A stretch of 64,000 nucleotides of DNA from Methylocaldum szegediense. GTDB lineage: Bacteria; Pseudomonadota; Gammaproteobacteria; Methylococcales; Methylococcaceae. The position numbers and the translations under genes are program-made. Of the stretch, positions 1 to 64,000 are shown one piece after another. Location: positions 1,116,001 to 1,180,000 of the forward strand of contig NZ_OX458333.1 in NCBI RefSeq assembly GCF_949769195.1, written 5' to 3'. Position 1 is the stretch's first letter. The number at the start of each line of letters is the position of its first letter. The notes beneath the pieces were generated by a model. It ran no database searches, was not told the origin of the DNA, and saw nothing but the letters and a program-made list of their open reading frames with translations.

Positions 1-667
1 CGGAATCCTGAAAGCGACGCCGCATCTCCGCGGCATTGGCGGCCTCGCGCACCAGATCGAGTTCATCCAATATGGTTTTTTCGAACTCGGCGACGACCTC
101 GACTGGCCGAAGGCGCCGGCCGTCGGACCAGAAGCGTTGAGCGAGCCTGGCCAATTCGTACAAAAGGGCGATGTCGGACCGGATCTGCTTCTCGATGCCG
201 GGTCGAAGCACTTTGACCACTACGGCCTGTCCGTCGTGCAGCTTTGCCGCGTGTACTTGCGCGACGGAGGCGGAGGCCAGCGGCGTTTCGTCGAACTCGG
301 CGAAAATTTGGGCGACCGACTGTCCCAAGGCCTGCTCGACGATGGCTTTGGCTTCGCTGCCGGGGAAAGCCGGCACGCGGTCTTGAAGCTTGACCAGTTC
401 CTCTGCGATGTCGTCCGGCAGTAGATCCCGGCGGGTAGACAGGGTTTGGCCGAACTTGACGAAGATCGGACCCAAGTCTTCCAACGTTTTTCGGATTCGG
501 ACGCCGCGCGGTTGGTCTTTGGAGCCCAGCCAGTAATTCGGGGATAGGGCAGCGACGAAGCGGACTGGCCGGAACAAATGAGTGGCCAGTACCAATTCGT
601 CCAGGCCGTGGCGCACCAGCACGCGTTGAATGTGTAGCAAGCGCCTGATTAGCTTCGGTCGGACCAC
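1..667 (-). CDS. ubiB: UbiB, ubiquinone biosynthesis atypical kinase (5' part; runs off the window)
   Basis: Minus-strand reading frame giving about the first 222 residues of UbiB. UbiB is a membrane-associated atypical kinase/ATPase of the ABC1/ADCK family needed for coenzyme Q synthesis. Visible family blocks are RVLVRHGLDEL near the N-terminus, the K-x-G-Q motif in FVKFGQTLSTRRD, ASASVAQVHAA (the alanine-rich nucleotide loop) and LRPVEVVAEFEKTILDELDL. The catalytic and C-terminal membrane part lies beyond base 1. I chose a GTG start at 667, preceded by AGGGA at a usual spacing, because the frame above it shows no family similarity. It lies 13 bp after ubiJ and ends the run ubiE-ubiJ-ubiB, so it is probably co-transcribed with them. 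Confidence 0.9.
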   Translation of the reverse strand, partial: MVRPKLIRRLLHIQRVLVRHGLDELVLATHLFRPVRFVAALSPNYWLGSKDQPRGVRIRKTLEDLGPIFVKFGQTLSTRRDLLPDDIAEELVKLQDRVPAFPGSEAKAIVEQALGQSVAQIFAEFDETPLASASVAQVHAAKLHDGQAVVVKVLRPGIEKQIRSDIALLYELARLAQRFWSDGRRLRPVEVVAEFEKTILDELDLVREAANAAEMRRRFQDS

Positions 668-680
668 GAGAGGGAGTTCC

Positions 681-1337
681 CTAGACAGCGGACTCGGGAT
701 CCGAGGGGGTAGCCTGCAACGAGCGGCGAATCCGTTCTATTCGGACTTCGAGGCGGTCGCAATCGGCACGCAGCCGATCGACTTCGGCGTAGAAGGCGTC
801 GGCCTCGGTCTGTGCCGGCAGTTCCCGGCTTTCTTCCTGCCAATATTCAGCGAGATCGAGTCTCAAGGTGTTGAGGGTGTCCCTGGACCAGGCGAGTCCT
901 GAGCGAAAGAGCTCGAAGCAGGTCGAGGCAAACGCTTGACCAGTATATTGGGCAAGTTGAGCCTCGAAGTCGACGTTCAGTTTCTCGAACAGTGCCTGGA
1001 AGCGGCGCGCCGTCTCCATGTCGCCGTCGATTTCGATGTCGCCCGAAGAGAGGAGTTGCCTCGGGGATTCGCCGAGTCTGAGCCTGGTGAAGGCCAGAAT
1101 CGAACCAGCCAGCGTCACGTCTGGTCGACTTCCGAAATCGCCGAGTACTTGCACGCTCGTATCGGTAGGGCAGAAGTAGATCGAGAAATCGAACGGGCGC
1201 GGTTTGAGTTCGATCACTTTGCCCGCGATCGGCGCCAGCAACTCGCGGCTTCGGGGATCCAGGCTCACATAGTGCGCGACCGCACGTTCCAGCGCTTCCG
1301 CGAGAAAACCGGCCAACACCGGATGGCGAACCGTCAC
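681..1337 (-). CDS. ubiJ: UbiJ, SCP2-domain ubiquinone biosynthesis accessory factor
   Basis: A 218-residue protein between ubiE and ubiB, which is the classical place of ubiJ (yigP). UbiJ carries an SCP2-type lipid-binding domain that holds the polyprenyl quinone intermediates for the soluble Ubi complex. The N-terminal half (about residues 10-115) reads as the SCP2 fold, with segments such as LELKPRPFDFSIYFCP and DVTLAGSILAFTRL and the typical SGDIEIDGD stretch. The C-terminal part (about 160-205) is charged and probably coiled-coil (ADAFYAEVDRLRADCDRLE). The start is GTG at 1337, 2 bp after the ubiE stop, which indicates translational coupling. The family is poorly conserved in sequence, so gene order carries much of the weight. 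Confidence 0.85.
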   Translation of the reverse strand: MTVRHPVLAGFLAEALERAVAHYVSLDPRSRELLAPIAGKVIELKPRPFDFSIYFCPTDTSVQVLGDFGSRPDVTLAGSILAFTRLRLGESPRQLLSSGDIEIDGDMETARRFQALFEKLNVDFEAQLAQYTGQAFASTCFELFRSGLAWSRDTLNTLRLDLAEYWQEESRELPAQTEADAFYAEVDRLRADCDRLEVRIERIRRSLQATPSDPESAV

Positions 1338-1339
1338 GG

Positions 1340-2089
1340 TCAGACCTTATAGCCCCGATGAACGGCGACCACGCCGTGAGTGAGATTGAAATACTCGCAG
1401 CGCTCGAAGCCCGCTTCGAGCATCATCTGCTTGAGCTTTTCCTGGTTGGGGTGCATCCGAATGGATTCGGCCAGGTACTGATAGCTCTCGGCATCGTTGG
1501 CAACAAGCTTGCCGAGCATGGGCAAGACCTTGAACGAGTAGAGATCGTAGACCTTCTTGAACACCTTACCCTGCGCTTCCGAGAATTCCAGGATGATCGC
1601 CCGCCCACCCGGCTTCAGGACCCGATAAATCGAGCGCAGGGCCTCATCTTTGTGAGTTACATTGCGGAGGCCAAAGGCGATACAGACGCAATCGAACTGG
1701 TTGTCACGAAACGGCAGTTTTTCGGCGTCGATCTGCGCATAGCTCACGTTGTCGACCACGCCCTCGTCTATCAGACGGTCGCGGCCACGTTTCAGCATCT
1801 CGGCATTGATATCGGAAAGAATAACGCGCCCGTTCGGTCCGACCCGCTTCTGGAAGAGAGATGTCATGTCGCCTGTGCCGCCTGCCAGATCCAGAACCTT
1901 CTCCCCGGCACGCACGTGGCTCAGCTGCAAGGCGATCCGTTTCCAAATCCGATGAATGCCCAGGGACATGAGGTCGTTCATGATGTCGTACTTGTCCGCG
2001 ACCGAGTCGAACACGGCTTTTACCAATTTGGCCTTCTCGCTCGCGGGGACCTCACGGAAGCCGAAGTGGGTGGTTTTTTGATCGTTCAT
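1340..2089 (-). CDS. ubiE: UbiE, demethylmenaquinone/2-polyprenyl-benzoquinol C-methyltransferase
   Basis: A 249-residue class I SAM methyltransferase performing the C-methylation step of ubiquinone (and menaquinone) synthesis. Family signatures are the N-terminal THFGFREVP and [24 protein letters not shown] region, the SAM motif [13 protein letters not shown] (about residue 66), the block [18 protein letters not shown], and the C-terminal end in which [16 protein letters not shown] matches the usual UbiE terminus. The length equals that of known UbiE proteins. It is followed 2 bp later by ubiJ and then ubiB, and preceded by the DUF971 gene and hslVU, all on the same strand, which suggests one long operon. 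Confidence 0.97.
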
Positions 2090-2144
2090 TCGTTAGAGGC
2101 CGGATGGTTTCTTGATGATCGCTCGGGCGAGCGGTTGTTTGATT

Positions 2145-2513
2145 TCAGGGAGTTTGGTTTCGACGCTGATATCCTGCTTGCTCCAGTTTCTTCAGATACT
2201 CGTTCCAGAGTTCCGTCTGATGCCGGCCCAGATTGTACAGCAACTCCCAGGTGTAAATGCCGGAATCGTGGCCGTCGCTGAAGCGGGGAGCGATAGCATA
2301 ATGGCCCACCGGCCGGATCTCCGTGATGGTGACATCCTCTTTTCCGACCTGGAGAACGCCTTGATCCGGTCCGTGGCCGCGGACCTCGGCGGAAGGCGAG
2401 TAAACCCTAAGGTATTCGCAGGGCAGCTTGAAGACAGAGCCGTCCTCGAACGCAATTTCGAGAATCCGCGACTTTTGATGGAGCTTGATTTCTGTGGGTA
2501 GCGGCGTAGCCAT
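2145..2513 (-). CDS. DUF971 (gamma-butyrobetaine hydroxylase-like N-terminal domain) protein
   Basis: A small protein of 122 residues if started at the ATG at 2513 (MATPLPTEIKLHQ). A longer form starting at TTG 2531 would overlap the hslU stop as TTGA. The sequence shows the DUF971 pattern: LEIAFEDGSVFKLPCEYLRVYSPSAEV, then a glycine-rich turn, GHYAIAPRFSDGHDSGIYTWELLYNLG and a charged C-terminus. DUF971 proteins resemble the N-terminal domain of gamma-butyrobetaine hydroxylase, and a link to iron-sulfur cluster handling has been proposed for some. Its constant place next to hslVU and ubiE in gammaproteobacteria is the main contextual clue. The function is not established. Confidence 0.85.
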   Translation of the reverse strand: MATPLPTEIKLHQKSRILEIAFEDGSVFKLPCEYLRVYSPSAEVRGHGPDQGVLQVGKEDVTITEIRPVGHYAIAPRFSDGHDSGIYTWELLYNLGRHQTELWNEYLKKLEQAGYQRRNQTP

Positions 2514-2527
2514 GGTGTGACAGCCGA

Positions 2528-3853
2528 TCAAAGGATGTAGCGGCTCAAGTCTTCATCCTGCGCGAGTTCGGACAGATAACGATTCACGTACTCGGCATCG
2601 ATGACCACGGTCTTTCCGGCATGATCCGGCGCTTCGTAGGAAATCGTTTCGAGGAGGCGTTCCAGCACGGTATGCAGCCGGCGGGCGCCGATATTTTCGG
2701 TACGCTCGTTCACTTCCCAACTGATCTCGGCGATGCGGGCGATGCCGTCCTGGGTGAATTTCAATTCCACGCCTTCGGTAGCCAGCAGCGCAGTGTATTG
2801 CTCGGTCAGCGAGCTGGCCGGTTCGGTCAGGATGCGGATGAAATCCTCCACCGTCAGCGCGTTCAGTTCTACTCGAATGGGCAACCGGCCTTGAAGCTCC
2901 GGAATGAGATCGGACGGCTTGGACAGATGGAACGCGCCGGAGGCGATGAACAGGATGTGATCGGTCCTAACCATGCCGTATTTCGTACTCACGGTTGAAC
3001 CTTCCACCAAAGGCAACAGATCGCGCTGCACGCCTTCGCGAGAAACGTCAGGGCCGCCGTATTCGCCGCGCTTGCAGATCTTGTCGATTTCGTCGATGAA
3101 CACGATACCGTTTTGTTCCACCGCTTCCACGGCGCGCAGCTTGATGTCCTCTTCGTTGATCATCTTGGCCGACTCTTCCTCGCGAAGGAGTTTGAGCGCG
3201 TCCTTGACTCTTAGCCTGCGCGTGCGAGTACGTCCGGAATGGAGGTTCTGAAACAGACTCTGGAGCTGATGGCTCATCTCTTCCATGCCGGGCGGCGCCA
3301 TGATTTCCACGCCTATTGGGGAGGCGCTGACCTCGATCTCAATTTCTTTGTCGTCGAGTTCGCCGTTACGAAGTTTTTGCCGGAACTTCTGGCGTGTCGC
3401 CGATTCAGAGGACTGCGTCTCTCCGCTCCAGCCTGAAGTGCCTGGCAACAAAGCGTTCAAGATTCGCTCTTCGGCCGCCTCTTCGGCACGGGTGCGCACC
3501 TTCGCCATTTCGCTTTGCCGCGTCATTTTCACGGCGGCGTCGACCAGATCGCGAATGATCGATTCTACGTCGCGTCCGACATAGCCGACTTCGGTGAACT
3601 TGGTCGCCTCTACTTTAATAAACGGTGCGTTGGCGAGTCGCGCGAGACGGCGCGCGATCTCGGTCTTGCCGACGCCGGTCGGGCCGATCATGAGGATGTT
3701 CTTGGGCGTAATCTCTTCGCGCAGTCCGGGTTCGATCTGCATGCGCCGCCAGCGGTTGCGCAAGGCGATAGCGACCGCGCGTTTGGCTGCGGCCTGCCCG
3801 ACGATGTGTTTGTCCAGCTCGTGGACGATTTCTCGGGGAGTCATGTGCGTCAT
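2528..3853 (-). CDS. hslU: HslU, ATPase subunit of the HslVU protease
   Basis: A 441-residue AAA+ unfoldase that forms hexamers capping the HslV peptidase and feeding substrates into it. Visible elements are the [17 protein letters not shown] start, the Walker A motif GPTGVGKTE (about residue 57), the GYVGRDVES pore-loop region (about 91-99), an I-domain insertion (about 110-240, highly charged), Walker [10 protein letters not shown], the sensor region [11 protein letters not shown] and the C-terminal EDLSRYIL tail that docks into HslV. The start at 3853 overlaps the hslV stop by 4 bp. Length and motifs are normal. Confidence 0.98.
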
Positions 3854-4413
3854 GGGTGTTCGTGCAGTTCCCGTTGCATCTCCAGTTCTTCGATGACCAG
3901 ATTGCGATTGGTATAAATGCAGATATCGGCGGCAATTTGCAGCGACTTCTCGACGATTTCGGCGGCGCTGAGTTGGGTGTTCTCCAACAGCGCGCGGGCG
4001 GCCGCCTGTGCGAACGGCCCGCCGGAACCGATGGCGATGAGTCCGTTTTCCGGCTCGATGACGTCGCCGTTGCCTGAAATGATCAAAGAAACTTTCGAAT
4101 CAGCCACCGCGAGCAAGGCCTCCAGCCGGCGCAGCATTCGGTCGGTGCGCCAGTCTTTCACCAGTTCGACCGCTGCCTTGGTCAGGTTGCCGCGCTGCTT
4201 TTCCAATTGACCTTCAAAGCGTTCAAATAGGGTGAACGCATCGGCCGTCGCGCCGGCAAAGCCAGCGAGCACGCGCCCATGATAAAGCCGGCGGACCTTT
4301 CGGGCGTTGCCTTTCATGACGGTGTTGCCCATGGTTACCTGTCCGTCGCCACCGATGACGACTTTATCGTCGCGGCGGACGGATACGATGGTAGTGCCGT
4401 GAAACTGTTCCAC
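3850..4413 (-). CDS. hslV: HslV, peptidase subunit of the HslVU protease
   Basis: A proteasome-like threonine peptidase. The sequence reads [16 protein letters not shown], with the catalytic Thr directly after a Gly. The first six residues are therefore a short propeptide, as in Burkholderia and Xanthomonas HslV. Later family blocks are [44 protein letters not shown] and [21 protein letters not shown] set the start at the GTG at 4413 (187 residues) rather than at an upstream in-frame start at 4485. The upstream 24 residues have no counterpart in the family, and a promoter-like TACAAT sits inside that stretch. hslU follows with a 4-bp overlap. Confidence 0.95.
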
Positions 4414-4440
4414 AGAGTTACCTGTTTGGCTAAAACCGCA

Positions 4441-4446
4441 ATTGTA
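4441..4446 (-). promoter_or_regulatory. Possible -10 element of the hslV operon
   Basis: On the minus strand the hexamer TACAAT lies 27 bp before the chosen GTG start of hslV. No convincing -35 box is seen at 17 bp, so a sigma-70 type call is weak. A heat-shock sigma-32 promoter would be expected from family knowledge but is not obvious. Confidence 0.35.
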
Positions 4447-4557
4447 CACTATCCGGTACGCATGGGTTGCCGATGGCGCCGGCATTCGATTCTTAGAGTC
4501 GGCAACGTTCGCGATGGTGCGAGATAATGTACGACTATTTTGATTTCAGCGACGGTC

Positions 4558-5757
4558 ATGAGCCAGTTACCTTCGATACGCCTCAAGAAAAATGAAGAGC
4601 GGCGCCTGCGTGGTGGTCATTTATGGATATTCAGCAACGAAGTCGATATCGAAGCGATGCCGCTTAAGTCGTTCGGGGCGGGGGATTTGGCGATTGTGGA
4701 GAGCTCGCGCGGACAAGTCCTGGGCATCGCGTACGTCAATCCCGCATCGCTGATTTGCGGCCGCCTGCTGACGCGAGATGCGCACGCCGCAATCGATCGA
4801 GCCTTCTTCGAACGACGTTTGACGCGTGCGCTGCGTTTACGCGAGCGTTTGTTTTCCCGCCCCTTTTATCGTCTCACCTATGGTGAAAGTGACGGGTTGC
4901 CGGGAGTCGTCATCGACCGCTTCGACGATGTGTTCGTGGTACAGACCAATACGGCCGGCATGGAACGGCTGCAGGAGCCTTTGGTGGCAGCGATCGAGGC
5001 GCTATTTGCTCCCAGGGCCATTGTTGCGAAAAACACATCCAGCCTTAGAGCCTTGGAGGGACTGGACACTTACACGTCCATCCTCCGGGGCACCTTAGAC
5101 GGCCCAATCCAAATCGAGGAAAACGGCGCCCGATTCTTGGTCGATCCCATAAGCGGACAAAAAACCGGCTGGTTTTTCGATCATCGCGAGAGTCGGGCCG
5201 TAGTCGCGAAGCTCTCGCGGGGCCTACGCGTACTCGATCTCTTCTCGTACACCGGGGCATGGGGCGTGCAAGCGGCGCTGGCAGGCGCCGCGTCGGTTGA
5301 GTGCGTGGACGGGTCCGAGGCCGCTTTGGCGTTGGCGGCGGAGAACGGCCGGCTCAACGGCGTCCTAGAGAAAATGCGCTTGATCAAAGACGATGCGTTC
5401 GAGTTTTTGAAGCGCGCCAGGGAAGAGCGGCAGCGTTATGACCTCGTCGTGCTCGACCCGCCGGCGCTGATCAAGCGTAAGAAAGACGTCGGCCAGGGAA
5501 TTGAAGCGTACCGGCGGCTGAATCAAGCCGCGATACAGGTTCTAGCGCCCGGCGGTATTCTGGTATCCGCATCCTGCTCGTTTCATTTGCGCTGGGAAAC
5601 GTTGCACGATCTGTTGCGGGCTGTAGCTAGGGCATTGGATCGCCATGTGGTTTTCTTCGGTCGCGGCGGACAGGCTGCCGATCACCCGGTACATCCCGCC
5701 ATTCCGGAGACCGATTATCTGAAGACTTTCTTTTGCTATATAGGCGAGAGCTTATAA
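4558..5757 (+). CDS. rlmI: RlmI-type 23S rRNA (cytosine-C5) methyltransferase
   Basis: A 399-residue protein starting MSQLPSIRLKKNEERRL. The N-terminal PUA domain (about 1-80, RRLRGGHLWIFSNEVD) binds RNA. A middle domain follows (LTYGESDGLPGVVIDRFDDV), then a Rossmann methyltransferase domain with SGQKTGWFFDHRESR, motif I VLDLFSYTGAWGVQAALAGA and the active-site block VLDPPALIKRKKDV. RlmI methylates C1962 of 23S rRNA, and length and motif order fit. I chose the ATG at 4558; a TTG at 4540 is in frame but adds six unlike residues. The gene is divergent from hslV, and its 3' end overlaps the convergent cNMP-binding gene by 6 bp. Confidence 0.9.
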   Translation: MSQLPSIRLKKNEERRLRGGHLWIFSNEVDIEAMPLKSFGAGDLAIVESSRGQVLGIAYVNPASLICGRLLTRDAHAAIDRAFFERRLTRALRLRERLFSRPFYRLTYGESDGLPGVVIDRFDDVFVVQTNTAGMERLQEPLVAAIEALFAPRAIVAKNTSSLRALEGLDTYTSILRGTLDGPIQIEENGARFLVDPISGQKTGWFFDHRESRAVVAKLSRGLRVLDLFSYTGAWGVQAALAGAASVECVDGSEAALALAAENGRLNGVLEKMRLIKDDAFEFLKRAREERQRYDLVVLDPPALIKRKKDVGQGIEAYRRLNQAAIQVLAPGGILVSASCSFHLRWETLHDLLRAVARALDRHVVFFGRGGQAADHPVHPAIPETDYLKTFFCYIGESL

Positions 5758-8085
5758 GCCTTGCGTCGGCTTGGACAGCATCGCTTTCGCTGGCGGCTGC
5801 TCCAGGGATGCTCCGGTGTCTAGCGCCAGCAAACGGCTGACCACCTTTCGGCCGGATGTGGTACCGAACAGTCCGCCGAGGATGAGAGCCGTTAGGAACA
5901 GCGTTGTCGCGAGGGTCACCGGAAACCAGATGGCAAATTCGAAGCACGGCTTTTTCCTTTGATCTTGGTCTCCCGCTTTAGCGGCGGATTCCAACACAGC
6001 TAGCCGGGCCCGGGCCAATTGAAGGTCCTCTCGAAGCCGGTTTCCGTCCTGCTCCATTTCCCGGAGTCTAGCTTGCATTCCCGCCAGCTCGTCGGCGTGC
6101 TGGCGGTGCAGAGCCTCCAGCTCGCGGCGCAGCGCTTCCGTATCGGTGGCGCTGCCAGTGGACCGCTCCATTGCGGTTTGAAGTTCCGCGACCTGGCGAG
6201 CTAAATCCGCTACCTGCCGTTCTGCGGAAGCTTTGTCTCTTATTGCCAATCGGTTGATAGTTTTCAGCCGTTCGATTTCTTCTTTCAACGCCGATAGAGC
6301 TTTTTCGCCCTTACTGTTTTCTTCGCTGGCCTTCTTGGCTTGGCGGGCTACGAGTTGCTCGTAATTCTCCCGCAAGGATCGCAGCGCGACATCTCGGTCG
6401 TTCGCTAGCTCGCGCACCTTTTCCAGCTCGGCCTTCAAAGAGGCGACATCCTCCTTGGCTTTCCGCAATTCGTTTTCCACCTGCTCGCGCTGTTCCGTGA
6501 GGGCCGCGGTGGTCGCAATGATTTCATTGGCCTTCGCCAATTGCGTTTCCAGCGCCTGCGCCCGGGCAGTGGCCTCGGCAGCCCTGTTTTCAGCGTCCGC
6601 TAGGCGCCGGGCGAGATCCTGCTCCCGCAAGGCGCGTTCCTGTATCGACGCTTCTAGTTCCTGCAGCCGGCTCTTCAGTGTTGCCAGGTCGTCGTCCGGA
6701 CCTGGGTTTCCGCTTCGCTCGGTGGCCAACAGGGCGTCCAAGGTTGGGGTGTGTTCCGTGGGAGGGGGTGAATCGGTCCATGCGATCTCTCGATCGGACG
6801 GCTCTTCCGGCCCGCGAGCGTGGAAGGTGTATCCGGCATCTTCCGAGGATTCCTCCCGGTCAATTTCGCCATCCGGCGTTTCATGCACCTCGAGCGACAG
6901 TCCTTCATGTTCCTCCGGGTTCTTGCCGATGTCGACTTCTTCGTTGGCCGGGTCCGGTTGCTCGCGGTGCGGCGCTCGGTAAGCGGTAGCCGCCAAAGAG
7001 CGGGAGGGTGTCCATTTGGTCGCCTCGATTACCAGGTGATCGCGCGGCGCGTTGACGATCCCGCCGGCCAGGACCTGCGCTTCGAATCCGTAGCGAATCA
7101 GCAGAAAGGCGGCGGCCTCGCTGAGTCGTCCGTCGTCGCAAACCAAAAGGTATTTGCTCTGCCGGTTCAGGGTCGGGAGCGTCACCCGCAACGAAAAGAA
7201 TGGAATATTGAGGCTTCCCGGCAGGCGCCCCTGCTCGTAGGCATCCGGCGTTCGGACATCCAGCCAGACCGCATCCCGGCTAGCCATCCGTTGGGCGGTT
7301 TCAAAATCGACGTGAGAGATCACCGGCTCCTTGAGCAACTTGATAAAACTCGCCTTGTCGAGCCTGAGCAGGACACCGTCGGTGAGCATAGTAACCGTTA
7401 CGTTACGAGGTTCGCCGGAAATCAGGGCATCTTCGCCGAAGGTTTCGCTGACTTTCAGCGTGGCCAACTTGATTTCTTTCGCGAGCCGAGACGGCTTGCG
7501 CGTCAAGGCGCAACGCCCCTTTTTAATGATGTAGTAATAGTCACCGGGATCGCCTTGACGACAGATGACATCGCCTTTCTTGACTTCTATTTCTTCGAGA
7601 CCGCGAAGGATCGCTTGAATATTGGCCGGAGATAGGCGTTGGAAGAGTGGCGATTTGAGCAAAGCCGTCATCCAGTCGCGCGTGGGTTCTTCCGGAATAT
7701 CGCTGACCTTGTAGGTAGGCACGTCCCGGTTGAGGTCCTCCTGCTGGTTTATGAGGTACGGGGCGATTCGGACGTACCGGACGGCATCGTTCGCAACCGC
7801 CGACACTTTTCGTGGAATCTGGTGAGCGAGAGCAAATCGGGCGGTTTCCGTTCCGCCGCTGACTGAATCCATTTCTACGCCTCCCGCCTGCAGCGATATC
7901 GTACCGCTCAGCAGATACACGAATTCGTTATTCGTGTCTCCCTGTCGAAAGAGGACGGAACCTTTCGGCGCCTCTTCGATTTGGATTTGCGAGCAGATCT
8001 GCTCGAATCGGGTGTCGGAGAGGGTGTTGAGTGGAATCAAACGGCGCAATTCCTGTGCGTCAGAGGCGCTCACGGCAGAAGGCAT
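5752..8085 (-). CDS. Cyclic-nucleotide-binding / rhodanese / coiled-coil membrane protein
   Basis: A 777-residue protein from the ATG at 8085 (MPSAVSASDAQEL). The reading frame stays open much further upstream, but that part lies across the degQ promoter and start. Domain order: a first cNMP-binding-like domain (about 15-125, KGSVLFRQGDTNNEFVYLLSG); a second, more typical one (about 150-265, KKGDVICRQGDPGDYYYIIKKG and FGEDALISGEPRNVTV); a rhodanese domain (about 265-360, VWLDVRTPDAYEQGRLPGS) in which the active-site loop reads LLVCDDG with a Cys; an acidic linker; a long coiled coil (about 460-690); one membrane helix (WFPVTLATTLFLTALILGGLFG); and a short tail. I infer a membrane-anchored sensor that integrates a nucleotide signal. 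The exact role is unknown. Confidence 0.85.
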   Translation of the reverse strand: MPSAVSASDAQELRRLIPLNTLSDTRFEQICSQIQIEEAPKGSVLFRQGDTNNEFVYLLSGTISLQAGGVEMDSVSGGTETARFALAHQIPRKVSAVANDAVRYVRIAPYLINQQEDLNRDVPTYKVSDIPEEPTRDWMTALLKSPLFQRLSPANIQAILRGLEEIEVKKGDVICRQGDPGDYYYIIKKGRCALTRKPSRLAKEIKLATLKVSETFGEDALISGEPRNVTVTMLTDGVLLRLDKASFIKLLKEPVISHVDFETAQRMASRDAVWLDVRTPDAYEQGRLPGSLNIPFFSLRVTLPTLNRQSKYLLVCDDGRLSEAAAFLLIRYGFEAQVLAGGIVNAPRDHLVIEATKWTPSRSLAATAYRAPHREQPDPANEEVDIGKNPEEHEGLSLEVHETPDGEIDREESSEDAGYTFHARGPEEPSDREIAWTDSPPPTEHTPTLDALLATERSGNPGPDDDLATLKSRLQELEASIQERALREQDLARRLADAENRAAEATARAQALETQLAKANEIIATTAALTEQREQVENELRKAKEDVASLKAELEKVRELANDRDVALRSLRENYEQLVARQAKKASEENSKGEKALSALKEEIERLKTINRLAIRDKASAERQVADLARQVAELQTAMERSTGSATDTEALRRELEALHRQHADELAGMQARLREMEQDGNRLREDLQLARARLAVLESAAKAGDQDQRKKPCFEFAIWFPVTLATTLFLTALILGGLFGTTSGRKVVSRLLALDTGASLEQPPAKAMLSKPTQGL

Positions 8086-8283
8086 GTTCGTGTAATTGGA
8101 TCTTTCGAAATTTCGGATGTTGAGGACAGATCGTTTCCGAGATCCGAGTCTATGGCGTTGTTCGGTTTTCCTACGCTTCCATATAATAGACCATCCCTCC
8201 GCAAGCACTGTGTGACCCATATCAATTATCGGTGGCTTGCATCCAGGCCATCCAATCGTCTTGAAATCACCGAGGTTTAACAA

Positions 8284-9639
8284 ATGACCAATATTCGTGG
8301 ATTGCTTCCGCTTCTTTTGGGCGGTCTGCTGTTCTTGTCGAACGCAGCCTATGCCGCCTGGCCGACCAGCGTGGACGGCCAGCCTTTGCCCAGCCTTGCT
8401 CCCATGCTGAAGAGAGCGACGCCGGCCGTGGTGAATATCTCGACGAGAACGCAGATTCAGGAAGCTGAGCATCCTTTGTTGCGCGATCCTTTTTTTCGCT
8501 ATTTCTTCGACATTCCGAATCAACCCCGCCGCCGTGAAACCTCCAGTTTGGGTTCGGGTGTGATCGTCGATGCGAGGCGCGGCTACATCCTGACTAATAA
8601 TCACGTGATCGACAAAGCCGACGAAATTATGGTGACGCTCAGTGACGGCCGCCACCTCAGTGCGAAATTGGTCGGGGCCGATCCGGAATCTGATATCGCG
8701 GTGATCAAGGTCGAAGCAGACAATTTGACCGAACTGCCGGTCGCGGACTCTAGCCAACTGCAGGTAGGCGATTTCGTGGTGGCTATAGGCAATCCGTTCG
8801 GACTGGGGCAAACCGTGACCTCCGGGATCATTAGCGCACTCGGGCGTTCCGGGTTGGGGATCGAAGGCTACGAGGATTTCATTCAGACCGACGCCTCGAT
8901 CAACCCCGGCAACTCTGGCGGTGCCCTGGTCAATCTAAGAGGTGAGCTGATCGGAATCAACACCGCCATCTTGGCGCCTAGCGGAGGTAACGTGGGCATC
9001 GGCTTCGCCATTCCCTCCAATATGGCGACCAGCATCATGACCGCGTTGATCGAGCACGGTGAAATACGCCGCGGTCTGCTCGGCGTAACGATTCAGGACT
9101 TGACTCCCGAACTTGCTCAAGCCTTCGGTCTCACCCGCAGCCATGGTGCCGTAATCACCGGTGTGCAGCCGGATTCGCCGGCCGCCAAGGCCAAGCTCGA
9201 ACCCGGCGACGTCGTGCTTGCGATCAACGACCGTCCCGTAAGGAACAGCATGGATGTCCGCAATGCGATCGGCATGCAGCAGATCGGCGACAAAGTCGAA
9301 ATCGAAGTGCTGCACAAAGGAGAGACCGTGGTTCGCGTGGCGAGAATCGCGGAGCCCAAGATCAGCCGGGAGGATGGCAAGAAGGTTCATCCCAAGCTTT
9401 CCGGCACTATGCTGAGCGATACCGAGCCGAACGCGCGGGTACAAGGAGTGCGTGTGGAGAAAATCCACACGGCTTCCTATGCTTACCGAGCCGGTCTTCG
9501 GCCCGGCGACGTCATCGTCATGGCCAATCGCGAACGAGTGGGTAATCTGAGAGAACTCAAGGCCGTGGTCAGCGGCAGCGCCGAACTGCTGCTCAATGTG
9601 CAGCGAGAAAACGGTTCGTTCTTCTTGTTGCTGCGTTAA
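8284..9639 (+). CDS. degQ: DegQ/DegP-type periplasmic serine endoprotease
   Basis: A 451-residue Do-family protease. A signal peptide (LLPLLLGGLLFLSNAAYA, residues 7-24) sends it to the periplasm. The trypsin-like domain shows the catalytic triad His107 (TNNHV), Asp137 (ESDIAVI) and Ser211 (NPGNSGGAL). Two PDZ domains follow (about 255-350 and 370-450; RRGLLGVTIQDLTPELA and YRAGLRPGDVIVMANRERV). Family members degrade or refold damaged envelope proteins. The gene is divergent from the cNMP/rhodanese gene, with about 200 bp between the two starts. DegQ rather than DegP is a judgement based on length; the two cannot be separated surely here. Confidence 0.93.
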   Translation: MTNIRGLLPLLLGGLLFLSNAAYAAWPTSVDGQPLPSLAPMLKRATPAVVNISTRTQIQEAEHPLLRDPFFRYFFDIPNQPRRRETSSLGSGVIVDARRGYILTNNHVIDKADEIMVTLSDGRHLSAKLVGADPESDIAVIKVEADNLTELPVADSSQLQVGDFVVAIGNPFGLGQTVTSGIISALGRSGLGIEGYEDFIQTDASINPGNSGGALVNLRGELIGINTAILAPSGGNVGIGFAIPSNMATSIMTALIEHGEIRRGLLGVTIQDLTPELAQAFGLTRSHGAVITGVQPDSPAAKAKLEPGDVVLAINDRPVRNSMDVRNAIGMQQIGDKVEIEVLHKGETVVRVARIAEPKISREDGKKVHPKLSGTMLSDTEPNARVQGVRVEKIHTASYAYRAGLRPGDVIVMANRERVGNLRELKAVVSGSAELLLNVQRENGSFFLLLR

Positions 9640-9672
9640 TACCGAGGACGACTCTCGACTCGTTGATGTTGG

Positions 9673-9710
9673 GAGCGGTGCCGGTAAGACGCTGCTTATC
9701 GGCACCGCTC
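9673..9710. repeat. Long perfect hairpin downstream of degQ
   Basis: A 16-bp stem (GAGCGGTGCCGGTAAG pairing with CTTATCGGCACCGCTC, one G-U pair) closes a 6-nt loop. It lies 34 bp after the degQ stop and has no T-run on either side. It is therefore not a classical terminator on its own and may act with the next hairpin or as an mRNA-stabilising end. Confidence 0.7.
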
Positions 9711-9761
9711 ACGCTAAGTTCGTACCAGCCCTGAGACTGCGAGGAGTATCGATTGACCGAA

Positions 9762-9787
9762 GGGCTGTGTTACACAGCCCCTTTTTG
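9762..9787 (+). terminator. Rho-independent terminator after degQ
   Basis: The stem GGGCTGTG / CACAGCCC with loop TTA is followed by CTTTTTG. It sits between degQ and the next membrane-protein gene, and probably ends degQ transcription. Confidence 0.75.
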
Positions 9788-9802
9788 TTACGAGAGGAAT
9801 CC

Positions 9803-10444
9803 ATGGATTATTGGCGGGCGATTTTCCAGCCCGATTTTTGGCTGTCATCGCTGGTCGTCGCGTTTCTGCATTTGCCCCTGTTCGTTTTGCTCGATAGGCT
9901 GCAACAGAGGCTAGGGGACGTTCCGCTGAGCCGTGAAATCGTAGCCCGGGTTGGTCCTCCGTTTGTTCATGCCGCGCTTGCTTTCGCTTTTGTCCTCACG
10001 GTTTTCCCTCATCAGTTCGGACACGCCGCCAGTGCGGTCGTCTTGCGAAGCACGCAGGCCGGCATCCGACCGCTTTCGGACCTGTTCAACCTGGCTTTTC
10101 TGTTAGCGGTCCTATTGCCTTGTCTCCCGGTCCTCGGCAAATACAGAGGCATGGTGACCTCGCTTCAGATAGCCGTGCTCGGCGCTGTGTTGTTGCACTG
10201 GCGGCTTCCTGGCATCGCGATGACGTACATTCCACCAGTTTCCACGGTAGCCGAACTGATTGCCTTATCGATCGGCCTGCACATCCTCGCCAGAGAGTGC
10301 GGTGAGCGGCTGGGGCGTCGTCTTGACGACGTATTGGCGACGGAGGGATGGGCGAATCTCGTCGAGGCGCCGCTCGATTTCCTGTTACAAGGCGCTGTCG
10401 TACTGCGGTATGGGGTTTATTTGGGTGGGCAATTATCGGGTTGA
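9803..10444 (+). CDS. Integral membrane protein, unknown function
   Basis: A 213-residue protein started at the ATG at 9803 behind GAGAGGAATCC, a good ribosome binding site. It is strongly hydrophobic, with about five or six predicted membrane segments: FWLSSLVVAFLHLPLFVLL near residue 10, HAALAFAFVLTVFPHQF near 55, LFNLAFLLAVLLPCLPVLG near 95, LQIAVLGAVLLHW near 120, and VAELIALSIGLHILA near 145. I recognise no family motif. It stands alone between degQ and the convergent ilvE, with terminators on both sides. Confidence 0.7.
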   Translation: MDYWRAIFQPDFWLSSLVVAFLHLPLFVLLDRLQQRLGDVPLSREIVARVGPPFVHAALAFAFVLTVFPHQFGHAASAVVLRSTQAGIRPLSDLFNLAFLLAVLLPCLPVLGKYRGMVTSLQIAVLGAVLLHWRLPGIAMTYIPPVSTVAELIALSIGLHILARECGERLGRRLDDVLATEGWANLVEAPLDFLLQGAVVLRYGVYLGGQLSG

Positions 10445-10578
10445 ACGAAGCGGCGTCACCCGCGAACGATGCCTGTCCTGAGCCTAGACGAAGGGCGGTT
10501 CGCTTCGCTCACCACATCCTACGACTGACAACTGCGGCCTTAATCGGGGTGAGCAGTTGCTTAGTTGGCGAATGGGTT

Positions 10579-10599
10579 AGGGCGGGAAAATCCCGCCCT
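10579..10599. terminator. Hairpin between convergent genes
   Basis: AGGGCGGGA / TCCCGCCCT with a 3-nt A loop lies between the membrane-protein gene and the 3' end of ilvE. No strong T-run is present, so it is a weak or bidirectional terminator candidate. Confidence 0.45.
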
Positions 10600-10619
10600 G
10601 TAATGCGGCCGAGGTTTGG

Positions 10620-11543
10620 TCAGCTCACATAGCTGAGCCATTCCGGATGGTCGCTGCGGCGGCCGTGGACATAATCGAAATACAACGACTGCAGCTTTTC
10701 CGTGATCGGCCCGCGTCCGCCTTCGCCGATGGTCCGTCCGTCCACTTCCCGAATCGGGGTCACCTCGGCGGCGGTGCCGGTGAAGAAGGCTTCGTCCGCG
10801 ATATAGACTTCGTCGCGGGTGATCCGTTTTTCGATGACTTCGAGCCCATTTTCACGGGCAATCGTAAAAATAGTGTCACGGGTAATGCCTTCGAGCGCCG
10901 AGGTCAGATCCGGCGTATACAGCTTGCCACGACGCACGATGAAAATATTCTCGCCGCTGCCCTCGGCGACATAGCCTTCGTGGTCGAGCAGCAGGGCTTC
11001 GTCACAGCCCGCTTCCACGGCTTCCTGAACGGCTAGGATGGAATTGACGTAATTGCCGTTTGCCTTGGCCTTGGTCATGAGGCTGTTGACGTGATTGCGG
11101 GTGTAAGAAGATGTGCGAACCTTGATGCCGCGCGCCATGTTTTCCGCACCGAGATAGCTGCCCCATTCCCAGGCGGCGATCATGACATGTACTTTGAGAC
11201 CTTTGGCGTGCAGGCCCATACCTTCGGAGCCATAGAAACACATCGGCCGGATATAGGCGCTGGCCAGATTATTCCGGCTCACGGCTTCGCATTGCGCCCG
11301 ATCGAGAGCGTCCTTATCAAATGGAATCTTCATGCTCATGATGTGGGCCGAACGGAACAGCCGGTCGGTATGGTCGCGCAGGCGGAAGATCGCCGTGCCC
11401 CGGTCGGTCTTGTAAGCCCGAAGACCTTCGAATACGCCGCAACCGTAGTGCAGGGTATGGGTCAGCAGGTGAACTTTTGCGTCTCGCCAGGGCAGCCATT
11501 CGCCGTCGAGCCAGATGACGCCGTCTCTGTCATCCATCGCCAT
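10620..11543 (-). CDS. ilvE: Branched-chain amino acid aminotransferase
   Basis: A 307-residue fold-type IV PLP aminotransferase that transfers the amino group between glutamate and valine, leucine or isoleucine. Visible family blocks are DGVIWLDGEWLPWRDAKVHLLTHTLHYG, GVFEGLRAY, the PLP lysine segment NSLMTKAKANGNYVNS, DEALLLDHEGYVAEGSGENIFIV and the C-terminal ADEAFFTGTAAEVTPI. The ATG at 11543 follows GGAGAA at 6-nt spacing; a TTG one codon earlier is also in frame. It lies 35 bp downstream of glnE on the same strand, so the two are probably co-transcribed. Confidence 0.96.
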   Translation of the reverse strand: MAMDDRDGVIWLDGEWLPWRDAKVHLLTHTLHYGCGVFEGLRAYKTDRGTAIFRLRDHTDRLFRSAHIMSMKIPFDKDALDRAQCEAVSRNNLASAYIRPMCFYGSEGMGLHAKGLKVHVMIAAWEWGSYLGAENMARGIKVRTSSYTRNHVNSLMTKAKANGNYVNSILAVQEAVEAGCDEALLLDHEGYVAEGSGENIFIVRRGKLYTPDLTSALEGITRDTIFTIARENGLEVIEKRITRDEVYIADEAFFTGTAAEVTPIREVDGRTIGEGGRGPITEKLQSLYFDYVHGRRSDHPEWLSYVS

Positions 11544-11578
11544 CAATCGTTCTCCGAATTATCAGTCAAAAATAAAAC

Positions 11579-14437
11579 TTAGCGTTCCATCACGTCCCGC
11601 CAGATCCGCTGCACGCGGGAACGCAGTTCGAAATATTCATCGGCTGGCACCAGCGCAGGCACTTCCAGCAGCGCCAGCCGGTGGATGCGCTCACGGAAAA
11701 GGCAATAGGCCTGCCTTAATAGTCCGGCGTCGTCCGCATTCAAGAAACCGGCTTCGATGAGGGAATCCAACAGGCGGACCACATCGGTCCATTGAGTCAG
11801 TTTCTTGTCGTGGTGAGCGCGCGAAAGGACCCCGAATTGTACTATAAACTCGATATCGACAATACCGCCGGAACCTTGTTTCAAATCGAACACTGTAGTG
11901 TCTTTGGCCGCTAGATTCGCGCGCATTTTCTCGCGCATTTCGAGGATTTCGGTCCGTAAGGCCTCGACGTCTCGTTTCCGGCAAAGGGATTTCTCGCGGA
12001 CCGCGGCGAATCGCTTGCCGATCTCGGGATCTCCGGCAATGAACCGGGCTTTTACCAGCGCTTGGTGTTCCCAGGTCCAGGCACTCTCCGTCTGATAGGT
12101 ATCGTAAGCATCGACGCTGCTGACCAAGAGACCGGAGCTTCCGGAAGGGCGCAGCCGCAAATCCACTTCGTAAAGAACTCCGGCCGGAGTGTTTGCGGTC
12201 AGAAGGTGAATGATCCGCCTGCCCATGCGTGCGAAAAACTCGGCGGTACTAACTGGCCGTTCCCCATTGGTGAGTGCGGTGTCGTCTCCATCGTAGAGGA
12301 ACACCAAGTCGAGATCCGATCCGTAGCCGAGTTCAATGCCGCCTAGCTTGCCATAGGCGATCACCCCGAACCCGCTGACTTCGTCGATGCTCGCGCCAGG
12401 CGGAACGCCGTGGCGCGCCGCCGTCAGTCGCCATGCTTGCCGCATGACTTCGTTCACGAGGACTTCGGCGGTGTAGGTGAGGTAATCGCTGACCACCATG
12501 ATCGGGATGGCACCAACGAAATCGGCCGCCGCGACCCGCAGAACATTAGTTTGCTTGAACTGGCGGAGGCCGATCAAAATCTGCTCCAGATCATCGGGGT
12601 CGATCGAATCGAGTTTTCGTTTCAACTCCCGCTCCAGTTCCGCTTTCGAAAGAGGGGCGTAAAGCGCTCGCGGATCCAGGAGTTCGTCAAGGAGCAGAGG
12701 ATGCTGGGCGATATAGTTGGTGATCCAGGGGCTGCCCGCCGCTAGTTTGACGAGTTGTGACAAAGCCTGGGGATTCTCGGCGAGAAGCGTCAAGTAGACG
12801 TTGCGGCTGGCGATGGCCTCTAGCAGCGCGAAAATCCGTTCGAGGGTGTCGTCCGGCTGCTCGGTTGAGGCCGTGGCCCGGAGCAGCATGGGCATCAGGC
12901 GGGCGAGTTCCGAAGCGCCTCTGGGTGTGAGATTCCGGACCGCGTGGGATGCCTGAAAGGTCTCGATGAGCTTTGCCCCCGATTCGGGTGTGGGCCACCC
13001 GAGGTTCCGCAGTGTAGCGCAGATGTGCTCGTGGTCTCCGTTCAACGCGAAGGTTTCTTGCGCTCCGGCTTTGGTCGGGGCAACGATCTGTTCGAACACG
13101 TCATGCACGTCCCGGCGCACCTTATCGAGATGCGCCTTGAAGCTCTCCCACTCGGGAAAGCCCATGGCGTAAGCGAGGCTCAGCCTCTGTATCGGATCGG
13201 TGGGGAGGTCATGGGTTTGCCTGTCGGCGTATTGTTGCAGCCGGTTTTCAACCGTGCGCAGAAAGCGATAGGCGTCCAGAAGCGTTTCGACCGTGGATTC
13301 GGGCAATAGACGCAGATCGGCGAGCGCTTCAAGGACGACTTGGATGCGACGTTCCCGCAGCCGTTTCTCGCGGCCACCGCGGATCAGCTGAAAAGCCTGG
13401 CCTACGAATTCGATTTCGCGGATACCGCCTGGGCCCAGCTTGATGTTTTCCTGGCGGTCTTTGCGCTGCAGTTCCAGCGAGATTTTCTGCTTCAATTCGC
13501 GCAACTCGACCAGCGTCCGATAATCCAGATAGCGCCGGTAGACGAAAGGTCTTAAGAATTCCTGGAGCTCGTGCCCTGCCTCCATGTCGCCCGCCATGGG
13601 GCGAACTTTGACCATGGCGTAGCGTTCCCATTCGCGCGCTTGGCTCTGGTAGTAGGCGTCCAAGGCATAAAAATTCTGCACTAGCGGGCCGGAATCGCCG
13701 AACGGGCGCAAGCGCAGGTCGACGCGGAAAGCGAAGCCATCCTCGGTCTGGGTGTCCAACACCTTGACCAGATTTTGCGCCAGTTTGGTGTAGAACTCGC
13801 AGTAGCTGGTTTCGCGCTTGTCCGCCAGAACACCCTCGTCGCGGTAGGCAAAAATTAGATCGATGTCGGACGAGAAATTGAGCTCGAAAGCACCGAGCTT
13901 GCCCATGGCCAGCACGACCAGGGATTGCGGCTGACCCTGCTTGTTGAGCGGCGTGCCTCGTCTGGCGCAGGCGGCACGAAAAAGGAAATTCAGGCTTTCC
14001 TGCACACAGACGTCGGCGAGAGCGGACAGATCCCGTAGCGTTTCATCCAGATCCGCCCAACCGGCGATATCGCGCCAGGCGATGCGCACCATTTCAAGGT
14101 TGCGGAAACGCCGTAGGACGGCCATCAAATCCGTTTCAGTGTCGACTCCATCCAGAAGTCTTCGTAAGTCGGTGCGATAGTTTTCCTCGTCGGTCGACTT
14201 TAGCAGCCTTCCGGATTCAACCAGTTCTTTCAGAAGCTCGGGCCGGCCGGCGCACTGGTCAGCCACGAAAGGGCTCGCGGCCCAAACCAGGCCCAAGGTT
14301 TCTTCGACCGCGTCCGGCCACCCGCTGATTTCGATTCCGAGGCGTGCCGAGTGCGCCGAAAACGTTGACCAAGCCAGGGAAACCGGCTGTTTGAGCGGTT
14401 CGGGCAAACGCTGTAGGGATTCAGGGGCATCGGACAT
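11579..14437 (-). CDS. glnE: Bifunctional glutamine synthetase adenylyltransferase/deadenylase
   Basis: A 952-residue protein of normal GlnE length. It adds AMP to and removes AMP from glutamine synthetase, tuning nitrogen assimilation under control of PII and glutamine. There are two nucleotidyltransferase domains: the N-terminal deadenylase with LVVLAMGKLGAFELNFSSD then DIDLIFAY (about residue 180), and the C-terminal adenylylase with GVIAYGKLGGIELGYGSD then DLDLVFLY (about 685). Each is followed by an Arg-rich DLRLRPFG or DLRLRPSG motif and a helical GlnD-PII-uridylyltransferase-like region. ilvE follows directly. Confidence 0.98.
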   Translation of the reverse strand: MSDAPESLQRLPEPLKQPVSLAWSTFSAHSARLGIEISGWPDAVEETLGLVWAASPFVADQCAGRPELLKELVESGRLLKSTDEENYRTDLRRLLDGVDTETDLMAVLRRFRNLEMVRIAWRDIAGWADLDETLRDLSALADVCVQESLNFLFRAACARRGTPLNKQGQPQSLVVLAMGKLGAFELNFSSDIDLIFAYRDEGVLADKRETSYCEFYTKLAQNLVKVLDTQTEDGFAFRVDLRLRPFGDSGPLVQNFYALDAYYQSQAREWERYAMVKVRPMAGDMEAGHELQEFLRPFVYRRYLDYRTLVELRELKQKISLELQRKDRQENIKLGPGGIREIEFVGQAFQLIRGGREKRLRERRIQVVLEALADLRLLPESTVETLLDAYRFLRTVENRLQQYADRQTHDLPTDPIQRLSLAYAMGFPEWESFKAHLDKVRRDVHDVFEQIVAPTKAGAQETFALNGDHEHICATLRNLGWPTPESGAKLIETFQASHAVRNLTPRGASELARLMPMLLRATASTEQPDDTLERIFALLEAIASRNVYLTLLAENPQALSQLVKLAAGSPWITNYIAQHPLLLDELLDPRALYAPLSKAELERELKRKLDSIDPDDLEQILIGLRQFKQTNVLRVAAADFVGAIPIMVVSDYLTYTAEVLVNEVMRQAWRLTAARHGVPPGASIDEVSGFGVIAYGKLGGIELGYGSDLDLVFLYDGDDTALTNGERPVSTAEFFARMGRRIIHLLTANTPAGVLYEVDLRLRPSGSSGLLVSSVDAYDTYQTESAWTWEHQALVKARFIAGDPEIGKRFAAVREKSLCRKRDVEALRTEILEMREKMRANLAAKDTTVFDLKQGSGGIVDIEFIVQFGVLSRAHHDKKLTQWTDVVRLLDSLIEAGFLNADDAGLLRQAYCLFRERIHRLALLEVPALVPADEYFELRSRVQRIWRDVMER

Positions 14438-14474
14438 AAATCAGCCTCGGAGATGAGGATGCGAAAGCCTTGGT

Positions 14475-15224
14475 TCAGGGTTTTTCGCTGTCGTCGCCGA
14501 ATAATGACGTCAAAAAGTTCGAGAAGAAATCTCCATATCCGTCTCGCTTTTCGCGGGCGGCTTTCAAAGCCTCGCGGATTTCTTCCTTCAGTTTGGTGTC
14601 GGAAAGCCGCATGTAGGGTCGGATCGGCGCCTTCTCGGCTTTTTCCAAATAAATCAAAGCCTTGTCATACTCGCCCTCCTGCAACAGGAAATCACCGTAA
14701 AAATAATTGGTGTCGATCGCGTTTGGATAAAGCTTTAAAGCCGATTCAAGGTATTGGCGGGCCGAGTTGGTGTCTCCGAAGGAAATCGGCCAGCCGGGAA
14801 GGCGATAGTAAAGATTGCCGAGTGTGATATAAGCCGAGGCTTCCATGGCGCGAGGATTGATGTCGATCGCCTTGATGAGCAGTTTACGGGCCTTCTCGAC
14901 TCGGCTCAAAGAGCTCAAGCCGATATCCGCTCCGGCATAGGTACAGAGGACGATGGCTTCCAGGATCAGCGGATCGGCTTCGTTGGGATACTGCTCGGAA
15001 AGCGCATGTACCCTAGCTAGAAGATTCTCGAATTTCTCCGCTTGCTCGGATCGTGGCAGGAGGTAAAAAATCTCCGCCCACTCGTCTTCCAAGCGGCGAA
15101 CGGCTTCATGAAGGTCCGACCCGGTTTTCGTGTGGCCGGTGTTGGCCAAAAGAAACGTCAGCAGAACGAGTGCAAGGTGTAAGGGTCTCAAGTGCGTTTT
15201 TCTTCGTGTTGACGATACCGGCAT
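14475..15224 (-). CDS. Secreted TPR-like protein, unknown function
   Basis: A 249-residue protein with an N-terminal signal sequence (LHLALVLLTFLLANTGHT, about residues 15-32). The rest is helical with tetratricopeptide-like units: HALSEQYPNEADPLILEAIVL, ARKLLIKAIDINPRAMEASAYITLGNLYY, ARQYLESALKLYPNAIDTNYFYGDFLLQ and YDKALIYLEKAEK. It resembles periplasmic TatT-like TPR proteins in layout, but I cannot assign a partner. It lies 37 bp upstream of glnE on the same strand and may share its transcript. Confidence 0.75.
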   Translation of the reverse strand: MPVSSTRRKTHLRPLHLALVLLTFLLANTGHTKTGSDLHEAVRRLEDEWAEIFYLLPRSEQAEKFENLLARVHALSEQYPNEADPLILEAIVLCTYAGADIGLSSLSRVEKARKLLIKAIDINPRAMEASAYITLGNLYYRLPGWPISFGDTNSARQYLESALKLYPNAIDTNYFYGDFLLQEGEYDKALIYLEKAEKAPIRPYMRLSDTKLKEEIREALKAAREKRDGYGDFFSNFLTSLFGDDSEKP

Positions 15225-15326
15225 TCTAACAACCCCAGAATGGGCGGTTAATGAGGATTTTCCCCGGGCGCCGGATCGGCCGTGAGGTGTTCCCGTGGAA
15301 TGGTCGTCGACGATCCGTTCGGCCGG

Positions 15327-15926
15327 TTACGATTGCTCGGATTTCTTCTTTTCGAAATCCCTTCTTATCTTCTCGATTTCCCGCCGGTATGTTTCGGTGT
15401 CGCCGTAGTCAAGAAACCGGTTGTACCAAGCATGGGGTGATTTGATGCGGCGGGCGTGCTTGATGGGACACCAGTGCTGTTCGGTACGAGCGGCGATCTC
15501 ACGGACATATGCGAGAAGGCCGTTGCCGTAGGAACAGTACGTGCAATTGATTTTTTCGATCAAATTCAAATAAGCCAATCGCCCTCGGTCGAAGACCAGG
15601 TAGTCCTTACGCTTGACTTTGGGAATGCCGTAAATCGGGAAGCAAATCGCCTGGTATAGCGTGACGGCCAGATCCAGAAGGACGAAAGGGACGATCAGCG
15701 AATAGATGATCGGAGCGGTGAGCACCTTGAGTGGTTTGGCTTTTACGATGTATTGGGGCAGACTGGCCTTGAGTCGGCGATGTTCCTGCAACAGCTCGTG
15801 GGCGTAATCGATCTTGCCGTTGCGGAGTCTGATCCGGAATTCGTCCCTACGTTTGGCCAGTTCGGCTTCGAGTTCCTCTTCGAGCGCTTGGATGTTTCGG
15901 ATCAGGGCGTCTATACGTGGATTCAT
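15327..15926 (-). CDS. Hypothetical membrane protein with a CxxC motif
   Basis: A 199-residue protein from the ATG at 15926 (MNPRIDALIRNIQ). The first 60 residues are a charged, probably coiled-coil segment (ALEEELEAELAKRRDEF). One or two membrane helices follow around 75-105 (APIIYSLIVPFVLLDLAVTLYQAI), then a conserved-looking CTYCSYGNG with two Cys, and an Arg/Lys-rich tail. Proteins of this type occur widely in proteobacteria without known function. The frame is open 44 codons further upstream, but that part overlaps repeat DNA. Confidence 0.65.
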   Translation of the reverse strand: MNPRIDALIRNIQALEEELEAELAKRRDEFRIRLRNGKIDYAHELLQEHRRLKASLPQYIVKAKPLKVLTAPIIYSLIVPFVLLDLAVTLYQAICFPIYGIPKVKRKDYLVFDRGRLAYLNLIEKINCTYCSYGNGLLAYVREIAARTEQHWCPIKHARRIKSPHAWYNRFLDYGDTETYRREIEKIRRDFEKKKSEQS

Positions 15927-16062
15927 TGTATGCTCGAAAAGGCGGCGGAAACAGAATGTGTACGATAACACGAAAGTTCGTGGAGAGTCGCGGAGTCGGT
16001 CGGCTGGAATATTTCCAGTTTGGGGCGGTGTTTTCGTAGCCCCGAATAAGCCGGCCATTTAG

Positions 16063-16350
16063 GGCGAGGGGCTAAACTCCATTCTCCCTCTGGGAAGGGG
16101 CGTCCTGGTGCTCCCAGGACGACCGTTTGCGATTGGAAGGGTCGTTTCGGTGCTCCCGGAACGACCGTTTGCGATTGGAGAAGGGCTGGGGATGTGGGCG
16201 TAGCGCTTTTGAGGCTGTACCCTATTGCCGGATTTAGGATTTAAGAGCCTATCCTAGGGGGCGCTCTGATCTCTTCTTCCATTCGGCATTCGGATGATCA
16301 TGAATCGTAGGATGGGTAGAGCGAAGCGAAACCCATCGATGGTGGGTTAG
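16063..16350. repeat. Non-coding repeat DNA with two tandem covarying hairpins
   Basis: No gene is visible here. Two imperfect direct repeats (16101-16137 and 16144-16179) each hold a hairpin, CGTCCTGG/CCAGGACG and CGTTTCGG/CCGGAACG, with the same TGCTC loop and the same downstream ACCGTTTGCGATTGGA. The stem sequences differ but pairing is kept, including one G-U pair. The segment ends at the left terminus of the IS1380 element. Confidence 0.6.
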
Positions 16351-16440
16351 CCCGGATATTTCATCATGAGGAGGGTCGGCACAGCGTTGAAACCCGCATA
16401 AAATCAGGTTGCGAAACAGATTGTGTGGGGAGCTGTGCCG

Positions 16441-17817
16441 ATGCCAAATTGTAGCGCTGATGAGATGACATTTGGACGCCTGGGACGGCGGGTCATCGAA
16501 GCCAATTTCCGGGGTGGAGCGATCAGTTCCGATGGCGGACTCGTGCTCTTGCGGCAGCTGGATCGACGCCTTGGCTTATCGAAGGCGGTAGCGCAGGCGT
16601 TGAACGATCCGAGGGCTCCGAACCGCATCACACATGCCCTGCAAGACCTGGTCGCCCAACGGCTTTAGGGTCTGTGTTGCGGCTATGAGGACCTCAATGA
16701 TCATGACCGGCTGCGGCACGATCCGCTGCTGCAAACGGCGGTGGGCAAGGTGACGGCTCTGGCCAGCAGCCCGACGTTCTCACGCCTGGAAACCCGTGCC
16801 AGCCGTGCCGATGTGGTGGCCTTGAATCGGGTGCTGGTTGAGCAGTTCATCGCGTCCCAGCCTCAAACACCGCGCGAGCTGATCCTCGACATCGACGCCT
16901 CCGATGTGCCGCTGCACGGGCATCAGGAACTCGCCCCATTTCACGGCGACTACGATCAGTATTGCTATCTGCCGCTGTATGTCTTTTGTGGTCAAGCGCT
17001 CCTGATCTGTCTTTTGCGGCCCAGCCGGATCGATGGGGCGAAGCATTCGGCGGCGGTGATCAAACTGTTGGTGACACGCTTACGGCAGGCGTGGCCGAAG
17101 GTTCGCATCATCGTCCGGGGCGATTCCGGCTTCTGCCGGCAGAGGCTCTTGCGTTGGTGCGAACGCCATGCTGTTGGCTATGTGATCGGTGTGGTGCGCA
17201 ATGCGCGCTTGCACAAGGCCGTCGCGGCTTGGGAAGACGAGCTCAAAGCCGCCTTTGCCGAAACCGGTCTCAAGCAGCGCCGCATTCACGAATTCCGCTA
17301 CGCGGCCGACTCCTGGAATATCGAACGGCGCATCATCACCTGCTTGGAGTTTGGCAGCCAAGGCGCCAATCCAAGGTTCGTGGTGACGAATCTTGAAGGG
17401 AACGCCGACGCCCTCTACGATCCGCTCTACTGTCAGCGCGGAGAAGCCGACCCATTCGATAGGATCGAATGGGAGCGGAAGCCCCGAAGGGGTGAGCCGT
17501 AGGGAGGCGGCGAACAAAATCGGATCAAGGAAACACAACTGGACCTCTTCGGCACCCGCGCCAGTGGCCATAATTTTCTCGCCAACGCGCTGCGCCTGCT
17601 GTGGGCTGCCCTCGCGTATACGCTGATGCAGCGGCTGCGCGAGATCGCGCTCGCCGGTACCGAGCTGGCGCGGGCAACCGCCGCGACGATTCGGGTGAAC
17701 CTCCTTAAGATCGGCGCTTCGGTGGTGCGCAATACGCGCCGCATTCCTATCCTCTTCGCCTCGCATCATCCCCAGCGTGAGACCTTTCTCGTCGCCGCCC
17801 GTATCCTCGCCACCTGA
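16441..17817 (+). pseudogene. IS1380-family transposase, two in-frame stops
   Basis: The frame from MPNCSADEMTFGRLGRRV to FLVAARILAT is continuous over 459 codons except for TAG codons at 16666 and 17500. IS1380 signatures are visible: SSDGGLVLLRQLDRRLGLS near the start, ILDIDASDVPLHGHQE (first Asp region), IIVRGDSGFCRQRLLRWCE (second Asp region) and NRIKETQLDLFGTRASGHNFLANALRLL at the C-terminal side. The first stop looks like a point change, since the frame goes on with GLCCGYEDLNDHDRL. The second lies in a 63-bp insertion. The protein cannot be made in full. Confidence 0.92.
17449..17511. repeat. 63-bp palindromic (REP-like) insertion inside the transposase
   Basis: The expected peptide RGEAEQNRIKETQ is interrupted between GEA and EQN. 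The inserted DNA is made of two palindromes, CCCATTCGAT/ATCGAATGGG around 17451-17473 and a second GC-rich one with AGCCCC and GGGGT. Its length is a multiple of three, and it brings its own TAG. Confidence 0.7.
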
Positions 17818-17992
17818 CCCGGTCCGAGTGCGGTCCCCGGCACGATGACAAACAATGGGGTAAGGGGGACTTGCGTCGATTGTTCAGAAATCCCTTCGTT
17901 TTTGCCCGATCGCCTTCCCTAGTCGCATGCCGTTGACCCAACCGCCCCATTACTCCTGCCCGCGAAAAGAGCTGATGAAATATCCGGGTTAG

Positions 17993-18090
17993 CCCTTCGA
18001 CGATGCTCAGGACAGACCCCTTGGCTCCGCTTGCGACAGGCCCTTCGACAGGACTGTCCTGAGCACTGTCGAAGGGCTCAGGACAGATCC
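17993..18090. repeat. REP-like palindromes of the CCCTTCGAC...GTCCTGAG type
   Basis: Several copies of CCCTTCGAC and CTCAGGACAG in both orientations form nested palindromes, for example CCCTTCGACAGGACTGTCC and its complement nearby. The same units occur around 23058-23120, 41052-41112 and 55603-55690. The rest of the gap up to dnaE2 (18091-18243) holds no gene that I can see. Confidence 0.8.
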
Positions 18091-18243
18091 GAGGTCACTC
18101 GGTGGGTTACGGCCTCACGGCCTAACCCACCCTACAAAAATGAATGCCTAATTGGAAGCGATTTGGAATTCGACCGCGCTCAGGACACGCCCATCAAAGG
18201 GTTCCTCGAGCCTGCTTGAATAGGCTCCCAACCAAAGCTTCAT

Positions 18244-21200
18244 CTAATAAAAATCCCGGCAGGGCACACTCAAGTCGCCCAGCCACCGGCTTAAGTCTGC
18301 CAGTCTCTTGGCTACGAGGTGCAACACGCCGTCTTCTTCCTGCACCGTACCGTGCACGGCGAGCAATCCCGCTTGCAGAGCGATGTGGCGCTGGCGCTGG
18401 ACCAGGCTGGGCCAGACGATGACGTTGGTTTGGCCGGTTTCGTCTTCGAGGGTGAGAAAGACGACGCCGGAGGCAGTCATTGGGCGTTGCCGGCAGACCA
18501 CGAGACCGGCGGTGCGCGCGAAGCTTCCGTTGCCCAGTGTCCGGAGTTCCTGAGCGCTGAGCAGGCGCCGGGCGGCGAGCCGGGAACGGAGCAGGGTCAA
18601 GGGATGACGACGCAGGGTGAGTCCGGTGGATGCGTAATCGGCGACGATGTTTTCGCCCTCGCGGGGCGGACGCAGCAGAGGCTCGCCTTCTTCGAAGACC
18701 GGCTGGCCGAACAGCGGGGTAGGGCGCTGTTGCGCGCTCACGTCCCAGAACGCGCGATGCCTGTGGCCGGCGAGCCCGTGCAAGGCGTCGGCGGCCGCCA
18801 GTGCTTGGGCGTCTCGGCGGTCGAGCTTTGCGCGGGCGATCAGATCGGCGGCATCGACAAAGGGCTTCTCCCGCCGTGCGGCGACAACGGCTTCCGCACC
18901 CTGTCGCGACAACCCTTTCACCAGCCGCAGGCCAAGCCGTAGGGCGGGCGGTTCCGAGGGCGGTCCTTCGAGAGTGCAATCGTAATCGCTGTACCGGACG
19001 TCGACTGGGCGGACGTCGACCCCGTGTCGGCGCGCATCCTGAACCAGTTGGGCAGGGGGGTAAAAGCCCATGGGCTGGCTGTTGAGCAGCGCGCAGGTGA
19101 ATGCTGCAGGATGATGGCATTTCAGCCAGGCCGAAACATACACCAGCAAAGCGAAGCTGGCGGAATGCGATTCCGGAAAGCCGTATTCGCCGAATCCCTT
19201 GATTTGCCGGTAGATCTGTTCCGCGAACTCGGCGCTGTAGCCGCGTTCGCGCATACCTTCGATCAGGCGCCTTTCGAATTTCTCCAAGCCGCCGCGCCGG
19301 TGCCAGGCCGCCATAGCGCGGCGGAGCTGATCCGCTTCGCCGGCGCTGAAACCGGCGGCCACCATGGCGATTTGCATCACCTGTTCCTGGAAAATGGGGA
19401 CGCCGAGGGTGCGCTTGAGCACTTTTTCCACCTCGGGGCCTGGATAGGTAACCGGTTCCCGTCCGCTTCGACGCGCGAGATAAGGATGAACCATGTCGCC
19501 CTGAATGGGACCGGGGCGCACGATCGCCACCTGGATGACCAGGTCGTAGTAGTTCTCGGGTTTCAGGCGGGGCAGCATGGCCATTTGGGCGCGGGATTCC
19601 ACCTGGAACACACCGATGCTGTCGGCCCGTTGCAGCATGGCATAGACCGCCGGATCTTCCGCCGGAATACGATCCAGGGTCAGCACTTCGCTGCGCCGAT
19701 CGCTCACATAGGTGAGCGCCTTGCGGATGGCGGTCAGCATGCCTAAGGCGAGGACATCTACCTTGAGCAGGCCGAGCGCTTCCAGATCGTCCTTGTCCCA
19801 TTGAATCACGGTGCGCTCAGGCATTGCCGTGTTTTCGACCGGCACCAGGCGCGGCAAGGCGTCCGCCGCGATGACGAAGCCGCCGGTGTGTTGCGACAGA
19901 TGACGCGGAAAACCGCGCAATTGGCCGACTAGTCCGGCGAGCAGGCGGAGTTTCGGATTCTTGGGATCGAAACCGGCGGCTTGTAGGCGTTCGGTGTCCA
20001 AATCGTCGCCGCTTAGGAAATGGGCGGCTCCGGCCAGATGGTCGACTTGCTCGCGACTGAAGCCCAGCGCCTTGGCCACGTCGCGCACGGCGCTGCGGCC
20101 GCGGTAGGTGATGACGCTGGCGGCTAGAGCCGCGCGTTGCCGGCCGTATTTACGGTAGATGTACTGGATGACTTCCTCGCGCCGCTCGTGCTCGAAATCC
20201 ACGTCAATGTCGGGCGGTTCGTTCCGCTCGCGGGAGATGAAGCGCTCGAACAAAAGATCGAGGCGCCCCGGATCAACTTCGGTAATGCCTAAGCAATAGC
20301 ACACCGCCGAGTTGGCGGCCGAACCTCGACCCTGGCACAGAATACCCCGCTCGCGGGCGAAGCGGACGATGTCGTGTATGGTGAGGAAATAGGGCTCGTA
20401 GGCGAGATCGGCGATTAAAACCAGTTCATGCTCGATTTGCCGTCGTACCTTGTCGGGAGCGCCGTCCGGCCAACGGCGCCGAAGACCTTCCTCGGTTAAA
20501 TGACGCAGCCAGCTCGTCGGCGTATGGCCTTCCGGCACCAGTTCGGCAGGATATTCATAGCGGAGTTCGTCGAGCGAGAACCGGCAGCGTTCGGCGATGC
20601 GCACGGTTTCCGCCAGAAGTTCCGGGGGATAGAGCCGGGCCAGGCGGGACAGAGGGCGGAGATAGCGCTCGCCGTTCGGGAATAGCGCGTATCCAAGTTC
20701 GGAAAGCGGCCTGTTTAGGCGAATCGCAGTCAGTGTGTCTTGCAGAGGCCGCCGTTCCGGATCGTGCATGTGGACATCGTTGCAGGCGACCAGGGGTAGC
20801 CCGAGTTCGCTGCCGAGCCGGCAAAGACGATTCAGCCGTTTCCGGTCGGCTCCGCTCATAAACAGCTCCACTCCGATCCAGAGCCGGTCGTAAAAACGCT
20901 CCTTGAGCCAGAGTCCTGGCTCCGACTCTGGCGTTTCGTCCGGCAGCCACAACGCCAGACAATGGTCCAGGGAGTGCCGTTCGAGTGAGCTGCGATCCAG
21001 CCGGTAACGGCCTTTGGGCGCGTCCATCCGGGCTGCGGTGATGAGGCCGGAAAGCTGAGCGTAGCCTTCCCGGTCGGTGGCCAGCAGTACCAGCTTGAGT
21101 CCGTCTTCTAGCCGGAATTCGCTGCCGATGATCAGCTTCAAGTCATGACGGCGCGCCTCCAAATGAGCTTTCACCACCCCGGCTAGGGAACATTCGTCGG

Positions 21201-21345
21201 TTAGGGCCAGCGCGGCATAGCCGAGGCGGGCTGCCGTTTCGACTAGTTCTTCCGGGTGTGAGGCGCCGCGCAGGAAACTGTAATTGCTGAGGCAATGGAG
21301 TTCGGCGAATCGAAGAGCATGATCGAAAGCGGTGTTCCGATTCAT
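18244..21345 (-). CDS. dnaE2: DnaE2/ImuC, error-prone DNA polymerase III alpha
   Basis: A 1,033-residue C-family polymerase of the DnaE2 type used in damage-induced mutagenesis. It shows a PHP domain at the N-terminus (FAELHCLSNYSFLRGASHPEELVETA), polymerase blocks CQGRGSAANSAVCYCLGITEVDP and FERFISRERNEPPDIDVDFEHERREEVIQYIYRKYGR (catalytic Asp in PDIDVDF), helix-hairpin-helix elements and a C-terminal OB fold (RTAGLVVCRQRPMTASGVVFLTLEDETG). Length (about 1,030) and lack of the beta-clamp tail of DnaE1 support DnaE2. It lies 105 bp downstream of imuB on the same strand. LexA control is usual for the family; I did not find a clear box. Confidence 0.95.
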   Translation of the reverse strand: MNRNTAFDHALRFAELHCLSNYSFLRGASHPEELVETAARLGYAALALTDECSLAGVVKAHLEARRHDLKLIIGSEFRLEDGLKLVLLATDREGYAQLSGLITAARMDAPKGRYRLDRSSLERHSLDHCLALWLPDETPESEPGLWLKERFYDRLWIGVELFMSGADRKRLNRLCRLGSELGLPLVACNDVHMHDPERRPLQDTLTAIRLNRPLSELGYALFPNGERYLRPLSRLARLYPPELLAETVRIAERCRFSLDELRYEYPAELVPEGHTPTSWLRHLTEEGLRRRWPDGAPDKVRRQIEHELVLIADLAYEPYFLTIHDIVRFARERGILCQGRGSAANSAVCYCLGITEVDPGRLDLLFERFISRERNEPPDIDVDFEHERREEVIQYIYRKYGRQRAALAASVITYRGRSAVRDVAKALGFSREQVDHLAGAAHFLSGDDLDTERLQAAGFDPKNPKLRLLAGLVGQLRGFPRHLSQHTGGFVIAADALPRLVPVENTAMPERTVIQWDKDDLEALGLLKVDVLALGMLTAIRKALTYVSDRRSEVLTLDRIPAEDPAVYAMLQRADSIGVFQVESRAQMAMLPRLKPENYYDLVIQVAIVRPGPIQGDMVHPYLARRSGREPVTYPGPEVEKVLKRTLGVPIFQEQVMQIAMVAAGFSAGEADQLRRAMAAWHRRGGLEKFERRLIEGMRERGYSAEFAEQIYRQIKGFGEYGFPESHSASFALLVYVSAWLKCHHPAAFTCALLNSQPMGFYPPAQLVQDARRHGVDVRPVDVRYSDYDCTLEGPPSEPPALRLGLRLVKGLSRQGAEAVVAARREKPFVDAADLIARAKLDRRDAQALAAADALHGLAGHRHRAFWDVSAQQRPTPLFGQPVFEEGEPLLRPPREGENIVADYASTGLTLRRHPLTLLRSRLAARRLLSAQELRTLGNGSFARTAGLVVCRQRPMTASGVVFLTLEDETGQTNVIVWPSLVQRQRHIALQAGLLAVHGTVQEEDGVLHLVAKRLADLSRWLGDLSVPCRDFY

Positions 21346-21450
21346 GGTCCGACATTGGGTAGGTTAGGCGAGAGGAGAGTCTTGTATGCGTGGATTGCCT
21401 CGTGGCAGCGCCGACGATGGGATTCGCTACGCTCTTCCCATCCTACAGCT

Positions 21451-22935
21451 TTAGGCGAAAAGGCCATGGAGATACCATTCGCCATCTCCATCGAGGTCTT
21501 GGTATATCCAGGCACGGGCACCCTCCGGGCTCACCGCTACGCAATAATCCCGCCGGATCGGAGCGCCGTCCCACCAGCCGCTTTCGATGCGCTCCCGCTC
21601 CGGCAACAACCGATAACGGCTCGGATCGCAGGGTTGCGGTTCGGGCAGCAGCCATAAGGGCCTACGGCCTTTGCCCAAAGCGAAGCCGATGGGCGATTCG
21701 TTCCATTCCCAGGCGTATTCAGGGCGGTGATCGGCCGCGGTACCCAAGAAGCGCAAGGCATTGCGCCCTAGGCGCTGCTGCAATTGTTCCAGCAAGGGTT
21801 CCCAATCCAGGGCGCCCGGCGTATCGGCGGCGAATAAGTCGGTTTCGTGCGCCCGATAGGGTTGCAGCGAGTCGCAGCGGAGGCTAAGGGCGGTGACGGC
21901 GGCGGGCAGTGGCGTTCGTTCCAGCCGCTCGTTCAGCAACATCGAAATCCGCTCGGGATCGCGGCTGGCATAGCGAAGCTTAAGCTCCAGGCGCGTGGCT
22001 GGCCGGCGGAAGTGGGACAGCTTCAGTTCTAGCCGATCGGTGGCAGCGTCATGCCGGCGCAGAAAGGTAGCCAAGTCTTCCAGCAGAACCGCGCACACGG
22101 GCCGCAGGTGAGCCAGGTTCTCGGTTTCCGTTACAAGTTCCTGATGGGCTTCAAAAACAGGCGACGACTTGAAGAGCCGAGGGATTTCCTTTTCCCGCCC
22201 CGCGGCCCGGTCGAGTTGGCGCAACACGGCCAGGCCATAACGCCGGGCCAGGCCGTCCCGCGGCAAGCGCCAGAGATCGCGCAGGGTATGAAGACCGGCT
22301 TTGGCAAGCCGATTCACGGTATCCTGCTCCAAAGGTAAACGAGCGATGGCCAGATCGCCGAGTCTGGAACGCAACGCTGTCGACTCCTCCAGCGCCCGCT
22401 CCAGACCGGAGGATGCCATGAGCCAGGCGGGGAAGGGCGCCGGTGCTGCCGCGAGAACGGCGCGATGACCTAGAGCTTCGAGTTTGGCCCGCAGCCGCTG
22501 TATCAAGGATTCCAGCCCACCGAACAGGGTTAGGCTGCCGCGGATTTCGAGGAGCAGGGCAGCCGGATAGTCGAGGCTTACCCAGGGCGTAAAGCCGAGC
22601 CCGATTTCCGCCAGCTTTTCCAGCGTCTCACGCTCCATCCGTTCGTCGCGGCGATACAAGCGCAAATCGGCGCATAAAGCCAAGGCTGCATTCGTAGGCA
22701 AACCAGGACGGACGCAGAACTTTTCAGCCGCGGTGGTGGCAGCGTAAATCAAGGAACGCCCGCCGCTGTCTACCCATACGGCAGCAGGGCGGTCATCCTC
22801 GAGTCTGAAGATCTCCAGCGGTAAATGCGGCAGATAACAGCACAGCCAAAGCGCCGTGGGTGCTGAATGCGCGGTGCCCGAGGTTTGTGCCGTCGGTGGC
22901 GTAGGCGGAATCGCCGGAAAAGCGTGCAAAGCCAT
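21451..22935 (-). CDS. imuB: ImuB, Y-family polymerase-like mutagenesis protein
   Basis: A 494-residue protein starting MALHAFPAIPPTPPTAQ, with a proline/threonine-rich leader. The Y-family-like core begins ALWLCCYLPHLPLEIFRLEDDRPAAVWVDSGGRSLIYAA. The catalytic acidic residues of true Y polymerases are not apparent at the usual places, as expected for ImuB, which is an inactive scaffold linking DnaE2 to the beta clamp. Later segments include GFTPWVSLDYPAALLLEIRGSLTLFGG, LGDLAIARLPLEQDTVNRLAKAGLHTLRDLWRLPRDGLARRYG and the C-terminal RRDYCVAVSPEGARAWIYQDLDG. imuA, usually the first gene of the cassette, is not found upstream. Confidence 0.92.
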   Translation of the reverse strand: MALHAFPAIPPTPPTAQTSGTAHSAPTALWLCCYLPHLPLEIFRLEDDRPAAVWVDSGGRSLIYAATTAAEKFCVRPGLPTNAALALCADLRLYRRDERMERETLEKLAEIGLGFTPWVSLDYPAALLLEIRGSLTLFGGLESLIQRLRAKLEALGHRAVLAAAPAPFPAWLMASSGLERALEESTALRSRLGDLAIARLPLEQDTVNRLAKAGLHTLRDLWRLPRDGLARRYGLAVLRQLDRAAGREKEIPRLFKSSPVFEAHQELVTETENLAHLRPVCAVLLEDLATFLRRHDAATDRLELKLSHFRRPATRLELKLRYASRDPERISMLLNERLERTPLPAAVTALSLRCDSLQPYRAHETDLFAADTPGALDWEPLLEQLQQRLGRNALRFLGTAADHRPEYAWEWNESPIGFALGKGRRPLWLLPEPQPCDPSRYRLLPERERIESGWWDGAPIRRDYCVAVSPEGARAWIYQDLDGDGEWYLHGLFA

Positions 22936-23030
22936 GGGTCGTTCCAGTGTTTATGGGAGTTTCTGCAGCGCGGTGGCATCGGACTATCCGGAAAGACGCA
23001 ATCCAAGGCATAGCCGTGGGGATCCATTTA

Positions 23031-23147
23031 GAGCCTATCCCAATAGGCCGTTCGCCCTGAGCCCTTCGACCTAGCTCAGGACAGGCCCTTCGACCTAGCT
23101 CAAGACAGGCTTGTCGAAGGGTTTCTTAAGCCCATTGGGATAGGCTC
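23031..23147. repeat. MITE-like element with GAGCCTATCCCAAT termini
   Basis: GAGCCTATCCCAATA at 23031 and its complement ATTGGGATAGGCTC ending at 23147 bound 117 bp that contain three CCCTTCGAC/CTCAGGACAG units. The ends look like those of a non-autonomous mobile element. The following stretch to 23350 shows no gene. Confidence 0.6.
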
Positions 23148-23352
23148 CTAGCGTCTATCCTGACAGACCTAGAACGAGGTCCTACTGGCGCTCTAGTCCT
23201 GCTGAAATTTTGGCTCGTTTTGCGGGACGGATCAAAGGGCAAAAAACGGCCGACGAGTCAAATGATCGGGTAGTCTAGCGGTCGCCACAGAGACATCACT
23301 GAATATGAAGTCTAGGCGAAAGGGTATTTGGTGTCTCGGGAGATTTGGAAAG

Positions 23353-23379
23353 GATGCGCCTCACGAAGTGAGGCGCATC
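23353..23379 (-). terminator. Hairpin downstream of the PEP-CTERM gene
   Basis: GATGCGCCTCAC / GTGAGGCGCATC is a perfect 12-bp stem with a 3-nt loop, 90 bp beyond the stop of the PEP-CTERM gene on the minus strand. The following CTTTCC tract is only mildly T-rich. Confidence 0.5.
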
Positions 23380-23469
23380 AAGTATAACCATGCTTCGCTT
23401 TCGCTCAGCACACGCACCGCGACTGGCCATAAATCGTCGCGTAGTACCTCGGATCCTTAGTAGAGGCAA

Positions 23470-24201
23470 TTACTGAGCAAAGCGCTTAGCGGATTTCAAG
23501 TTCCGCGCAACACCGATGCCGGCAAGACCAATACCCATCAGCGTCAAGGTAGCAGGTTCGGGAACTTGTTGAATAATTTTTTGCCCGCGTATCTCGAACA
23601 GCTGGTCCGGTAGGCTTTGCGGTCCAGGAGCGCAATCTGTTTTGGTGGTCCAAGTGGTACAGCCTGTGAGAAAACCATTTCCTGGATTCTGCCAGACGGC
23701 TGCAAAACCGGTTTGTACCGTTCGGGATCCCCAATACCACTGCCCGCCATCGTAATCTAAAACTACAACCACGCTCAACCACCACGTGCCCGAATCAAGT
23801 TCAACCGGAATGCTTAGCGTGATAGTCAACTCACCTGGGTCTCCTTCGGTAAACTGCTGGTTCAGAAAACTGGCGTAGAGCGCTCCCGGCTTTCCGGAAT
23901 CATCCTGATAAAAGGTCACGTTGACTGCAGCTCCGGCTGCCAATAAGGAAGAATGGGGAGATCCACTTAGGCTGCCCGGTATATACAGCTCTTCGATCTT
24001 CCATGTTTCACCGGTAATGACGAAATCATCTGCCGCCATGGTATTTAAGTTTGAACGGGGTATCTCGAATTCCTGCGAGGTAATGCCAGATGAGGAGGGA
24101 TTATCAAGTTGACTGTAAAGGACTGCCGCATGACTTGGAGCTGTACTCGCCGCCAATAATATAAAAGCAAGGAAGATATCAATAAAACTACTTTTGTTCA
24201 T
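23470..24201 (-). CDS. PEP-CTERM sorting domain protein
   Basis: A 243-residue exported protein. It has a signal peptide (FIDIFLAFILLAASTAPSHA, about residues 6-25), a beta-rich passenger domain with Thr, Ser and aromatic residues (DDFVITGETWKIEELYIPGSL, VELDSGTWWLSVVVVLDYDGGQWYWG), and a C-terminal sorting tag: VPEPATLTLMG, a short membrane helix, then a basic tail (NLKSAKRFAQ). In bacteria with an exosortase such proteins are cut at the PEP motif and often linked to exopolysaccharide. No exosortase lies in the window. AGGG precedes the ATG. An IS481 copy ends 37 bp upstream of the start, so the native promoter has been displaced. Confidence 0.9.
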   Translation of the reverse strand: MNKSSFIDIFLAFILLAASTAPSHAAVLYSQLDNPSSSGITSQEFEIPRSNLNTMAADDFVITGETWKIEELYIPGSLSGSPHSSLLAAGAAVNVTFYQDDSGKPGALYASFLNQQFTEGDPGELTITLSIPVELDSGTWWLSVVVVLDYDGGQWYWGSRTVQTGFAAVWQNPGNGFLTGCTTWTTKTDCAPGPQSLPDQLFEIRGQKIIQQVPEPATLTLMGIGLAGIGVARNLKSAKRFAQ

Positions 24202-24233
24202 TGTAATTACCCTGTAGATATTTATATTATTAG

Positions 24234-25199
24234 CTAATTGTTATGTCCCGAATGATTGTAAACCTTCTTGTGAAAAAGATGAGGATGGGACAGTTGCCAG
24301 TTTTTGAGAGCCTGGATCGGGGTGAGATGGCCTAAGGCCTTTTGGGGAATGTGATGATTGTACAGCTCGACATAGCGGTGCAGGGTGGTGTCCAGATCGG
24401 CGGTTGAATCGAAGTGATGGGTTTGCAACACCTCCTCGATGCGGCCATTGAAGCGTTCCACCAGGCCATTCGTTTGGGGCCGGCCCGGCGGAATCAGGCG
24501 ATGTTCGATGCCTTGTTCAGTACAGAGGCGGTCAAACTCATGCGTCCCCGAGGGCTGCCGAGTTCGGGTCAGGAAACGGTCGGTAAACTCCGAGCCGTTG
24601 TCGGTCAGGCATTTCTGGATGCGGAAAGGCGCGGCCTGAATCACCGCTTTGAGGAAGTCCTTTGCGCTTAAGGCGGTGCGGTTGGGCTTGAGGGCGACAT
24701 AGACCCAGCGGGTGGCGCGGTCGATGGCGACGAACAGGTATCGGCGGGGTTCGCCGTCGATGGCGGGCAAGTACTTAACATCCAGGTGAAGGAAGCCGGG
24801 CTCATAGGCCTTGAAGGGTTTGACCTTCGCCTTCTCTGTAGGCGGAAGCAGGGTCTTGAGGGACGCCACCCCGTGGCGGCGCAGGCAGCGGTCTAGCCCG
24901 GAACGGGACACGGCGGGATTGAGAAATTCCCGGGTCACGGCCAGGAGATCATCCAAGGGGAGGAGCAGAGCTTGGCGGAGGTAGACCACGATGGCTTCCT
25001 GGGCGGGCGTGAGCGTGGTTCTGAGGGTGTGGGGCCGGTGTGAGGCATCTTCGACCGAGGATCGGTGTTTCCACTTGCGGACGGTCGTTCGGCTAATGCC
25101 ATGCTTTTGGGCCAAGGCGCGCTCGCTCAACGTGGACGCTTGAATGGCCTGCCGAACGGCCGGGGTGGTACGGGCGTTCTTATGAAGACGAATCTGCAT
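24234..25199 (-). CDS. IS481-family transposase, copy 1
   Basis: A 321-residue DDE transposase from the ATG at 25199 (MQIRLHKNARTTP), which follows GTGAGG at 9-nt spacing; an in-frame GTG lies five codons earlier. An N-terminal helix-turn-helix (ALAQKHGISRTTVRKWKHR) is followed by the rve integrase core with Asp140 (LHLDVKYLP), Asp200 (LTDNGSEF) and Glu248 (NGLVERFNGRIEE). The frame has no stop inside the element. It runs through the left end and stops in the host target duplication, giving a C-terminus of GHNN. Confidence 0.95.
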   Translation of the reverse strand: MQIRLHKNARTTPAVRQAIQASTLSERALAQKHGISRTTVRKWKHRSSVEDASHRPHTLRTTLTPAQEAIVVYLRQALLLPLDDLLAVTREFLNPAVSRSGLDRCLRRHGVASLKTLLPPTEKAKVKPFKAYEPGFLHLDVKYLPAIDGEPRRYLFVAIDRATRWVYVALKPNRTALSAKDFLKAVIQAAPFRIQKCLTDNGSEFTDRFLTRTRQPSGTHEFDRLCTEQGIEHRLIPPGRPQTNGLVERFNGRIEEVLQTHHFDSTADLDTTLHRYVELYNHHIPQKALGHLTPIQALKNWQLSHPHLFHKKVYNHSGHNN

Positions 25200-25303
25200 G
25201 GAGAGAAACCTCACTTGGACGAACCGAATATCTCCTGGAGAAGGCTCCGGGCTTCGAACAGAGCATAACTCCTTCTGGGTAAATAATCATACGGGACGTG
25301 ACA
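24239..25303 (-). mobile_element. IS481-family insertion sequence, copy 1 (1,065 bp)
   Basis: The terminal inverted repeats TGTTATGTCCCGAATGATTG (left) and the complement of CATACGGGACGTGACA (right) bound the element. GCTAAT occurs directly outside both ends (24233-24238 and 25304-25309), a 6-bp target duplication. Copies 2 (41560-42624) and 3 (58078-59142) have the same length and nearly the same sequence. This copy has the most changed left end (TGTTATG against TGTCATG). Confidence 0.95.
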
Positions 25304-25309
25304 GCTAAT

Positions 25310-25638
25310 CAACAGGAGCTACCCGCTGGTTTGCCCCCATGCATTATTGAGATAAAGCAATATATGTGCCAAATAAGAAGATATATTTAAAACAAAAAGA
25401 TATGATTGAATCCTCTTGCGATTCAACACGGATTGTAAAATTTTCTGACATCAGCTTTCGGAAATATTTCGGATTGTACGATACAGCGATGAATGCCCGT
25501 TCTTCGCCTGTTGAAGGCGGTTCGATACTCGCGAAAAATTAAGTCAGCCTTTCAGAAAGATGGGAAAGGGAGAAGGAATTTTCAAAAGCCGTTCTCGCAA
25601 TGTGGAGCGCCGTGAGTGGCAAATAAAATCGCTTTTAG
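25310..25638. other. Non-coding stretch between IS481 copy 1 and the CRISPR ancillary genes
   Basis: AT-rich DNA with no supported gene. A small inverted repeat (TTGAATC / GATTCAA, about 25407-25427) is present. The part after about 25555 may be the eroded upstream half of the transposase remnant that follows. Confidence 0.5.
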
Positions 25639-25803
25639 AGAGATTTCATCCACGACCAAAAGGTTTTACATGGTTATGTCGATTACGTTTACGAGATTCC
25701 GGTAAATCACGGATATATTCGGGCGGCTTTAAGCCAGCTTCACAGGTTGTTCCATCGAGATATTCGAAAGTTTTTTTACTCGAGCGACTTCCAGATTCAG
25801 TAG
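25639..25803 (+). pseudogene. Remnant of a REP-associated tyrosine transposase (RAYT)
   Basis: A 54-codon stop-to-stop frame reads RDFIHDQKVLHGYVDYVYE then IPVNHGYIRAALSQ and LFHRDIRKFFYSSDFQ. This resembles the C-terminal part of Y1/RAYT proteins, whose pattern is RDE-D--H-DYIHYNPVKHG followed by SSFHR and a YP-DW end. No start codon or HUH motif is present, so only a fragment remains. RAYTs mobilise REP palindromes, which are common in this window. The assignment rests on pattern recall only. Confidence 0.5.
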
Positions 25804-25884
25804 AGAAGTTATGTTGAGGTTATTTTATCGAGGGTGAAGACTTATTCAGAGTTTCCTGAACGGTAATGTAGGCGGAACAGAATA

Positions 25885-27042
25885 ATGAAGATTCATGTAG
25901 CGATTGTGTCCGATCAAACCCTGGCCAATCTCATCCCGGCGTTCATGGAACGACCGGATTTGGTTTATCTGGTCACTTCCCGCCAAATGGCCGAGCGAGG
26001 GCTCGATCAACGGCTCGCACGACTGCTGACACAAGACGCTATCGCCGTCGATATCCGGCCCGATGCGCCGGAAGTCGGCTTGGCCGCCATTCACGAATAC
26101 GCCTACGCACTCGCCGAGGCCATCGAAGAAAAGCACCCCGGTGCGAAAATCGTTCTAAACGCCACTGGAGGCACCAAGTTAATGGCGTTCGGCTTCGTCG
26201 ATGCTTTTCGGGACATCGGTGCGCGGATCATCTATACCGACACGGCCCACCGCCGTATCGAATGCTTGCCCGCTTCCAAGGACTCGCTGCTGCAGCCGGT
26301 GCCGATGGTGGATGTCTTGAACGTCCCGCGTTATCTCGCCGCTCAAGGCTTCCGCGTTTCCGGCGCAACCTCGGACGATCCGGAATGGTGCAAACGGGCT
26401 GCGGCACGGAAGCCGGCCTGTAAATACCTGGGGCAGAACGCCGCGGCGATTCAGGATTTCATCGGCGCGCTCAACGCTCTGGCCGACCGGGCGCTAGGAG
26501 GATGCGAAACGCTGATGGAACCGAGACAAGCCTTTTCGCGCGTACCGTGGGGAAGCTGGGCCGCCGCCTTGCACCAATTGGCCTCGGCTTCGCTGCTGCG
26601 CTGGCAAGAAGGTACCGCCGAAATCGAATTCCTGGACGACGAATCGGCTCGCTTTCTGCACGGCGGGTGGCTGGAAGAATTCGCTTGGCATGTGCTCAAG
26701 GACAACGGCGCTTATGACGTCCGTTTGGGCGTGACCGGCACCTGGGAATCCGGGCAAAACAGCAAGAACGAATTCGATGTACTGGCTACACAAGGAAACC
26801 AGCTGCTCTTTATAGAATGCAAGACGCTCCGCCATCGCAAGGAAAGCGACACCAACCTAGCCTACAAAGTGGACAGCCTGGGGCAGGATGCCCGCGGCCT
26901 GTTCGGCGCGACCTGGCTGATCACTGCGCGCGAACCTAGCCCGGTGCTGCACGAGCGCGCCAAACAGGCCCGCATCCGTATATTCGGCCCTAACGACTTG
27001 CCAAAACTGCGGGATCCTGTGCGCCGCTGGCTGGAGGGATGA
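25885..27042 (+). CDS. Card1/Can2-like CARF-PD-(D/E)XK nuclease (type III CRISPR ancillary)
   Basis: A 385-residue protein. The N-terminal CARF domain (about 1-140) shows MKIHVAIVSDQTLANLIPAF and the ligand-loop motif LNATGGTKLMAFG (about 91-103). A linker and helical region follow. The C-terminal restriction-like nuclease domain (about 255-385) shows GGWLEEFAWHVL (Glu264/265), KNEFDVLATQGN (Asp298) and FIECKT (Glu311, Lys313). This layout and size match Card1 and Can2, which bind cyclic tetra-adenylate made by Cas10 and then cut DNA and/or RNA. It leads the set with Csx16 and a CARF membrane protein, 1.6 kb before the CRISPR array. Cas10 itself is not in the window. Confidence 0.9.
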   Translation: MKIHVAIVSDQTLANLIPAFMERPDLVYLVTSRQMAERGLDQRLARLLTQDAIAVDIRPDAPEVGLAAIHEYAYALAEAIEEKHPGAKIVLNATGGTKLMAFGFVDAFRDIGARIIYTDTAHRRIECLPASKDSLLQPVPMVDVLNVPRYLAAQGFRVSGATSDDPEWCKRAAARKPACKYLGQNAAAIQDFIGALNALADRALGGCETLMEPRQAFSRVPWGSWAAALHQLASASLLRWQEGTAEIEFLDDESARFLHGGWLEEFAWHVLKDNGAYDVRLGVTGTWESGQNSKNEFDVLATQGNQLLFIECKTLRHRKESDTNLAYKVDSLGQDARGLFGATWLITAREPSPVLHERAKQARIRIFGPNDLPKLRDPVRRWLEG

Positions 27043-27142
27043 AAAACGGCACGCCCGCGCGGCAAGCTTGTCGGATGAGCCGGCATGTTAGAAAACCGAT
27101 AAAAACCGATATAAGAGATGTTCCGAACCCAAAGGGCGATCG

Positions 27143-27434
27143 ATGAAAAAACTCGAATACACCGTCCGTTTCACCACTCCCGACTGTCTCGGCAACGTCA
27201 CTCGGAGCGGACAACGGCGCAGGCCACCGTTCGAGGCTTTGCTTCGCCGATAGTGGCGGTGGTGCGTGTGAGTGGGACTTTAATCCCCGAAACGGCCGTT
27301 GGACGCGCAAGGGTGTGTAGCGACCGGATACAAAGAGATGCGGCAGAAGCGGTCGCCTCATGCCACTGGGGAAGTCCGGCCGAATCTCGAGACGCCGGTA
27401 ACGATTCGTTACAAAGAAGACGGAGGATGAGAAT
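27143..27434 (+). pseudogene. cmr1: Relic of cmr1 (type III-B RAMP protein)
   Basis: From the ATG at 27143 the frame reads MKKLEYTVRFTTPDCLGNVT, then RSGQRRRPPFEALLRR, then a TAG at 27251 followed by WRWCV. This matches the Cmr1 start (a short strand, T-P-x-x-L-G, then a PPFKALLRQWWRV-like helix) in which a Gln/Trp codon became a stop. The frame carries two more stops and ends near 27434 after only about 97 codons, whereas Cmr1 proteins are usually above 300 residues. Most of the gene is deleted. It sits where a cmr operon would start, between the Card1-like gene and csx16. Confidence 0.65.
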
Positions 27435-27488
27435 GCTCGAAGTTGAGTCTATTGCCGGAGCGAACGCGGGGACCAATCGGGAGGCGCT

Positions 27489-27818
27489 GTGACCATCTAC
27501 TTCATCACCCGGCATGAAGGCGCTCGGCGCTGGGCCGAGGAAGAAGGCTTTGCCGTCGAGCGGATGGTGGACCATCTCGATCCCGGCGACATCTGCGCCG
27601 GCGACATGGTGCTCGGCACCCTGCCGGTCAATCTCGCCGCCGAAGTGTGCGCAAGAGGCGGGCGATATTTCCACCTCAGCCTAAACCTGCCACCTGAATG
27701 GCGGGGTAGGGAATTGACGCCGGAAGACATGCGCCGTTTCGGGGCTAAGCTCGAGGAGTTCCGGGTAATTGGCCCCCTGGCTGCGGACGGCCAACTGAAT
27801 AGCGGGAACCAGTCGTGA
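27489..27818 (+). CDS. csx16: Csx16-family CRISPR-associated protein
   Basis: A 109-residue protein beginning with GTG at 27489. The family pattern is clear: TIYFITRHEGARRWAEEEGF, VDHLDPGDICAGDMVLGTLPVNLAAEVCARGGRYFHLSL and RGRELTPEDMRRFGAKLEEF. Csx16 (the VVA1548 family) occurs only beside type III systems. Recent work, as I recall it, ascribes cyclic-oligoadenylate-degrading (ring nuclease) activity to this family, which would switch off the neighbouring CARF effectors. It overlaps the next gene by 4 bp, so the two are translated together, suggesting a matched effector and off-switch. Confidence 0.92.
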   Translation: MTIYFITRHEGARRWAEEEGFAVERMVDHLDPGDICAGDMVLGTLPVNLAAEVCARGGRYFHLSLNLPPEWRGRELTPEDMRRFGAKLEEFRVIGPLAADGQLNSGNQS

Positions 27819-28435
27819 CATCCAATCTCTTCGGCTGGAGCGACGCCGTCTGGGGCGTCATCGACCAGGTCAGCATACTCTTTGGGATAGCTACGGGGGT
27901 GACCTGGTTCATCGGGCTTGTGTTGGCGTTTATCAAGCGGGATGTCCTGAAACGGTGGCTTTTTCGCAATCATTTCCCTCATGTCGGCGACAGTCTGACG
28001 ACCGACGATCACTGGGACGGGCTGATTTTCACTGTCAGCAAAGCCGAACTGCCGATAATCGTGCTGCAGCGGTTGAGACCTAGCCACATAGGCCTCATCG
28101 CCTCCGAGCAGTCGCGAAGCCAGGCCGAAATCATCCGCCAAAAGGCCGAAACCATGGGCATTCAATGCCACGGCATCGAATGCGTGAACAATCCCGACGA
28201 TCCGGCTGAAACTCGCGAGCGCACCCATGCGCTGATCAACTGCATGCGGACATCCGGCGCCACTCGCTGCGCTGTCGATGTCACCGGTGGCAAGACACCC
28301 ATGAGCCTTGGCGCGTTCATGGCCGCCGAAGAAACAGGCTCCAGCACGCTTTATCTAGCATCCCGTTACGACGACGAACTGAAACGCCCCGACCCTCTCA
28401 GCTCCCGCATCCACTGCATCTCCAGACCGGAATAG
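27815..28435 (+). CDS. Cam1-like membrane CARF protein
   Basis: A 206-residue protein. One strong membrane segment lies at about 16-40 (IDQVSILFGIATGVTWFIGLVLAFI), with a basic stretch after it. A CARF domain follows (about 65-205), with IFTVSKAELPIIVLQRL as first strand and the ligand-loop signature VDVTGGKTPMSLGAFMAA at 154-171. Size and order match Cam1, a type III ancillary protein that binds cyclic tetra-adenylate and opens a membrane pore to depolarise infected cells. Its start overlaps the csx16 stop by 4 bp. A Csx6/Csm6-type RNase is excluded because no HEPN motif (R-x4-6-H) and no second domain are present. Confidence 0.8.
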   Translation: MTSNLFGWSDAVWGVIDQVSILFGIATGVTWFIGLVLAFIKRDVLKRWLFRNHFPHVGDSLTTDDHWDGLIFTVSKAELPIIVLQRLRPSHIGLIASEQSRSQAEIIRQKAETMGIQCHGIECVNNPDDPAETRERTHALINCMRTSGATRCAVDVTGGKTPMSLGAFMAAEETGSSTLYLASRYDDELKRPDPLSSRIHCISRPE

Positions 28436-28627
28436 CCATGTCGAGCATTGCTTTGATCATTGTGGACCATCCCCCAACGGCTCCAAACACCGAGCGAGCA
28501 ACCGGAAACTTCGTGCCGGCAAACCGGTTGAATCGACCACGCTTGAATGCTAACTTTTCGGCGCTTCAATTTTTCTGCAACCCCCTTTCTAACTCATTGA
28601 ATATGGAGGCATTTTAGACGCGAGCCG
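28436..28627 (+). promoter_or_regulatory. Probable CRISPR leader, with a 59-codon open frame
   Basis: These 192 bp lie between the Cam1-like gene and the first repeat. The 3' part is AT-richer than its surroundings. The perfect repeats lie at this end and the mutated ones at the far end (37414, 37675), so I infer that this is the leader side. An open frame from the ATG at 28438 to the TAG at 28615 (MSSIALIIVDHPP at its start) begins 2 bp after the preceding stop. It may be the start of a lost gene or chance. Confidence 0.55.
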
Positions 28628-31335
28628 GTTTGAAACGAGACCTGATTAAGAAGGGATTAAGACCCAGGTCGACGGCCAGAATTAATTCGCCAGAAATGTT
28701 TGAAACGAGACCTGATTAAGAAGGGATTAAGACCTTCAGGCAGTGACAAGGTGAACTGTCCGCGTTGGTTTGAAACGAGACCTGATTAAGAAGGGATTAA
28801 GACCTTCGATCAATTCCGCGATTTCTTCCCATCTGTTCGTTTGAAACGAGACCTGATTAAGAAGGGATTAAGACTTGTGGCGTTTGAGAAAGCCGTTAAA
28901 ACTCTTTCCGTTTGAAACGAGACCTGATTAAGAAGGGATTAAGACTTCTTTCCTGATACCATCTAAGACGGATTTAAACGTTTGAAACGAGACCTGATTA
29001 AGAAGGGATTAAGACCCATAGAGCCTGCGAGCACTATACAGGTCATCCCGTTTGAAACGAGACCTGATTAAGAAGGGATTAAGACGGTATCCGCTATGGT
29101 GAGTACTACTAGGTCTTCTGTTTGAAACGAGACCTGATTAAGAAGGGATTAAGACTTACGTGTTTAATTTTCATTTTGTATTGCTCCCTGTTTGAAACGA
29201 GACCTGATTAAGAAGGGATTAAGACCGTCCTTGGCGCGGATTGTAATGGAGTGAGGGGTGTTTGAAACGAGACCTGATTAAGAAGGGATTAAGACAACCA
29301 ACAGTTACCCAATTTGTAAAGTTGATCGGGTTTGAAACGAGACCTGATTAAGAAGGGATTAAGACCAGGCATTCTCAGCCTGTTTAGGGTCCTTGGTAAG
29401 TTTGAAACGAGACCTGATTAAGAAGGGATTAAGACTGCGAGTGATTCGGTAATTGCCAGCGCCAAAAGCGTTTGAAACGAGACCTGATTAAGAAGGGATT
29501 AAGACACATTCGGCATCTTCCGGTCCTCAGGTTGGTAGTATGTTTGAAACGAGACCTGATTAAGAAGGGATTAAGACAGTCAATAACGGCGAACCGTTGA
29601 AACCTAACCTCGTTTGAAACGAGACCTGATTAAGAAGGGATTAAGACTTGTCGTTCCAATTGGGCATCTTTCCGGTACGAGTTTGAAACGAGACCTGATT
29701 AAGAAGGGATTAAGACGAAGGGATTAAGACCGGTTTTCATGGTTTCACCTCGGTTTGAAACGAGACCTGATTAAGAAGGGATTAAGACCACATTCGTCAA
29801 CCCTCTTAAAAGTCACTAACGGGTTTGAAACGAGACCTGATTAAGAAGGGATTAAGACGCTTTCTCCGGGCAATTCCCACTCATCTGTTATGTTTGAAAC
29901 GAGACCTGATTAAGAAGGGATTAAGACGCGCAGGACGTTGATAATGTCCTCGCGACTATTGAGGTTTGAAACGAGACCTGATTAAGAAGGGATTAAGACA
30001 CCCCAGCCCCGCGTGGCTTAGACCGCCTCTTGAGGTTTGAAACGAGACCTGATTAAGAAGGGATTAAGACACGCACCAATCCGCACAGTCGCGACCTCCT
30101 TTGCGTTTGAAACGAGACCTGATTAAGAAGGGATTAAGACTTCGGACGAAGTCCCCTTCTACCCAATACCCCTTCGGTTTGAAACGAGACCTGATTAAGA
30201 AGGGATTAAGACGGCCAGGTCCAGCGTATTGGTCCCTTCCTTCGGTTTGAAACGAGACCTGATTAAGAAGGGATTAAGACCGCTCCCGGATGTACTCAGT
30301 TCGGACGAGGGGTTCGGTTTGAAACGAGACCTGATTAAGAAGGGATTAAGACGGGTCGTCCCAGCGGCGGCCCTCGTTTTCCGGCAGTTTGAAACGAGAC
30401 CTGATTAAGAAGGGATTAAGACTATAAGCTAAGAACACCTTTTTAATTGCCATTGTGTTTGAAACGAGACCTGATTAAGAAGGGATTAAGACCGGCTGGA
30501 ACCCCGGCGAACGGGCCTTCGCCCTGAGGTTTGAAACGAGACCTGATTAAGAAGGGATTAAGACTCGGTCGATTGACCACACCAGCGGTGGGCCTCGGTT
30601 TGAAACGAGACCTGATTAAGAAGGGATTAAGACGCCCCGGTGATTGGGCACGTGCCGACCACCTCATGTTTGAAACGAGACCTGATTAAGAAGGGATTAA
30701 GACTTAAGAATTTCTTGTTTTTTAGCCATTTTTTTCAGTTTGAAACGAGACCTGATTAAGAAGGGATTAAGACGCATTGACCCAGATACATTTCCACCTC
30801 ATCCAGCGTTTGAAACGAGACCTGATTAAGAAGGGATTAAGACCGATCCTCCCATTGAAGAGGATGCACCCAAAGTGAGTTTGAAACGAGACCTGATTAA
30901 GAAGGGATTAAGACTCCGCCTGCCTTCCTAGATCCTCGATGTGCGCTATGTTTGAAACGAGACCTGATTAAGAAGGGATTAAGACGCCCCGGTGATTGGG
31001 CACGTGCCGACCACCTCATGTTTGAAACGAGACCTGATTAAGAAGGGATTAAGACAAGGCGTCCCGGTCACCGATACGGACCAATTCGGTTTGAAACGAG
31101 ACCTGATTAAGAAGGGATTAAGACTTATTCTTGAGCCCATACCCACACCGGACGATATGTTTGAAACGAGACCTGATTAAGAAGGGATTAAGACTTGGAC
31201 ACCCGGTTCGAACCGCCGTTGCTGCGGGCGTTTGAAACGAGACCTGATTAAGAAGGGATTAAGACGGAATGGGCACGTCCTTGTGCCAAGTGGCGTCATG
31301 TTTGAAACGAGACCTGATTAAGAAGGGATTAAGAC
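28628..31335 (+). CRISPR. CRISPR array, 39 identical 36-nt repeats, 38 spacers
   Basis: The repeat starts GTTTGAAACGAGACC and ends AGAAGGGATTAAGAC. I located 39 copies from 28628 to 31300, all identical by eye, with spacers of about 32-36 nt. If transcribed on the plus strand the 8-nt crRNA handle would be AUUAAGAC, close to known type III handles. Spacers 29 and 34 (30634-30667 and 30986-31019) are identical. Spacer 16 (29717-29752) begins with a copy of the last 14 nt of the repeat. The array continues after a 6-kb interruption with two diverged repeats. Adjacent genes are type III ancillary genes; no cas1/cas2, cas6 or cas10 is near. Confidence 0.98.
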
Positions 31336-31725
31336 GCCTTTGCGGTCCTGTATTTGAAAGCCAGTTCGCTGAAAAACACGGAAAATATCGATGCCAAAGC
31401 CGTGATCGCGGCTTGGGATCTGTTTCACGAGCGCTATCCGCACGCGCTCAGGTTCCGTCGCCCGTTCACGAAGATTAGGCCCGCCAATATCACGGAGGCT
31501 TGGGTACTCGCGCAAGCCTTGCGTTGTGGCATGGCTGAACTTCGGCATTGTTCGGATTGCCACGGTGAGTATCTGGTGATAGAGGACTGCAAGATCCCTC
31601 CGGTATGCCAATACTGCGCCTTAGGATTTTCAAGGAGGCGAGGCGAGAGTGCTCCGGCTGGTGAGGATGTGATGGACCTGTTGACACTCGATCGAGAACA
31701 CCAACCTGAAGAGATCGCAGCTTAA
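31336..31725 (+). pseudogene. FlhC/AcaC-like transcriptional activator, 5'-truncated
   Basis: The frame enters directly from the CRISPR repeat and reads AFAVLYLKASSLKNTENIDA, then AVIAAWDLFHERYPHALRF, ITEAWVLAQALRCGMAELRHC and a zinc site CSDC...CQYC. This corresponds to the second half of FlhC, including the four-Cys zinc motif; the N-terminal half is missing. FlhC-type proteins act with an FlhD-type partner. Versions on SXT and IncC elements (SetC/AcaC) activate transfer genes. Given traG in the same segment, the mobile-element type is more likely than a flagellar regulator. A TTG at 31354 could start translation, but the product would lack the DNA-contact half. Confidence 0.75.
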
Positions 31726-31760
31726 CACTACGCATTCCCCAGCTTTGCGCACGTAGCTTT

Positions 31761-31787
31761 GCCATCCAAGCAGCTTGCTTGGATGGC
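31761..31787 (+). terminator. Perfect hairpin between the flhC-like and cold-shock genes
   Basis: GCCATCCAAGCA / TGCTTGGATGGC with a 3-nt loop gives a 12-bp stem 36 bp after the flhC-like stop. AGGAAAAGTTTTA follows, so the T-run is displaced. It could be a terminator or part of the 5' region of the next gene. Confidence 0.5.
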
Positions 31788-31832
31788 AGGAAAAGTTTTA
31801 CGCTGATAAAAGCAAAGTTGGAGAATACGTAA

Positions 31833-32501
31833 ATGGATAGCTCTGACCATTGTTCGTTAACCCCCATTCCAAGCAAGGGGGTTATTAAACATCTATCCAA
31901 GAAAGGCTACGGATTTATCACCGGCGAAGACGGTGTGGATCGATTTTTCCACATCGTCGACGCCGCGGCCGACTTCACGCCGAAAACCGGCGCTTTCGTT
32001 CTGTTCGATCCACAGGATCACCAGAAAGGGCCGCGTGCGGTCAACGTCAGACTGGATCCGGCGTCCTTGGTTGAAGTCGACCGGACGAACGGGAAGATTT
32101 CAGCACTGCAATCGCCGCAGCTAAAAAAGAAGGAAGAAGGGGCTATCAGTTCGGCTTTTTGGCGGGTGGTTCTGTGCTCGGTGGTATTGGCCTGGATGGT
32201 ATACAAACACGATACAGGTAAAGGGATTGTCGTGGGCATCGTCGTCCTGCTCTGGCTCGCCTTCGTCGCTGACCTCCTATTCAAAATCCTCCGCGCTGTG
32301 TGCCAGGCAGTCATCAACCGTGTATGTCGATTGCTGGGTATCGAAAGAAAAGCGAAACCTGCCAAACCTACGGTTGCATGGGAAAAACCGGAACCTCGAA
32401 AACACTGGAGCATCAAAGGTCCCGAAGCACCAATTGAGATTGACGACACCACCACAGACCCGTGGTACTACCTTTATCCCGGGAACATTTACCACGACTA
32501 G
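31833..32501 (+). CDS. Cold-shock-domain membrane protein
   Basis: A 222-residue protein. The N-terminal cold-shock domain (about 14-75) reads SKGVIKHLSKKGYGFITGEDGVDRFFHIVDA, with the aromatic RNA-binding motifs KGYGFI and RFFH. Two membrane helices follow (about 107-122 FWRVVLCSVVLAWMVY and 130-155 GIVVGIVVLLWLAFVADLLFKIL), then a basic, proline-rich tail. CSD-plus-membrane proteins (often CSD-DUF1294) occur on plasmids and ICEs, but the tail here does not clearly match DUF1294. The stop TAG is formed across the TA duplicated by the IS630 insertion; the uninterrupted sequence would also read TAG, so the protein end is native. Confidence 0.7.
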   Translation: MDSSDHCSLTPIPSKGVIKHLSKKGYGFITGEDGVDRFFHIVDAAADFTPKTGAFVLFDPQDHQKGPRAVNVRLDPASLVEVDRTNGKISALQSPQLKKKEEGAISSAFWRVVLCSVVLAWMVYKHDTGKGIVVGIVVLLWLAFVADLLFKILRAVCQAVINRVCRLLGIERKAKPAKPTVAWEKPEPRKHWSIKGPEAPIEIDDTTTDPWYYLYPGNIYHD

Positions 32502-33745
32502 TGGAGTGTTCGCGAAGTAATTCAACCTAGTCAATGCCCCTGACTATTGACCCAATCCCGCATTTTGCGGCGTGTCCAGGACCAGTGAAACGGATGGGCG
32601 AGCAACTCGTTGTATTCGCGCCAGGCCGCCTGCAGGTGGTCGGTCAAGTCGGCTCGGCTGGTCCAGTCGCCCCGCTTCAGATAGCGCTCGGAGAACGCCC
32701 TGAGCAGCAACTCGGCTTGGTTGAGCCAGGAGGCGTGCGCCGGCGTCAGCAGCACGCGTACCTTCTGGCGATGCCGGCGCAGGCACTGCGCGGTCAGCCC
32801 GCTGGTATGACTCGGCCCGCCGTCCCAGATCAGGTGAATGCGCTGCATTTCCCGCAGATCCTCGAACAGTTCGTCGAGGGTGGGGATCAGGTGAGCGCTG
32901 TCGTTGCGCTCCAGACACCAGCCTCGCATCGTCCCGTCGTGCACGAACAGCGCCCCGAGGAAGTTCACCGTCCCGTGCCGGATATACTCGAACTCCTGCC
33001 GCTCGATCCGCCCGGCGCGCATTGCCACCGTAGGCCGGCGGCGCTCCAGGGCCTGCAGCTGTGGCTTCTCGTCCAGGCAGACGACCACCTCGTCGGACTC
33101 GCGCAACCGATCGACCCGTTCATAGCACCACAGGATTTTCCGCGCCCGCTCGACGAAGTCCCCGTCCAAACACGGCGTCTTCCAGTAGCGCGAGCGGTGC
33201 GGCTGCAGGTCAGCGGCGCGCAGGATGAGCGCGACCGTCGAGTGCGCGATCCGAGGAACAAGGCCCTGGCGTACCGCGGCCTGGGCCAGGGTCCGGGTCG
33301 ACCAGTGGGTCATTTGCAAGCCAATCCCGCTCGGTTCACAGCAGGCCAGTTGCTCGATGCGTACGCGGACCAAGGGGGGAAAGGCGACGCGGGCGGCCTG
33401 AACGGGGAGCGTCATCGAGGGCCGCCAGGCCGCGCTGCTCAAAGCGCCGACACAGGTGCCAGATACTGGAACGGTCCATTTCCACGTGGGCGGCTAACGT
33501 CTCGACGACCGTGCCCGCCTCTGCCATGGCGAGCGAGACACGGGCGCGCCGGGCACGGCGTTGCTCCACCCGATCGTCTCTCACGATGGCTCGCAGGGCT
33601 TGGCGATCGGCTTCGGACAAGTGAACGCCACGGGGCTGACGGCGCCTCATCGCTCTCACCTCACGTTTCGAACTGCCGTGAGAGCGAGTGTAGAAGGCAC
33701 AGTCCAGCACTGCGACTATGTTGAATTACTTATCAAACAGTCCAC
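32501..33745 (-). mobile_element. IS630-family insertion sequence (1,245 bp)
   Basis: Imperfect inverted repeats bound the element: GTGGAGTGTTCGCGAAGTAA at the left and, read on the other strand, GTGGACTGTTTGATAAGTAA at the right, each followed by TTCAAC-TAGTC. TA stands at both ends (32499-32500 and 33746-33747), as expected for IS630/Tc1-mariner target duplication. It is inserted between the cold-shock gene and the traG-like gene. Confidence 0.9.
32531..33650 (-). CDS. IS630-family transposase in two overlapping frames
   Basis: The first frame (33650 to 33336, MRRRQPRGVHLSEADRQAL) carries the helix-turn-helix region (VETLAAHVEMDRSSIWHLCRRFEQRGL). The second (ending at 32531) carries the DDE domain with VVVCLDEKPQLQALE, IHLIWDGGPSHTS and LLTPAHASWLNQAELLLRAFSERYL. 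They overlap at a run of six C after TTT near 33371-33379, where a shift links RPRRL to AFPPLVRVRIEQLAC. IS630 elements often use programmed frameshifting at such runs, so the gene may be functional. Alternatively it could be a frameshift mutation. Confidence 0.85.
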
Positions 33746-33755
33746 TAGTGCGGTA

Positions 33756-36700
33756 TTAACTGCGTTTTGACGCCAATTGATCCCCCAACACCCGCCGCAC
33801 GTAGTCCTGTGTTTCCGGGAACGGGGGGATGCCGTTGTATTGCTCGACAGCGCCTTCGCCCGCATTGTACGCAGCAACGGTTCGCACAAGGTCGCCCTGG
33901 AAATGATCCAACAGCCACCGAACGTACTTGGCGCCACCCTCGATGGATTGGCGCGGATCGGTCCGATCGGTCACGCCGAAGCGTTCGGCGGTGGCGGGCA
34001 TCAGCTGCATTACACCGACTGCGCCCTTCGGAGACGTGGCGAGCGGGTTGAAGGACGATTCCACGCTCGCCATCCGTTCCAGCAATCCGGACGGCAAACG
34101 GTACCGGCTTTCCATTTCCTGAAAGATCGGTATCAAATCGGCCGGTGTCGGCTTCGTTTTCGTGAACACGGGATAACTGTCGCCGGTCAGGGGGTTGTCT
34201 GTGGCGCCCTGTGCGGGTTCGTTGGCGCGATTGTAGTTGCCGATCAGATCGATGAGGTCGGGGCGATATTGCGTGGCGGTCTGCCGCAAGAGTTTTGCGA
34301 TATTCGGCCCCATGTCGCCTGACTCCTCTAGGAGTTGCTGTTCCGCCTCGCTTAGCGTCGGGTGACCGGTATCAGTACCAAGAGAGAGTAGTTGACTGAT
34401 CTGGTTTGCCATCCAACCAGGACCGCTGAGTTCCGACCATGGAAGACCGGCGAACGTTTCGTATAACGAGGCCCGATAATAATCCTGTTGAGCGGGTGTC
34501 AACCGATCCGCAACCTCCGCGACTCGTTCGTCAACCCATCGGTCGATACCGGCCTTGAATCGATCTGCCGAGATTTCGGGTAAATTTTCCAGTGCTTCGA
34601 TACCAGCTTCCGCTGGATTCTTACCATCCCGCAATGCACGTTCATACGTTTCTTTGAAGTCATTTCTGACACCTTCGAGATTTGTTACGCCGGTACTAAC
34701 TGCCGAGAGACTCTGGCCGATGCTGTACAAGGCGCCGCCGACATAATCGTAGGCGAACTCCGCCGGCGAGGAATCGTTGGCCGAGCGGGTGATCTGCTCC
34801 CTGAAATGATCAGCTCTTTTACTACGAATGTCGCGGCGAGCTTGATCGGACTCGTGGCGCAACGTGGTCTGGCTGTCGTGGTATGCGCTATTGACCGACG
34901 CCTCGCCGCTTGCGACTCTTCCGTGTTCCTGACGGATTCGGCTTAGAACACGATCCTCTATGCCGGCCGTATCGCCGCGGGGATCGTAAAGATTCACTTG
35001 CTCGACCTGGCTTTGAACCTCGCCGAAGGCAGGCGCGGCCTCGCGGATGTGCGTGTTACGGCTGTAGTTCAGATCGTTGCCAGGTGCAAGTGTTTGCCAG
35101 GTGTCACCTAGCAATTGATAACCGGCAATCTTTGCTTTGCTGGCTTCTTCGGCATCGAGCGACCGATAGTGCGTCGGCGAAAATCCGGTCAGCAACGACA
35201 CGCCAGCGGCAGCGTAGGCCTGATCGCGATCGGAGATCAGACCGATCGCGCGCCATTCGGCTGCCAGGCGCTGAGTATCCCCAATCAGGCCATAACGGTC
35301 GAGCGTCTGGGTGAGCCGTTCGAACAGACCCGGGTCGCTGGCGATTCGAAGCCCGGTTTCCGCCGCGCCGAATGTCGCCTGTGCGCCGAATCGTTGCTGC
35401 ATAGCCACCGTCTCGTTGTAGGTTTCCGAGGCCGACAGCGCGTCGGTCGCGCTGCGCTGAAGCGTCGAAAGTTCCTGGCTTTGCAGACCGAAAGCCGCGA
35501 CGTCGCGCGTGCTCTGCTGCGCGTCGGTGACCAGGCTGCGCTCGAGGCCAGTTTGAAAACTATTGTCTTCTCCCCACTTAGAGAGTATGTCGGCAGCAAG
35601 TTCATTTGCGGTTTGGTCACCAACCTTGAATTGGTTTTGAATTTGGCCGGAAAGACTGGCTAGCCGAATATTGCCTCCGATTGAGGCCGACAGAGCCGCG
35701 GCGAACTGGTCGCCGGAAATGCCGGAATGACTGTAACGCTGCGCGAAGTCCTCGCCGACCGACCGCAGGAATTTGTCGGTGTAGCTCGTGCTGTTCGCAA
35801 TTTTGGTCACCAGCGAATTCAGATCCGAACCCTCTGTGCTGAGGCTGTGGCTTCTGGACGCTGCCGCCTGGAGATTGCTCATGAAATTGGAGGTTGCCTG
35901 TTCCATTGCTCCGTAGGCCGAGGATACCGAGGCGCTTAGGTCGGTCCCAGCATTGAAAGTGGGCAGCACGCGTTCCGCGCCATGCAGCGTGACGCCGGAG
36001 AGCGGCGCGTGTTGATGCATCGGTTGAAGGTTCAACACCGGCGCGGGGCCGATCACGTCCGGCGTTGTAATTCGCTCGTTCACGTGGTCACCGCTGTCCA
36101 TCCGGCTCAGGAAATGGGTCGCCGTGACGGCGCCACGATAAATCAGCATTAGGGTGATCGCCGGCGTCGAGGCTGCGAGCATGCCGCCGATGGCAATCCA
36201 GTTCTGAAGCTCCTGGTCCAATTTATAAATGCCGTATATCGAGGGCAGATTGAACGTCGCGCCGGTCAGAGCGGCCATCTTCGCCGAGGCGGCCATCTGT
36301 ATGAAGAGGTTGACCACGGCCAGAATCGGCATCCACAGCTGGATCCAGAGCAACATGGAGAAGTAGGCGATATTCATGCGGATGCCCAGGGCGCCCAGCA
36401 TGATCACGAAGGCCATCATAGGCGCGAGAGCGTAACTGAGCCCTTCGATGAACGCCATCATCGGCCGAACGATGCGGTTGAACAGCGTTTCCTCGGCAGC
36501 CCATTGGGTGTTCCGTTGCTGGATCGCCTGTTCGACCATAGCGGCCTTGTTCCAGTGCATGGCATCCTCGTGACGGCCGACAATACCTTTCTCGAACATC
36601 GGCAGGATCGCGGCCATCTTCATGTAGTGAAGTGCGTCGACCGCACCGGAACCGGCGAGCGCGTCGAAGGCATCCTGAACCTTCGGCAGGACCTCAGCGG

Positions 36701-37413
36701 GAGACGATACGCCGACAGCGTCGGCAAGTAGCTCTTCGAGCCGCGGGACGAACCGGTCGTCGATGTAGGCCGCCAATTGAGCCCAGGCGTCGGTGCACGT
36801 CAGGATACGCGCCCCCCCGCCGATATAGATCTCCGTGGTGTAAATCGCCGTGTCGAACCGGATAGCGTTCAGGGGATCGGGGTCGCGCAGGATCTCGTCA
36901 ATGGATTTCCGGTTCAGATCCACGCCGGTGAGCGTGCACTCCTTGACATAGTTGATCACGCTGTTTTCGACGTCAGCCCCGGCGGTAGGCGCGTTGGCTC
37001 CGCCAAGCTGCGTGCGGGAAAGGAGGTTTTTCCGAATGGCGGTGATCGTGGTCAGAGTGTCCGCGAACCCGCGTTCGGTCATCGTCGGCAGTGAGAAAGC
37101 CTGCTCGAATAGGCGAGTCGTGCGGTATCCCATGTTCGACAAAAGGCTGCCGACCGCGGCCGGACCGAGCGGTACGTTATCCACCACCCGGACATCGCCA
37201 GTATAGGCATCCTCTATGGAGACCCGAACCCCTGGGCTGTACAGGATCATCCACAGTACCACGGCCATGAACATATCCTGGTAGCGGATGCCACGACCGT
37301 CCCAATTCACCAGGGACCGGATCATGACCAGAATCACGCCCACGACAGCGCCGACGGAGGCGGCCGTCCGGTAATCGCCGGTCTGGGCGAGCATGGCAAC
37401 CGCATTCAGTACC
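33756..37413 (-). pseudogene. traG: TraG-like conjugation protein fused to a lytic transglycosylase, start removed
   Basis: The first in-frame ATG is at 37394 (1,212 residues), but homology-like sequence (VLNAVAM) continues upstream into the CRISPR repeat. About 15-20 N-terminal residues and the native start are therefore lost. Membrane helices lie at about 15-30, 45-55 and 310-430 (SYALAPMMAFVIMLGALGIRM and MLLWIQLWMPILAVVNLFIQM). A long Ser/Gln-rich helical middle follows (460-1050). A C-terminal SLT domain (about 1085-1200) shows GLLERMASVESSFNPLATSP with the catalytic Glu, GVMQLMPATA and VAAYNAGEGAV. TraG-type proteins stabilise mating pairs; the SLT domain would open peptidoglycan. Translation from 37394 could still give a nearly complete protein. 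Confidence 0.8.
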
Positions 37414-37449
37414 GTTTGAAACGAGACCTGGTTAAGAAGGGATTAAGAC
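37414..37449 (+). CRISPR. Displaced CRISPR repeat (1 mismatch)
   Basis: A 36-nt repeat identical to those of the main array except GGTTAAG for GATTAAG in the middle. It abuts the truncated traG-like gene on its left. On its right a 32- to 35-nt spacer (from 37450) precedes the MITE-like insert. Confidence 0.95.
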
Positions 37450-37481
37450 ACTATCTTGGTCACGTAGCGCGGCAGGGACGA

Positions 37482-37674
37482 TTAGAGCGTTTTCATTTTG
37501 TTTATACAGTAGATCTACGTTGCGGAAATCATTTAGCTGTAGTGGAAGTAGGGTGTGGTGAGCGAAGCGAACCGCACCGCACCGTTCGCGGATGGCTTCC
37601 AGTATGGAGTCCAGTTAGTCCTGCCTGACTTCCATTCCCCTCGGTTGCCTTTCAATGAAGATGAAAACGCTTTA
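37482..37674. repeat. MITE-like element inside a CRISPR spacer
   Basis: AGAGCGTTTTCAT (37484-37496) and ATGAAAACGCTTT (37661-37673) form near-perfect terminal inverted repeats of a roughly 190-bp element without a gene. TTA stands at both edges, a possible target duplication. The interior holds the common GTGAGCGAAGCGAACCGC palindrome. Removing it leaves a spacer of normal size, about 32-35 nt. Confidence 0.7.
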
Positions 37675-37710
37675 GTTTGAAACGAGACCTGATTAAGAAG
37701 GGGTTAAAAC
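37675..37710 (+). CRISPR. Terminal degenerate CRISPR repeat
   Basis: It differs from the consensus at two places near its 3' end (GGGGTTAAAAC for GGGATTAAGAC). A mutated last repeat is typical of the leader-distal end, which supports transcription from the 28.6-kb side. Confidence 0.92.
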
Positions 37711-37912
37711 CGTGTGGGGTAAGGGAAAACTTCGCCGAAGATTATGTCGGCGATAGGCCATGATGCCTCAGACGGACATCATCAGGCGGACGGATGAATT
37801 GTTCCGGTTTGAGAATGCCCACCATGCTGGCTTATGAAAGCCCGCGCGATCTGAGGATTCATTCATAATGGATATTCTGTCGGCCGGACGCGGTTTTCTG
37901 GAGTAGGTTGAA

Positions 37913-39268
37913 GTGGGATTCTGGGGGATGGAGATGTTGGGTTTTAGTGCGGTTTATCGGCTCGCGACTGACTTGCTGGGTTTCTTTCAATCGCTGGCCG
38001 AGCAGGGCTGTCCGGCGCCATTTCGGTTGGGGCCTTACCGGGCGTTTCTGGTCACTCGCCCGGAGCACGTGCGGCACGTCTATCAGCGCGAGCAGGCTGG
38101 CGTTTACATCAACAATCGATTTGCCAGCGTAACCAAGCGTGTTTTTGGGGACAGCCTGTTGAACAACGATGGTCCACAGTGGGCGAGTCAGCGGCGAATG
38201 TTGAAGCCGTACTTTACGAATGCGGGGGTCAAGCAATGGGCTAGTCTCATCGATCGGAAACTCGGCGATCTGGCGGACGCCTGGGAGCGGAAAGCCGGTG
38301 AGTGGCTAACGGTCGATGCCGAGTGCGCGGCGCTCACGCAGGCGGTCATGACGTCGGTCTTGTTTGGAGAGGAAGTGGGGCAAACCGCTGTGGCGCAGGA
38401 GGCTATCGAGGCCATCCACGTGGTGCACCAGGAGTTTGTCACGCAGACGCTCGGTTTGGCGCTCCTCGGCCCTGTGTTTTCCTGGCTTCCTGTGCCGTCC
38501 AATCGGCGCTTCAATCGAGCGATCCGAACGATCGACCGGATAGTTGGCCGTCTTATCGACTGTGCAAGTCGCACGCGGCAGGGTCTGATAGCCTTTCTGC
38601 GGGAAACGGTCGACCCCGACACGGGGCGCTCTATGGATGCGAAACTGTTGCGCGACGAACTCATTGCCTTGTACGTCGCCGGTCAAGAGACAACGGGAAT
38701 TGCACTGACCTGGTTGTTGTACGAGCTGGCCAAGCATCCCGAGATTGCGGAGAAAGCCCGGAAGGACGTGCTGGATCGGCGAGAGGGTGAGGTCAATGCT
38801 GAGGCATTTCCGTACTTGTGGGCTATCGTACAGGAGACCTTGCGACTCCACCCGTCGACAACCACTCTGCTTCGATATGCGGTCCGCGGCGACAGGATTG
38901 GCGAGGTTGAGATTCCCAGAGGCTCGCTGGTGTTGATGAGCCCTTATGTAACGCATCGACTACCCGATATCTGGCCGGACCCGGAGCGTTTCGATCCGAC
39001 ACGCTTTAAGCCAGGATCAGGCGCGCCGGGTGTTTGTTCTTTTATAACTTTCGGCGGCGGGCGTCATATATGTCTCGGCTTGAATTTAGCCAACCGAATT
39101 CTTCTCCAAAGCGCGGTTACTCTGCTACGGCGCTTCGAGTTTTATGTCCCCAACGACTATCGGGTCAATCCACGTCCGGGGTTGTTTCTACGACCGGAAG
39201 GCGGGTGCCGGATTCAGATCGTGTCACGGCCGCTATCGGATCGGCTCGCCGCGGCAGCCGGACGGTGA
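37913..39268 (+). CDS. Cytochrome P450
   Basis: A 451-residue heme monooxygenase. The I-helix oxygen-binding motif is AGQETTG at 256-262, the ExxR motif is Glu308-Arg311 (QETLRLHP), PERFDPTRF is the meander, and FGGGRHICLG holds the heme-ligand Cys387. No membrane anchor or fused reductase is seen, so a soluble enzyme needing ferredoxin or rubredoxin-type partners is likely. The start may be GTG 37913 or ATG 37928 (MEMLGFSAVYRL). The substrate cannot be told. It stands alone beside the CRISPR end; a rubredoxin gene lies 1.9 kb downstream on the same strand. Confidence 0.95.
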   Translation: MGFWGMEMLGFSAVYRLATDLLGFFQSLAEQGCPAPFRLGPYRAFLVTRPEHVRHVYQREQAGVYINNRFASVTKRVFGDSLLNNDGPQWASQRRMLKPYFTNAGVKQWASLIDRKLGDLADAWERKAGEWLTVDAECAALTQAVMTSVLFGEEVGQTAVAQEAIEAIHVVHQEFVTQTLGLALLGPVFSWLPVPSNRRFNRAIRTIDRIVGRLIDCASRTRQGLIAFLRETVDPDTGRSMDAKLLRDELIALYVAGQETTGIALTWLLYELAKHPEIAEKARKDVLDRREGEVNAEAFPYLWAIVQETLRLHPSTTTLLRYAVRGDRIGEVEIPRGSLVLMSPYVTHRLPDIWPDPERFDPTRFKPGSGAPGVCSFITFGGGRHICLGLNLANRILLQSAVTLLRRFEFYVPNDYRVNPRPGLFLRPEGGCRIQIVSRPLSDRLAAAAGR

Positions 39269-39386
39269 GGATCGATCCCAGTCCTGCCGTACTTGGTTCT
39301 ATCAGAGCTTGTAGCGTGTAGCCCGGATGAAACGACGAAATCTTTACACACCATGTCGTATGTACGTGGAGTTTTTCACCAGCCTG

Positions 39387-39764
39387 TTATGGCGCACTGA
39401 GTACTAGGATTTGCCAATAGCTATCGGTGGCGTAGCAATGCCACATGACAGATTCTTCTTGCAGCTTGGCAAGAATCTCTTCATCGGCATACATGACCCC
39501 ATCGGCACATGAAATACAAGCAAACGGTCCAAACGACTCCGACCGTTCGCCTGTGGTATTTTCGAAAGAAATCGTGGCCGGAGCTTCACAAACATACCGG
39601 GTAAAGTGCCGATCTCGGGTTTCCCAGAAATGATTGCGATAAGCCGCCACGCTGTTTCCTTGCGGTCCTTGGTGAAGGACGTTACCGCTGATACGGAACC
39701 ACGGCGCGGGTCCAATGTATTCGGGGCGGCCTCCTGCGCCACTTTCAAATTTCAATCGAATCAT
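39387..39764 (-). CDS. Hypothetical protein
   Basis: A 125-residue protein (MIRLKFESGAGGRPEYIGPAPWFRISGNVL) with even composition, several Trp and Cys (FGPFACISCADGVMYADEE) and no signal or membrane segment. The codon pattern and a reasonable start upstream of GAAAAGAAC-type sequence support a real gene. I recognise no family. It is convergent with the P450 gene. Confidence 0.6.
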   Translation of the reverse strand: MIRLKFESGAGGRPEYIGPAPWFRISGNVLHQGPQGNSVAAYRNHFWETRDRHFTRYVCEAPATISFENTTGERSESFGPFACISCADGVMYADEEILAKLQEESVMWHCYATDSYWQILVLSAP

Positions 39765-40215
39765 AGTTCTTTTCCCTTTCCGACGTTTATATAGGCATCG
39801 GAAGCGGGTTAAAGTTTTCTTCGAAAACTCATAGTTCGAGATGTTTCACCCCGTGCACTGTGATGGATCTCGTCTTTGAGGTTTCGATAGATTTTCGGTG
39901 CACGTCGCCCAGGGCGTTGGTATACAGTTGCGATCCGGTTGCTGCTCAAGCCAACCGCACGAGAAAGTCAAGGCATAAGACCTGCATGTGACGGGTGATG
40001 CCGAGTGACACATCATGACTCAGGCAGTTCCCGGCTGTGAGCCTGAAATTCGGAATCGCAAACACCCTTTATTGTGATCTTCTATTTCTGTATTTTTATG
40101 AGATAGGAGCTTCATCTTCAGCCCAATCGGCGCCGGGTAGACGCGATTTCTGATGAACTCCTGTTACTTGGAGTGATCTCATAAATTGACAGTGAACTGA
40201 TTAGGGATTACCCAT
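39765..40215. other. Intergenic stretch without visible gene
   Basis: I see no coding frame with plausible start and composition and no repeat of the families found elsewhere in this window. Confidence 0.5.
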
Positions 40216-40422
40216 ATGAAACCAGGTGCCATAGTTAATGCTACATTCAATAACCGTCACTGTATTGCCAGGATTACTGGTGTCGGCAAAAAGTATGGAG
40301 AAACCTTCTTTCATATTATATTGATCTCGCCATGTGTAATGGATACCGGAACTATACCAGCTGGAACAAAGACTTGGGTATGGCCGGAGATGGTTACACT
40401 CAGTGTTAACGACGCTAGTTAG
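40216..40422 (+). CDS. Small hypothetical protein
   Basis: A 68-residue open frame (MKPGAIVNATFNNRHCIARITG) with a beta-rich, SH3-like character (VNATFNNRHCIARITGVGKKYGETFFHIILIS). The ribosome binding site is weak (AGGGATTACC), and base composition is lower in G+C than its neighbours. It could be an acquired gene or a chance frame. Confidence 0.45.
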   Translation: MKPGAIVNATFNNRHCIARITGVGKKYGETFFHIILISPCVMDTGTIPAGTKTWVWPEMVTLSVNDAS

Positions 40423-40453
40423 GTTCACGCGCTTTGATCATCAGGGATAAAAA

Positions 40454-40501
40454 AGGCGGCGCGACCATCGAGCCATTTATCGATCGTCGGTCGCGCCGCC
40501 T
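40454..40501 (-). terminator. Strong minus-strand terminator without an obvious gene
   Basis: AGGCGGCGCGACC / GGTCGCGCCGCCT is a 13-bp GC-rich stem with a further ATCGA/TCGAT pairing inside. Read on the minus strand it is followed at once by TTTTTTATCC, a textbook rho-independent terminator. No protein gene ends there on that strand, which suggests a small RNA or a lost gene (see findings). Confidence 0.75.
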
Positions 40502-41051
40502 GCGTCCTTCATATTCCACCTAGGGATGTAAGAACGCAATCGATCAGGCGTTCTTCGCGACCAGTTAGGATTCCAAAGTTCAATTCTTCCTGCACAGGCC
40601 CCTACTCGAGCTTATAGAAACGCTCATAACCATGGTTCCTAAAAGGCCGGAGCAATAACAACAGATCACGTATCGGTCTTATGGCGGCCTTTCCTTCTCC
40701 GGCGCGGCTCTCTAAGGTATGATCCGCCGTTCCGTTGTTTGCTTCTTTAGGCGCGACTGAGAATCTGCAGTTAAAGGCCCGCCAGCCCCGCGATATTGAG
40801 CGAAGGTCCCATGGAATTCAAAAAGCGGGGCTTTTGGAAGTAAACCGGCCGGCTCGAGTCCAGGATGGTCTATCGCGAAAGAAGAAGACGGATGATGAGT
40901 GCCGTGAGGTTGTTATGCTGCGTGACTTTTGGGACTTCTGCACAAGACCCAAGCGGCGAGCAAAAGACCTTTTGTCGGTATCCGTCGGTTTTACCCTACG
41001 AACCGACATCGTCAGCCTCGCAAGCCTTCGTCATATGGATGTTCCGATTAA

Positions 41052-41145
41052 GTCCTTCGACTTAGCTCGGAACACGCCCGTCGACTGAGCTCAGGACAGG
41101 TTTGTTGAAGGGTATGAACGGAATCCAGTTTTTCAGAGCTTCCGT
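41052..41145. repeat. REP-like repeat, long form, copy A
   Basis: CCTTCGACTTAGCTCGG and CTCAGGACAG units are followed by GAACGGAATCCAG and TTCAGAGCTTCCGTAA. The same order of blocks occurs at 55603-55722, so this is a defined repeat of about 100-120 bp. The gap 40502-41051 to its left shows only doubtful frames, including a signal-peptide-like one starting near 40895. Confidence 0.65.
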
Positions 41146-41177
41146 AATACTGAAACACTTATCAAGAGAAAACAGTC

Positions 41178-41348
41178 ATGTCCGCCTTTAAGAAATATCA
41201 TTGTTTGGAATGTGAGCATATTTATGATGAAGCCAAAGGCGACCCGGATAGCGGTATTGCCCCTGGTACTCGCTGGGAAGACATTCCCGAAGACTGGGTT
41301 TGCCCGATCTGTGGGGCGCCGAAAAGTTTTTTTAAACTGATGGAGTGA
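41178..41348 (+). CDS. rubA: Rubredoxin
   Basis: A 56-residue protein ([20 protein letters not shown]). Two Cys pairs bind one iron: CLEC near residue 9 and CPIC near residue 43, with the typical [31 protein letters not shown] between and after. It is a one-electron carrier in the cytoplasm. Known partners in the family include alkane hydroxylases and oxidative-stress oxidoreductases; a P450 lies upstream on the same strand, but a direct link is only a guess. IS481 copy 2 starts about 210 bp downstream. Confidence 0.96.
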
Positions 41349-41524
41349 GCTTCGGTAAAGGATTTGCCGAACTTTGCCAGCTGATTCGGGGGAAAGGTAA
41401 CTTTGGCTTCGATTGTTGCGGATTTTCCGTGCCGGCGTTCCGAGTCGTGCAATCTTGAGCAGCGTTGTAAGGTGCGCGGTAAGTCTTTCGCAATGGAAGG
41501 ATCGGACGCATCAAAATATATTCT

Positions 41525-42520
41525 CTACGCGTCCAGGATACTGAAAGACGGCCGATAGGTGTCATGTCCCGCATGATTGTAAACCTTCTTGCGAAAGAGA
41601 TGCGGGTGGGACAGTTGCCAGTTTTTGAGAGCCTGGATCGGGGTGAGATGGCCTAAGGCCTTTTGGGGAATGTGATGATTGTACAGCTCGACATAGCGGT
41701 GCAGGGTGGTGTCCAGATCGGCGGTTGAATCGAAGTGATGGGTTTGCAACACCTCCTCGATGCGGCCATTGAAGCGTTCCACCAGGCCATTCGTTTGGGG
41801 CCGGCCCGGCGGAATCAGGCGATGTTCGATGCCTTGTTCAGTACAGAGGCGGTCAAACTCATGCGTCCCCGAGGGCTGCCGAGTTCGGGTCAGGAAACGG
41901 TCGGTAAACTCCGAGCCGTTGTCGGTCAGGCATTTCTGGATGCGGAAAGGCGCGGCCTGAATCACCGCTTTGAGGAAGTCCTTTGCGCTTAAGGCGGTGC
42001 GGTTGGGCTTGAGGGCGACATAGACCCAGCGGGTGGCGCGGTCGATGGCGACGAACAGGTATCGGCGGGGTTCGCCGTCGATGGCGGGCAAGTACTTAAC
42101 ATCCAGGTGAAGGAAGCCGGGCTCATAGGCCTTGAAGGGTTTGACCTTCGCCTTCTCTGTAGGCGGAAGCAGGGTCTTGAGGGACGCCACCCCGTGGCGG
42201 CGCAGGCAGCGGTCTAGCCCGGAACGGGACACGGCGGGATTGAGAAATTCCCGGGTCACGGCCAGGAGATCATCCAAGGGGAGGAGCAGAGCTTGGCGGA
42301 GGTAGACCACGATGGCTTCCTGGGCGGGCGTGAGCGTGGTTCTGAGGGTGTGGGGCCGGTGTGAGGCATCTTCGACCGAGGATCGGTGTTTCCACTTGCG
42401 GACGGTCGTTCGGCTAATGCCATGCTTTTGGGCCAAGGCGCGCTCGCTCAACGTGGACGCTTGAATGGCCTGCCGAACGGCCGGGGTGGTACGGGCGTTC
42501 TTATGAAGACGAATCTGCAT
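41525..42520 (-). CDS. IS481-family transposase, copy 2
   Basis: 331 residues from the ATG at 42520. The DDE residues and helix-turn-helix are as in copy 1 (Asp140, Asp200, Glu248). The reading frame passes out of the left IS end and adds a host-encoded tail (YRPSFSILDA) before stopping at 41525. The intact frame, intact ends and perfect target duplication suggest an active or recently active element. Confidence 0.95.
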   Translation of the reverse strand: MQIRLHKNARTTPAVRQAIQASTLSERALAQKHGISRTTVRKWKHRSSVEDASHRPHTLRTTLTPAQEAIVVYLRQALLLPLDDLLAVTREFLNPAVSRSGLDRCLRRHGVASLKTLLPPTEKAKVKPFKAYEPGFLHLDVKYLPAIDGEPRRYLFVAIDRATRWVYVALKPNRTALSAKDFLKAVIQAAPFRIQKCLTDNGSEFTDRFLTRTRQPSGTHEFDRLCTEQGIEHRLIPPGRPQTNGLVERFNGRIEEVLQTHHFDSTADLDTTLHRYVELYNHHIPQKALGHLTPIQALKNWQLSHPHLFRKKVYNHAGHDTYRPSFSILDA

Positions 42521-42624
42521 GGAGAGAAACCTCACTTGGACGAACCGAATATCTCCTGGAGAAGGCTCCGGGCTTCGAACAGAGCATAACTCCTTCTGGG
42601 TAAATAATCATACGGGACGTGACA
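41560..42624 (-). mobile_element. IS481-family insertion sequence, copy 2 (1,065 bp)
   Basis: The ends TGTCATGTCCCGCATGATTG and CATACGGGACGTGACA bound the element. The 6-bp target duplication GATAGG stands at 41554-41559 and 42625-42630, so this copy transposed here as a unit. The internal sequence is almost the same as copies 1 and 3; the main differences are near the left end (GCGAAAGAGATGCGGGTGGG). Confidence 0.96.
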
Positions 42625-42667
42625 GATAGGGCACATGGATAGTGCTCTTGACTCTTGGAGCCAAACA

Positions 42668-43105
42668 ATGGCACCTCATGACAGAAATAGGTATAGAGAC
42701 GAAGCACGAAACGAAGAATCGATCAGCCGCCAAAAACACCGTAACCTGGTAAGTCGCTACGGTCCAAGGCTCGCGCTTATCATGTTGCCGGTCCTAGCCT
42801 ATCACTCAAGTCAGAGTTTTCAATTCGAAATTGACGCTTTGTGGACGGAATTGAAGACAAAGTATTTCTCGGGTCAGGCAGAAAGCGACCGAGGATCGGC
42901 ACGCCCCGCTTACAAACCAGAGCAATCCGTGCCTGCCCCGATGCCCGCTAAACCCGAGGCGGAGCCGCGACATCATCAATCGCCTCGGTATGATCGACAG
43001 CCCGATAACGATCCACCGTTTGATGAGGAATTTAGAAACTATACGGCCGACAACCCGCGACAATTGGCAGAACTCGAAGATGGTGTTGGTTTGGTCGCGC
43101 GGTAG
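42668..43105 (+). CDS. Hypothetical single-pass membrane protein
   Basis: A 145-residue protein from the ATG at 42668, which follows TTGGAG at 7-nt spacing. It has a charged N-terminus, one membrane helix (RLALIMLPVLAYHSS, about 35-50), then a Pro/Glu/Arg-rich, probably disordered tail (SVPAPMPAKPEAEPRHHQSP). I recognise no family. IS481 copy 2 ends only 38 bp upstream, so the original promoter is cut off. Confidence 0.5.
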   Translation: MAPHDRNRYRDEARNEESISRQKHRNLVSRYGPRLALIMLPVLAYHSSQSFQFEIDALWTELKTKYFSGQAESDRGSARPAYKPEQSVPAPMPAKPEAEPRHHQSPRYDRQPDNDPPFDEEFRNYTADNPRQLAELEDGVGLVAR

Positions 43106-43169
43106 GAAGACACCGGTTATACCGACCTCCGAAATAACGGACGTATCCCTGAAGTACTTAGAAAATGTT

Positions 43170-43640
43170 GAGCATTGGCACTCTCGGGATTTTCCTATGC
43201 AATAAATCCTCGCAATAACGAGTCTCCGAGCTTATTTGTGTTTGTGAAAATCGGGGAGAAAACGCCGTTAGATGTTCGGATAACCGCGAATATAGCTGAA
43301 AAACCTCTGATTTCTGGATTCGTGATCGCGGCATGCGTGCCGTAGTTTATCTTTTGTTCGGTTGCGTTTAGAAACTCGGTCACAACGCTCTTACTATTCT
43401 TATTGCGCTGTGTCTCGCAGGGTTTTGGATGGCTATATGGTTTACGCGCCTGGTCGCCTTTCTGATGTACCTGTCCTTGGGCAAAAAGCAACAGATGAGC
43501 CGTAGGTTTTCGGTGGTTGATCGGGAAATCGAGTCAACGGTACTGGTCCTCTCGGCATTGCTATCGGCGTTTGGTGTCTTTTCCGGCGTGCGATTTGCGC
43601 TCAGTCTGCGTCGCTGGAGAGTTATATCGAGCGCGTGAGT
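43170..43640 (+). pseudogene. Decayed membrane-protein frames
   Basis: Two coding-like frames follow each other with a frame change. The first is SLFVFVKIGEKTPLDVRITA then ISGFVIAACVP and a stop (about 43170-43348). The second starts after a TAG at about 43368 with ALTILIALCLAGFWMAIWF, a second hydrophobic segment STVLVLSALLSAFGVFSG, and a stop at 43638. The second could be translated from the ATG at 43429 (69 residues). The composition suggests remains of one or two small membrane proteins; the family is unknown. Confidence 0.35.
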
Positions 43641-43741
43641 TCCGGGCAGGTCGATTCGGTATTCGAATTCCAGAACCTTCCTCGCTATTTCCATAACCGC
43701 CACAAAGCACACCCTGTCCGAAGTGGGACTCGGTAGCAGAG

Positions 43742-44824
43742 TTATTCCAATCCGAATCGGATGATTTGGGCAAAATCCCAGGCTCTTAGGCTCGCGCCGC
43801 CGACCAACGCGCCGTCTACACCCGCGATGCTCATGATTTCGGCGATATTGTCGGCTTTGACGTTGCCGCCATAAAGAATCCTGATGGTCGATGCAATTTG
43901 CTCGCCGTAAAGGTCCATGATTAGGTTTCTGATAAAGTCGTGTACTTCGCTGATCTGTTCCAGTTTTGCGGGTTTTGCACCTTCGCCGACTGCCCAAACC
44001 GGTTCGTACGCAATGATGACTTCACTTGCGGTTCTTGGCGAAACCACTTCGAACGCCGATCTCAACTGGCGATCCAGCAACTTGAATGTGTCGTGGGTTT
44101 CTCTAGCCTCCTTGTTTTCGCCGACGCAGAGGATGACCTGAAGTCCGTGGGCCAGGGCGGCTTGAACCTTTTTCTGTATAACCTCGTCGCTTTCACCGGC
44201 CCGCTCGATCAATTCTTCTTCCAAGAAACGCTGGATTCCGATCAGAACGTCTTGATTCGCTTCCGAAACGAGGTGTTCGAGTGCCGCGAGGACTTGCTGG
44301 TCCGCATCGTCTTTGGTCCTGAGCAGTTCCAGTTCCTGCAACAGAAAACTCTTGGAAAGCCGCTTCGCGATACTGGGTCCGAACCCGAAATACTTGCCTA
44401 GATTGGTCCGGCGGTCCGAATGTCCGACGATGACGCGGTCGACGCCAAGGGACGCAAGCATCTCGGCTGAAATTTCTCCGGTGAACGCACCTTTGGACTC
44501 GAAAAAAGTGTCCTGTGCCAAAAGGAAGACATTCCGCCCGAGCCCGTATTCGGTGCGGAGGAAGTCTGGCTTGATGTAATCGGCGAGGGTGGATAATCCG
44601 GTAAAAGGAGGAGCCAGTCCGATGTCGACGTCCTTTATGCCCTTGCAAAGGTCAAAGATTCTCGCGGCGAGCGCGACGCCCGATCTCGGAAGCACGTTCA
44701 TTTTCCAGTTACCGGCGAGGAACGGTCTGATCGCCCCGGGATCTCCGCTCTCAGCTTCGATTTTCATCCACTGATTCGCCGTTCTCTGACGGTAATAGTT
44801 TCGATAGACGCTTGCCGCAGTCAT
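43742..44824 (-). CDS. tpiA: Triosephosphate isomerase with a large insertion
   Basis: 360 residues from the ATG at 44824 (AGGA at 9-nt spacing; ATG 44854 is an alternative), against about 250 for ordinary TPI. The enzyme interconverts glyceraldehyde-3-phosphate and dihydroxyacetone phosphate. Catalytic residues are kept: Lys41 (GNWKMN), His135 (IVGHSDRR) and Glu274 (IAYEPVWAVGEG), as are the phosphate-binding LYGGNVK and GALVGGASL blocks. Two oddities exist: a 35-residue N-terminal extension, and about 68 extra residues (141-208) between the His loop and ESDEVIQKKVQAAL, with helical, charged composition (LLQELELLRTKDDADQQVLA). GHSDRR replaces the usual GHSERR. It is probably active, possibly with altered oligomerisation or regulation. 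Confidence 0.9.
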   Translation of the reverse strand: MTAASVYRNYYRQRTANQWMKIEAESGDPGAIRPFLAGNWKMNVLPRSGVALAARIFDLCKGIKDVDIGLAPPFTGLSTLADYIKPDFLRTEYGLGRNVFLLAQDTFFESKGAFTGEISAEMLASLGVDRVIVGHSDRRTNLGKYFGFGPSIAKRLSKSFLLQELELLRTKDDADQQVLAALEHLVSEANQDVLIGIQRFLEEELIERAGESDEVIQKKVQAALAHGLQVILCVGENKEARETHDTFKLLDRQLRSAFEVVSPRTASEVIIAYEPVWAVGEGAKPAKLEQISEVHDFIRNLIMDLYGEQIASTIRILYGGNVKADNIAEIMSIAGVDGALVGGASLRAWDFAQIIRFGLE

Positions 44825-45052
44825 GGTTTGCTTATCCTGATATTCAGGTTTCATTCGACATCCGCCTGTTGTTCCGCTGCTTCGATCTATCATGGGGGCT
44901 GAGGGAAGGTAATACAACTCGACCTTGCCTGCTCGTCGGTTCGTTGATGATCGCTAGGCGCGTCTTAAAACAGTTCTGACCCGAAACCATTAAGGATAAT
45001 TCTGCTGCCGATAATCTCGGCTTCGAGCATCGCTCTTGAAGTTGTTTAGGAG

Positions 45053-45301
45053 TTATCCACTGTCAAGACTTGACAGCAGCGTGCACGAGTATCCCGTGTC
45101 TGGGGGATCCGATGTAAGTCTTTGATTTGATTTTATCGCTCCAGAAAATTGAGCATTATCAATAAGATACATCAATAAACGCGCATACCGGCCTGGGTTG
45201 CAAAGAACTTGGCCAGGTTAACGCGAAGGCTGAATCGGTCGGCATCGGCAGGTATTATCCACGGACTTATCCACAGGGTTTTCCACGGAAATTGTGGATG
45301 A
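45053..45301. promoter_or_regulatory. Cluster of DnaA-box-like sequences
   Basis: TTATCCACT (45053), TTATCCACG (45255), TTATCCACA (45267, a perfect consensus), TTTTCCACG (45279) and TGTGGATGA on the opposite strand (45293) lie in a gene-free stretch, with AT-rich DNA at 45120-45180 between them. Four boxes fall within 47 bp. This is the usual look of a DnaA-binding site or replication origin, though no dnaA, gidA or parAB gene adjoins it. Confidence 0.55.
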
Positions 45302-45486
45302 GTGGCAAGTCATTCCAATCGACATCGGGCCGGTTTGCCGCAAGAAAGACGACTCGAAAACTGCTTGTCCGTTATTCGGAAACAATAAGCGAGGTTCGCC
45401 GTCTCGAATTCTACTTTGCTGTCAATCGAAGCCAAGGCTAAGAGCGGAAACGCAAGCGCCCATTGGTATGCCTCACGTGCCCGACA

Positions 45487-46056
45487 TTAAGCACGATGTG
45501 TGTTCTCGCCGCGCGACACACCGCCGGCAACGATGTGGGCGGTGCGCAACGGCTCTGGTAAGCCGCTGTGGAGAGTATGCGCCTGGATCAATGCTTTTGT
45601 TTGTGGCATCGACAAACCGGCACGCTGCACGTAAACCCGGTCGATCGGTTCCATCGGTCCTGCCCGCTCGATGAGTCGCCACTTCCGGCGTCCTCCCGGA
45701 ACATGACCGAGCAGAGCGTCGCGGATTTTTTCGAGATTCGGAAGACGCCGGGTGACCACGACTACCGGGCGGTCCAGCGCCTGATGCAGTCCATGTATAT
45801 CGATGACGTTGAATCCGGCAAACGCGATACCTTGAAGCAGAATCGCCTGAATTTGCGGATAAAAGCGCGAACCGGCGATCAACCGCGTCAGTGTCGAGGT
45901 CGAGTTCGCGCCATCTCGCCGCACTTTTCCCGATAGGATCCCATCTAGACGATTGCCGGCATAGTATGCACCGATAATCATCACGTCGCCCCGATGATGG
46001 CGCTCGAAGGGCGCGTCATCGAACCCGATCACGTGGGAAAACTTGGAGGAAGCCAT
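45487..46056 (-). CDS. DUF99 family protein (endonuclease dU-like)
   Basis: A 189-residue protein beginning MASSKFSHVIGFDDAPFERH. The DUF99 pattern is visible: GFDDAPF near the start, VMIIGAYYAGNRLDGILSGKVRRDG, LTRLIAGSRFYPQIQAILLQGIAFAGFNVIDI and RPVVVVTRR, with an acidic catalytic-looking Asp pair. DUF99 proteins are common in archaea, where a deoxyuridine-specific endonuclease activity has been described, and scattered in bacteria. The gene is single and convergent to nothing obvious; transfer from an archaeal source at some time is possible but not shown. Confidence 0.8.
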   Translation of the reverse strand: MASSKFSHVIGFDDAPFERHHRGDVMIIGAYYAGNRLDGILSGKVRRDGANSTSTLTRLIAGSRFYPQIQAILLQGIAFAGFNVIDIHGLHQALDRPVVVVTRRLPNLEKIRDALLGHVPGGRRKWRLIERAGPMEPIDRVYVQRAGLSMPQTKALIQAHTLHSGLPEPLRTAHIVAGGVSRGENTHRA

Positions 46057-46161
46057 CGGACTTCGGAAGCGAGTGATGAGAGCCGACGACTGGGGCGGGC
46101 GTTACTCGTGCGGCGATCGGACTGCTCGTCAGCTTGTGGGTATGCCGGTTGTATTCTAAGC

Positions 46162-47404
46162 TCAGGCGAGATCCATTTCGTTGATCACCAGATTCCGTCC
46201 GCTGTCTTTCGCCTTACGGAGACAACGCTCCGCCCGCTGAATCAAATCTGACAGAGTGTCGCTAGGGTGCATCTCCGCTATGCCTACGCTAATCGTAACC
46301 GGGATGGCTTTGCCCTGGTATCGCAGCGGAATGCGCTCCAGCACGCTGCGCAGACGGTCAAGCGCGAATGTCGCCCCCGGCGCATTGCTCTCAGGGAACA
46401 CCACGATGAACTCCTCTTCGCCGGAGCGAGAGATGATGTCCTGTGACCTAAGCAGCCCGCGCGCCGCCGCCACCACATGCAAAAGAGCCTGGTCGCCAGC
46501 GTCGCGATCATGGTTTTCATTGATCCGACTAAGTAGGTCGATGTCGATCAGACCAATGGACATCTGATCTTTCCGGCGTCGGCTTCCGCTGCGAGACATG
46601 GAGCGAGTGAGCGAGCGAGTCGAGTAGCCCCCGGAAGCCCGAGCGCCGGGTGTGAGACCGAAGGTCGACGCGATAGCGGCGGTCGTAGGTCTTACACAAG
46701 GCATCGCGACCGGGCGTCGAGTTATCTGCGAGCGGTGTCCGGACCCCTCGTTGGGTCCGGACCAGACGAGCGGGGACGGCCGGGGCGCCGAAGGCAATCA
46801 CTCGTCGCCAATTTTTTGCTCCTTTTGGTGACTCGGAAGTCCCAAAAGGTTTTGCAAAAAATGGCGACGCAATCGGCGTGAACTCGCGCGTCAGCACGAT
46901 GTCAAGCCCGCGCCGATTCGGTATTCCCGTAAGTGGATCGATCCGGCTCAAACTTCGGCTCTCCTTCAATTCATCCTGCATGCGTTGGAGCAACTGCTGG
47001 GCTTCCTGTAATTCGACCTGGGTATCCGCGACCCTTTGCCTCAGTTGGGCGAGCGTTTTCATGATCTCGCTAAACGCCTGTTCCACAGAGAGTTCTTGGG
47101 CGCCATAGCTTTTTTCGCTGATAAACCTCTGAAACTGGCCGTCGAATGTCCCCAACTCGGCGGCAAGACTGAAGGTCGTGTCGGTAAGAATCTGTAGGAC
47201 GGAGTCGACAGCAGTGGTGACTTCCGCCTCGGGCTTGGCTTCGCACATGAAGGACTCGGGCTTTCGTCCGGTCAGTTCACCAGCGATCAGATAGTAGTGC
47301 TCGGCGTAATGATCCGGGGTTGGCGGCAGACCGGATTCCGTCAGGCGTCGCAGAGCTTGTCGCGCGACCGCGCCGGGTCGGGGGGCATCGATTTCGGCGG
47401 TCAT
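46162..47404 (-). pseudogene. Diguanylate cyclase (GGDEF) gene split by an insertion
   Basis: The upstream part (47404 down to about 46880, MTAEIDAPRPGAVARQAL) encodes an N-terminal helical sensor region, a coiled coil (QLRQRVADTQVELQEAQQ) and the start of the GGDEF domain (LSRIDPLTGIPNRRGLDIVL). The downstream part (about 46590 to 46162) gives the rest: MSIGLIDIDLLSRINENHD, RSGEEEFIVVFPES and VTISVGIAEM. Between them lies about 300 bp of foreign palindromic DNA that changes the frame. The active-site motif reads SGEEEF instead of GGDEF/GGEEF. No complete cyclase can be made, so c-di-GMP synthesis by this protein is presumably lost. Confidence 0.85.
46585..46878. repeat. Palindromic insertion of about 300 bp in the GGDEF gene
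   Basis: The right part is a long inverted repeat: CGTCGCCAATTTTTTGC and CTTTTGG (46803-46831) pair with CCAAAAG and GCAAAAAATGGCGACG (46844-46873). A second inverted pair GGCTTCCG/CGGAAGCC lies at about 46580-46638. No transposase is present, so it is a non-autonomous element. On the gene strand it encodes FAKPFGTSESPKGAKNW. Confidence 0.7.
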
Positions 47405-47530
47405 TTCGTACTTGGTTCAGAAAAGCGTGATGTTTGTAGCAAAAAGTAGACTAAACTCCTCGGATTACCAGGTTTCATACGGCTTGTACTCGATACAAGA
47501 CGCCTCGATTTGTACCGAAAATTCGGGGCA

Positions 47531-48862
47531 TCAGGCACTCACCATCTGGGTTGTCTCGCGGTAATGTCGGCTTATGGCGGCGAACGCGACGGCAGTCGCC
47601 AGCATCAGTATCGAGAAGAACCAAAAATAATCGGCCCCTGCCAGTTTTGAAGTGCCATCGGGGTTTTGTATGAAAAAATTGACCGCACTGGTGAAGAGGT
47701 TTCCGGCGGCAATGGAAACCATGTAGAACGACATGACGAAAGATTTCATGACCGGTGGTGCCTGGGTATAGGCGAACTCCAGGCAGGTGATCGACACCAT
47801 GACTTCGGATGCGGTCAGAACGACATAATTGAGTAATTGCCAGCCGATGGACACCGATGCTCCGGCATCCAAGGCACGCTGAATCCATGCGGCGAAGGCG
47901 AATGAAAGAGCCGCCAGCATCATTCCCGCCCCTATCTTCCTCAATGGCGTGATGCGTACGAGGCGCTCCAGCCTCGGATAAATTCCGTAGTAGAAGAGCG
48001 GCGTCAGAATCATGATGAGCAAAGGATTGGCCGCCTGTATCTGCGAGGGCAAAATCCGGTAGCCCAGGAAGGTCTGATCCATCTTTTGGGCCTGCAGCAC
48101 CCAGGACGAACCGGTTTGATCGAACAGCGCCCAGAACATCGCGACGAACAGGTAGATGACGCCGAGCCGGGCAAGAATTCGCAAGCCTTCAGGGCTGAAA
48201 ACCTCGCGCAAAAAAGCGGCACCGCCGGGCGGGACATGAGTGAACTGGTAACGGCCCGACCAAAAAACGACCGTGGCAACGAACATCAGTATCCCAGGTA
48301 CGCCGAACGCCGCTGAGGCTCCGTAGTGTTCCAGCAGCCAAGGCGTCAAGAGCATGGACGTGAACGCGCCGAAATTAAGCGCGAAATAAAACCAACTATA
48401 GACTCGGCTGAGCAGATGCCGATTAGTTTCCGCGAACTGGTCGCCGACATGGGCGGAAACACAGGGCTTGATGCCGCCTGCACCGAGCGCGATCAAGCTC
48501 TGCCCGACCAGCAGGCCGGTGCGGGTGTCGTCCAGCGCAAGTGCTAAATGTCCGAGGCAATAGACCAGCGACAACAGGATGATGGTTCGGTACTTGCCCA
48601 GCCAGCCGTCGGCGAGCAAGGCCCCCAGGATCGGTGTGACATACGTGGCGGAAACGAATAGATGAAAATAGCCCTTGGCTTCGTCTTCACTCATCGGATC
48701 GGGATAGCCGGCAGGGCTCATCAGGTATTGGCTCATAAATACCACCAGCACCGCACGCATGCCGTAATAGCTGAATCGTTCGGCTGCTTCGTTGCCGATG
48801 ATGTAAGGAATGCCAGGTGGGAGTCCGGTGATGGGCAGCGGTTTGGAGCGATACTGCGTCAT
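47531..48862 (-). CDS. POT-family proton-dependent oligopeptide transporter
   Basis: A 443-residue major-facilitator protein with about 12 membrane helices. POT signatures are visible: PYIIGNEAAERFSYYGMRAVLVVFM with the E-x-x-E-R-F/Y-Y-x-M motif in helix 1, GALLADGWLGKYRTI (the helix 2-3 loop), GAGGIKPCVSAHVGDQF and SWFYFALNFGAFTSM. It imports di- or tripeptides with protons. The length is at the short end of the family (often 450-500). It lies 127 bp downstream of the start of the split GGDEF gene's neighbour region and is transcribed alone. Confidence 0.92.
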   Translation of the reverse strand: MTQYRSKPLPITGLPPGIPYIIGNEAAERFSYYGMRAVLVVFMSQYLMSPAGYPDPMSEDEAKGYFHLFVSATYVTPILGALLADGWLGKYRTIILLSLVYCLGHLALALDDTRTGLLVGQSLIALGAGGIKPCVSAHVGDQFAETNRHLLSRVYSWFYFALNFGAFTSMLLTPWLLEHYGASAAFGVPGILMFVATVVFWSGRYQFTHVPPGGAAFLREVFSPEGLRILARLGVIYLFVAMFWALFDQTGSSWVLQAQKMDQTFLGYRILPSQIQAANPLLIMILTPLFYYGIYPRLERLVRITPLRKIGAGMMLAALSFAFAAWIQRALDAGASVSIGWQLLNYVVLTASEVMVSITCLEFAYTQAPPVMKSFVMSFYMVSIAAGNLFTSAVNFFIQNPDGTSKLAGADYFWFFSILMLATAVAFAAISRHYRETTQMVSA

Positions 48863-49075
48863 GGCTGCATCACCACTCCTTGCTCCTGGAGGAATCCTCT
48901 CGTACCCGAAACGGGCACACGAGGAGGGCAGGAAAGACGACGGGTTCGTCGAATCTCCGCCTTTTTTGATTTAGGTCAAAAAACGTCGAATTTCCTTTGG
49001 TTAGTTTATTGCCGCGTGCCGATTGCGGCGTAGCTACACAAACAATCATCTGCGAAACAATCTGAGGAAATCGTG

Positions 49076-49231
49076 ATGGAAAAAGAGAAAGATTACTTTT
49101 GGTACTACGTAGGCGGAATCATCGTCGCGGTTGCGATCACCGTATTTATGGTCAAGAGCAGCGAGCATGGCAAATACGAAACCGCTGCCAGGGCTATCGC
49201 CGAAGATGCTACCAATTCCTCCTATCGATAA
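49076..49231 (+). CDS. Small single-pass membrane protein
   Basis: A 51-residue protein (MEKEKDYFWYYVGGIIVAVA) behind a strong ribosome binding site (TGAGGAAATCGTG). One membrane helix occupies about residues 10-28, followed by a short hydrophilic tail (KSSEHGKYETAARAIAEDA). A terminator 63 bp downstream supports an expressed unit. The function is unknown. Confidence 0.65.
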   Translation: MEKEKDYFWYYVGGIIVAVAITVFMVKSSEHGKYETAARAIAEDATNSSYR

Positions 49232-49293
49232 GGTATGGGACGGGTTGCTTAACGGGTTTCGACCGTACACCAATAGTGTCTAAGCAGCCTAAT

Positions 49294-49344
49294 GCAATGC
49301 AGGACGGGCGTTTGACAATCGCACGTCCTGCATTGCAGATTTTT
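49294..49344 (+). terminator. Rho-independent terminator after the small membrane gene
   Basis: GCAATGCAGGACG / CGTCCTGCATTGC is a 13-bp stem with a loop of 17 nt, followed by AGATTTTT. From here to the end of pepN at 49588 no gene is visible. Confidence 0.85.
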
Positions 49345-49587
49345 GAGCCCTCCAAAAATAAGCTCCTGGGTTGTCCCTACTTCCGTAGCCTAGCACATGA
49401 GGTCGTGAGGCGCCGCCGAGAGCGACGCGCTTTATAAGGATGTTGCAAATGCAGACCCGATGATGAAGGAATCCAGTCAGCCAGCTGAAAATGCTGGGTT
49501 TTGATCCATCACGCCAGCCTGTCTTTTCGGAAGTTACAACACTCTCTTGGTGTCGACGCTTTTATCTCCGGCGATCCGGCCAGGCTT

Positions 49588-52242
49588 TCACGACAGACTC
49601 TTCATCGCCACTTCGTAGACGTCCTTGGAAACGTTCTCGACTCCGGCGATACGCTGAAGTTGCTCGCGCATGAGTCGTTGCCGATGCTTGTCGTACCGCC
49701 GCCACGGTGTCAAGGCAGTCAGCATCCGGGCGGCCACCTGAGGATTCAAGGCATTCAGCGTGATGACGTGGTCGGCGAGTAGTGCGTAGCCGGCACCGTC
49801 GCGAGCGTGGAAATTGACCGGATTGGATTGGGAAAAGGCGCCAATCAATGAACGGACCCGGTTTGGGACTTTCAAGTCGAAAGCGGGGTGCGACAGCAGC
49901 TCCCTGACCCGATCCAGAGTTCCGGGAAGATGACAAGTCGCCTGCAAGGCGAACCACTTGTCGATCACCAAGTCATCATCCCGCCAACGTTCGTAGAATT
50001 CAGCCAGACAATCCGATTTTTCCGGATTATGGCTGTTCACGATCGTCGACAAGGCCGCGATCTGATCGGTCATGGTACGTGCTTCCCGGAACTGCCGGAC
50101 GCTGAGCCGATAGACGTCCTCGGTTTCCAATTCGCTCAGATAAGAGAGGCAGACGTTCTTTAGCCGGCGTCGGCCCACGGCTTCTGCGTCGAAGCGGCCC
50201 GCCTCGTCGACGTGATGCGTCTGGTACAAGCGGCGGAAATCCTGTTCCAGGGTAGCGGCGAGCTCGCGTTTTACGGTTTGTCGGGCCTGGTGAACGGCAT
50301 CGGGATCGACGATCGCCATTGATGCACTGATGTATTCTTCCGACGGCAAGGTCAAGAGCAAGGCGAAATAGGAGAGATCCGCCCAATCCTGGCCAATGAT
50401 GCGCCGATAAGCCTCGATGAGACGGCTGTCCACCCTTGTTGGCGTTTCTCCCTTGGACAACCGGCCCGCCAGATCGAGGATGACCTGGGTGGCCAACTGC
50501 TGTCCGGCGTCCCAGCGGTTGAATGGGTCGGGATCGTGGGAGAAAAGAAAAGCCAATTCCTGATCGCTGCGGTTCATGTGCAGCCGGACTGGAGCCGAGA
50601 ATCCACGCAAGGCGGAAACCACGGGCTTCTCCGGCAGACCGACGAAGCGGAATTGCTGGTCCGGTTCTTTTAAGTCCAACACGCGGGTTGTTTGCCCATG
50701 GGGTTCGGTTTCACCCTCGAGCTGCAAGGGCAATTCCGTGCCGTCCGGCGCCAACAGTCCTATCGCCAGGGGAATGTGAAACGGGGCCTTCACCGGTTGA
50801 CCGGGTGTGGGTGGACAACTCTGTCTGACGGTGAGGTTCAGAACGCGGTTTGCCGCATCGTAATCGGCGGCGATATGCACTTCCGGCGTCCCGGCCTGGC
50901 TGTACCAGCGGCGGAATTGGGTGAGATCGACGCCGTTGGCGTCCTCCATGCATTTGACGAAATCGTCGCAGGTCACCGCTTGTCCGTCGTGGCGCTGGAA
51001 ATACAGATCGGTGCCCCTGCGGAACCCGTCCTTGCCGAGCAGGGTTTGCATCATGCGGACCACTTCGGCGCCTTTTTCGTAGACGGTCAGGGTATAGAAG
51101 TTGTTAATCTCGATATACGATTCCGGCCGAACGGGATGGGCGAGGGGACCCGCGTCTTCGGCGAACTGCTTGGTGCGCAGCATGTTGACTTCGTCGATGC
51201 GCTTGACGGCGCGGGACGTCCGGTCGGCGCTGAATTCCTGATCGCGGAATACGGTCAGGCCTTCCTTGAGGCTGAGCTGGAACCAATCGCGGCAGGTAAT
51301 GCGGTTGCCGGTCCAGTTATGGAAATACTCGTGGCCGATGACGCCCTCGATGTGCTCGTAGTCGCTGTCCGTGGCGGTATCGGGCCGAGCCAGCACGCAT
51401 TTGGTGTTGAAGACGTTGAGCCCCTTGTTTTCCATGGCGCCCATGTTGAAATGGCTTATCGCCACGATCATGTACAGGTTCAGGTCGTATTCCCGCCCAT
51501 AGTTCTCCTCGTCCCAGCGCATGGCATTCTTTAGAGACTGCATAGCGTGATCGCATTTGTCGAGGTCGTGCTTTTCGACGAAGATCTGGAGCGTGACCTC
51601 CTTGCCCGAGCGCGTCACGTAGCGATCCTCGACACACTCCAACCGTCCCGCGACCAGAGCGAACAAATAGGACGGCTTCTTGAATGGGTCCTCCCATTTC
51701 ACCCAGTGGCGACCGTTCTTGAGCTCGCCGCTCGCGATCCGGTTGCCGTTGGATAGCAGCACGGGGTAACGCGACTTGTCTGCGACCAGGGTCGTCGTGT
51801 ATTTGGCCATGACGTCCGGACGGTCGATGAAATACGTGATCTTTCGGAACCCTTGCGCTTCGCATTGGGTGCACAGCATGTCCTTGGAGAGGTAAAGTCC
51901 TTCCAGGGCGGTGTTCGCTTTGGGGTTGATGCGGGTGACAATCTCGAGGTCGAACGGGCGGTCGGGAACGCTAGGCAAAACCAGGGACTCCTCGCTCAGG
52001 CGGTATTCGGAGGCGTTCAAACCGCGGCCGTTCAGCTTGATCGATTCGAGCAGGAGCTCTTCGCCATTCAGCTCGAGCTCCGGATTTTCGCGCGGCGACT
52101 CCGGATTTCGACGAACCCTAAGCTTCGCGGTGACGCGTGTATTCTCTTCGTCCAGCTCGAAAAAAAGATCGACGGTATCGATGAGATAATCCGGCGGCGT
52201 GTAATCCTTGAGATAAATGGTTTTGGGGGTGTGTTCACGCAT
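49588..52242 (-). CDS. pepN: Aminopeptidase N (M1 family)
   Basis: An 884-residue zinc metallopeptidase of normal bacterial PepN length. It removes N-terminal residues from peptides in the cytoplasm. The substrate-binding GAMEN motif is at 268-272 (FNMGAMENKGLNVF). The zinc site is HEYFH at 304-308, with the third ligand Glu about 19 residues on (LKEGLTVFRDQEF). N-terminal features are KDYTPPDYLIDTVDLFFEL and TQCEAQGFRKITYFIDRPDV. The C-terminal ARM-like helical domain is complete. The gene is divergent from the efflux operon that starts at 52377. Confidence 0.97.
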   Translation of the reverse strand: MREHTPKTIYLKDYTPPDYLIDTVDLFFELDEENTRVTAKLRVRRNPESPRENPELELNGEELLLESIKLNGRGLNASEYRLSEESLVLPSVPDRPFDLEIVTRINPKANTALEGLYLSKDMLCTQCEAQGFRKITYFIDRPDVMAKYTTTLVADKSRYPVLLSNGNRIASGELKNGRHWVKWEDPFKKPSYLFALVAGRLECVEDRYVTRSGKEVTLQIFVEKHDLDKCDHAMQSLKNAMRWDEENYGREYDLNLYMIVAISHFNMGAMENKGLNVFNTKCVLARPDTATDSDYEHIEGVIGHEYFHNWTGNRITCRDWFQLSLKEGLTVFRDQEFSADRTSRAVKRIDEVNMLRTKQFAEDAGPLAHPVRPESYIEINNFYTLTVYEKGAEVVRMMQTLLGKDGFRRGTDLYFQRHDGQAVTCDDFVKCMEDANGVDLTQFRRWYSQAGTPEVHIAADYDAANRVLNLTVRQSCPPTPGQPVKAPFHIPLAIGLLAPDGTELPLQLEGETEPHGQTTRVLDLKEPDQQFRFVGLPEKPVVSALRGFSAPVRLHMNRSDQELAFLFSHDPDPFNRWDAGQQLATQVILDLAGRLSKGETPTRVDSRLIEAYRRIIGQDWADLSYFALLLTLPSEEYISASMAIVDPDAVHQARQTVKRELAATLEQDFRRLYQTHHVDEAGRFDAEAVGRRRLKNVCLSYLSELETEDVYRLSVRQFREARTMTDQIAALSTIVNSHNPEKSDCLAEFYERWRDDDLVIDKWFALQATCHLPGTLDRVRELLSHPAFDLKVPNRVRSLIGAFSQSNPVNFHARDGAGYALLADHVITLNALNPQVAARMLTALTPWRRYDKHRQRLMREQLQRIAGVENVSKDVYEVAMKSLS

Positions 52243-52376
52243 CGTGGTCTAGCCTTGTGTCGAAAATGTCGGAATGATACGGCTTAGACCACTGAAACGG
52301 GAGAGCTGTCGCTTCCCGCACGTTTTCCGATCCGGCTCGATGGTCGCATTCCGGCCAAAACGGTTAACATGACGGG

Positions 52377-53357
52377 ATGACGCATTCCCTGTACAAGGTT
52401 TCGATCGTTGCGGTGATCCTGCTGTTTCCGGCTTGCGGGCAGGACGAAACGAATCATCGCGTCGTGGGCACCTTGGAGTGGGATCGTGTCGAGCTGATTG
52501 CGGAAGCTTCCGAGCCTATCGTCGAAATCACGGCCCAGGAAGGCGATTGGGTCGAACCGGGGCAGGTTCTGGTGCGGCTCGATCCGGCGCGGCAACAAGC
52601 CAGGCTGGAGGCGGCGAAGGCGGAGCGCGATCGCGCCGCTGCCCGGCTCGAGGAACTGGAACGGGGACCTCGGGCCGAGCGCATTCGAGAGGCTAGAGCC
52701 CGTTTCCAAGGGGCAGATGAGGTTTATGCGGTGAGGCGCCGCGACTTCGAGCGGTTGAGTGAATTGCTGCCGCGCAAACTCATCGCCCCGGATGAGGTGG
52801 ACAGGGCGCGGAGGGAGCTCAAGGCGGCGCTAGCTGACCGCGATGCGGCTTTGGCAGTTCTGCAGGAGCTCGAAGCCGGCACGCGCCTGGAGGAAATCGA
52901 ACAGGCGCGCCAGGCGCTTGCCTCCGCAGAGGATGCCGTGCATGTCGCCGCGACCGATTTGCAACGACTGACGGTGAGGGCGCCAGTGGCGGGGCGCCTC
53001 GACAGCCTGCCGCTCAAACTCGGAAATCAGCCCCAAATTGGCACTGTCGTAGCCGTGTTGCTCTCCGGCCCGGCTCCCTACGCGCGGGTCTATATACCCG
53101 AACCGATCCGTGCTTCCGTGATGCCCGGGGATACCGCCCGGATCTGGCTGGACGGGGTCGATAAACCGTACGAGGGTACCGTCCGCGTGGTGAGTTCGGA
53201 TCCGGTCTTTACGCCGTTCTTCGCCTTGACCGAGCGCGACCGGCGTCATCTCAGCTACATCGCGAAAATCTATTTGAGTGAGACGGTCCGGGACGTGCCG
53301 GCCGGTCTTCCGGTCGAAGCCGAGCTGTCGGGACCCTCGAGGCCCCGGCGGCAATGA
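52377..53357 (+). CDS. HlyD-family membrane fusion protein (ABC exporter)
   Basis: A 326-residue periplasmic adaptor. Its N-terminus (VSIVAVILLFPACGQDE) carries a lipobox-like LFPAC, so it may be a lipoprotein. A biotinyl-lipoyl-like domain (VELIAEASEPIVEITAQEGDWVEPGQVLVRLD) is split by a long coiled-coil hairpin (about 75-195, rich in Ala, Arg and Glu) and closed by LTVRAPVAGRLDSLPLKLGN. A beta-barrel domain then follows (ARVYIPEPIRASVMPGDTARIWLDG). The layout resembles YbhG-type fusion proteins. It overlaps the ATPase gene by 4 bp, so all three genes form one operon. Confidence 0.9.
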   Translation: MTHSLYKVSIVAVILLFPACGQDETNHRVVGTLEWDRVELIAEASEPIVEITAQEGDWVEPGQVLVRLDPARQQARLEAAKAERDRAAARLEELERGPRAERIREARARFQGADEVYAVRRRDFERLSELLPRKLIAPDEVDRARRELKAALADRDAALAVLQELEAGTRLEEIEQARQALASAEDAVHVAATDLQRLTVRAPVAGRLDSLPLKLGNQPQIGTVVAVLLSGPAPYARVYIPEPIRASVMPGDTARIWLDGVDKPYEGTVRVVSSDPVFTPFFALTERDRRHLSYIAKIYLSETVRDVPAGLPVEAELSGPSRPRRQ

Positions 53358-54298
53358 CCGGCGACTATGCGGTTACGGCCTCCGGCCTGACCCGGCGATT
53401 CGGCGCATTGACCGCCGTCGATCATGTCGATCTCGCGATTTCCCGCGCTACCATTCACGGCTTTCTCGGCCCCAACGGTTCCGGCAAGTCGACCACGATT
53501 CGGATGCTCTGCGGCTTGCTGAGTCCCACGGAAGGAGAGGCGACAGTCCTGGGACACCGGATTCCCGGCGAAAGCGAGGCCATCAAGCGCAAGATCGGTT
53601 ACATGACCCAGCGCTTTTCCCTATATGAAGATCTCACGGTCCGCGAAAATCTGGAGTTCATGGCCGACATCTACAGCTTGCCGCGGAAGCATGCCCGACA
53701 GCGGATCGACGAGTTGCTGGAAAAATACGAGCTTTCGGACCGGCAGCGGCAATGGGCCGGGACGCTGAGCGGAGGCCAGAAACAACGCCTGGCGCTTGCG
53801 GCGGTGACCGTGCACGAGCCTGAGTTGCTGTTTCTGGACGAACCGACCAGCGCAGTGGACCCGCAGAGCCGGCGCGAATTCTGGGAAACGCTGTTCGAAC
53901 TTTGCGAAAAGGGGACGACCATCCTGGTATCCACCCATTACATGGATGAAGCAGAGCGCTGTCATCGCCTCGCCATCCTAGACCGCGGACGTGTGGCGGC
54001 GGATGGCGCGCCGCAGGGATTGGAACGGCGCATCGACGCCAGCATCGTAGAGATGGAAACTGACGACCCGAGGGCCGCCCGTCTTCTGTTGGCGGATTTG
54101 CCCGGTGTGCTCAGCGTAACCCAGCTCGGGGTACGGCTGCGCGTCCTACTCGACCGATCTATCGCCGATCCGCTGGCGGAGGTCCAGGCACGCCTATTCG
54201 GTCGGGGATTGAGATTCGAAGCCCGATTGACGCATGCGAATCTCGAGGACGTTTTCGTCGCCGCTACCCGCGGCCGTTATCTCAAGGCACGGGCGTGA
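53354..54298 (+). CDS. ABC exporter ATP-binding protein
   Basis: A 314-residue ATPase with Walker A GPNGSGKST (39-47), Q-loop MTQRFSLYEDLTV (about 84-96), signature LSGGQKQR (138-145), Walker B LLFLDEPTSAVDP (158-170) and the switch His in LVSTHYMDEAERC. The last 80 residues form a DUF4162-like tail (ARLLLADLPGVLSVTQLG). It drives the permease encoded next and belongs to the CcmA/NatA/YbhF group. Start and stop codons overlap with both neighbours by 4 bp. Confidence 0.95.
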   Translation: MTGDYAVTASGLTRRFGALTAVDHVDLAISRATIHGFLGPNGSGKSTTIRMLCGLLSPTEGEATVLGHRIPGESEAIKRKIGYMTQRFSLYEDLTVRENLEFMADIYSLPRKHARQRIDELLEKYELSDRQRQWAGTLSGGQKQRLALAAVTVHEPELLFLDEPTSAVDPQSRREFWETLFELCEKGTTILVSTHYMDEAERCHRLAILDRGRVAADGAPQGLERRIDASIVEMETDDPRAARLLLADLPGVLSVTQLGVRLRVLLDRSIADPLAEVQARLFGRGLRFEARLTHANLEDVFVAATRGRYLKARA

Positions 54299-55395
54299 AC
54301 AGTCTGCTGCGTCTTTTCGCCATTTTACGGAAAGAAATCCGCCAACTCAGGCGCGATCGGCTGACCTTCGGGATGATCGTCGGCATTCCACTGCTGCAGA
54401 TCACCCTGTTCGGTTATGCCATCAATACTGATGTCCGCTACCTAAGCGCAGGAGTGGCCGATCAGGCGAATACGCAGCTCTCGCGCATTTTGGTGCTTGA
54501 TGCGCAAGCGTCTCAAGTTGTCGACATTATCCGGTGGGTCGAAACGCCGGAGGAATTGGAAACTCTGCTTTGGCGCGGCGAAATCTCGGTCGGGATTTTT
54601 ATTCCCTCGGATTTCGCGCAGCGTCTCGCGATGCGAGACCGGCCGGCGGCACAGCTCATGATCGACGGGGCCGATCCTCTGATACTCGCCGCTGCACGCC
54701 AGCTCACCGGGATGTCGCTGCGCTACGACACGGCGCCGAGGCCTTCCGCCGATGCGGCCTTATTTGAAATCCGCAATTATTACAATCCTGAGCGGCGTTC
54801 GGCCGTCTATATCGTGCCCGGATTGATGGGGGTCATTCTGACGATGACGATGGTGCTGTTCACATCGGTGGCCGTCGTGCGCGAACGCGAGCGCGGCAAC
54901 CTCGAATTGCTCATCACGACACCGGTGAAAAACCTGGAATTAATGGTAGGGAAGATCATCCCTTACATCGTCATCGGCTTGATCCAGGTGAGCCTCATTT
55001 TGCTGCTCGGCGTTCTGCTGTTCCACGTTCCGATTCATGGCCGGATCAGGGACGTTTATATCGCCTCGCTGGTGTTCATCGCCGCCAATCTGACAATGGG
55101 CCTGGTGATCTCGACACTGGCAAAGACGCAGTTTCAGGCGATGCAAACGACCTTCTTTTTCTTTCTCCCGTCCATACTTCTCTCAGGTTTCATGTTTCCT
55201 TTCGACGGTATGCCCAGGGCGGCGCAATACATCGCCGAACTGCTTCCGCTGACTCACTTCGTGCGCCTGATTCGCGGGATCATGTTGCGCGGCGCGGGCC
55301 TGTGGGAAATGGCGCCGGAAATCCGAGCTTTGCTGGCGTTTACGCTCGTCACGTTGAGCGCTGCGATGTTGCGGTTCAAGAAGCGGCTGGATTGA
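54295..55395 (+). CDS. ABC-2 type exporter permease
   Basis: A 366-residue membrane protein of the YbhS/YbhR type. One helix is near the N-terminus (FGMIVGIPLLQITLFGYAI), then a large periplasmic part (about 45-170), then five helices: VYIVPGLMGVILTMTMVLFTS, IIPYIVIGLIQVSLILLLGVLLF, IASLVFIAANLTMGLVISTLA, TTFFFFLPSILLSGFMFPF and the last near 345. The conserved RERERGNLELLITTPV motif is present. Only one permease gene is in the operon, so a homodimer is likely. The exported compound is unknown; family members move drugs or lipids. Confidence 0.92.
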   Translation: MNSLLRLFAILRKEIRQLRRDRLTFGMIVGIPLLQITLFGYAINTDVRYLSAGVADQANTQLSRILVLDAQASQVVDIIRWVETPEELETLLWRGEISVGIFIPSDFAQRLAMRDRPAAQLMIDGADPLILAAARQLTGMSLRYDTAPRPSADAALFEIRNYYNPERRSAVYIVPGLMGVILTMTMVLFTSVAVVRERERGNLELLITTPVKNLELMVGKIIPYIVIGLIQVSLILLLGVLLFHVPIHGRIRDVYIASLVFIAANLTMGLVISTLAKTQFQAMQTTFFFFLPSILLSGFMFPFDGMPRAAQYIAELLPLTHFVRLIRGIMLRGAGLWEMAPEIRALLAFTLVTLSAAMLRFKKRLD

Positions 55396-55602
55396 TCGAC
55401 CGCGTGCGGGAATAGGCGGTAGTTCCGAAAAGCACGGCTTTGGCGCGCGCTTTGCTGGATTTTTCGAAAGCGACGTGTGTCTTATTGAAATCCGTTTGAG
55501 AATTTCCGCTGCCGGGAGTTTTGATCGATCATGCCTGCTCGTGATTTGAGTTTTTCGGATCGGGTTATCCTCGACACGATCCTGTTAATGACTCTCTGAT
55601 TA

Positions 55603-55722
55603 GGTCCTTCGGCAGGACTGTCCTAAGCCCTTCGGCTTCGCTTAGGACAAGGCCCTTCGACCGGACTCAGGACAAGCTTGTCGAAGGGCAGGAACGAAAT
55701 CCACCTATTCAGAGCTTCCTTA
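55603..55722. repeat. REP-like repeat, long form, copy B
   Basis: Three CCTTCG.../...AGGAC palindromic units in tandem are followed by GGAACGAAATCCACC and TTCAGAGCTTCCTTAA, matching the blocks at 41052-41145. It lies in the gap between the exporter operon and the histidine kinase. The remainder of that gap (55396-55602, 55723-55867) shows no gene. Confidence 0.75.
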
Positions 55723-55867
55723 ACGGGTGCTTGTCATGCTGCTTTACCATCCACTGACAGGTGTATGTCCCGCTTATGAACACTGCGTCGACAAACGGTG
55801 ATTTCTGGGGCTGGACGACCCCATCGAAATCCAGCCTAGGCCAGGCGCTGGTCCGCTCAACAATCCT

Positions 55868-57427
55868 GTGCGGATATCGAATATGAGATTTCCTAGTCGC
55901 TCCGGATGCGATGGTAAGGAATCAAATTCCCGCCATACGCAGGAAATACGAGCAGCGCAGATCAAACTCCTGTATCAGCAAGTTCCGTCAGGTTTGATCG
56001 CGACCGCGATCAACGCCGCGATTGTCGTTTTGATTTTATGGCAGGAGGCTTCCAGACCGCTGTTATCCGCCTGGCTGTTAGCGATAGGTGCTTCGGTGTA
56101 TGCTCGTTATCGGCTGCTTCGTGCCTACGCGCGAGCGAATCCGACCAGCGCCGACGCAACGCCCTGGGCGCGGTCTTTCTTGCTCGGCGTCGCCGCCAAC
56201 GGAGTGCTTTGGGGTTTTGCCGGGTACTTCCTTTTTGTCGAGCACAGCTACGTCCATCAACTTTTCCTAGGATTCGTGCTGGGTGGAATGGTTGCGGGGG
56301 CGATGTCGACCTTGTCTCCGTTTCCCAAGGCTTTTTCGCTATTTTTGCTGCCGACACTGCTTCCGTATACGGTAAGGGTTCTCAGCCATGGCGGAGATGT
56401 CCATCTTGCGATGGGGGTCATGCTACTGCTCTTCGCAAGCCTGATGTGGATGATTTCCGAGCGCTTGCATGCAACTGTAGCGGAATCCCTGCGGCTTCGA
56501 TTCGACAACCTTGATCTTGTGAGCGATCTCACTTCGGCGAGGGATCGTCAAAAGGCTGTCAATGAGGCGCTGGCTGTCGAGATTGCGGAAAAGCAAAGGG
56601 CACAGTGCGAATTGCAGGAATCGTGCGAAAAACTGGAGCAACGGGTAAGGGAGCGTACCGAGAAGCTCGCCCGTTCCGAACAGGCTTTGCGGGAAGCCAA
56701 TCGCCGTAAGGATGAGTTTCTCGCGTTGCTGGGCCATGAGCTCAGGAATCCGCTAGCCCCGATTCGCAATGCCGTTCAGGTCATGCGAAAACTGGAGCCG
56801 AAAGAGCCGAAGCTTCGCTGGGCGCGCGATATCATCGATCGCCAGGCGGATCATCTCGCCCGCCTGGTAGACGACTTACTCGACGTATCCCGCATCGTTC
56901 AGGGCAAGATCAGCCTTCGTCCAAGCACTCTGGATCTTGCAACAGTCATTGATCAGGCCGTCGAAGCGTCCCGGCCGCTGATCGACGAGCGGGACCATGA
57001 TCTGCTGGTGACCATGCCCGAGCGCCACTTCCTGGTTAGAGGCGACCGGGTACGATTGGCGCAAGTCGTTTCGAATCTGCTCAATAACGCGGCGAAATAC
57101 ACCGACGCCGGCGGGAAGATATGGCTGGCGGTGGAAGCGTCCGAAACGCGCGTAAGCATCCACGTGCGGGATAACGGCGTCGGCATACCGAAGGACCTCT
57201 TGCCCCATATCTTCGATTTATTCAGCCAGGCTGACCAAAGTCCCGTCCGCGCCCAAGGAGGATTAGGCATCGGGCTGACTTTGGTCAAGCGACTGGTGGA
57301 AATGCATGGCGGAGAAGTCGAGGCCAGAAGCGCAGGCCCCGGTCAAGGATCGGAGTTTTCGATACACCTGCCGCGCGTCTTCGGACAAATGGACGAAATG
57401 GATGCTATCCGTTCGAATGCGGGCTAG
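55868..57427 (+). CDS. Membrane-bound sensor histidine kinase
   Basis: A 519-residue protein from GTG 55868 (an ATG five codons later is equally possible). There are six or so membrane helices at 40-195 without a large periplasmic loop. A coiled coil follows (about 225-285, ALAVEIAEKQRAQCELQES), then a HisKA domain with the phospho-acceptor His290 (LLGHELRNPLAPI) and a HATPase domain with N box LNNAAKYTDAGG, G1 box DNGVGIPKDLLPHIFDLF and G2 box GGLGIGLTLVKRLVEMHGG. No receiver domain or adjacent response regulator gene is seen, so it is an orphan kinase here. The signal is unknown; the membrane region resembles MHYT/MASE-like integral sensors only in general shape. Confidence 0.93.
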   Translation: MRISNMRFPSRSGCDGKESNSRHTQEIRAAQIKLLYQQVPSGLIATAINAAIVVLILWQEASRPLLSAWLLAIGASVYARYRLLRAYARANPTSADATPWARSFLLGVAANGVLWGFAGYFLFVEHSYVHQLFLGFVLGGMVAGAMSTLSPFPKAFSLFLLPTLLPYTVRVLSHGGDVHLAMGVMLLLFASLMWMISERLHATVAESLRLRFDNLDLVSDLTSARDRQKAVNEALAVEIAEKQRAQCELQESCEKLEQRVRERTEKLARSEQALREANRRKDEFLALLGHELRNPLAPIRNAVQVMRKLEPKEPKLRWARDIIDRQADHLARLVDDLLDVSRIVQGKISLRPSTLDLATVIDQAVEASRPLIDERDHDLLVTMPERHFLVRGDRVRLAQVVSNLLNNAAKYTDAGGKIWLAVEASETRVSIHVRDNGVGIPKDLLPHIFDLFSQADQSPVRAQGGLGIGLTLVKRLVEMHGGEVEARSAGPGQGSEFSIHLPRVFGQMDEMDAIRSNAG

Positions 57428-58077
57428 CCCAGATATCCGTCAGCTTCCAGCCAGGGGGGCAGCAGCAGGGCCGTAGGTCTAAAGGCGAGCGATCGGGAAG
57501 GCGATGATAGTTAAGGCGAACGGATTTTTGAGCATATAGACGCACCTCTCTTACCCCCGTTGTTTGTAGCTGTGCCGGCGACAGCACTCGGGTCCGCTTA
57601 GGTGGCCGAGAAGCGGGTGCCGGTGAGGAAGGTCTCGCGCAGACGTTTAAACGAGCAACACCAGTCGCGGCACATTCGGGGCAGTCGTTCCCATGACTTC
57701 GGCGCTACGGCCAATCGGGAAACCACCCTGCGCTGCTAGGTCACTCTACACAACCGCCATTTTCCTCACAGGGCTTTACTCATCCCGCTTGGGGGCAAGC
57801 CTTGAAAGAGTGGCAGCACCTCATGCCCATCTCTATCGCAAGAACATTTACAAACACTCGCGAAACTTAAATGTTTAAAAAGCAGTGATGTTATTCCCAA
57901 TTCCAATGGTGAATTGATCACAGCAATTGTCGCCTTAGATACTTACTATATAAATCAATTCCAGATCGAATAAATATTTCCAATAAACTAGCCGTAATAA
58001 TACTAAATAGGTATCTAAGATACCTATTTATGGTGTGTTTTTTATGCTTTATGGAAGAGTTATTAGTCTGGAATAGG
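57428..58077. other. Gene-free stretch before IS481 copy 3
   Basis: No intact gene is visible. The first 350 bp have coding-like composition but broken frames. The last 200 bp are AT-rich and hold a perfect 12-bp inverted repeat TAAATAGGTATC / GATACCTATTTA (58004-58030) followed by TGGTGTGTTTTTT, a terminator-like arrangement on the plus strand. Confidence 0.5.
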
Positions 58078-59038
58078 TGTCATGTCCCGCATGATTGTAA
58101 ACCTTCTTGTGAAGAAGATGAGGATGGGACAGTTGCCAGTTTTTGAGAGCCTGGATCGGGGTGAGATGGCCTAAGGCCTTTTGGGGAATGTGATGATTGT
58201 ACAGCTCGACATAGCGGTGCAAGGTGGTGTCCAGATCGGCGGTTGAATCGAAGTGATGGGTTTGCAACACCTCCTCGATGCGGCCATTGAAGCGTTCCAC
58301 CAGGCCATTCGTTTGGGGCCGGCCCGGCGGAATCAGGCGATGTTCGATGCCTTGTTCAGTACAGAGGCGGTCAAACTCATGCGTCCCCGAGGGCTGCCGA
58401 GTTCGGGTCAGGAAACGGTCGGTAAACTCCGAGCCGTTGTCGGTCAGGCATTTCTGGATGCGGAAAGGCGCGGCCTGAATCACCGCTTTGAGGAAGTCCT
58501 TTGCGCTTAAGGCGGTGCGGTTGGGCTTGAGGGCGACATAGACCCAGCGGGTGGCGCGGTCGATGGCGACGAACAGGTATCGGCGGGGTTCGCCGTCGAT
58601 GGCGGGCAAGTACTTAACATCCAGGTGAAGGAAGCCGGGCTCATAGGCCTTGAAGGGTTTGACCTTCGCCTTCTCTGTAGGCGGAAGCAGGGTCTTGAGG
58701 GACGCCACCCCGTGGCGGCGCAGGCAGCGGTCTAGCCCGGAACGGGACACGGCGGGATTGAGAAATTCCCGGGTCACGGCCAGGAGATCATCCAAGGGGA
58801 GGAGCAGAGCTTGGCGGAGGTAGACCACGATGGCTTCCTGGGCGGGCGTGAGCGTGGTTCTGAGGGTGTGGGGCCGGTGTGAGGCATCTTCGACCGAGGA
58901 GCGGTGTTTCCACTTGCGGACGGTCGTTCGGCTAATGCCATGCTTTTGGGCCAAGGCGCGCTCGCTCAACGTGGACGCTTGAATGGCCTGCCGAACGGCC
59001 GGGGTGGTACGGGCGTTCTTATGAAGACGAATCTGCAT
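58049..59038 (-). CDS. IS481-family transposase, copy 3
   Basis: 329 residues from the ATG at 59038; the sequence is the same as copies 1 and 2 apart from the tail. As in those, the frame leaves the element at its left end and stops in flanking DNA (tail YSRLITLP). The DDE residues are intact. Confidence 0.95.
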   Translation of the reverse strand: MQIRLHKNARTTPAVRQAIQASTLSERALAQKHGISRTTVRKWKHRSSVEDASHRPHTLRTTLTPAQEAIVVYLRQALLLPLDDLLAVTREFLNPAVSRSGLDRCLRRHGVASLKTLLPPTEKAKVKPFKAYEPGFLHLDVKYLPAIDGEPRRYLFVAIDRATRWVYVALKPNRTALSAKDFLKAVIQAAPFRIQKCLTDNGSEFTDRFLTRTRQPSGTHEFDRLCTEQGIEHRLIPPGRPQTNGLVERFNGRIEEVLQTHHFDSTADLDTTLHRYVELYNHHIPQKALGHLTPIQALKNWQLSHPHLLHKKVYNHAGHDTYSRLITLP

Positions 59039-59142
59039 GGAGAGAAACCTCACTTGGACGAACCGAATATCTCCTGGAGAAGGCTCCGGGCTTCAAACAG
59101 AGCATAACTCCTTCTCGGTAAATAATCATACGGGACGTGACA
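58078..59142 (-). mobile_element. IS481-family insertion sequence, copy 3 (1,065 bp)
   Basis: It has the same ends as copy 2. The bases outside differ: AATAGG on the left and GCTGGA on the right, so no target duplication is present. The right side opens directly into a gene without its 5' part. This suggests a deletion or recombination next to the element after insertion. Confidence 0.95.
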
Positions 59143-59743
59143 GCTGGACGATACCGACACCAAGGTTTTCTATTACAACCTACATGGTGCCAAATGGTGG
59201 TGGGAAACCGGCGGCGACCAACTCACTCTGGACAATGTCAATCTTTTCTACGCCAGCACCCACGGTGGTGGGTGGTCGACCCGGTCGGTGTGGGCCATGT
59301 GGGACAAGGATTCCCTCGCCGACTCCACTCAGATGCGGTTGGGCGATGAATCCTATGGGCTCAGTATCCTGGCCACTTATGCCTGCGAAACGCTCAAGTT
59401 CAACGATAACAAGATGTGGACGCGGATGGGGCCCATCTTCCGCGGTGGGCTGCGCATCGCCTTGGGCAGCCATGACAAGCTGTACGATTCCATCACTACC
59501 GACGAGACCGGCGAGGATTTCGCCGACAACCTGCAGAAAAAACAAAAGATCCAGTACGCCTGGAAGGACGCCAACTCGGATTGGGCAACGAGTCAGGACG
59601 TCACGGTCATGGCCACCGGCACCAACTCCTCCAATTGTGCTAGCAGGCGAGACAACATGACCTGGCAGAACTACACGAGCTACGGCCGACTGCGCGATGG
59701 TGCCATTGGGTATTACTGCTACCGCTACTGGAACGATCTCTGA
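59143..59743 (+). pseudogene. DUF6345-like protein, 5'-truncated by IS481 copy 3
   Basis: The frame enters directly from the IS end (LDDTDTKVFYYNLHGAKWWWE) and continues for 199 codons to a stop at 59743. It is rich in Trp, Tyr and Asp (DQLTLDNVNLFYASTHGGGW, MRLGDESYGLSILATYACETLKF), like DUF6345 proteins, which show a conserved Cys and aromatic core. The missing N-terminal part presumably held the signal peptide. An ATG at 59288 could give a 151-residue fragment. The following secreted-protein gene starts 45 bp later, so the two were probably an operon. Confidence 0.75.
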
Positions 59744-59787
59744 TCGACCGTATGACTTTTCCCTACCGAATTCAGGTGACTAAGACC

Positions 59788-60861
59788 ATGAAAACTCTGC
59801 ATGACTTCAAACGTAAGACCATCGCCCCCGTGATCGCCGCAATGGGAATTTCCCTGATCTCCGGCGCTTCGTACGCCGCCGACTACCCGGAGCGGATCGC
59901 TTCCGAAGAACGCTCCCGACGTGTCGGCGTGGGTTTGGACGAGGTGCCCTTGTTGAGCCGTGCCCAAGGGCCGGGTGCCGAGAAAGTGGCGTCGCAACTA
60001 CTGAGCCGGTTCCACTCCCTGCCGGGAGCGGTGCATACCTCGGACCGCTATCAAAAGGAGGTGACGAAGAATCAGATCGCCTTGGTGAGTGACGAAGGCT
60101 GGCATTTGCAGGTGTTCGCCGATGGGAGCAGCGTGCGCTATCGCAACTACCGCTACTTGAACGAGGCCGGCGCTAAGCTGGCGCGTCCCGTGGCAGAGCG
60201 CTTCTCGCAAGAAGAACTGGAGAAACTGGGGCGGAATTTTATAGAGGAGAACCTCCGCGATTGGGTGACCCTAGGCGACGGTGAGCAGCTGGTGCCCTTC
60301 TTCAGCGAGTTCGAAGTGACCGGCGGCGGTTCCACTAAAGCGGGTGCCCGAATGGATCCGGAAATGGTTCACGCCAGCACCGTAGTGTTCACCCGCACCG
60401 TGGGAGAGTTGCCCGTGGTCGGCGGCGGTTCCAAGATTGCCGTTATCTTCGCCAATGACGGCCAGCCGGTGGGATTCGATTTCGATTGGCCGCGCTATGA
60501 GAAAACCGGCCGGTCCCAGAAGGTCCTCTCGCTCAACGAGATCAAAAAGCGCGGGGAGGCGTATTCTCCTTTCAAGGTCGACGATGCCGCCGTGAAAGAC
60601 CTTCACTTCGATTGCGGCTACGTGGACTTCGGTGCCCGCAAGCGCGATTTCAATGCGCCGGTTCAGGCCGGTTGTCTGCGCCAGGCGGCGAAGAAGTCGA
60701 TCATCGACCGCGAAGCTTATGCGAAGGACAAGAACTCCGGCCACGTGATCAGCGCCAGTTTGGATTACTTCCCTGCGGGCGCGACGGTGGAACCCGATGC
60801 GGTGTGGGAAAGCGCTCTGAAGCCGGGAGGTGCGGAGCCGCCGCCAGCTGGCACACGTTGA
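59788..60861 (+). CDS. Secreted hypothetical protein
   Basis: A 357-residue protein from the ATG at 59788, behind AGGTGA at 9-nt spacing. The signal peptide (TIAPVIAAMGISLISGASYA, ending about residue 31) sends it out of the cytoplasm. The mature part has no membrane segment; visible stretches include LVSDEGWHLQVFADGSSVRYRNYRYL and VVFTRTVGELPVVGGGSKIAVIF, and a Cys pair in the C-terminal third (FDCGYVDFG and AGCLRQAAK). No known family is recognised. Its partner upstream is the truncated DUF6345-like gene, and a strong terminator follows. Confidence 0.75.
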   Translation: MKTLHDFKRKTIAPVIAAMGISLISGASYAADYPERIASEERSRRVGVGLDEVPLLSRAQGPGAEKVASQLLSRFHSLPGAVHTSDRYQKEVTKNQIALVSDEGWHLQVFADGSSVRYRNYRYLNEAGAKLARPVAERFSQEELEKLGRNFIEENLRDWVTLGDGEQLVPFFSEFEVTGGGSTKAGARMDPEMVHASTVVFTRTVGELPVVGGGSKIAVIFANDGQPVGFDFDWPRYEKTGRSQKVLSLNEIKKRGEAYSPFKVDDAAVKDLHFDCGYVDFGARKRDFNAPVQAGCLRQAAKKSIIDREAYAKDKNSGHVISASLDYFPAGATVEPDAVWESALKPGGAEPPPAGTR

Positions 60862-60878
60862 GCATCTCATGACAGCAA

Positions 60879-60920
60879 GGGCCTCAGGCTGCGGCAAGCC
60901 GCAGCCTGAGGCCCGTTTCT
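60879..60920 (+). terminator. Strong hairpin after the secreted-protein gene
   Basis: A perfect 16-bp stem (GGGCCTCAGGCTGCGG / CCGCAGCCTGAGGCCC) with a CAAG tetraloop is followed by GTTTCT. It is a likely terminator 17 bp beyond the stop codon. Confidence 0.8.
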
Positions 60921-60966
60921 CGTGAGCCGCGAGTTGAAAACAATGTGTGAGGACGCGTCTTCTTCC

Positions 60967-61392
60967 ATGAACAAATGTCTTGTGTTTTTTGCCGTGCTGG
61001 CTGTGATGGGAACGGTTTCTCGCTTGGGTTTGCTGAATGCCCGCGAATATACCCATTCTCTACAGTCGTCTGAGTCGTTTCAGGCTGACAGCGGAAAACC
61101 GGAAGCCTCTGCGGCACGGGTCGGAGGCGCGATACCTGCCCCGAAAGACGGATTCGCTATGCCGATGACGCAACCCCGTGAGATTCCCGGTCCTGACTTC
61201 TCCACTGCGGCGGTCGCGCCTTCTTTCAGGGAGCCGCGCCCTGTAGAGATTCCGGGCGCTTTCGTTCCGGAGGAGGTTGAGTGGCAGGCGGTTGCAGTGG
61301 AAAGCGAGATGTCCAGTGCGTCGTCTGAGGCGGAGGCGAACCTCTGGGAAGACCCGTATGGCGGACGATGGCACGATCAGAGCGGTGGCTGA
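60967..61392 (+). CDS. Hypothetical exported protein
   Basis: 141 residues from the ATG at 60967 (MNKCLVFFAVLAVMGTV); earlier in-frame starts exist at 60922. It has an N-terminal hydrophobic signal or anchor, then a Pro/Glu/Ser-rich, probably disordered chain (PAPKDGFAMPMTQPREIPGP) with no recognisable domain. It is placed between the secreted-protein operon and convergent recQ. Confidence 0.5.
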   Translation: MNKCLVFFAVLAVMGTVSRLGLLNAREYTHSLQSSESFQADSGKPEASAARVGGAIPAPKDGFAMPMTQPREIPGPDFSTAAVAPSFREPRPVEIPGAFVPEEVEWQAVAVESEMSSASSEAEANLWEDPYGGRWHDQSGG

Positions 61393-61512
61393 GCGATCGC
61401 GCCGAGTGGACAGGCGACGGAAATCCAGGCGCCGATCGAGATTATGTCAGCGATGAAAACGCTCTGACGTCCTCCGATCGAGAAATGAAATCACTGGGAT
61501 ATACCAGGCTTA

Positions 61513-63660
61513 TTAACGGGAACCCGATGAGTTTCTCAGCCTATCGAGCTGGGCACGGAAGCAACGAAGCACCTCGTAGCTGTATTTTCCCTCCAACGCC
61601 TGGTACAGCGGCTTGAGCGCACGCCTCTGGTCTTCCGGCAGGGTTTGCCAAACCGTTTCGATTTCTCCGATCTCCGAATCGCCGAGGCCCACCACTTCGC
61701 CGAGTTCCGCGGCTCCGGTTTCGATCGCCTTGGCCAGATGGCCGTAAACCGTTGAGATTGCCAGTCCGCGCTGATAAGCGATCTGTTCGGCGGTCATGCC
61801 GAGCCGGAACAGCGCCAGGCTTTCGTCCGCCGTCGTGCCGGCGGTCGAGGCCGAGCCGCCGCCCGTGTGTTCCAGAATGGCCGACAGAAAGTCGTCTCCG
61901 TAAAGCTCCAGCTTGCGCTCGCCGATCCCCGGCAGACGGCTCAGTTCGGTTCGGGTGGTCGGTCGCGATTGGACCATTTCCATCAGGACGGCATCTTGAA
62001 AAATGACATAGGCGGGAACGTTTTGCTCCTCGGCTAGCTTACGGCGCAAGGCGCGCAAGGCCTGCCACAGGTGCTCGTCGTCCGGGTTGGTAAATCGGGC
62101 GACGGTCTGGCGGCGGCCCGCCGAAACTTCCGTGTAACGGTCCCGCCTGAGCCGGATGGCGACCTCGCCACGCAGCACCGGCCGACAGGCTTCGCTCAGA
62201 CGCAGTGCGCCGTGAGCCTCCCAATCGACCGTCAAATAGCCTTGGGCGATCATCTGGCGGAATACCGAGAGCCACTGCTTCTCGTCCATGCCTTGACCGA
62301 TGCCGAAGGTGCTGAGCCGGTCGTGGCCCAGGCGCCGTATTTTCTCGTTGGACTTGCCGCGCAGTACGTCGATCACATGATGGGCGCCGAAGCGCTGGCC
62401 GGTGCGGTAGACGCAGGACAGCGCCTTGCGGGCGGCGTCGGTGCCGTCCCAGGTGTCCGGCGGATTCAGACAATTGTCGCAGTTGCCGCAGGGCTTTTCG
62501 GAGATTTCGCCGAAGTAGCGGAGCAAGGCCTGTCTGCGGCAAGTGGTCAGTTCGCAGAAGCCGAGCATCGAATCCAGTTTGTGGCGCTCGACCCTTTTGT
62601 GCAATTCATCGGCTTCGGAGGCTTCCACGATCTGCCGCAGGGTAATGACGTCCTGCAGGCCGTAAACCATCCAGGCATCGGCCGACAAGCCGTCGCGGCC
62701 CGCCCGTCCGGTCTCCTGATAATAAGCTTCCACGCTCTTGGGCAGGTCGAGGTGAGCGACGAAGCGGACGTTGGGTTTGTCGATGCCCATGCCGAAGGCA
62801 ATGGTCGCGACGACGATAACGCCTTCCTCCATCAGGAACCGGCGCTGGTTTCGTTGGCGTTCCTCGGCGGACAATCCGGCATGATAGGGCAGGGCGGAAA
62901 ACCCTTGCGAGCAGAGCCAGTCCGCGACCGATTCTACCTTTTTTCGTGATAGGCAATAAACGATTCCGGCGTCTTCGGGGTGTTCGTTTCGGAGAAACTG
63001 AACCAATTGCCGCCTCGCGTCCTGTTTGGGCGATATCCGGTAGCGGATGTTGGGCCGGTCGAAGCCGCTGCAGAAGATTTTGGCATCCTGCAGCCCCAGA
63101 CGCTCGATGATTTCGTGCCGGGTCCTCTCGTCGGCGGTAGCGGTCAAGGCGATCCGGGGAATGTCGGGAAAACGCTCGTGCAGCATGGAAAGCTGCCAAT
63201 AATCTTCCCGGAAATCATGCCCCCATTGCGATACGCAGTGCGCTTCGTCTATGGCGAAAAGGCTGAGCCTGGCTTGTCCTAGGAGCGCCTGCATGCGCTC
63301 GGTCAGCAGACGTTCCGGCGCGATGTAGAGCAGATCCAGCTGCCCGTCCAGAAGTTTCTGTTCGACCTGGCGCTGTGTGTCGTAGGTCAGGGTGGAATTC
63401 AGAAAGGCGGCTTGAACGCCCAGTTGCAGCAAGGTTTCGACCTGATCCTGCATGAGTGCGATCAGGGGCGACACGACGACGCCCGTGCCGGGACGGACCA
63501 AGGCCGGAATCTGATAGCAAAGGGACTTGCCGCCTCCGGTGGGCATCAACACCAGCGCATCGCCCCCGGCCGTCAGATGATCGATGACGGGGCGCTGCTG
63601 GCCGCGAAACCGCTCATAGCCGAAAACGCTGCGCAAGACCTGAAGGGGGTCTTTCGGCAT
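61513..63660 (-). CDS. recQ: ATP-dependent DNA helicase RecQ
   Basis: A 715-residue 3'-5' helicase for recombination and fork repair. It shows the motif 0 region [17 protein letters not shown], Walker [14 protein letters not shown] (about 40-52), the DEAH box [17 protein letters not shown], motif [23 protein letters not shown] and [11 protein letters not shown], a zinc-binding subdomain with four Cys ([13 protein letters not shown] and CGNCDNCL), a winged helix, and an HRDC domain (about 520-600, [21 protein letters not shown]). The C-terminus extends about 100 residues beyond the HRDC, with a helix-turn-helix-like [21 protein letters not shown], as in RecQ1-type proteins. Confidence 0.97.
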
Positions 63661-63695
63661 GATCCGTCGGTTTGCCTAAGACGCCGCCGCTTCGG

Positions 63696-64000
63696 TCAAG
63701 CGTGAAGCATCTGTTTCAATTCCAGCGCCTGCGACAGCGCGTTTTCGACATCTTCCGCCAGCACGTTGAAATGTCCCATTTTGCGGCCGATGCGGGCGGT
63801 CTTTTTGCCGTAGAGATGGAGCTTGACGTTGGGCTGGCTCAAGAGTTTGTCCCAGGCCGGTTCGTCGTCGCGCCAGATGTCGCCCAGAAGATTGACCATC
63901 ACCACCGGACTCAGCAAGCGGGTATCGGCGGGCGGCAATCCGCACAAGGTGCGCACCTGTTGTTCGAATTGGCTCGTGGCGCAGGCATCGAGGGTATAGT
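63696..64000 (-). CDS. purK: PurK, N5-carboxyaminoimidazole ribonucleotide synthase (3' part)
   Basis: The C-terminal 101 codons of PurK, with the rest beyond the window. Signatures are TSQFEQQVRTLCGLPPADTR, SPVVMVNLLGDIW and LHLYGKKTARIGRKMGHFNVLA. The last is the conserved YGK...R-GRKMGH block of the ATP-grasp C-terminal domain. PurK uses ATP and bicarbonate to carboxylate AIR in purine synthesis. recQ follows on the same strand 35 bp later. Confidence 0.95.
   Translation of the reverse strand, partial: YTLDACATSQFEQQVRTLCGLPPADTRLLSPVVMVNLLGDIWRDDEPAWDKLLSQPNVKLHLYGKKTARIGRKMGHFNVLAEDVENALSQALELKQMLHA

Follow-up and report, generated by a model that had tools for sequence, protein, structure and literature searches.

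The 64,000-nt window of Methylocaldum szegediense analysed here contains a CRISPR array composed of 41 copies of a 36-nt repeat, 39 of which are perfect. Repeats 1–39, together with 38 ordinary spacers, occupy 28628..31335 (+ strand), followed at a distance by repeat 40 (37414..37449, +), which carries one mismatch, and by repeat 41 (37675..37710, +), a degenerate terminal repeat with two. A MAFFT alignment of the 250-nt stretches upstream of five arrays places the leader at the left (28378..28627, +), the last ~90 bases of which hold blocks conserved in the other four arrays. The genome encodes the type III effectors Cmr2/3/4/6, Csm1/2/3 and Csm6, plus Cas6; these genes are located between arrays with the identical repeat, and the leader is common to the arrays, which identifies the array as type III-associated. 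Cas1 genes are also present, one of which adjoins the arrays (C1:947178-948029). The genome holds 305 spacers when repeats are allowed up to 9 mismatches; among the 268 used for length measurement (37 more fall outside it), 267 are 31–37 nt long and one is 45 nt. The repeat has no match in the genome_contigs collection, from which the genome itself is possibly absent.

Between the end of repeat 39 at 31335 and the start of repeat 40 at 37414, exactly as the initial annotation had placed it, lie 6,078 bp of non-array DNA (31336..37413), forming a giant 'spacer'. Because the leader is at the left, this segment sits at the old, trailer end of the array. The segment begins with an flhC-like (setC-like) gene (31336..31725, +), whose profile matches (NCBIfam FlhC 85-159/170, Pfam FlhC 86-161/173) are both under the curated cut-offs, followed by a cold-shock-domain gene (31833..32501, +; Pfam CSD). 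An IS630-family insertion sequence (32500..33749, approximate ends TAGTGGA...TCCACTA) follows, with its transposase spread over two overlapping frames and no second copy elsewhere in the genome. The remainder is a traG gene (33756..37413, −) of 1218 stop-free codons with TraG_N (20-460/462) and SLT domains by Pfam. The segment as a whole is single-copy in the genome, which comprises 4.9 Mb in two contigs. To the right of repeat 40, a spacer-like start leads into a small element with inverted ends GCGTTTTCAT...ATGAAAACGC (37450..37674, +), which is probably a MITE; the script resolved no clean target duplication for it.

The genes and their order identify the segment as a piece, colinear with its relatives, of an SXT/R391-like conjugative element. 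SetCD and AcaCD are FlhCD-like activators, and such genes lie close to the TraG gene (excerpts of PMC4542580). The segment has the same flhC-like/TraG neighbourhood as SXT/R391 elements and IncA/C plasmids, except that it keeps only about 4.8 kb of element DNA, and except that its FlhC match stays below the Pfam and NCBIfam cut-offs. Among 20 relative stretches, chosen for carrying TraG, four with all three genes share the gene order, with the cold-shock gene between flhC-like and traG; tblastn detects the cold-shock gene in 5 of the 20 at 42–59%. The distance between the two edge points is 4.7 (L026), 5.0 (L033), 5.9 (L028/L029) and 8.1 kb (L030) in relatives, compared with 6,078 bp minus about 1,250 bp for the IS630 copy in the window. 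Within the order, the best long matches to TraG are 54–60% identical, and shorter N-terminal pieces reach 69%.

No close source element was found among plasmids, where the best-ranked protein match has 47.1% identity (4 of 3,722 records cover at least 80% of the query) and the best-ranked DNA match has 24% coverage at 67% (1,002 records), or by peptide pattern in genome_contigs and viral_contigs. Searches of the genome for the TraH and TraI_2 families gave no match for TraH and a single one for the TraI_2-family relaxase, a 57-codon relic with stops 0.5 Mb away. Judged by these two families, the genome lacks a complete transfer set with a relaxase, and the segment is a fragment of an element.

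Both outer genes are cut at the repeat boundaries, as had been claimed. Specifically, the reading frames are open up to both repeats, the FlhC-like frame beginning AFAVLYLKASS at 31336 and the TraG frame beginning VLNAVAMLAQTG at 37412. In relatives, all 17 TraG homologues continue for at least 17 open-frame residues beyond the edge position, and 11 of 12 FlhC-like homologues continue for at least 76 residues; the twelfth (L026) reaches 32 before the retrieved sequence runs out. The likely TraG start in relatives, e.g. MFEIFSVGDSAYLQA, puts the missing part at 15–16 residues. By these comparisons, traG lacks its first ~15–16 codons and the flhC-like gene lacks a 5′ part of roughly 70–80 codons. 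At the TraG edge, nucleotide identity falls from 21–29/36 inside to 9–14/36 outside (17 loci). At the FlhC-like edge it is 7–19/36 inside and 4–11/36 outside (12 loci); the inner match is weak, so the case for this edge depends chiefly on the protein frame. The edges thus fall within coding sequence of the element and are not natural element ends. On both sides, the foreign DNA is flanked by intact repeats of one array, and a spacer remnant is absent at both edges.

The initial annotation had judged simple insertion of an element unfit to explain this anatomy. Ordinary insertions in arrays look different. An IS insertion in an array of the same genome has an 8-bp duplication, ATAAAATT, from which a 31-nt spacer is recovered, and one in a congener's array has AACATTTT, from which a 34-nt spacer is recovered. 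Both halves of the spacer and a target duplication thus survive in these two measured cases; the 6,078-bp segment has neither. IS insertion into cas genes likewise places a kilobase insert inside a CRISPR locus (excerpts of PMC10359306). Transposition of a natural element is excluded by the position of the edges within genes. Insertion of a single circle at one spacer is excluded as well: it would leave identical ~34-nt sequences at the two edges, whose longest common run is 6 nt. Recombination through repeats, or through solitary repeat units on the element, is unlikely, since neither the segment nor the 20 relative stretches, which do not include the source element itself, contain a repeat-like site (best 15–18 mismatches of 36).

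On balance, we favor homologous recombination at two spacers matching flhC-like and traG, with replacement of the array units between them. The array would have started out with a pair of ordinary spacers taken from one SXT/R391-like conjugative element, A corresponding to the flhC-like gene and B to the start of traG. With the element in the cell, spacer A would have recombined with protospacer A and spacer B with protospacer B, either in one double crossover or in two steps, in which the circular element inserts at A (pop-in) and B then recombines with protospacer B, deleting the bulk of the element (pop-out). The DNA between the protospacers would thereby replace the units between A and B, giving the order repeat-A-element-B-repeat. 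Likely consequences would be loss of the units between A and B, separation of B from its 5′ repeat, so that it could not become a normal crRNA, and trapping of a traG without a start. We infer the order of steps, and also a spacer origin for the ~34 nt at either edge; from the junctions, former spacer A would correspond to 31336..31369 (+, left homology arm, sense to flhC-like) and former spacer B to 37380..37413 (+, right homology arm, lying antisense to the traG mRNA at its 5′ end). Spacer A would be sense to the flhC-like mRNA, an orientation not used by type III guides, and this speaks against the two-spacer model.

The double crossover between spacers and protospacers proposed at the outset has the right anatomy and explains the segment best, but no spacer matching either edge was found. 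The proposed comparison of the edge sequences with spacers came out negative: none of the 305 own spacers matches either edge beyond chance, which counts against the model. When 310 other genomes from the order were searched with edge queries of 27–29 nt, shorter than the full 34, and up to 3 mismatches allowed, nothing matched the left edge. The right edge (a 29-nt pattern) gave a single match, with 3 mismatches, which lies outside any array in an intact, stop-free traG; viral contigs contain neither edge. Aligned to the window, the traG of that intact relative agrees at 21 of 23 bases until repeat 40 begins, and from there its coding sequence carries on.

Aberrant integration by Cas1-Cas2 would also yield full repeats at both edges, and it would do so without any pre-existing spacer. 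In this reading, which we consider unlikely, at least 4.8 kb of linear element DNA would have been taken in at the leader end as one oversized spacer, with duplication of the repeat, and 38 normal acquisitions would later have pushed it to the trailer end. The machinery is at hand, with Cas1 genes in the genome and one beside the arrays. Against this, the prespacer would have been more than 100 times the normal spacer length (31–37 nt in all but one of those measured); the initial annotation, too, had called capture less likely at this size. In addition, 38 later acquisitions are needed, yet traG, the cold-shock gene and flhC-like gained no stop. In simulations with substitutions only and selection assumed absent, the probability of gaining no stop was 0.25 when neutral divergence was set to 1% and 0.05 when it was 2% (300 trials each); since spacer gain can be fast, this argument against capture is a weak one.

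Illegitimate recombination through microhomology, ending at the repeat boundaries by chance, seems rather improbable. Just past the right edge, the traG of the intact relative reads GCTTGTA, agreeing with the repeat start GTTTGAA at 5 of 7 bases, but no such match exists at the left edge (4–11/36 identical outside, 12 loci), so that microhomology could account for one edge only. Moreover, with a 70-nt period, two exact boundaries would arise by chance roughly once in 4,900 by simple arithmetic. Repeats are classic points of misassembly, and the junctions are known here from the assembled sequence, which keeps an assembly chimera, with element DNA misjoined into the array, in consideration as a very unlikely reading: the assembly has no second copy of the segment; a chimera would require the remainder of the element to be present, and the searches for the TraH and TraI_2 families gave the relic and nothing else; and the genome consists of 2 contigs with completeness 100 and contamination 0.2. 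We regard as barely plausible a reading in which the two degenerate right repeats belong to a small array of their own, with the segment as plain intergenic DNA between the two arrays. A congener (G061) does carry such repeats in two runs, separated by 1,418 bp that contain, by eye, a transposase-like frame. There is, however, no leader before the repeat at 37414, traG coding runs straight into repeat 40, and the exact start of flhC-like after repeat 39 would be left unexplained.

In favor of recombination at two spacers are the exact repeat boundaries without spacer remnant, the position of both edges within coding sequence and the gene order shared with the four relatives; further, the dissimilar edges argue against a single insertion at one spacer, and the lack of repeat-like sites argues against repeat–repeat recombination. 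Spacer–target recombination with phages has been reported (excerpts of PMC8616872 and PMC10434264, both citing Varble et al. 2019), and suggested as a route for the type III-A system of Staphylococcus aureus (excerpts of PMC10434264). In these accounts, as in the proposed model, the spacer is the homology arm between array and invader; in the phage case the CRISPR locus is transferred in phage particles, whereas the present array retains part of a conjugative element between two repeats, and the mechanism is deduced from a single fossil. The printed precedents concern phages rather than conjugative elements, which speaks against the model; among the literature matches listed, none describes, in its title or the start of its abstract, a conjugative-element fragment bounded by two repeats. 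Work by Varble and co-workers from 2021 is said to describe whole prophages integrated into CRISPR loci of Streptococcus pyogenes. That case and the segment are alike in placing foreign DNA in a CRISPR locus, but the segment has no natural element ends and its two outer genes are cut. Spacer–target recombination being already known from phages, the segment would by analogy be a variant involving a conjugative element.

More tentatively, type III spacers might act as arms of allelic exchange, an invader recombining at two of them, deleting the units between, disconnecting one spacer and leaving a giant spacer. If so, spacers would be recombination targets as well as serving immune memory, and an invader's own matching DNA could let it delete some of what the array remembers about it. 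Arrays could then acquire kilobase cargo by recA-type recombination, with no need for Cas1-Cas2, and a giant spacer would be the legible scar of a conjugative element's escape from immunity. The evidence, a single event near the trailer end with 38 ordinary spacers on the leader side, does not reach as far as the statement that the array had turned from defence into a capture site. Complete genomes can readily be scanned for scars of this type, foreign DNA cut at two repeats with both outer genes truncated, which makes their frequency and targets measurable.

Compared with the element family in the 20 relative stretches, none of the 305 own spacers beat a reversed control, whose best match was stronger; this counts against the two-spacer model, but at ~65–71% DNA identity in long matches the test is weak. 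A target search with the 37 unique window spacers (one shortened) in the 310 other genomes yielded one clear target gene, the other matches having E 0.0015–0.05. No target at E ≤ 0.002 emerged for the 15 plasmid spacers or for the roughly 54 that were searched among the 247 unique other chromosomal spacers; because at most two candidates were scored per genome, targets may have been missed. The one clear target belongs to the second spacer left of the segment, which matches a gene in two relatives at 34/35 and 33/35 positions, with a weaker target in a third genome (28/35), indicating that the trailer-side part of the array records foreign genes, a point in favor of recombination at two spacers.

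The window (C1:1116001–1180000) belongs to a 4.9-Mb genome assembled as a 4.87-Mb and a 25.7-kb contig. Its array comprises 41 copies of the repeat GTTTGAAACGAGACCTGATTAAGAAGGGATTAAGAC. Repeats 1–39, all perfect, occupy positions 28628–31335 and are followed by a repeat-free stretch of 6,078 bp, repeat 40 (37414–37449, one mismatch), a 225-bp interval, and repeat 41 (37675–37710, two mismatches). The initial annotation placed the segment (31336–37413) exactly between two repeats of one array, and this placement is real and its coordinates exact. A leader with conserved blocks is located to the left of repeat 1, as in four other arrays compared, so that the segment, with 38 ordinary spacers toward the leader and one interrupted interval on the far side, is near the old end of the array. 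The 225-bp interval has a spacer-like start and inverted ends, and a scripted search found no clear target duplication for it. One spacer occurs twice in the window (30634–30667 and 30986–31019, five units apart); the chromosomal arrays contain three further duplicated pairs, with more in a second comparison. The array region is flanked by a pair of almost identical transposase genes that share one strand (24234–25214, which matches the IS481 family, and 41525–42535).

From left to right, the segment contains an flhC-like gene (+ strand), a cold-shock-domain gene (+ strand), an IS630-family element, and traG (− strand). The FlhC profile match of the flhC-like gene is under the cut-offs of the families. 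According to PMC4542580, the Pfam model detects SetC and AcaC, FlhC-like activators of conjugative elements, poorly, and in SXT/R391 elements as well as IncA/C plasmids, genes of the setC/acaC type lie near a TraG gene. Among 20 stretches from 17 genomes, picked from TraG matches, TraG is present in 17 of 17 (the selection criterion), the FlhC-like gene in 12, and the cold-shock gene in five. Four relatives carry all three genes in the order of the window, with edge points 4.7 kb (locus L026), 5.0 kb (L033), 5.9 kb (L028 with L029), and 8.1 kb (L030) apart; the distance in the window is 6,078 bp, of which the IS630 element accounts for ~1,250. Judged by this shared gene order and spacing, the segment therefore resembles a single uninterrupted stretch of element DNA. 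It is present once in the genome, in which no TraH-family gene is found and the sole TraI_2-family relaxase match is a short relic with stops. This decayed relic (C1:1657444–1657705 on the chromosome, L069) is 62–71% identical to a frame in the element stretches L027 and L029 of the relatives.

Both outer genes are cut at the repeats, as initially annotated: the frames of relatives run on past both edges. Specifically, all 17 TraG relatives have at least 17 open-frame residues past the edge of the window, with likely TraG starts (e.g. MFEIFSVGDSAYLQA) 15–16 residues past it, and 11 of 12 FlhC-like relatives have at least 76; the twelfth (L026) has 32, where the fetched stretch stops. DNA identity at the traG edge is 21–29 of 36 bases inside and 9–14 of 36 outside (17 loci). 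In particular, a stop-free traG in another genome of the order (G066) agrees with the window at 21 of the last 23 bases up to the edge and carries on as traG, while the window enters the repeat. At the flhC-like edge, identity is 7–19 of 36 inside and 4–11 of 36 outside (12 loci), and with this weaker inner match the case for truncation depends chiefly on the protein frame.

The best reading, to which we give slightly better than an even chance, is spacer-directed recombination. Two spacers, whose targets were the flhC-like gene and the start of traG, respectively, would have served as homology arms, and a double crossover would yield exactly the observed product; a pop-in at one spacer and a pop-out at the other would yield the same product. 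From this anatomy, the trapped traG is predicted to lack a start, and the right-edge spacer, having no 5′ repeat, would give no normal crRNA. Recombination of spacers with phage targets is reported in PMC8616872 and PMC10434264, citing Varble et al. 2019. Whereas the reported cases concern phages, here the partner would be a conjugative element, with a kilobase fragment kept in a type III-associated array; on this reading, these would be new features of an already known process. The three genes span 4,716 bases without a stop, for which simulation gives a probability of 0.25 at 1% neutral divergence and of 0.05 at 2% (substitutions only, 300 trials each), and these still-open frames suggest that the event is recent.

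Most of the remaining probability is shared by Cas1–Cas2 capture, microhomology joining, and misassembly. Both edges of the segment lie at repeats, with no recognisable spacer remnant. In ordinary IS insertions into arrays, by contrast, both spacer halves stay: in the two cases, a 1,084-bp gap in the same genome and a 1,087-bp gap in a congener, the two halves and an 8-bp duplication are kept, and spacers of 31 nt and 34 nt are recovered around them. The two edges of the segment share a longest run of 6 nt, which argues against insertion of a single circle at one spacer. No repeat-like site is present in the segment or the 20 relative stretches (best 15–18 mismatches in 36), so recombination between repeats is also unlikely.

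Weighing against spacer-directed recombination, the spacers matching both edges that the initial annotation had proposed to look for did not appear among 305 own spacers or in a further 310 genomes of the order. Specifically, the best identity of the edges to own spacers is 55–57%; at up to three mismatches, the left edge has no match in the 310 genomes, and the right edge has one, within a traG. The left edge is sense to the flhC-like mRNA. At the right junction, five of seven bases are alike between the repeat start and one relative, a possible microhomology. None of the 305 own spacers matches the segment better than reversed controls, and none matches the element family above control, where the reversed control gave the stronger best match, although the relatives are only ~65–71% alike in long DNA matches. 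One window spacer (31195–31229) has an antisense match to a gene, presumably an IscB-like HNH gene, in two relatives (34 of 35 and 33 of 35 bases, respectively).

Further runs of the window repeat are located on C1 at 952580–957673, 967488–970198, 971283–976724, and 987337–991932, with Cmr2/3/4/6 (type III-B), Csm1/2/3 and Csm6 (type III-A), and Cas6 between the chromosomal arrays and a Cas1 gene beside them. The plasmid-sized contig C2 also has a leader, together with 16 copies of the chromosomal repeat at 9632–10719 (L012 and L013), the last copy being degenerate. A Csm6-like CARF domain fused to adenosine deaminase (L046 14153–16303; C1 949153–951303) adjoins an array and is a probable type III effector. 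Beside the window array are genes for a Card1-like nuclease and a CARF-like protein, the second being a match under curated cut-offs. In a congener (G061, L064 16394–18956), an array adjoining a CARF gene 70% identical to that of the window contains an IS and no conjugative segment, and is probably the orthologue of the window array. Spacers in all arrays of the genome are biased to the antisense of translation starts, reading CAT followed by an anti-Shine-Dalgarno string. Among 299 unique spacers (window 28628–31335, C1 952580–991932, and C2 9632–10719), the strict form occurs in 13 versus one of 299 reverse complements, and the loose form in 20 versus four; spacers are 29.5% T and 21.0% A, and this T-richness may add to the strand bias.
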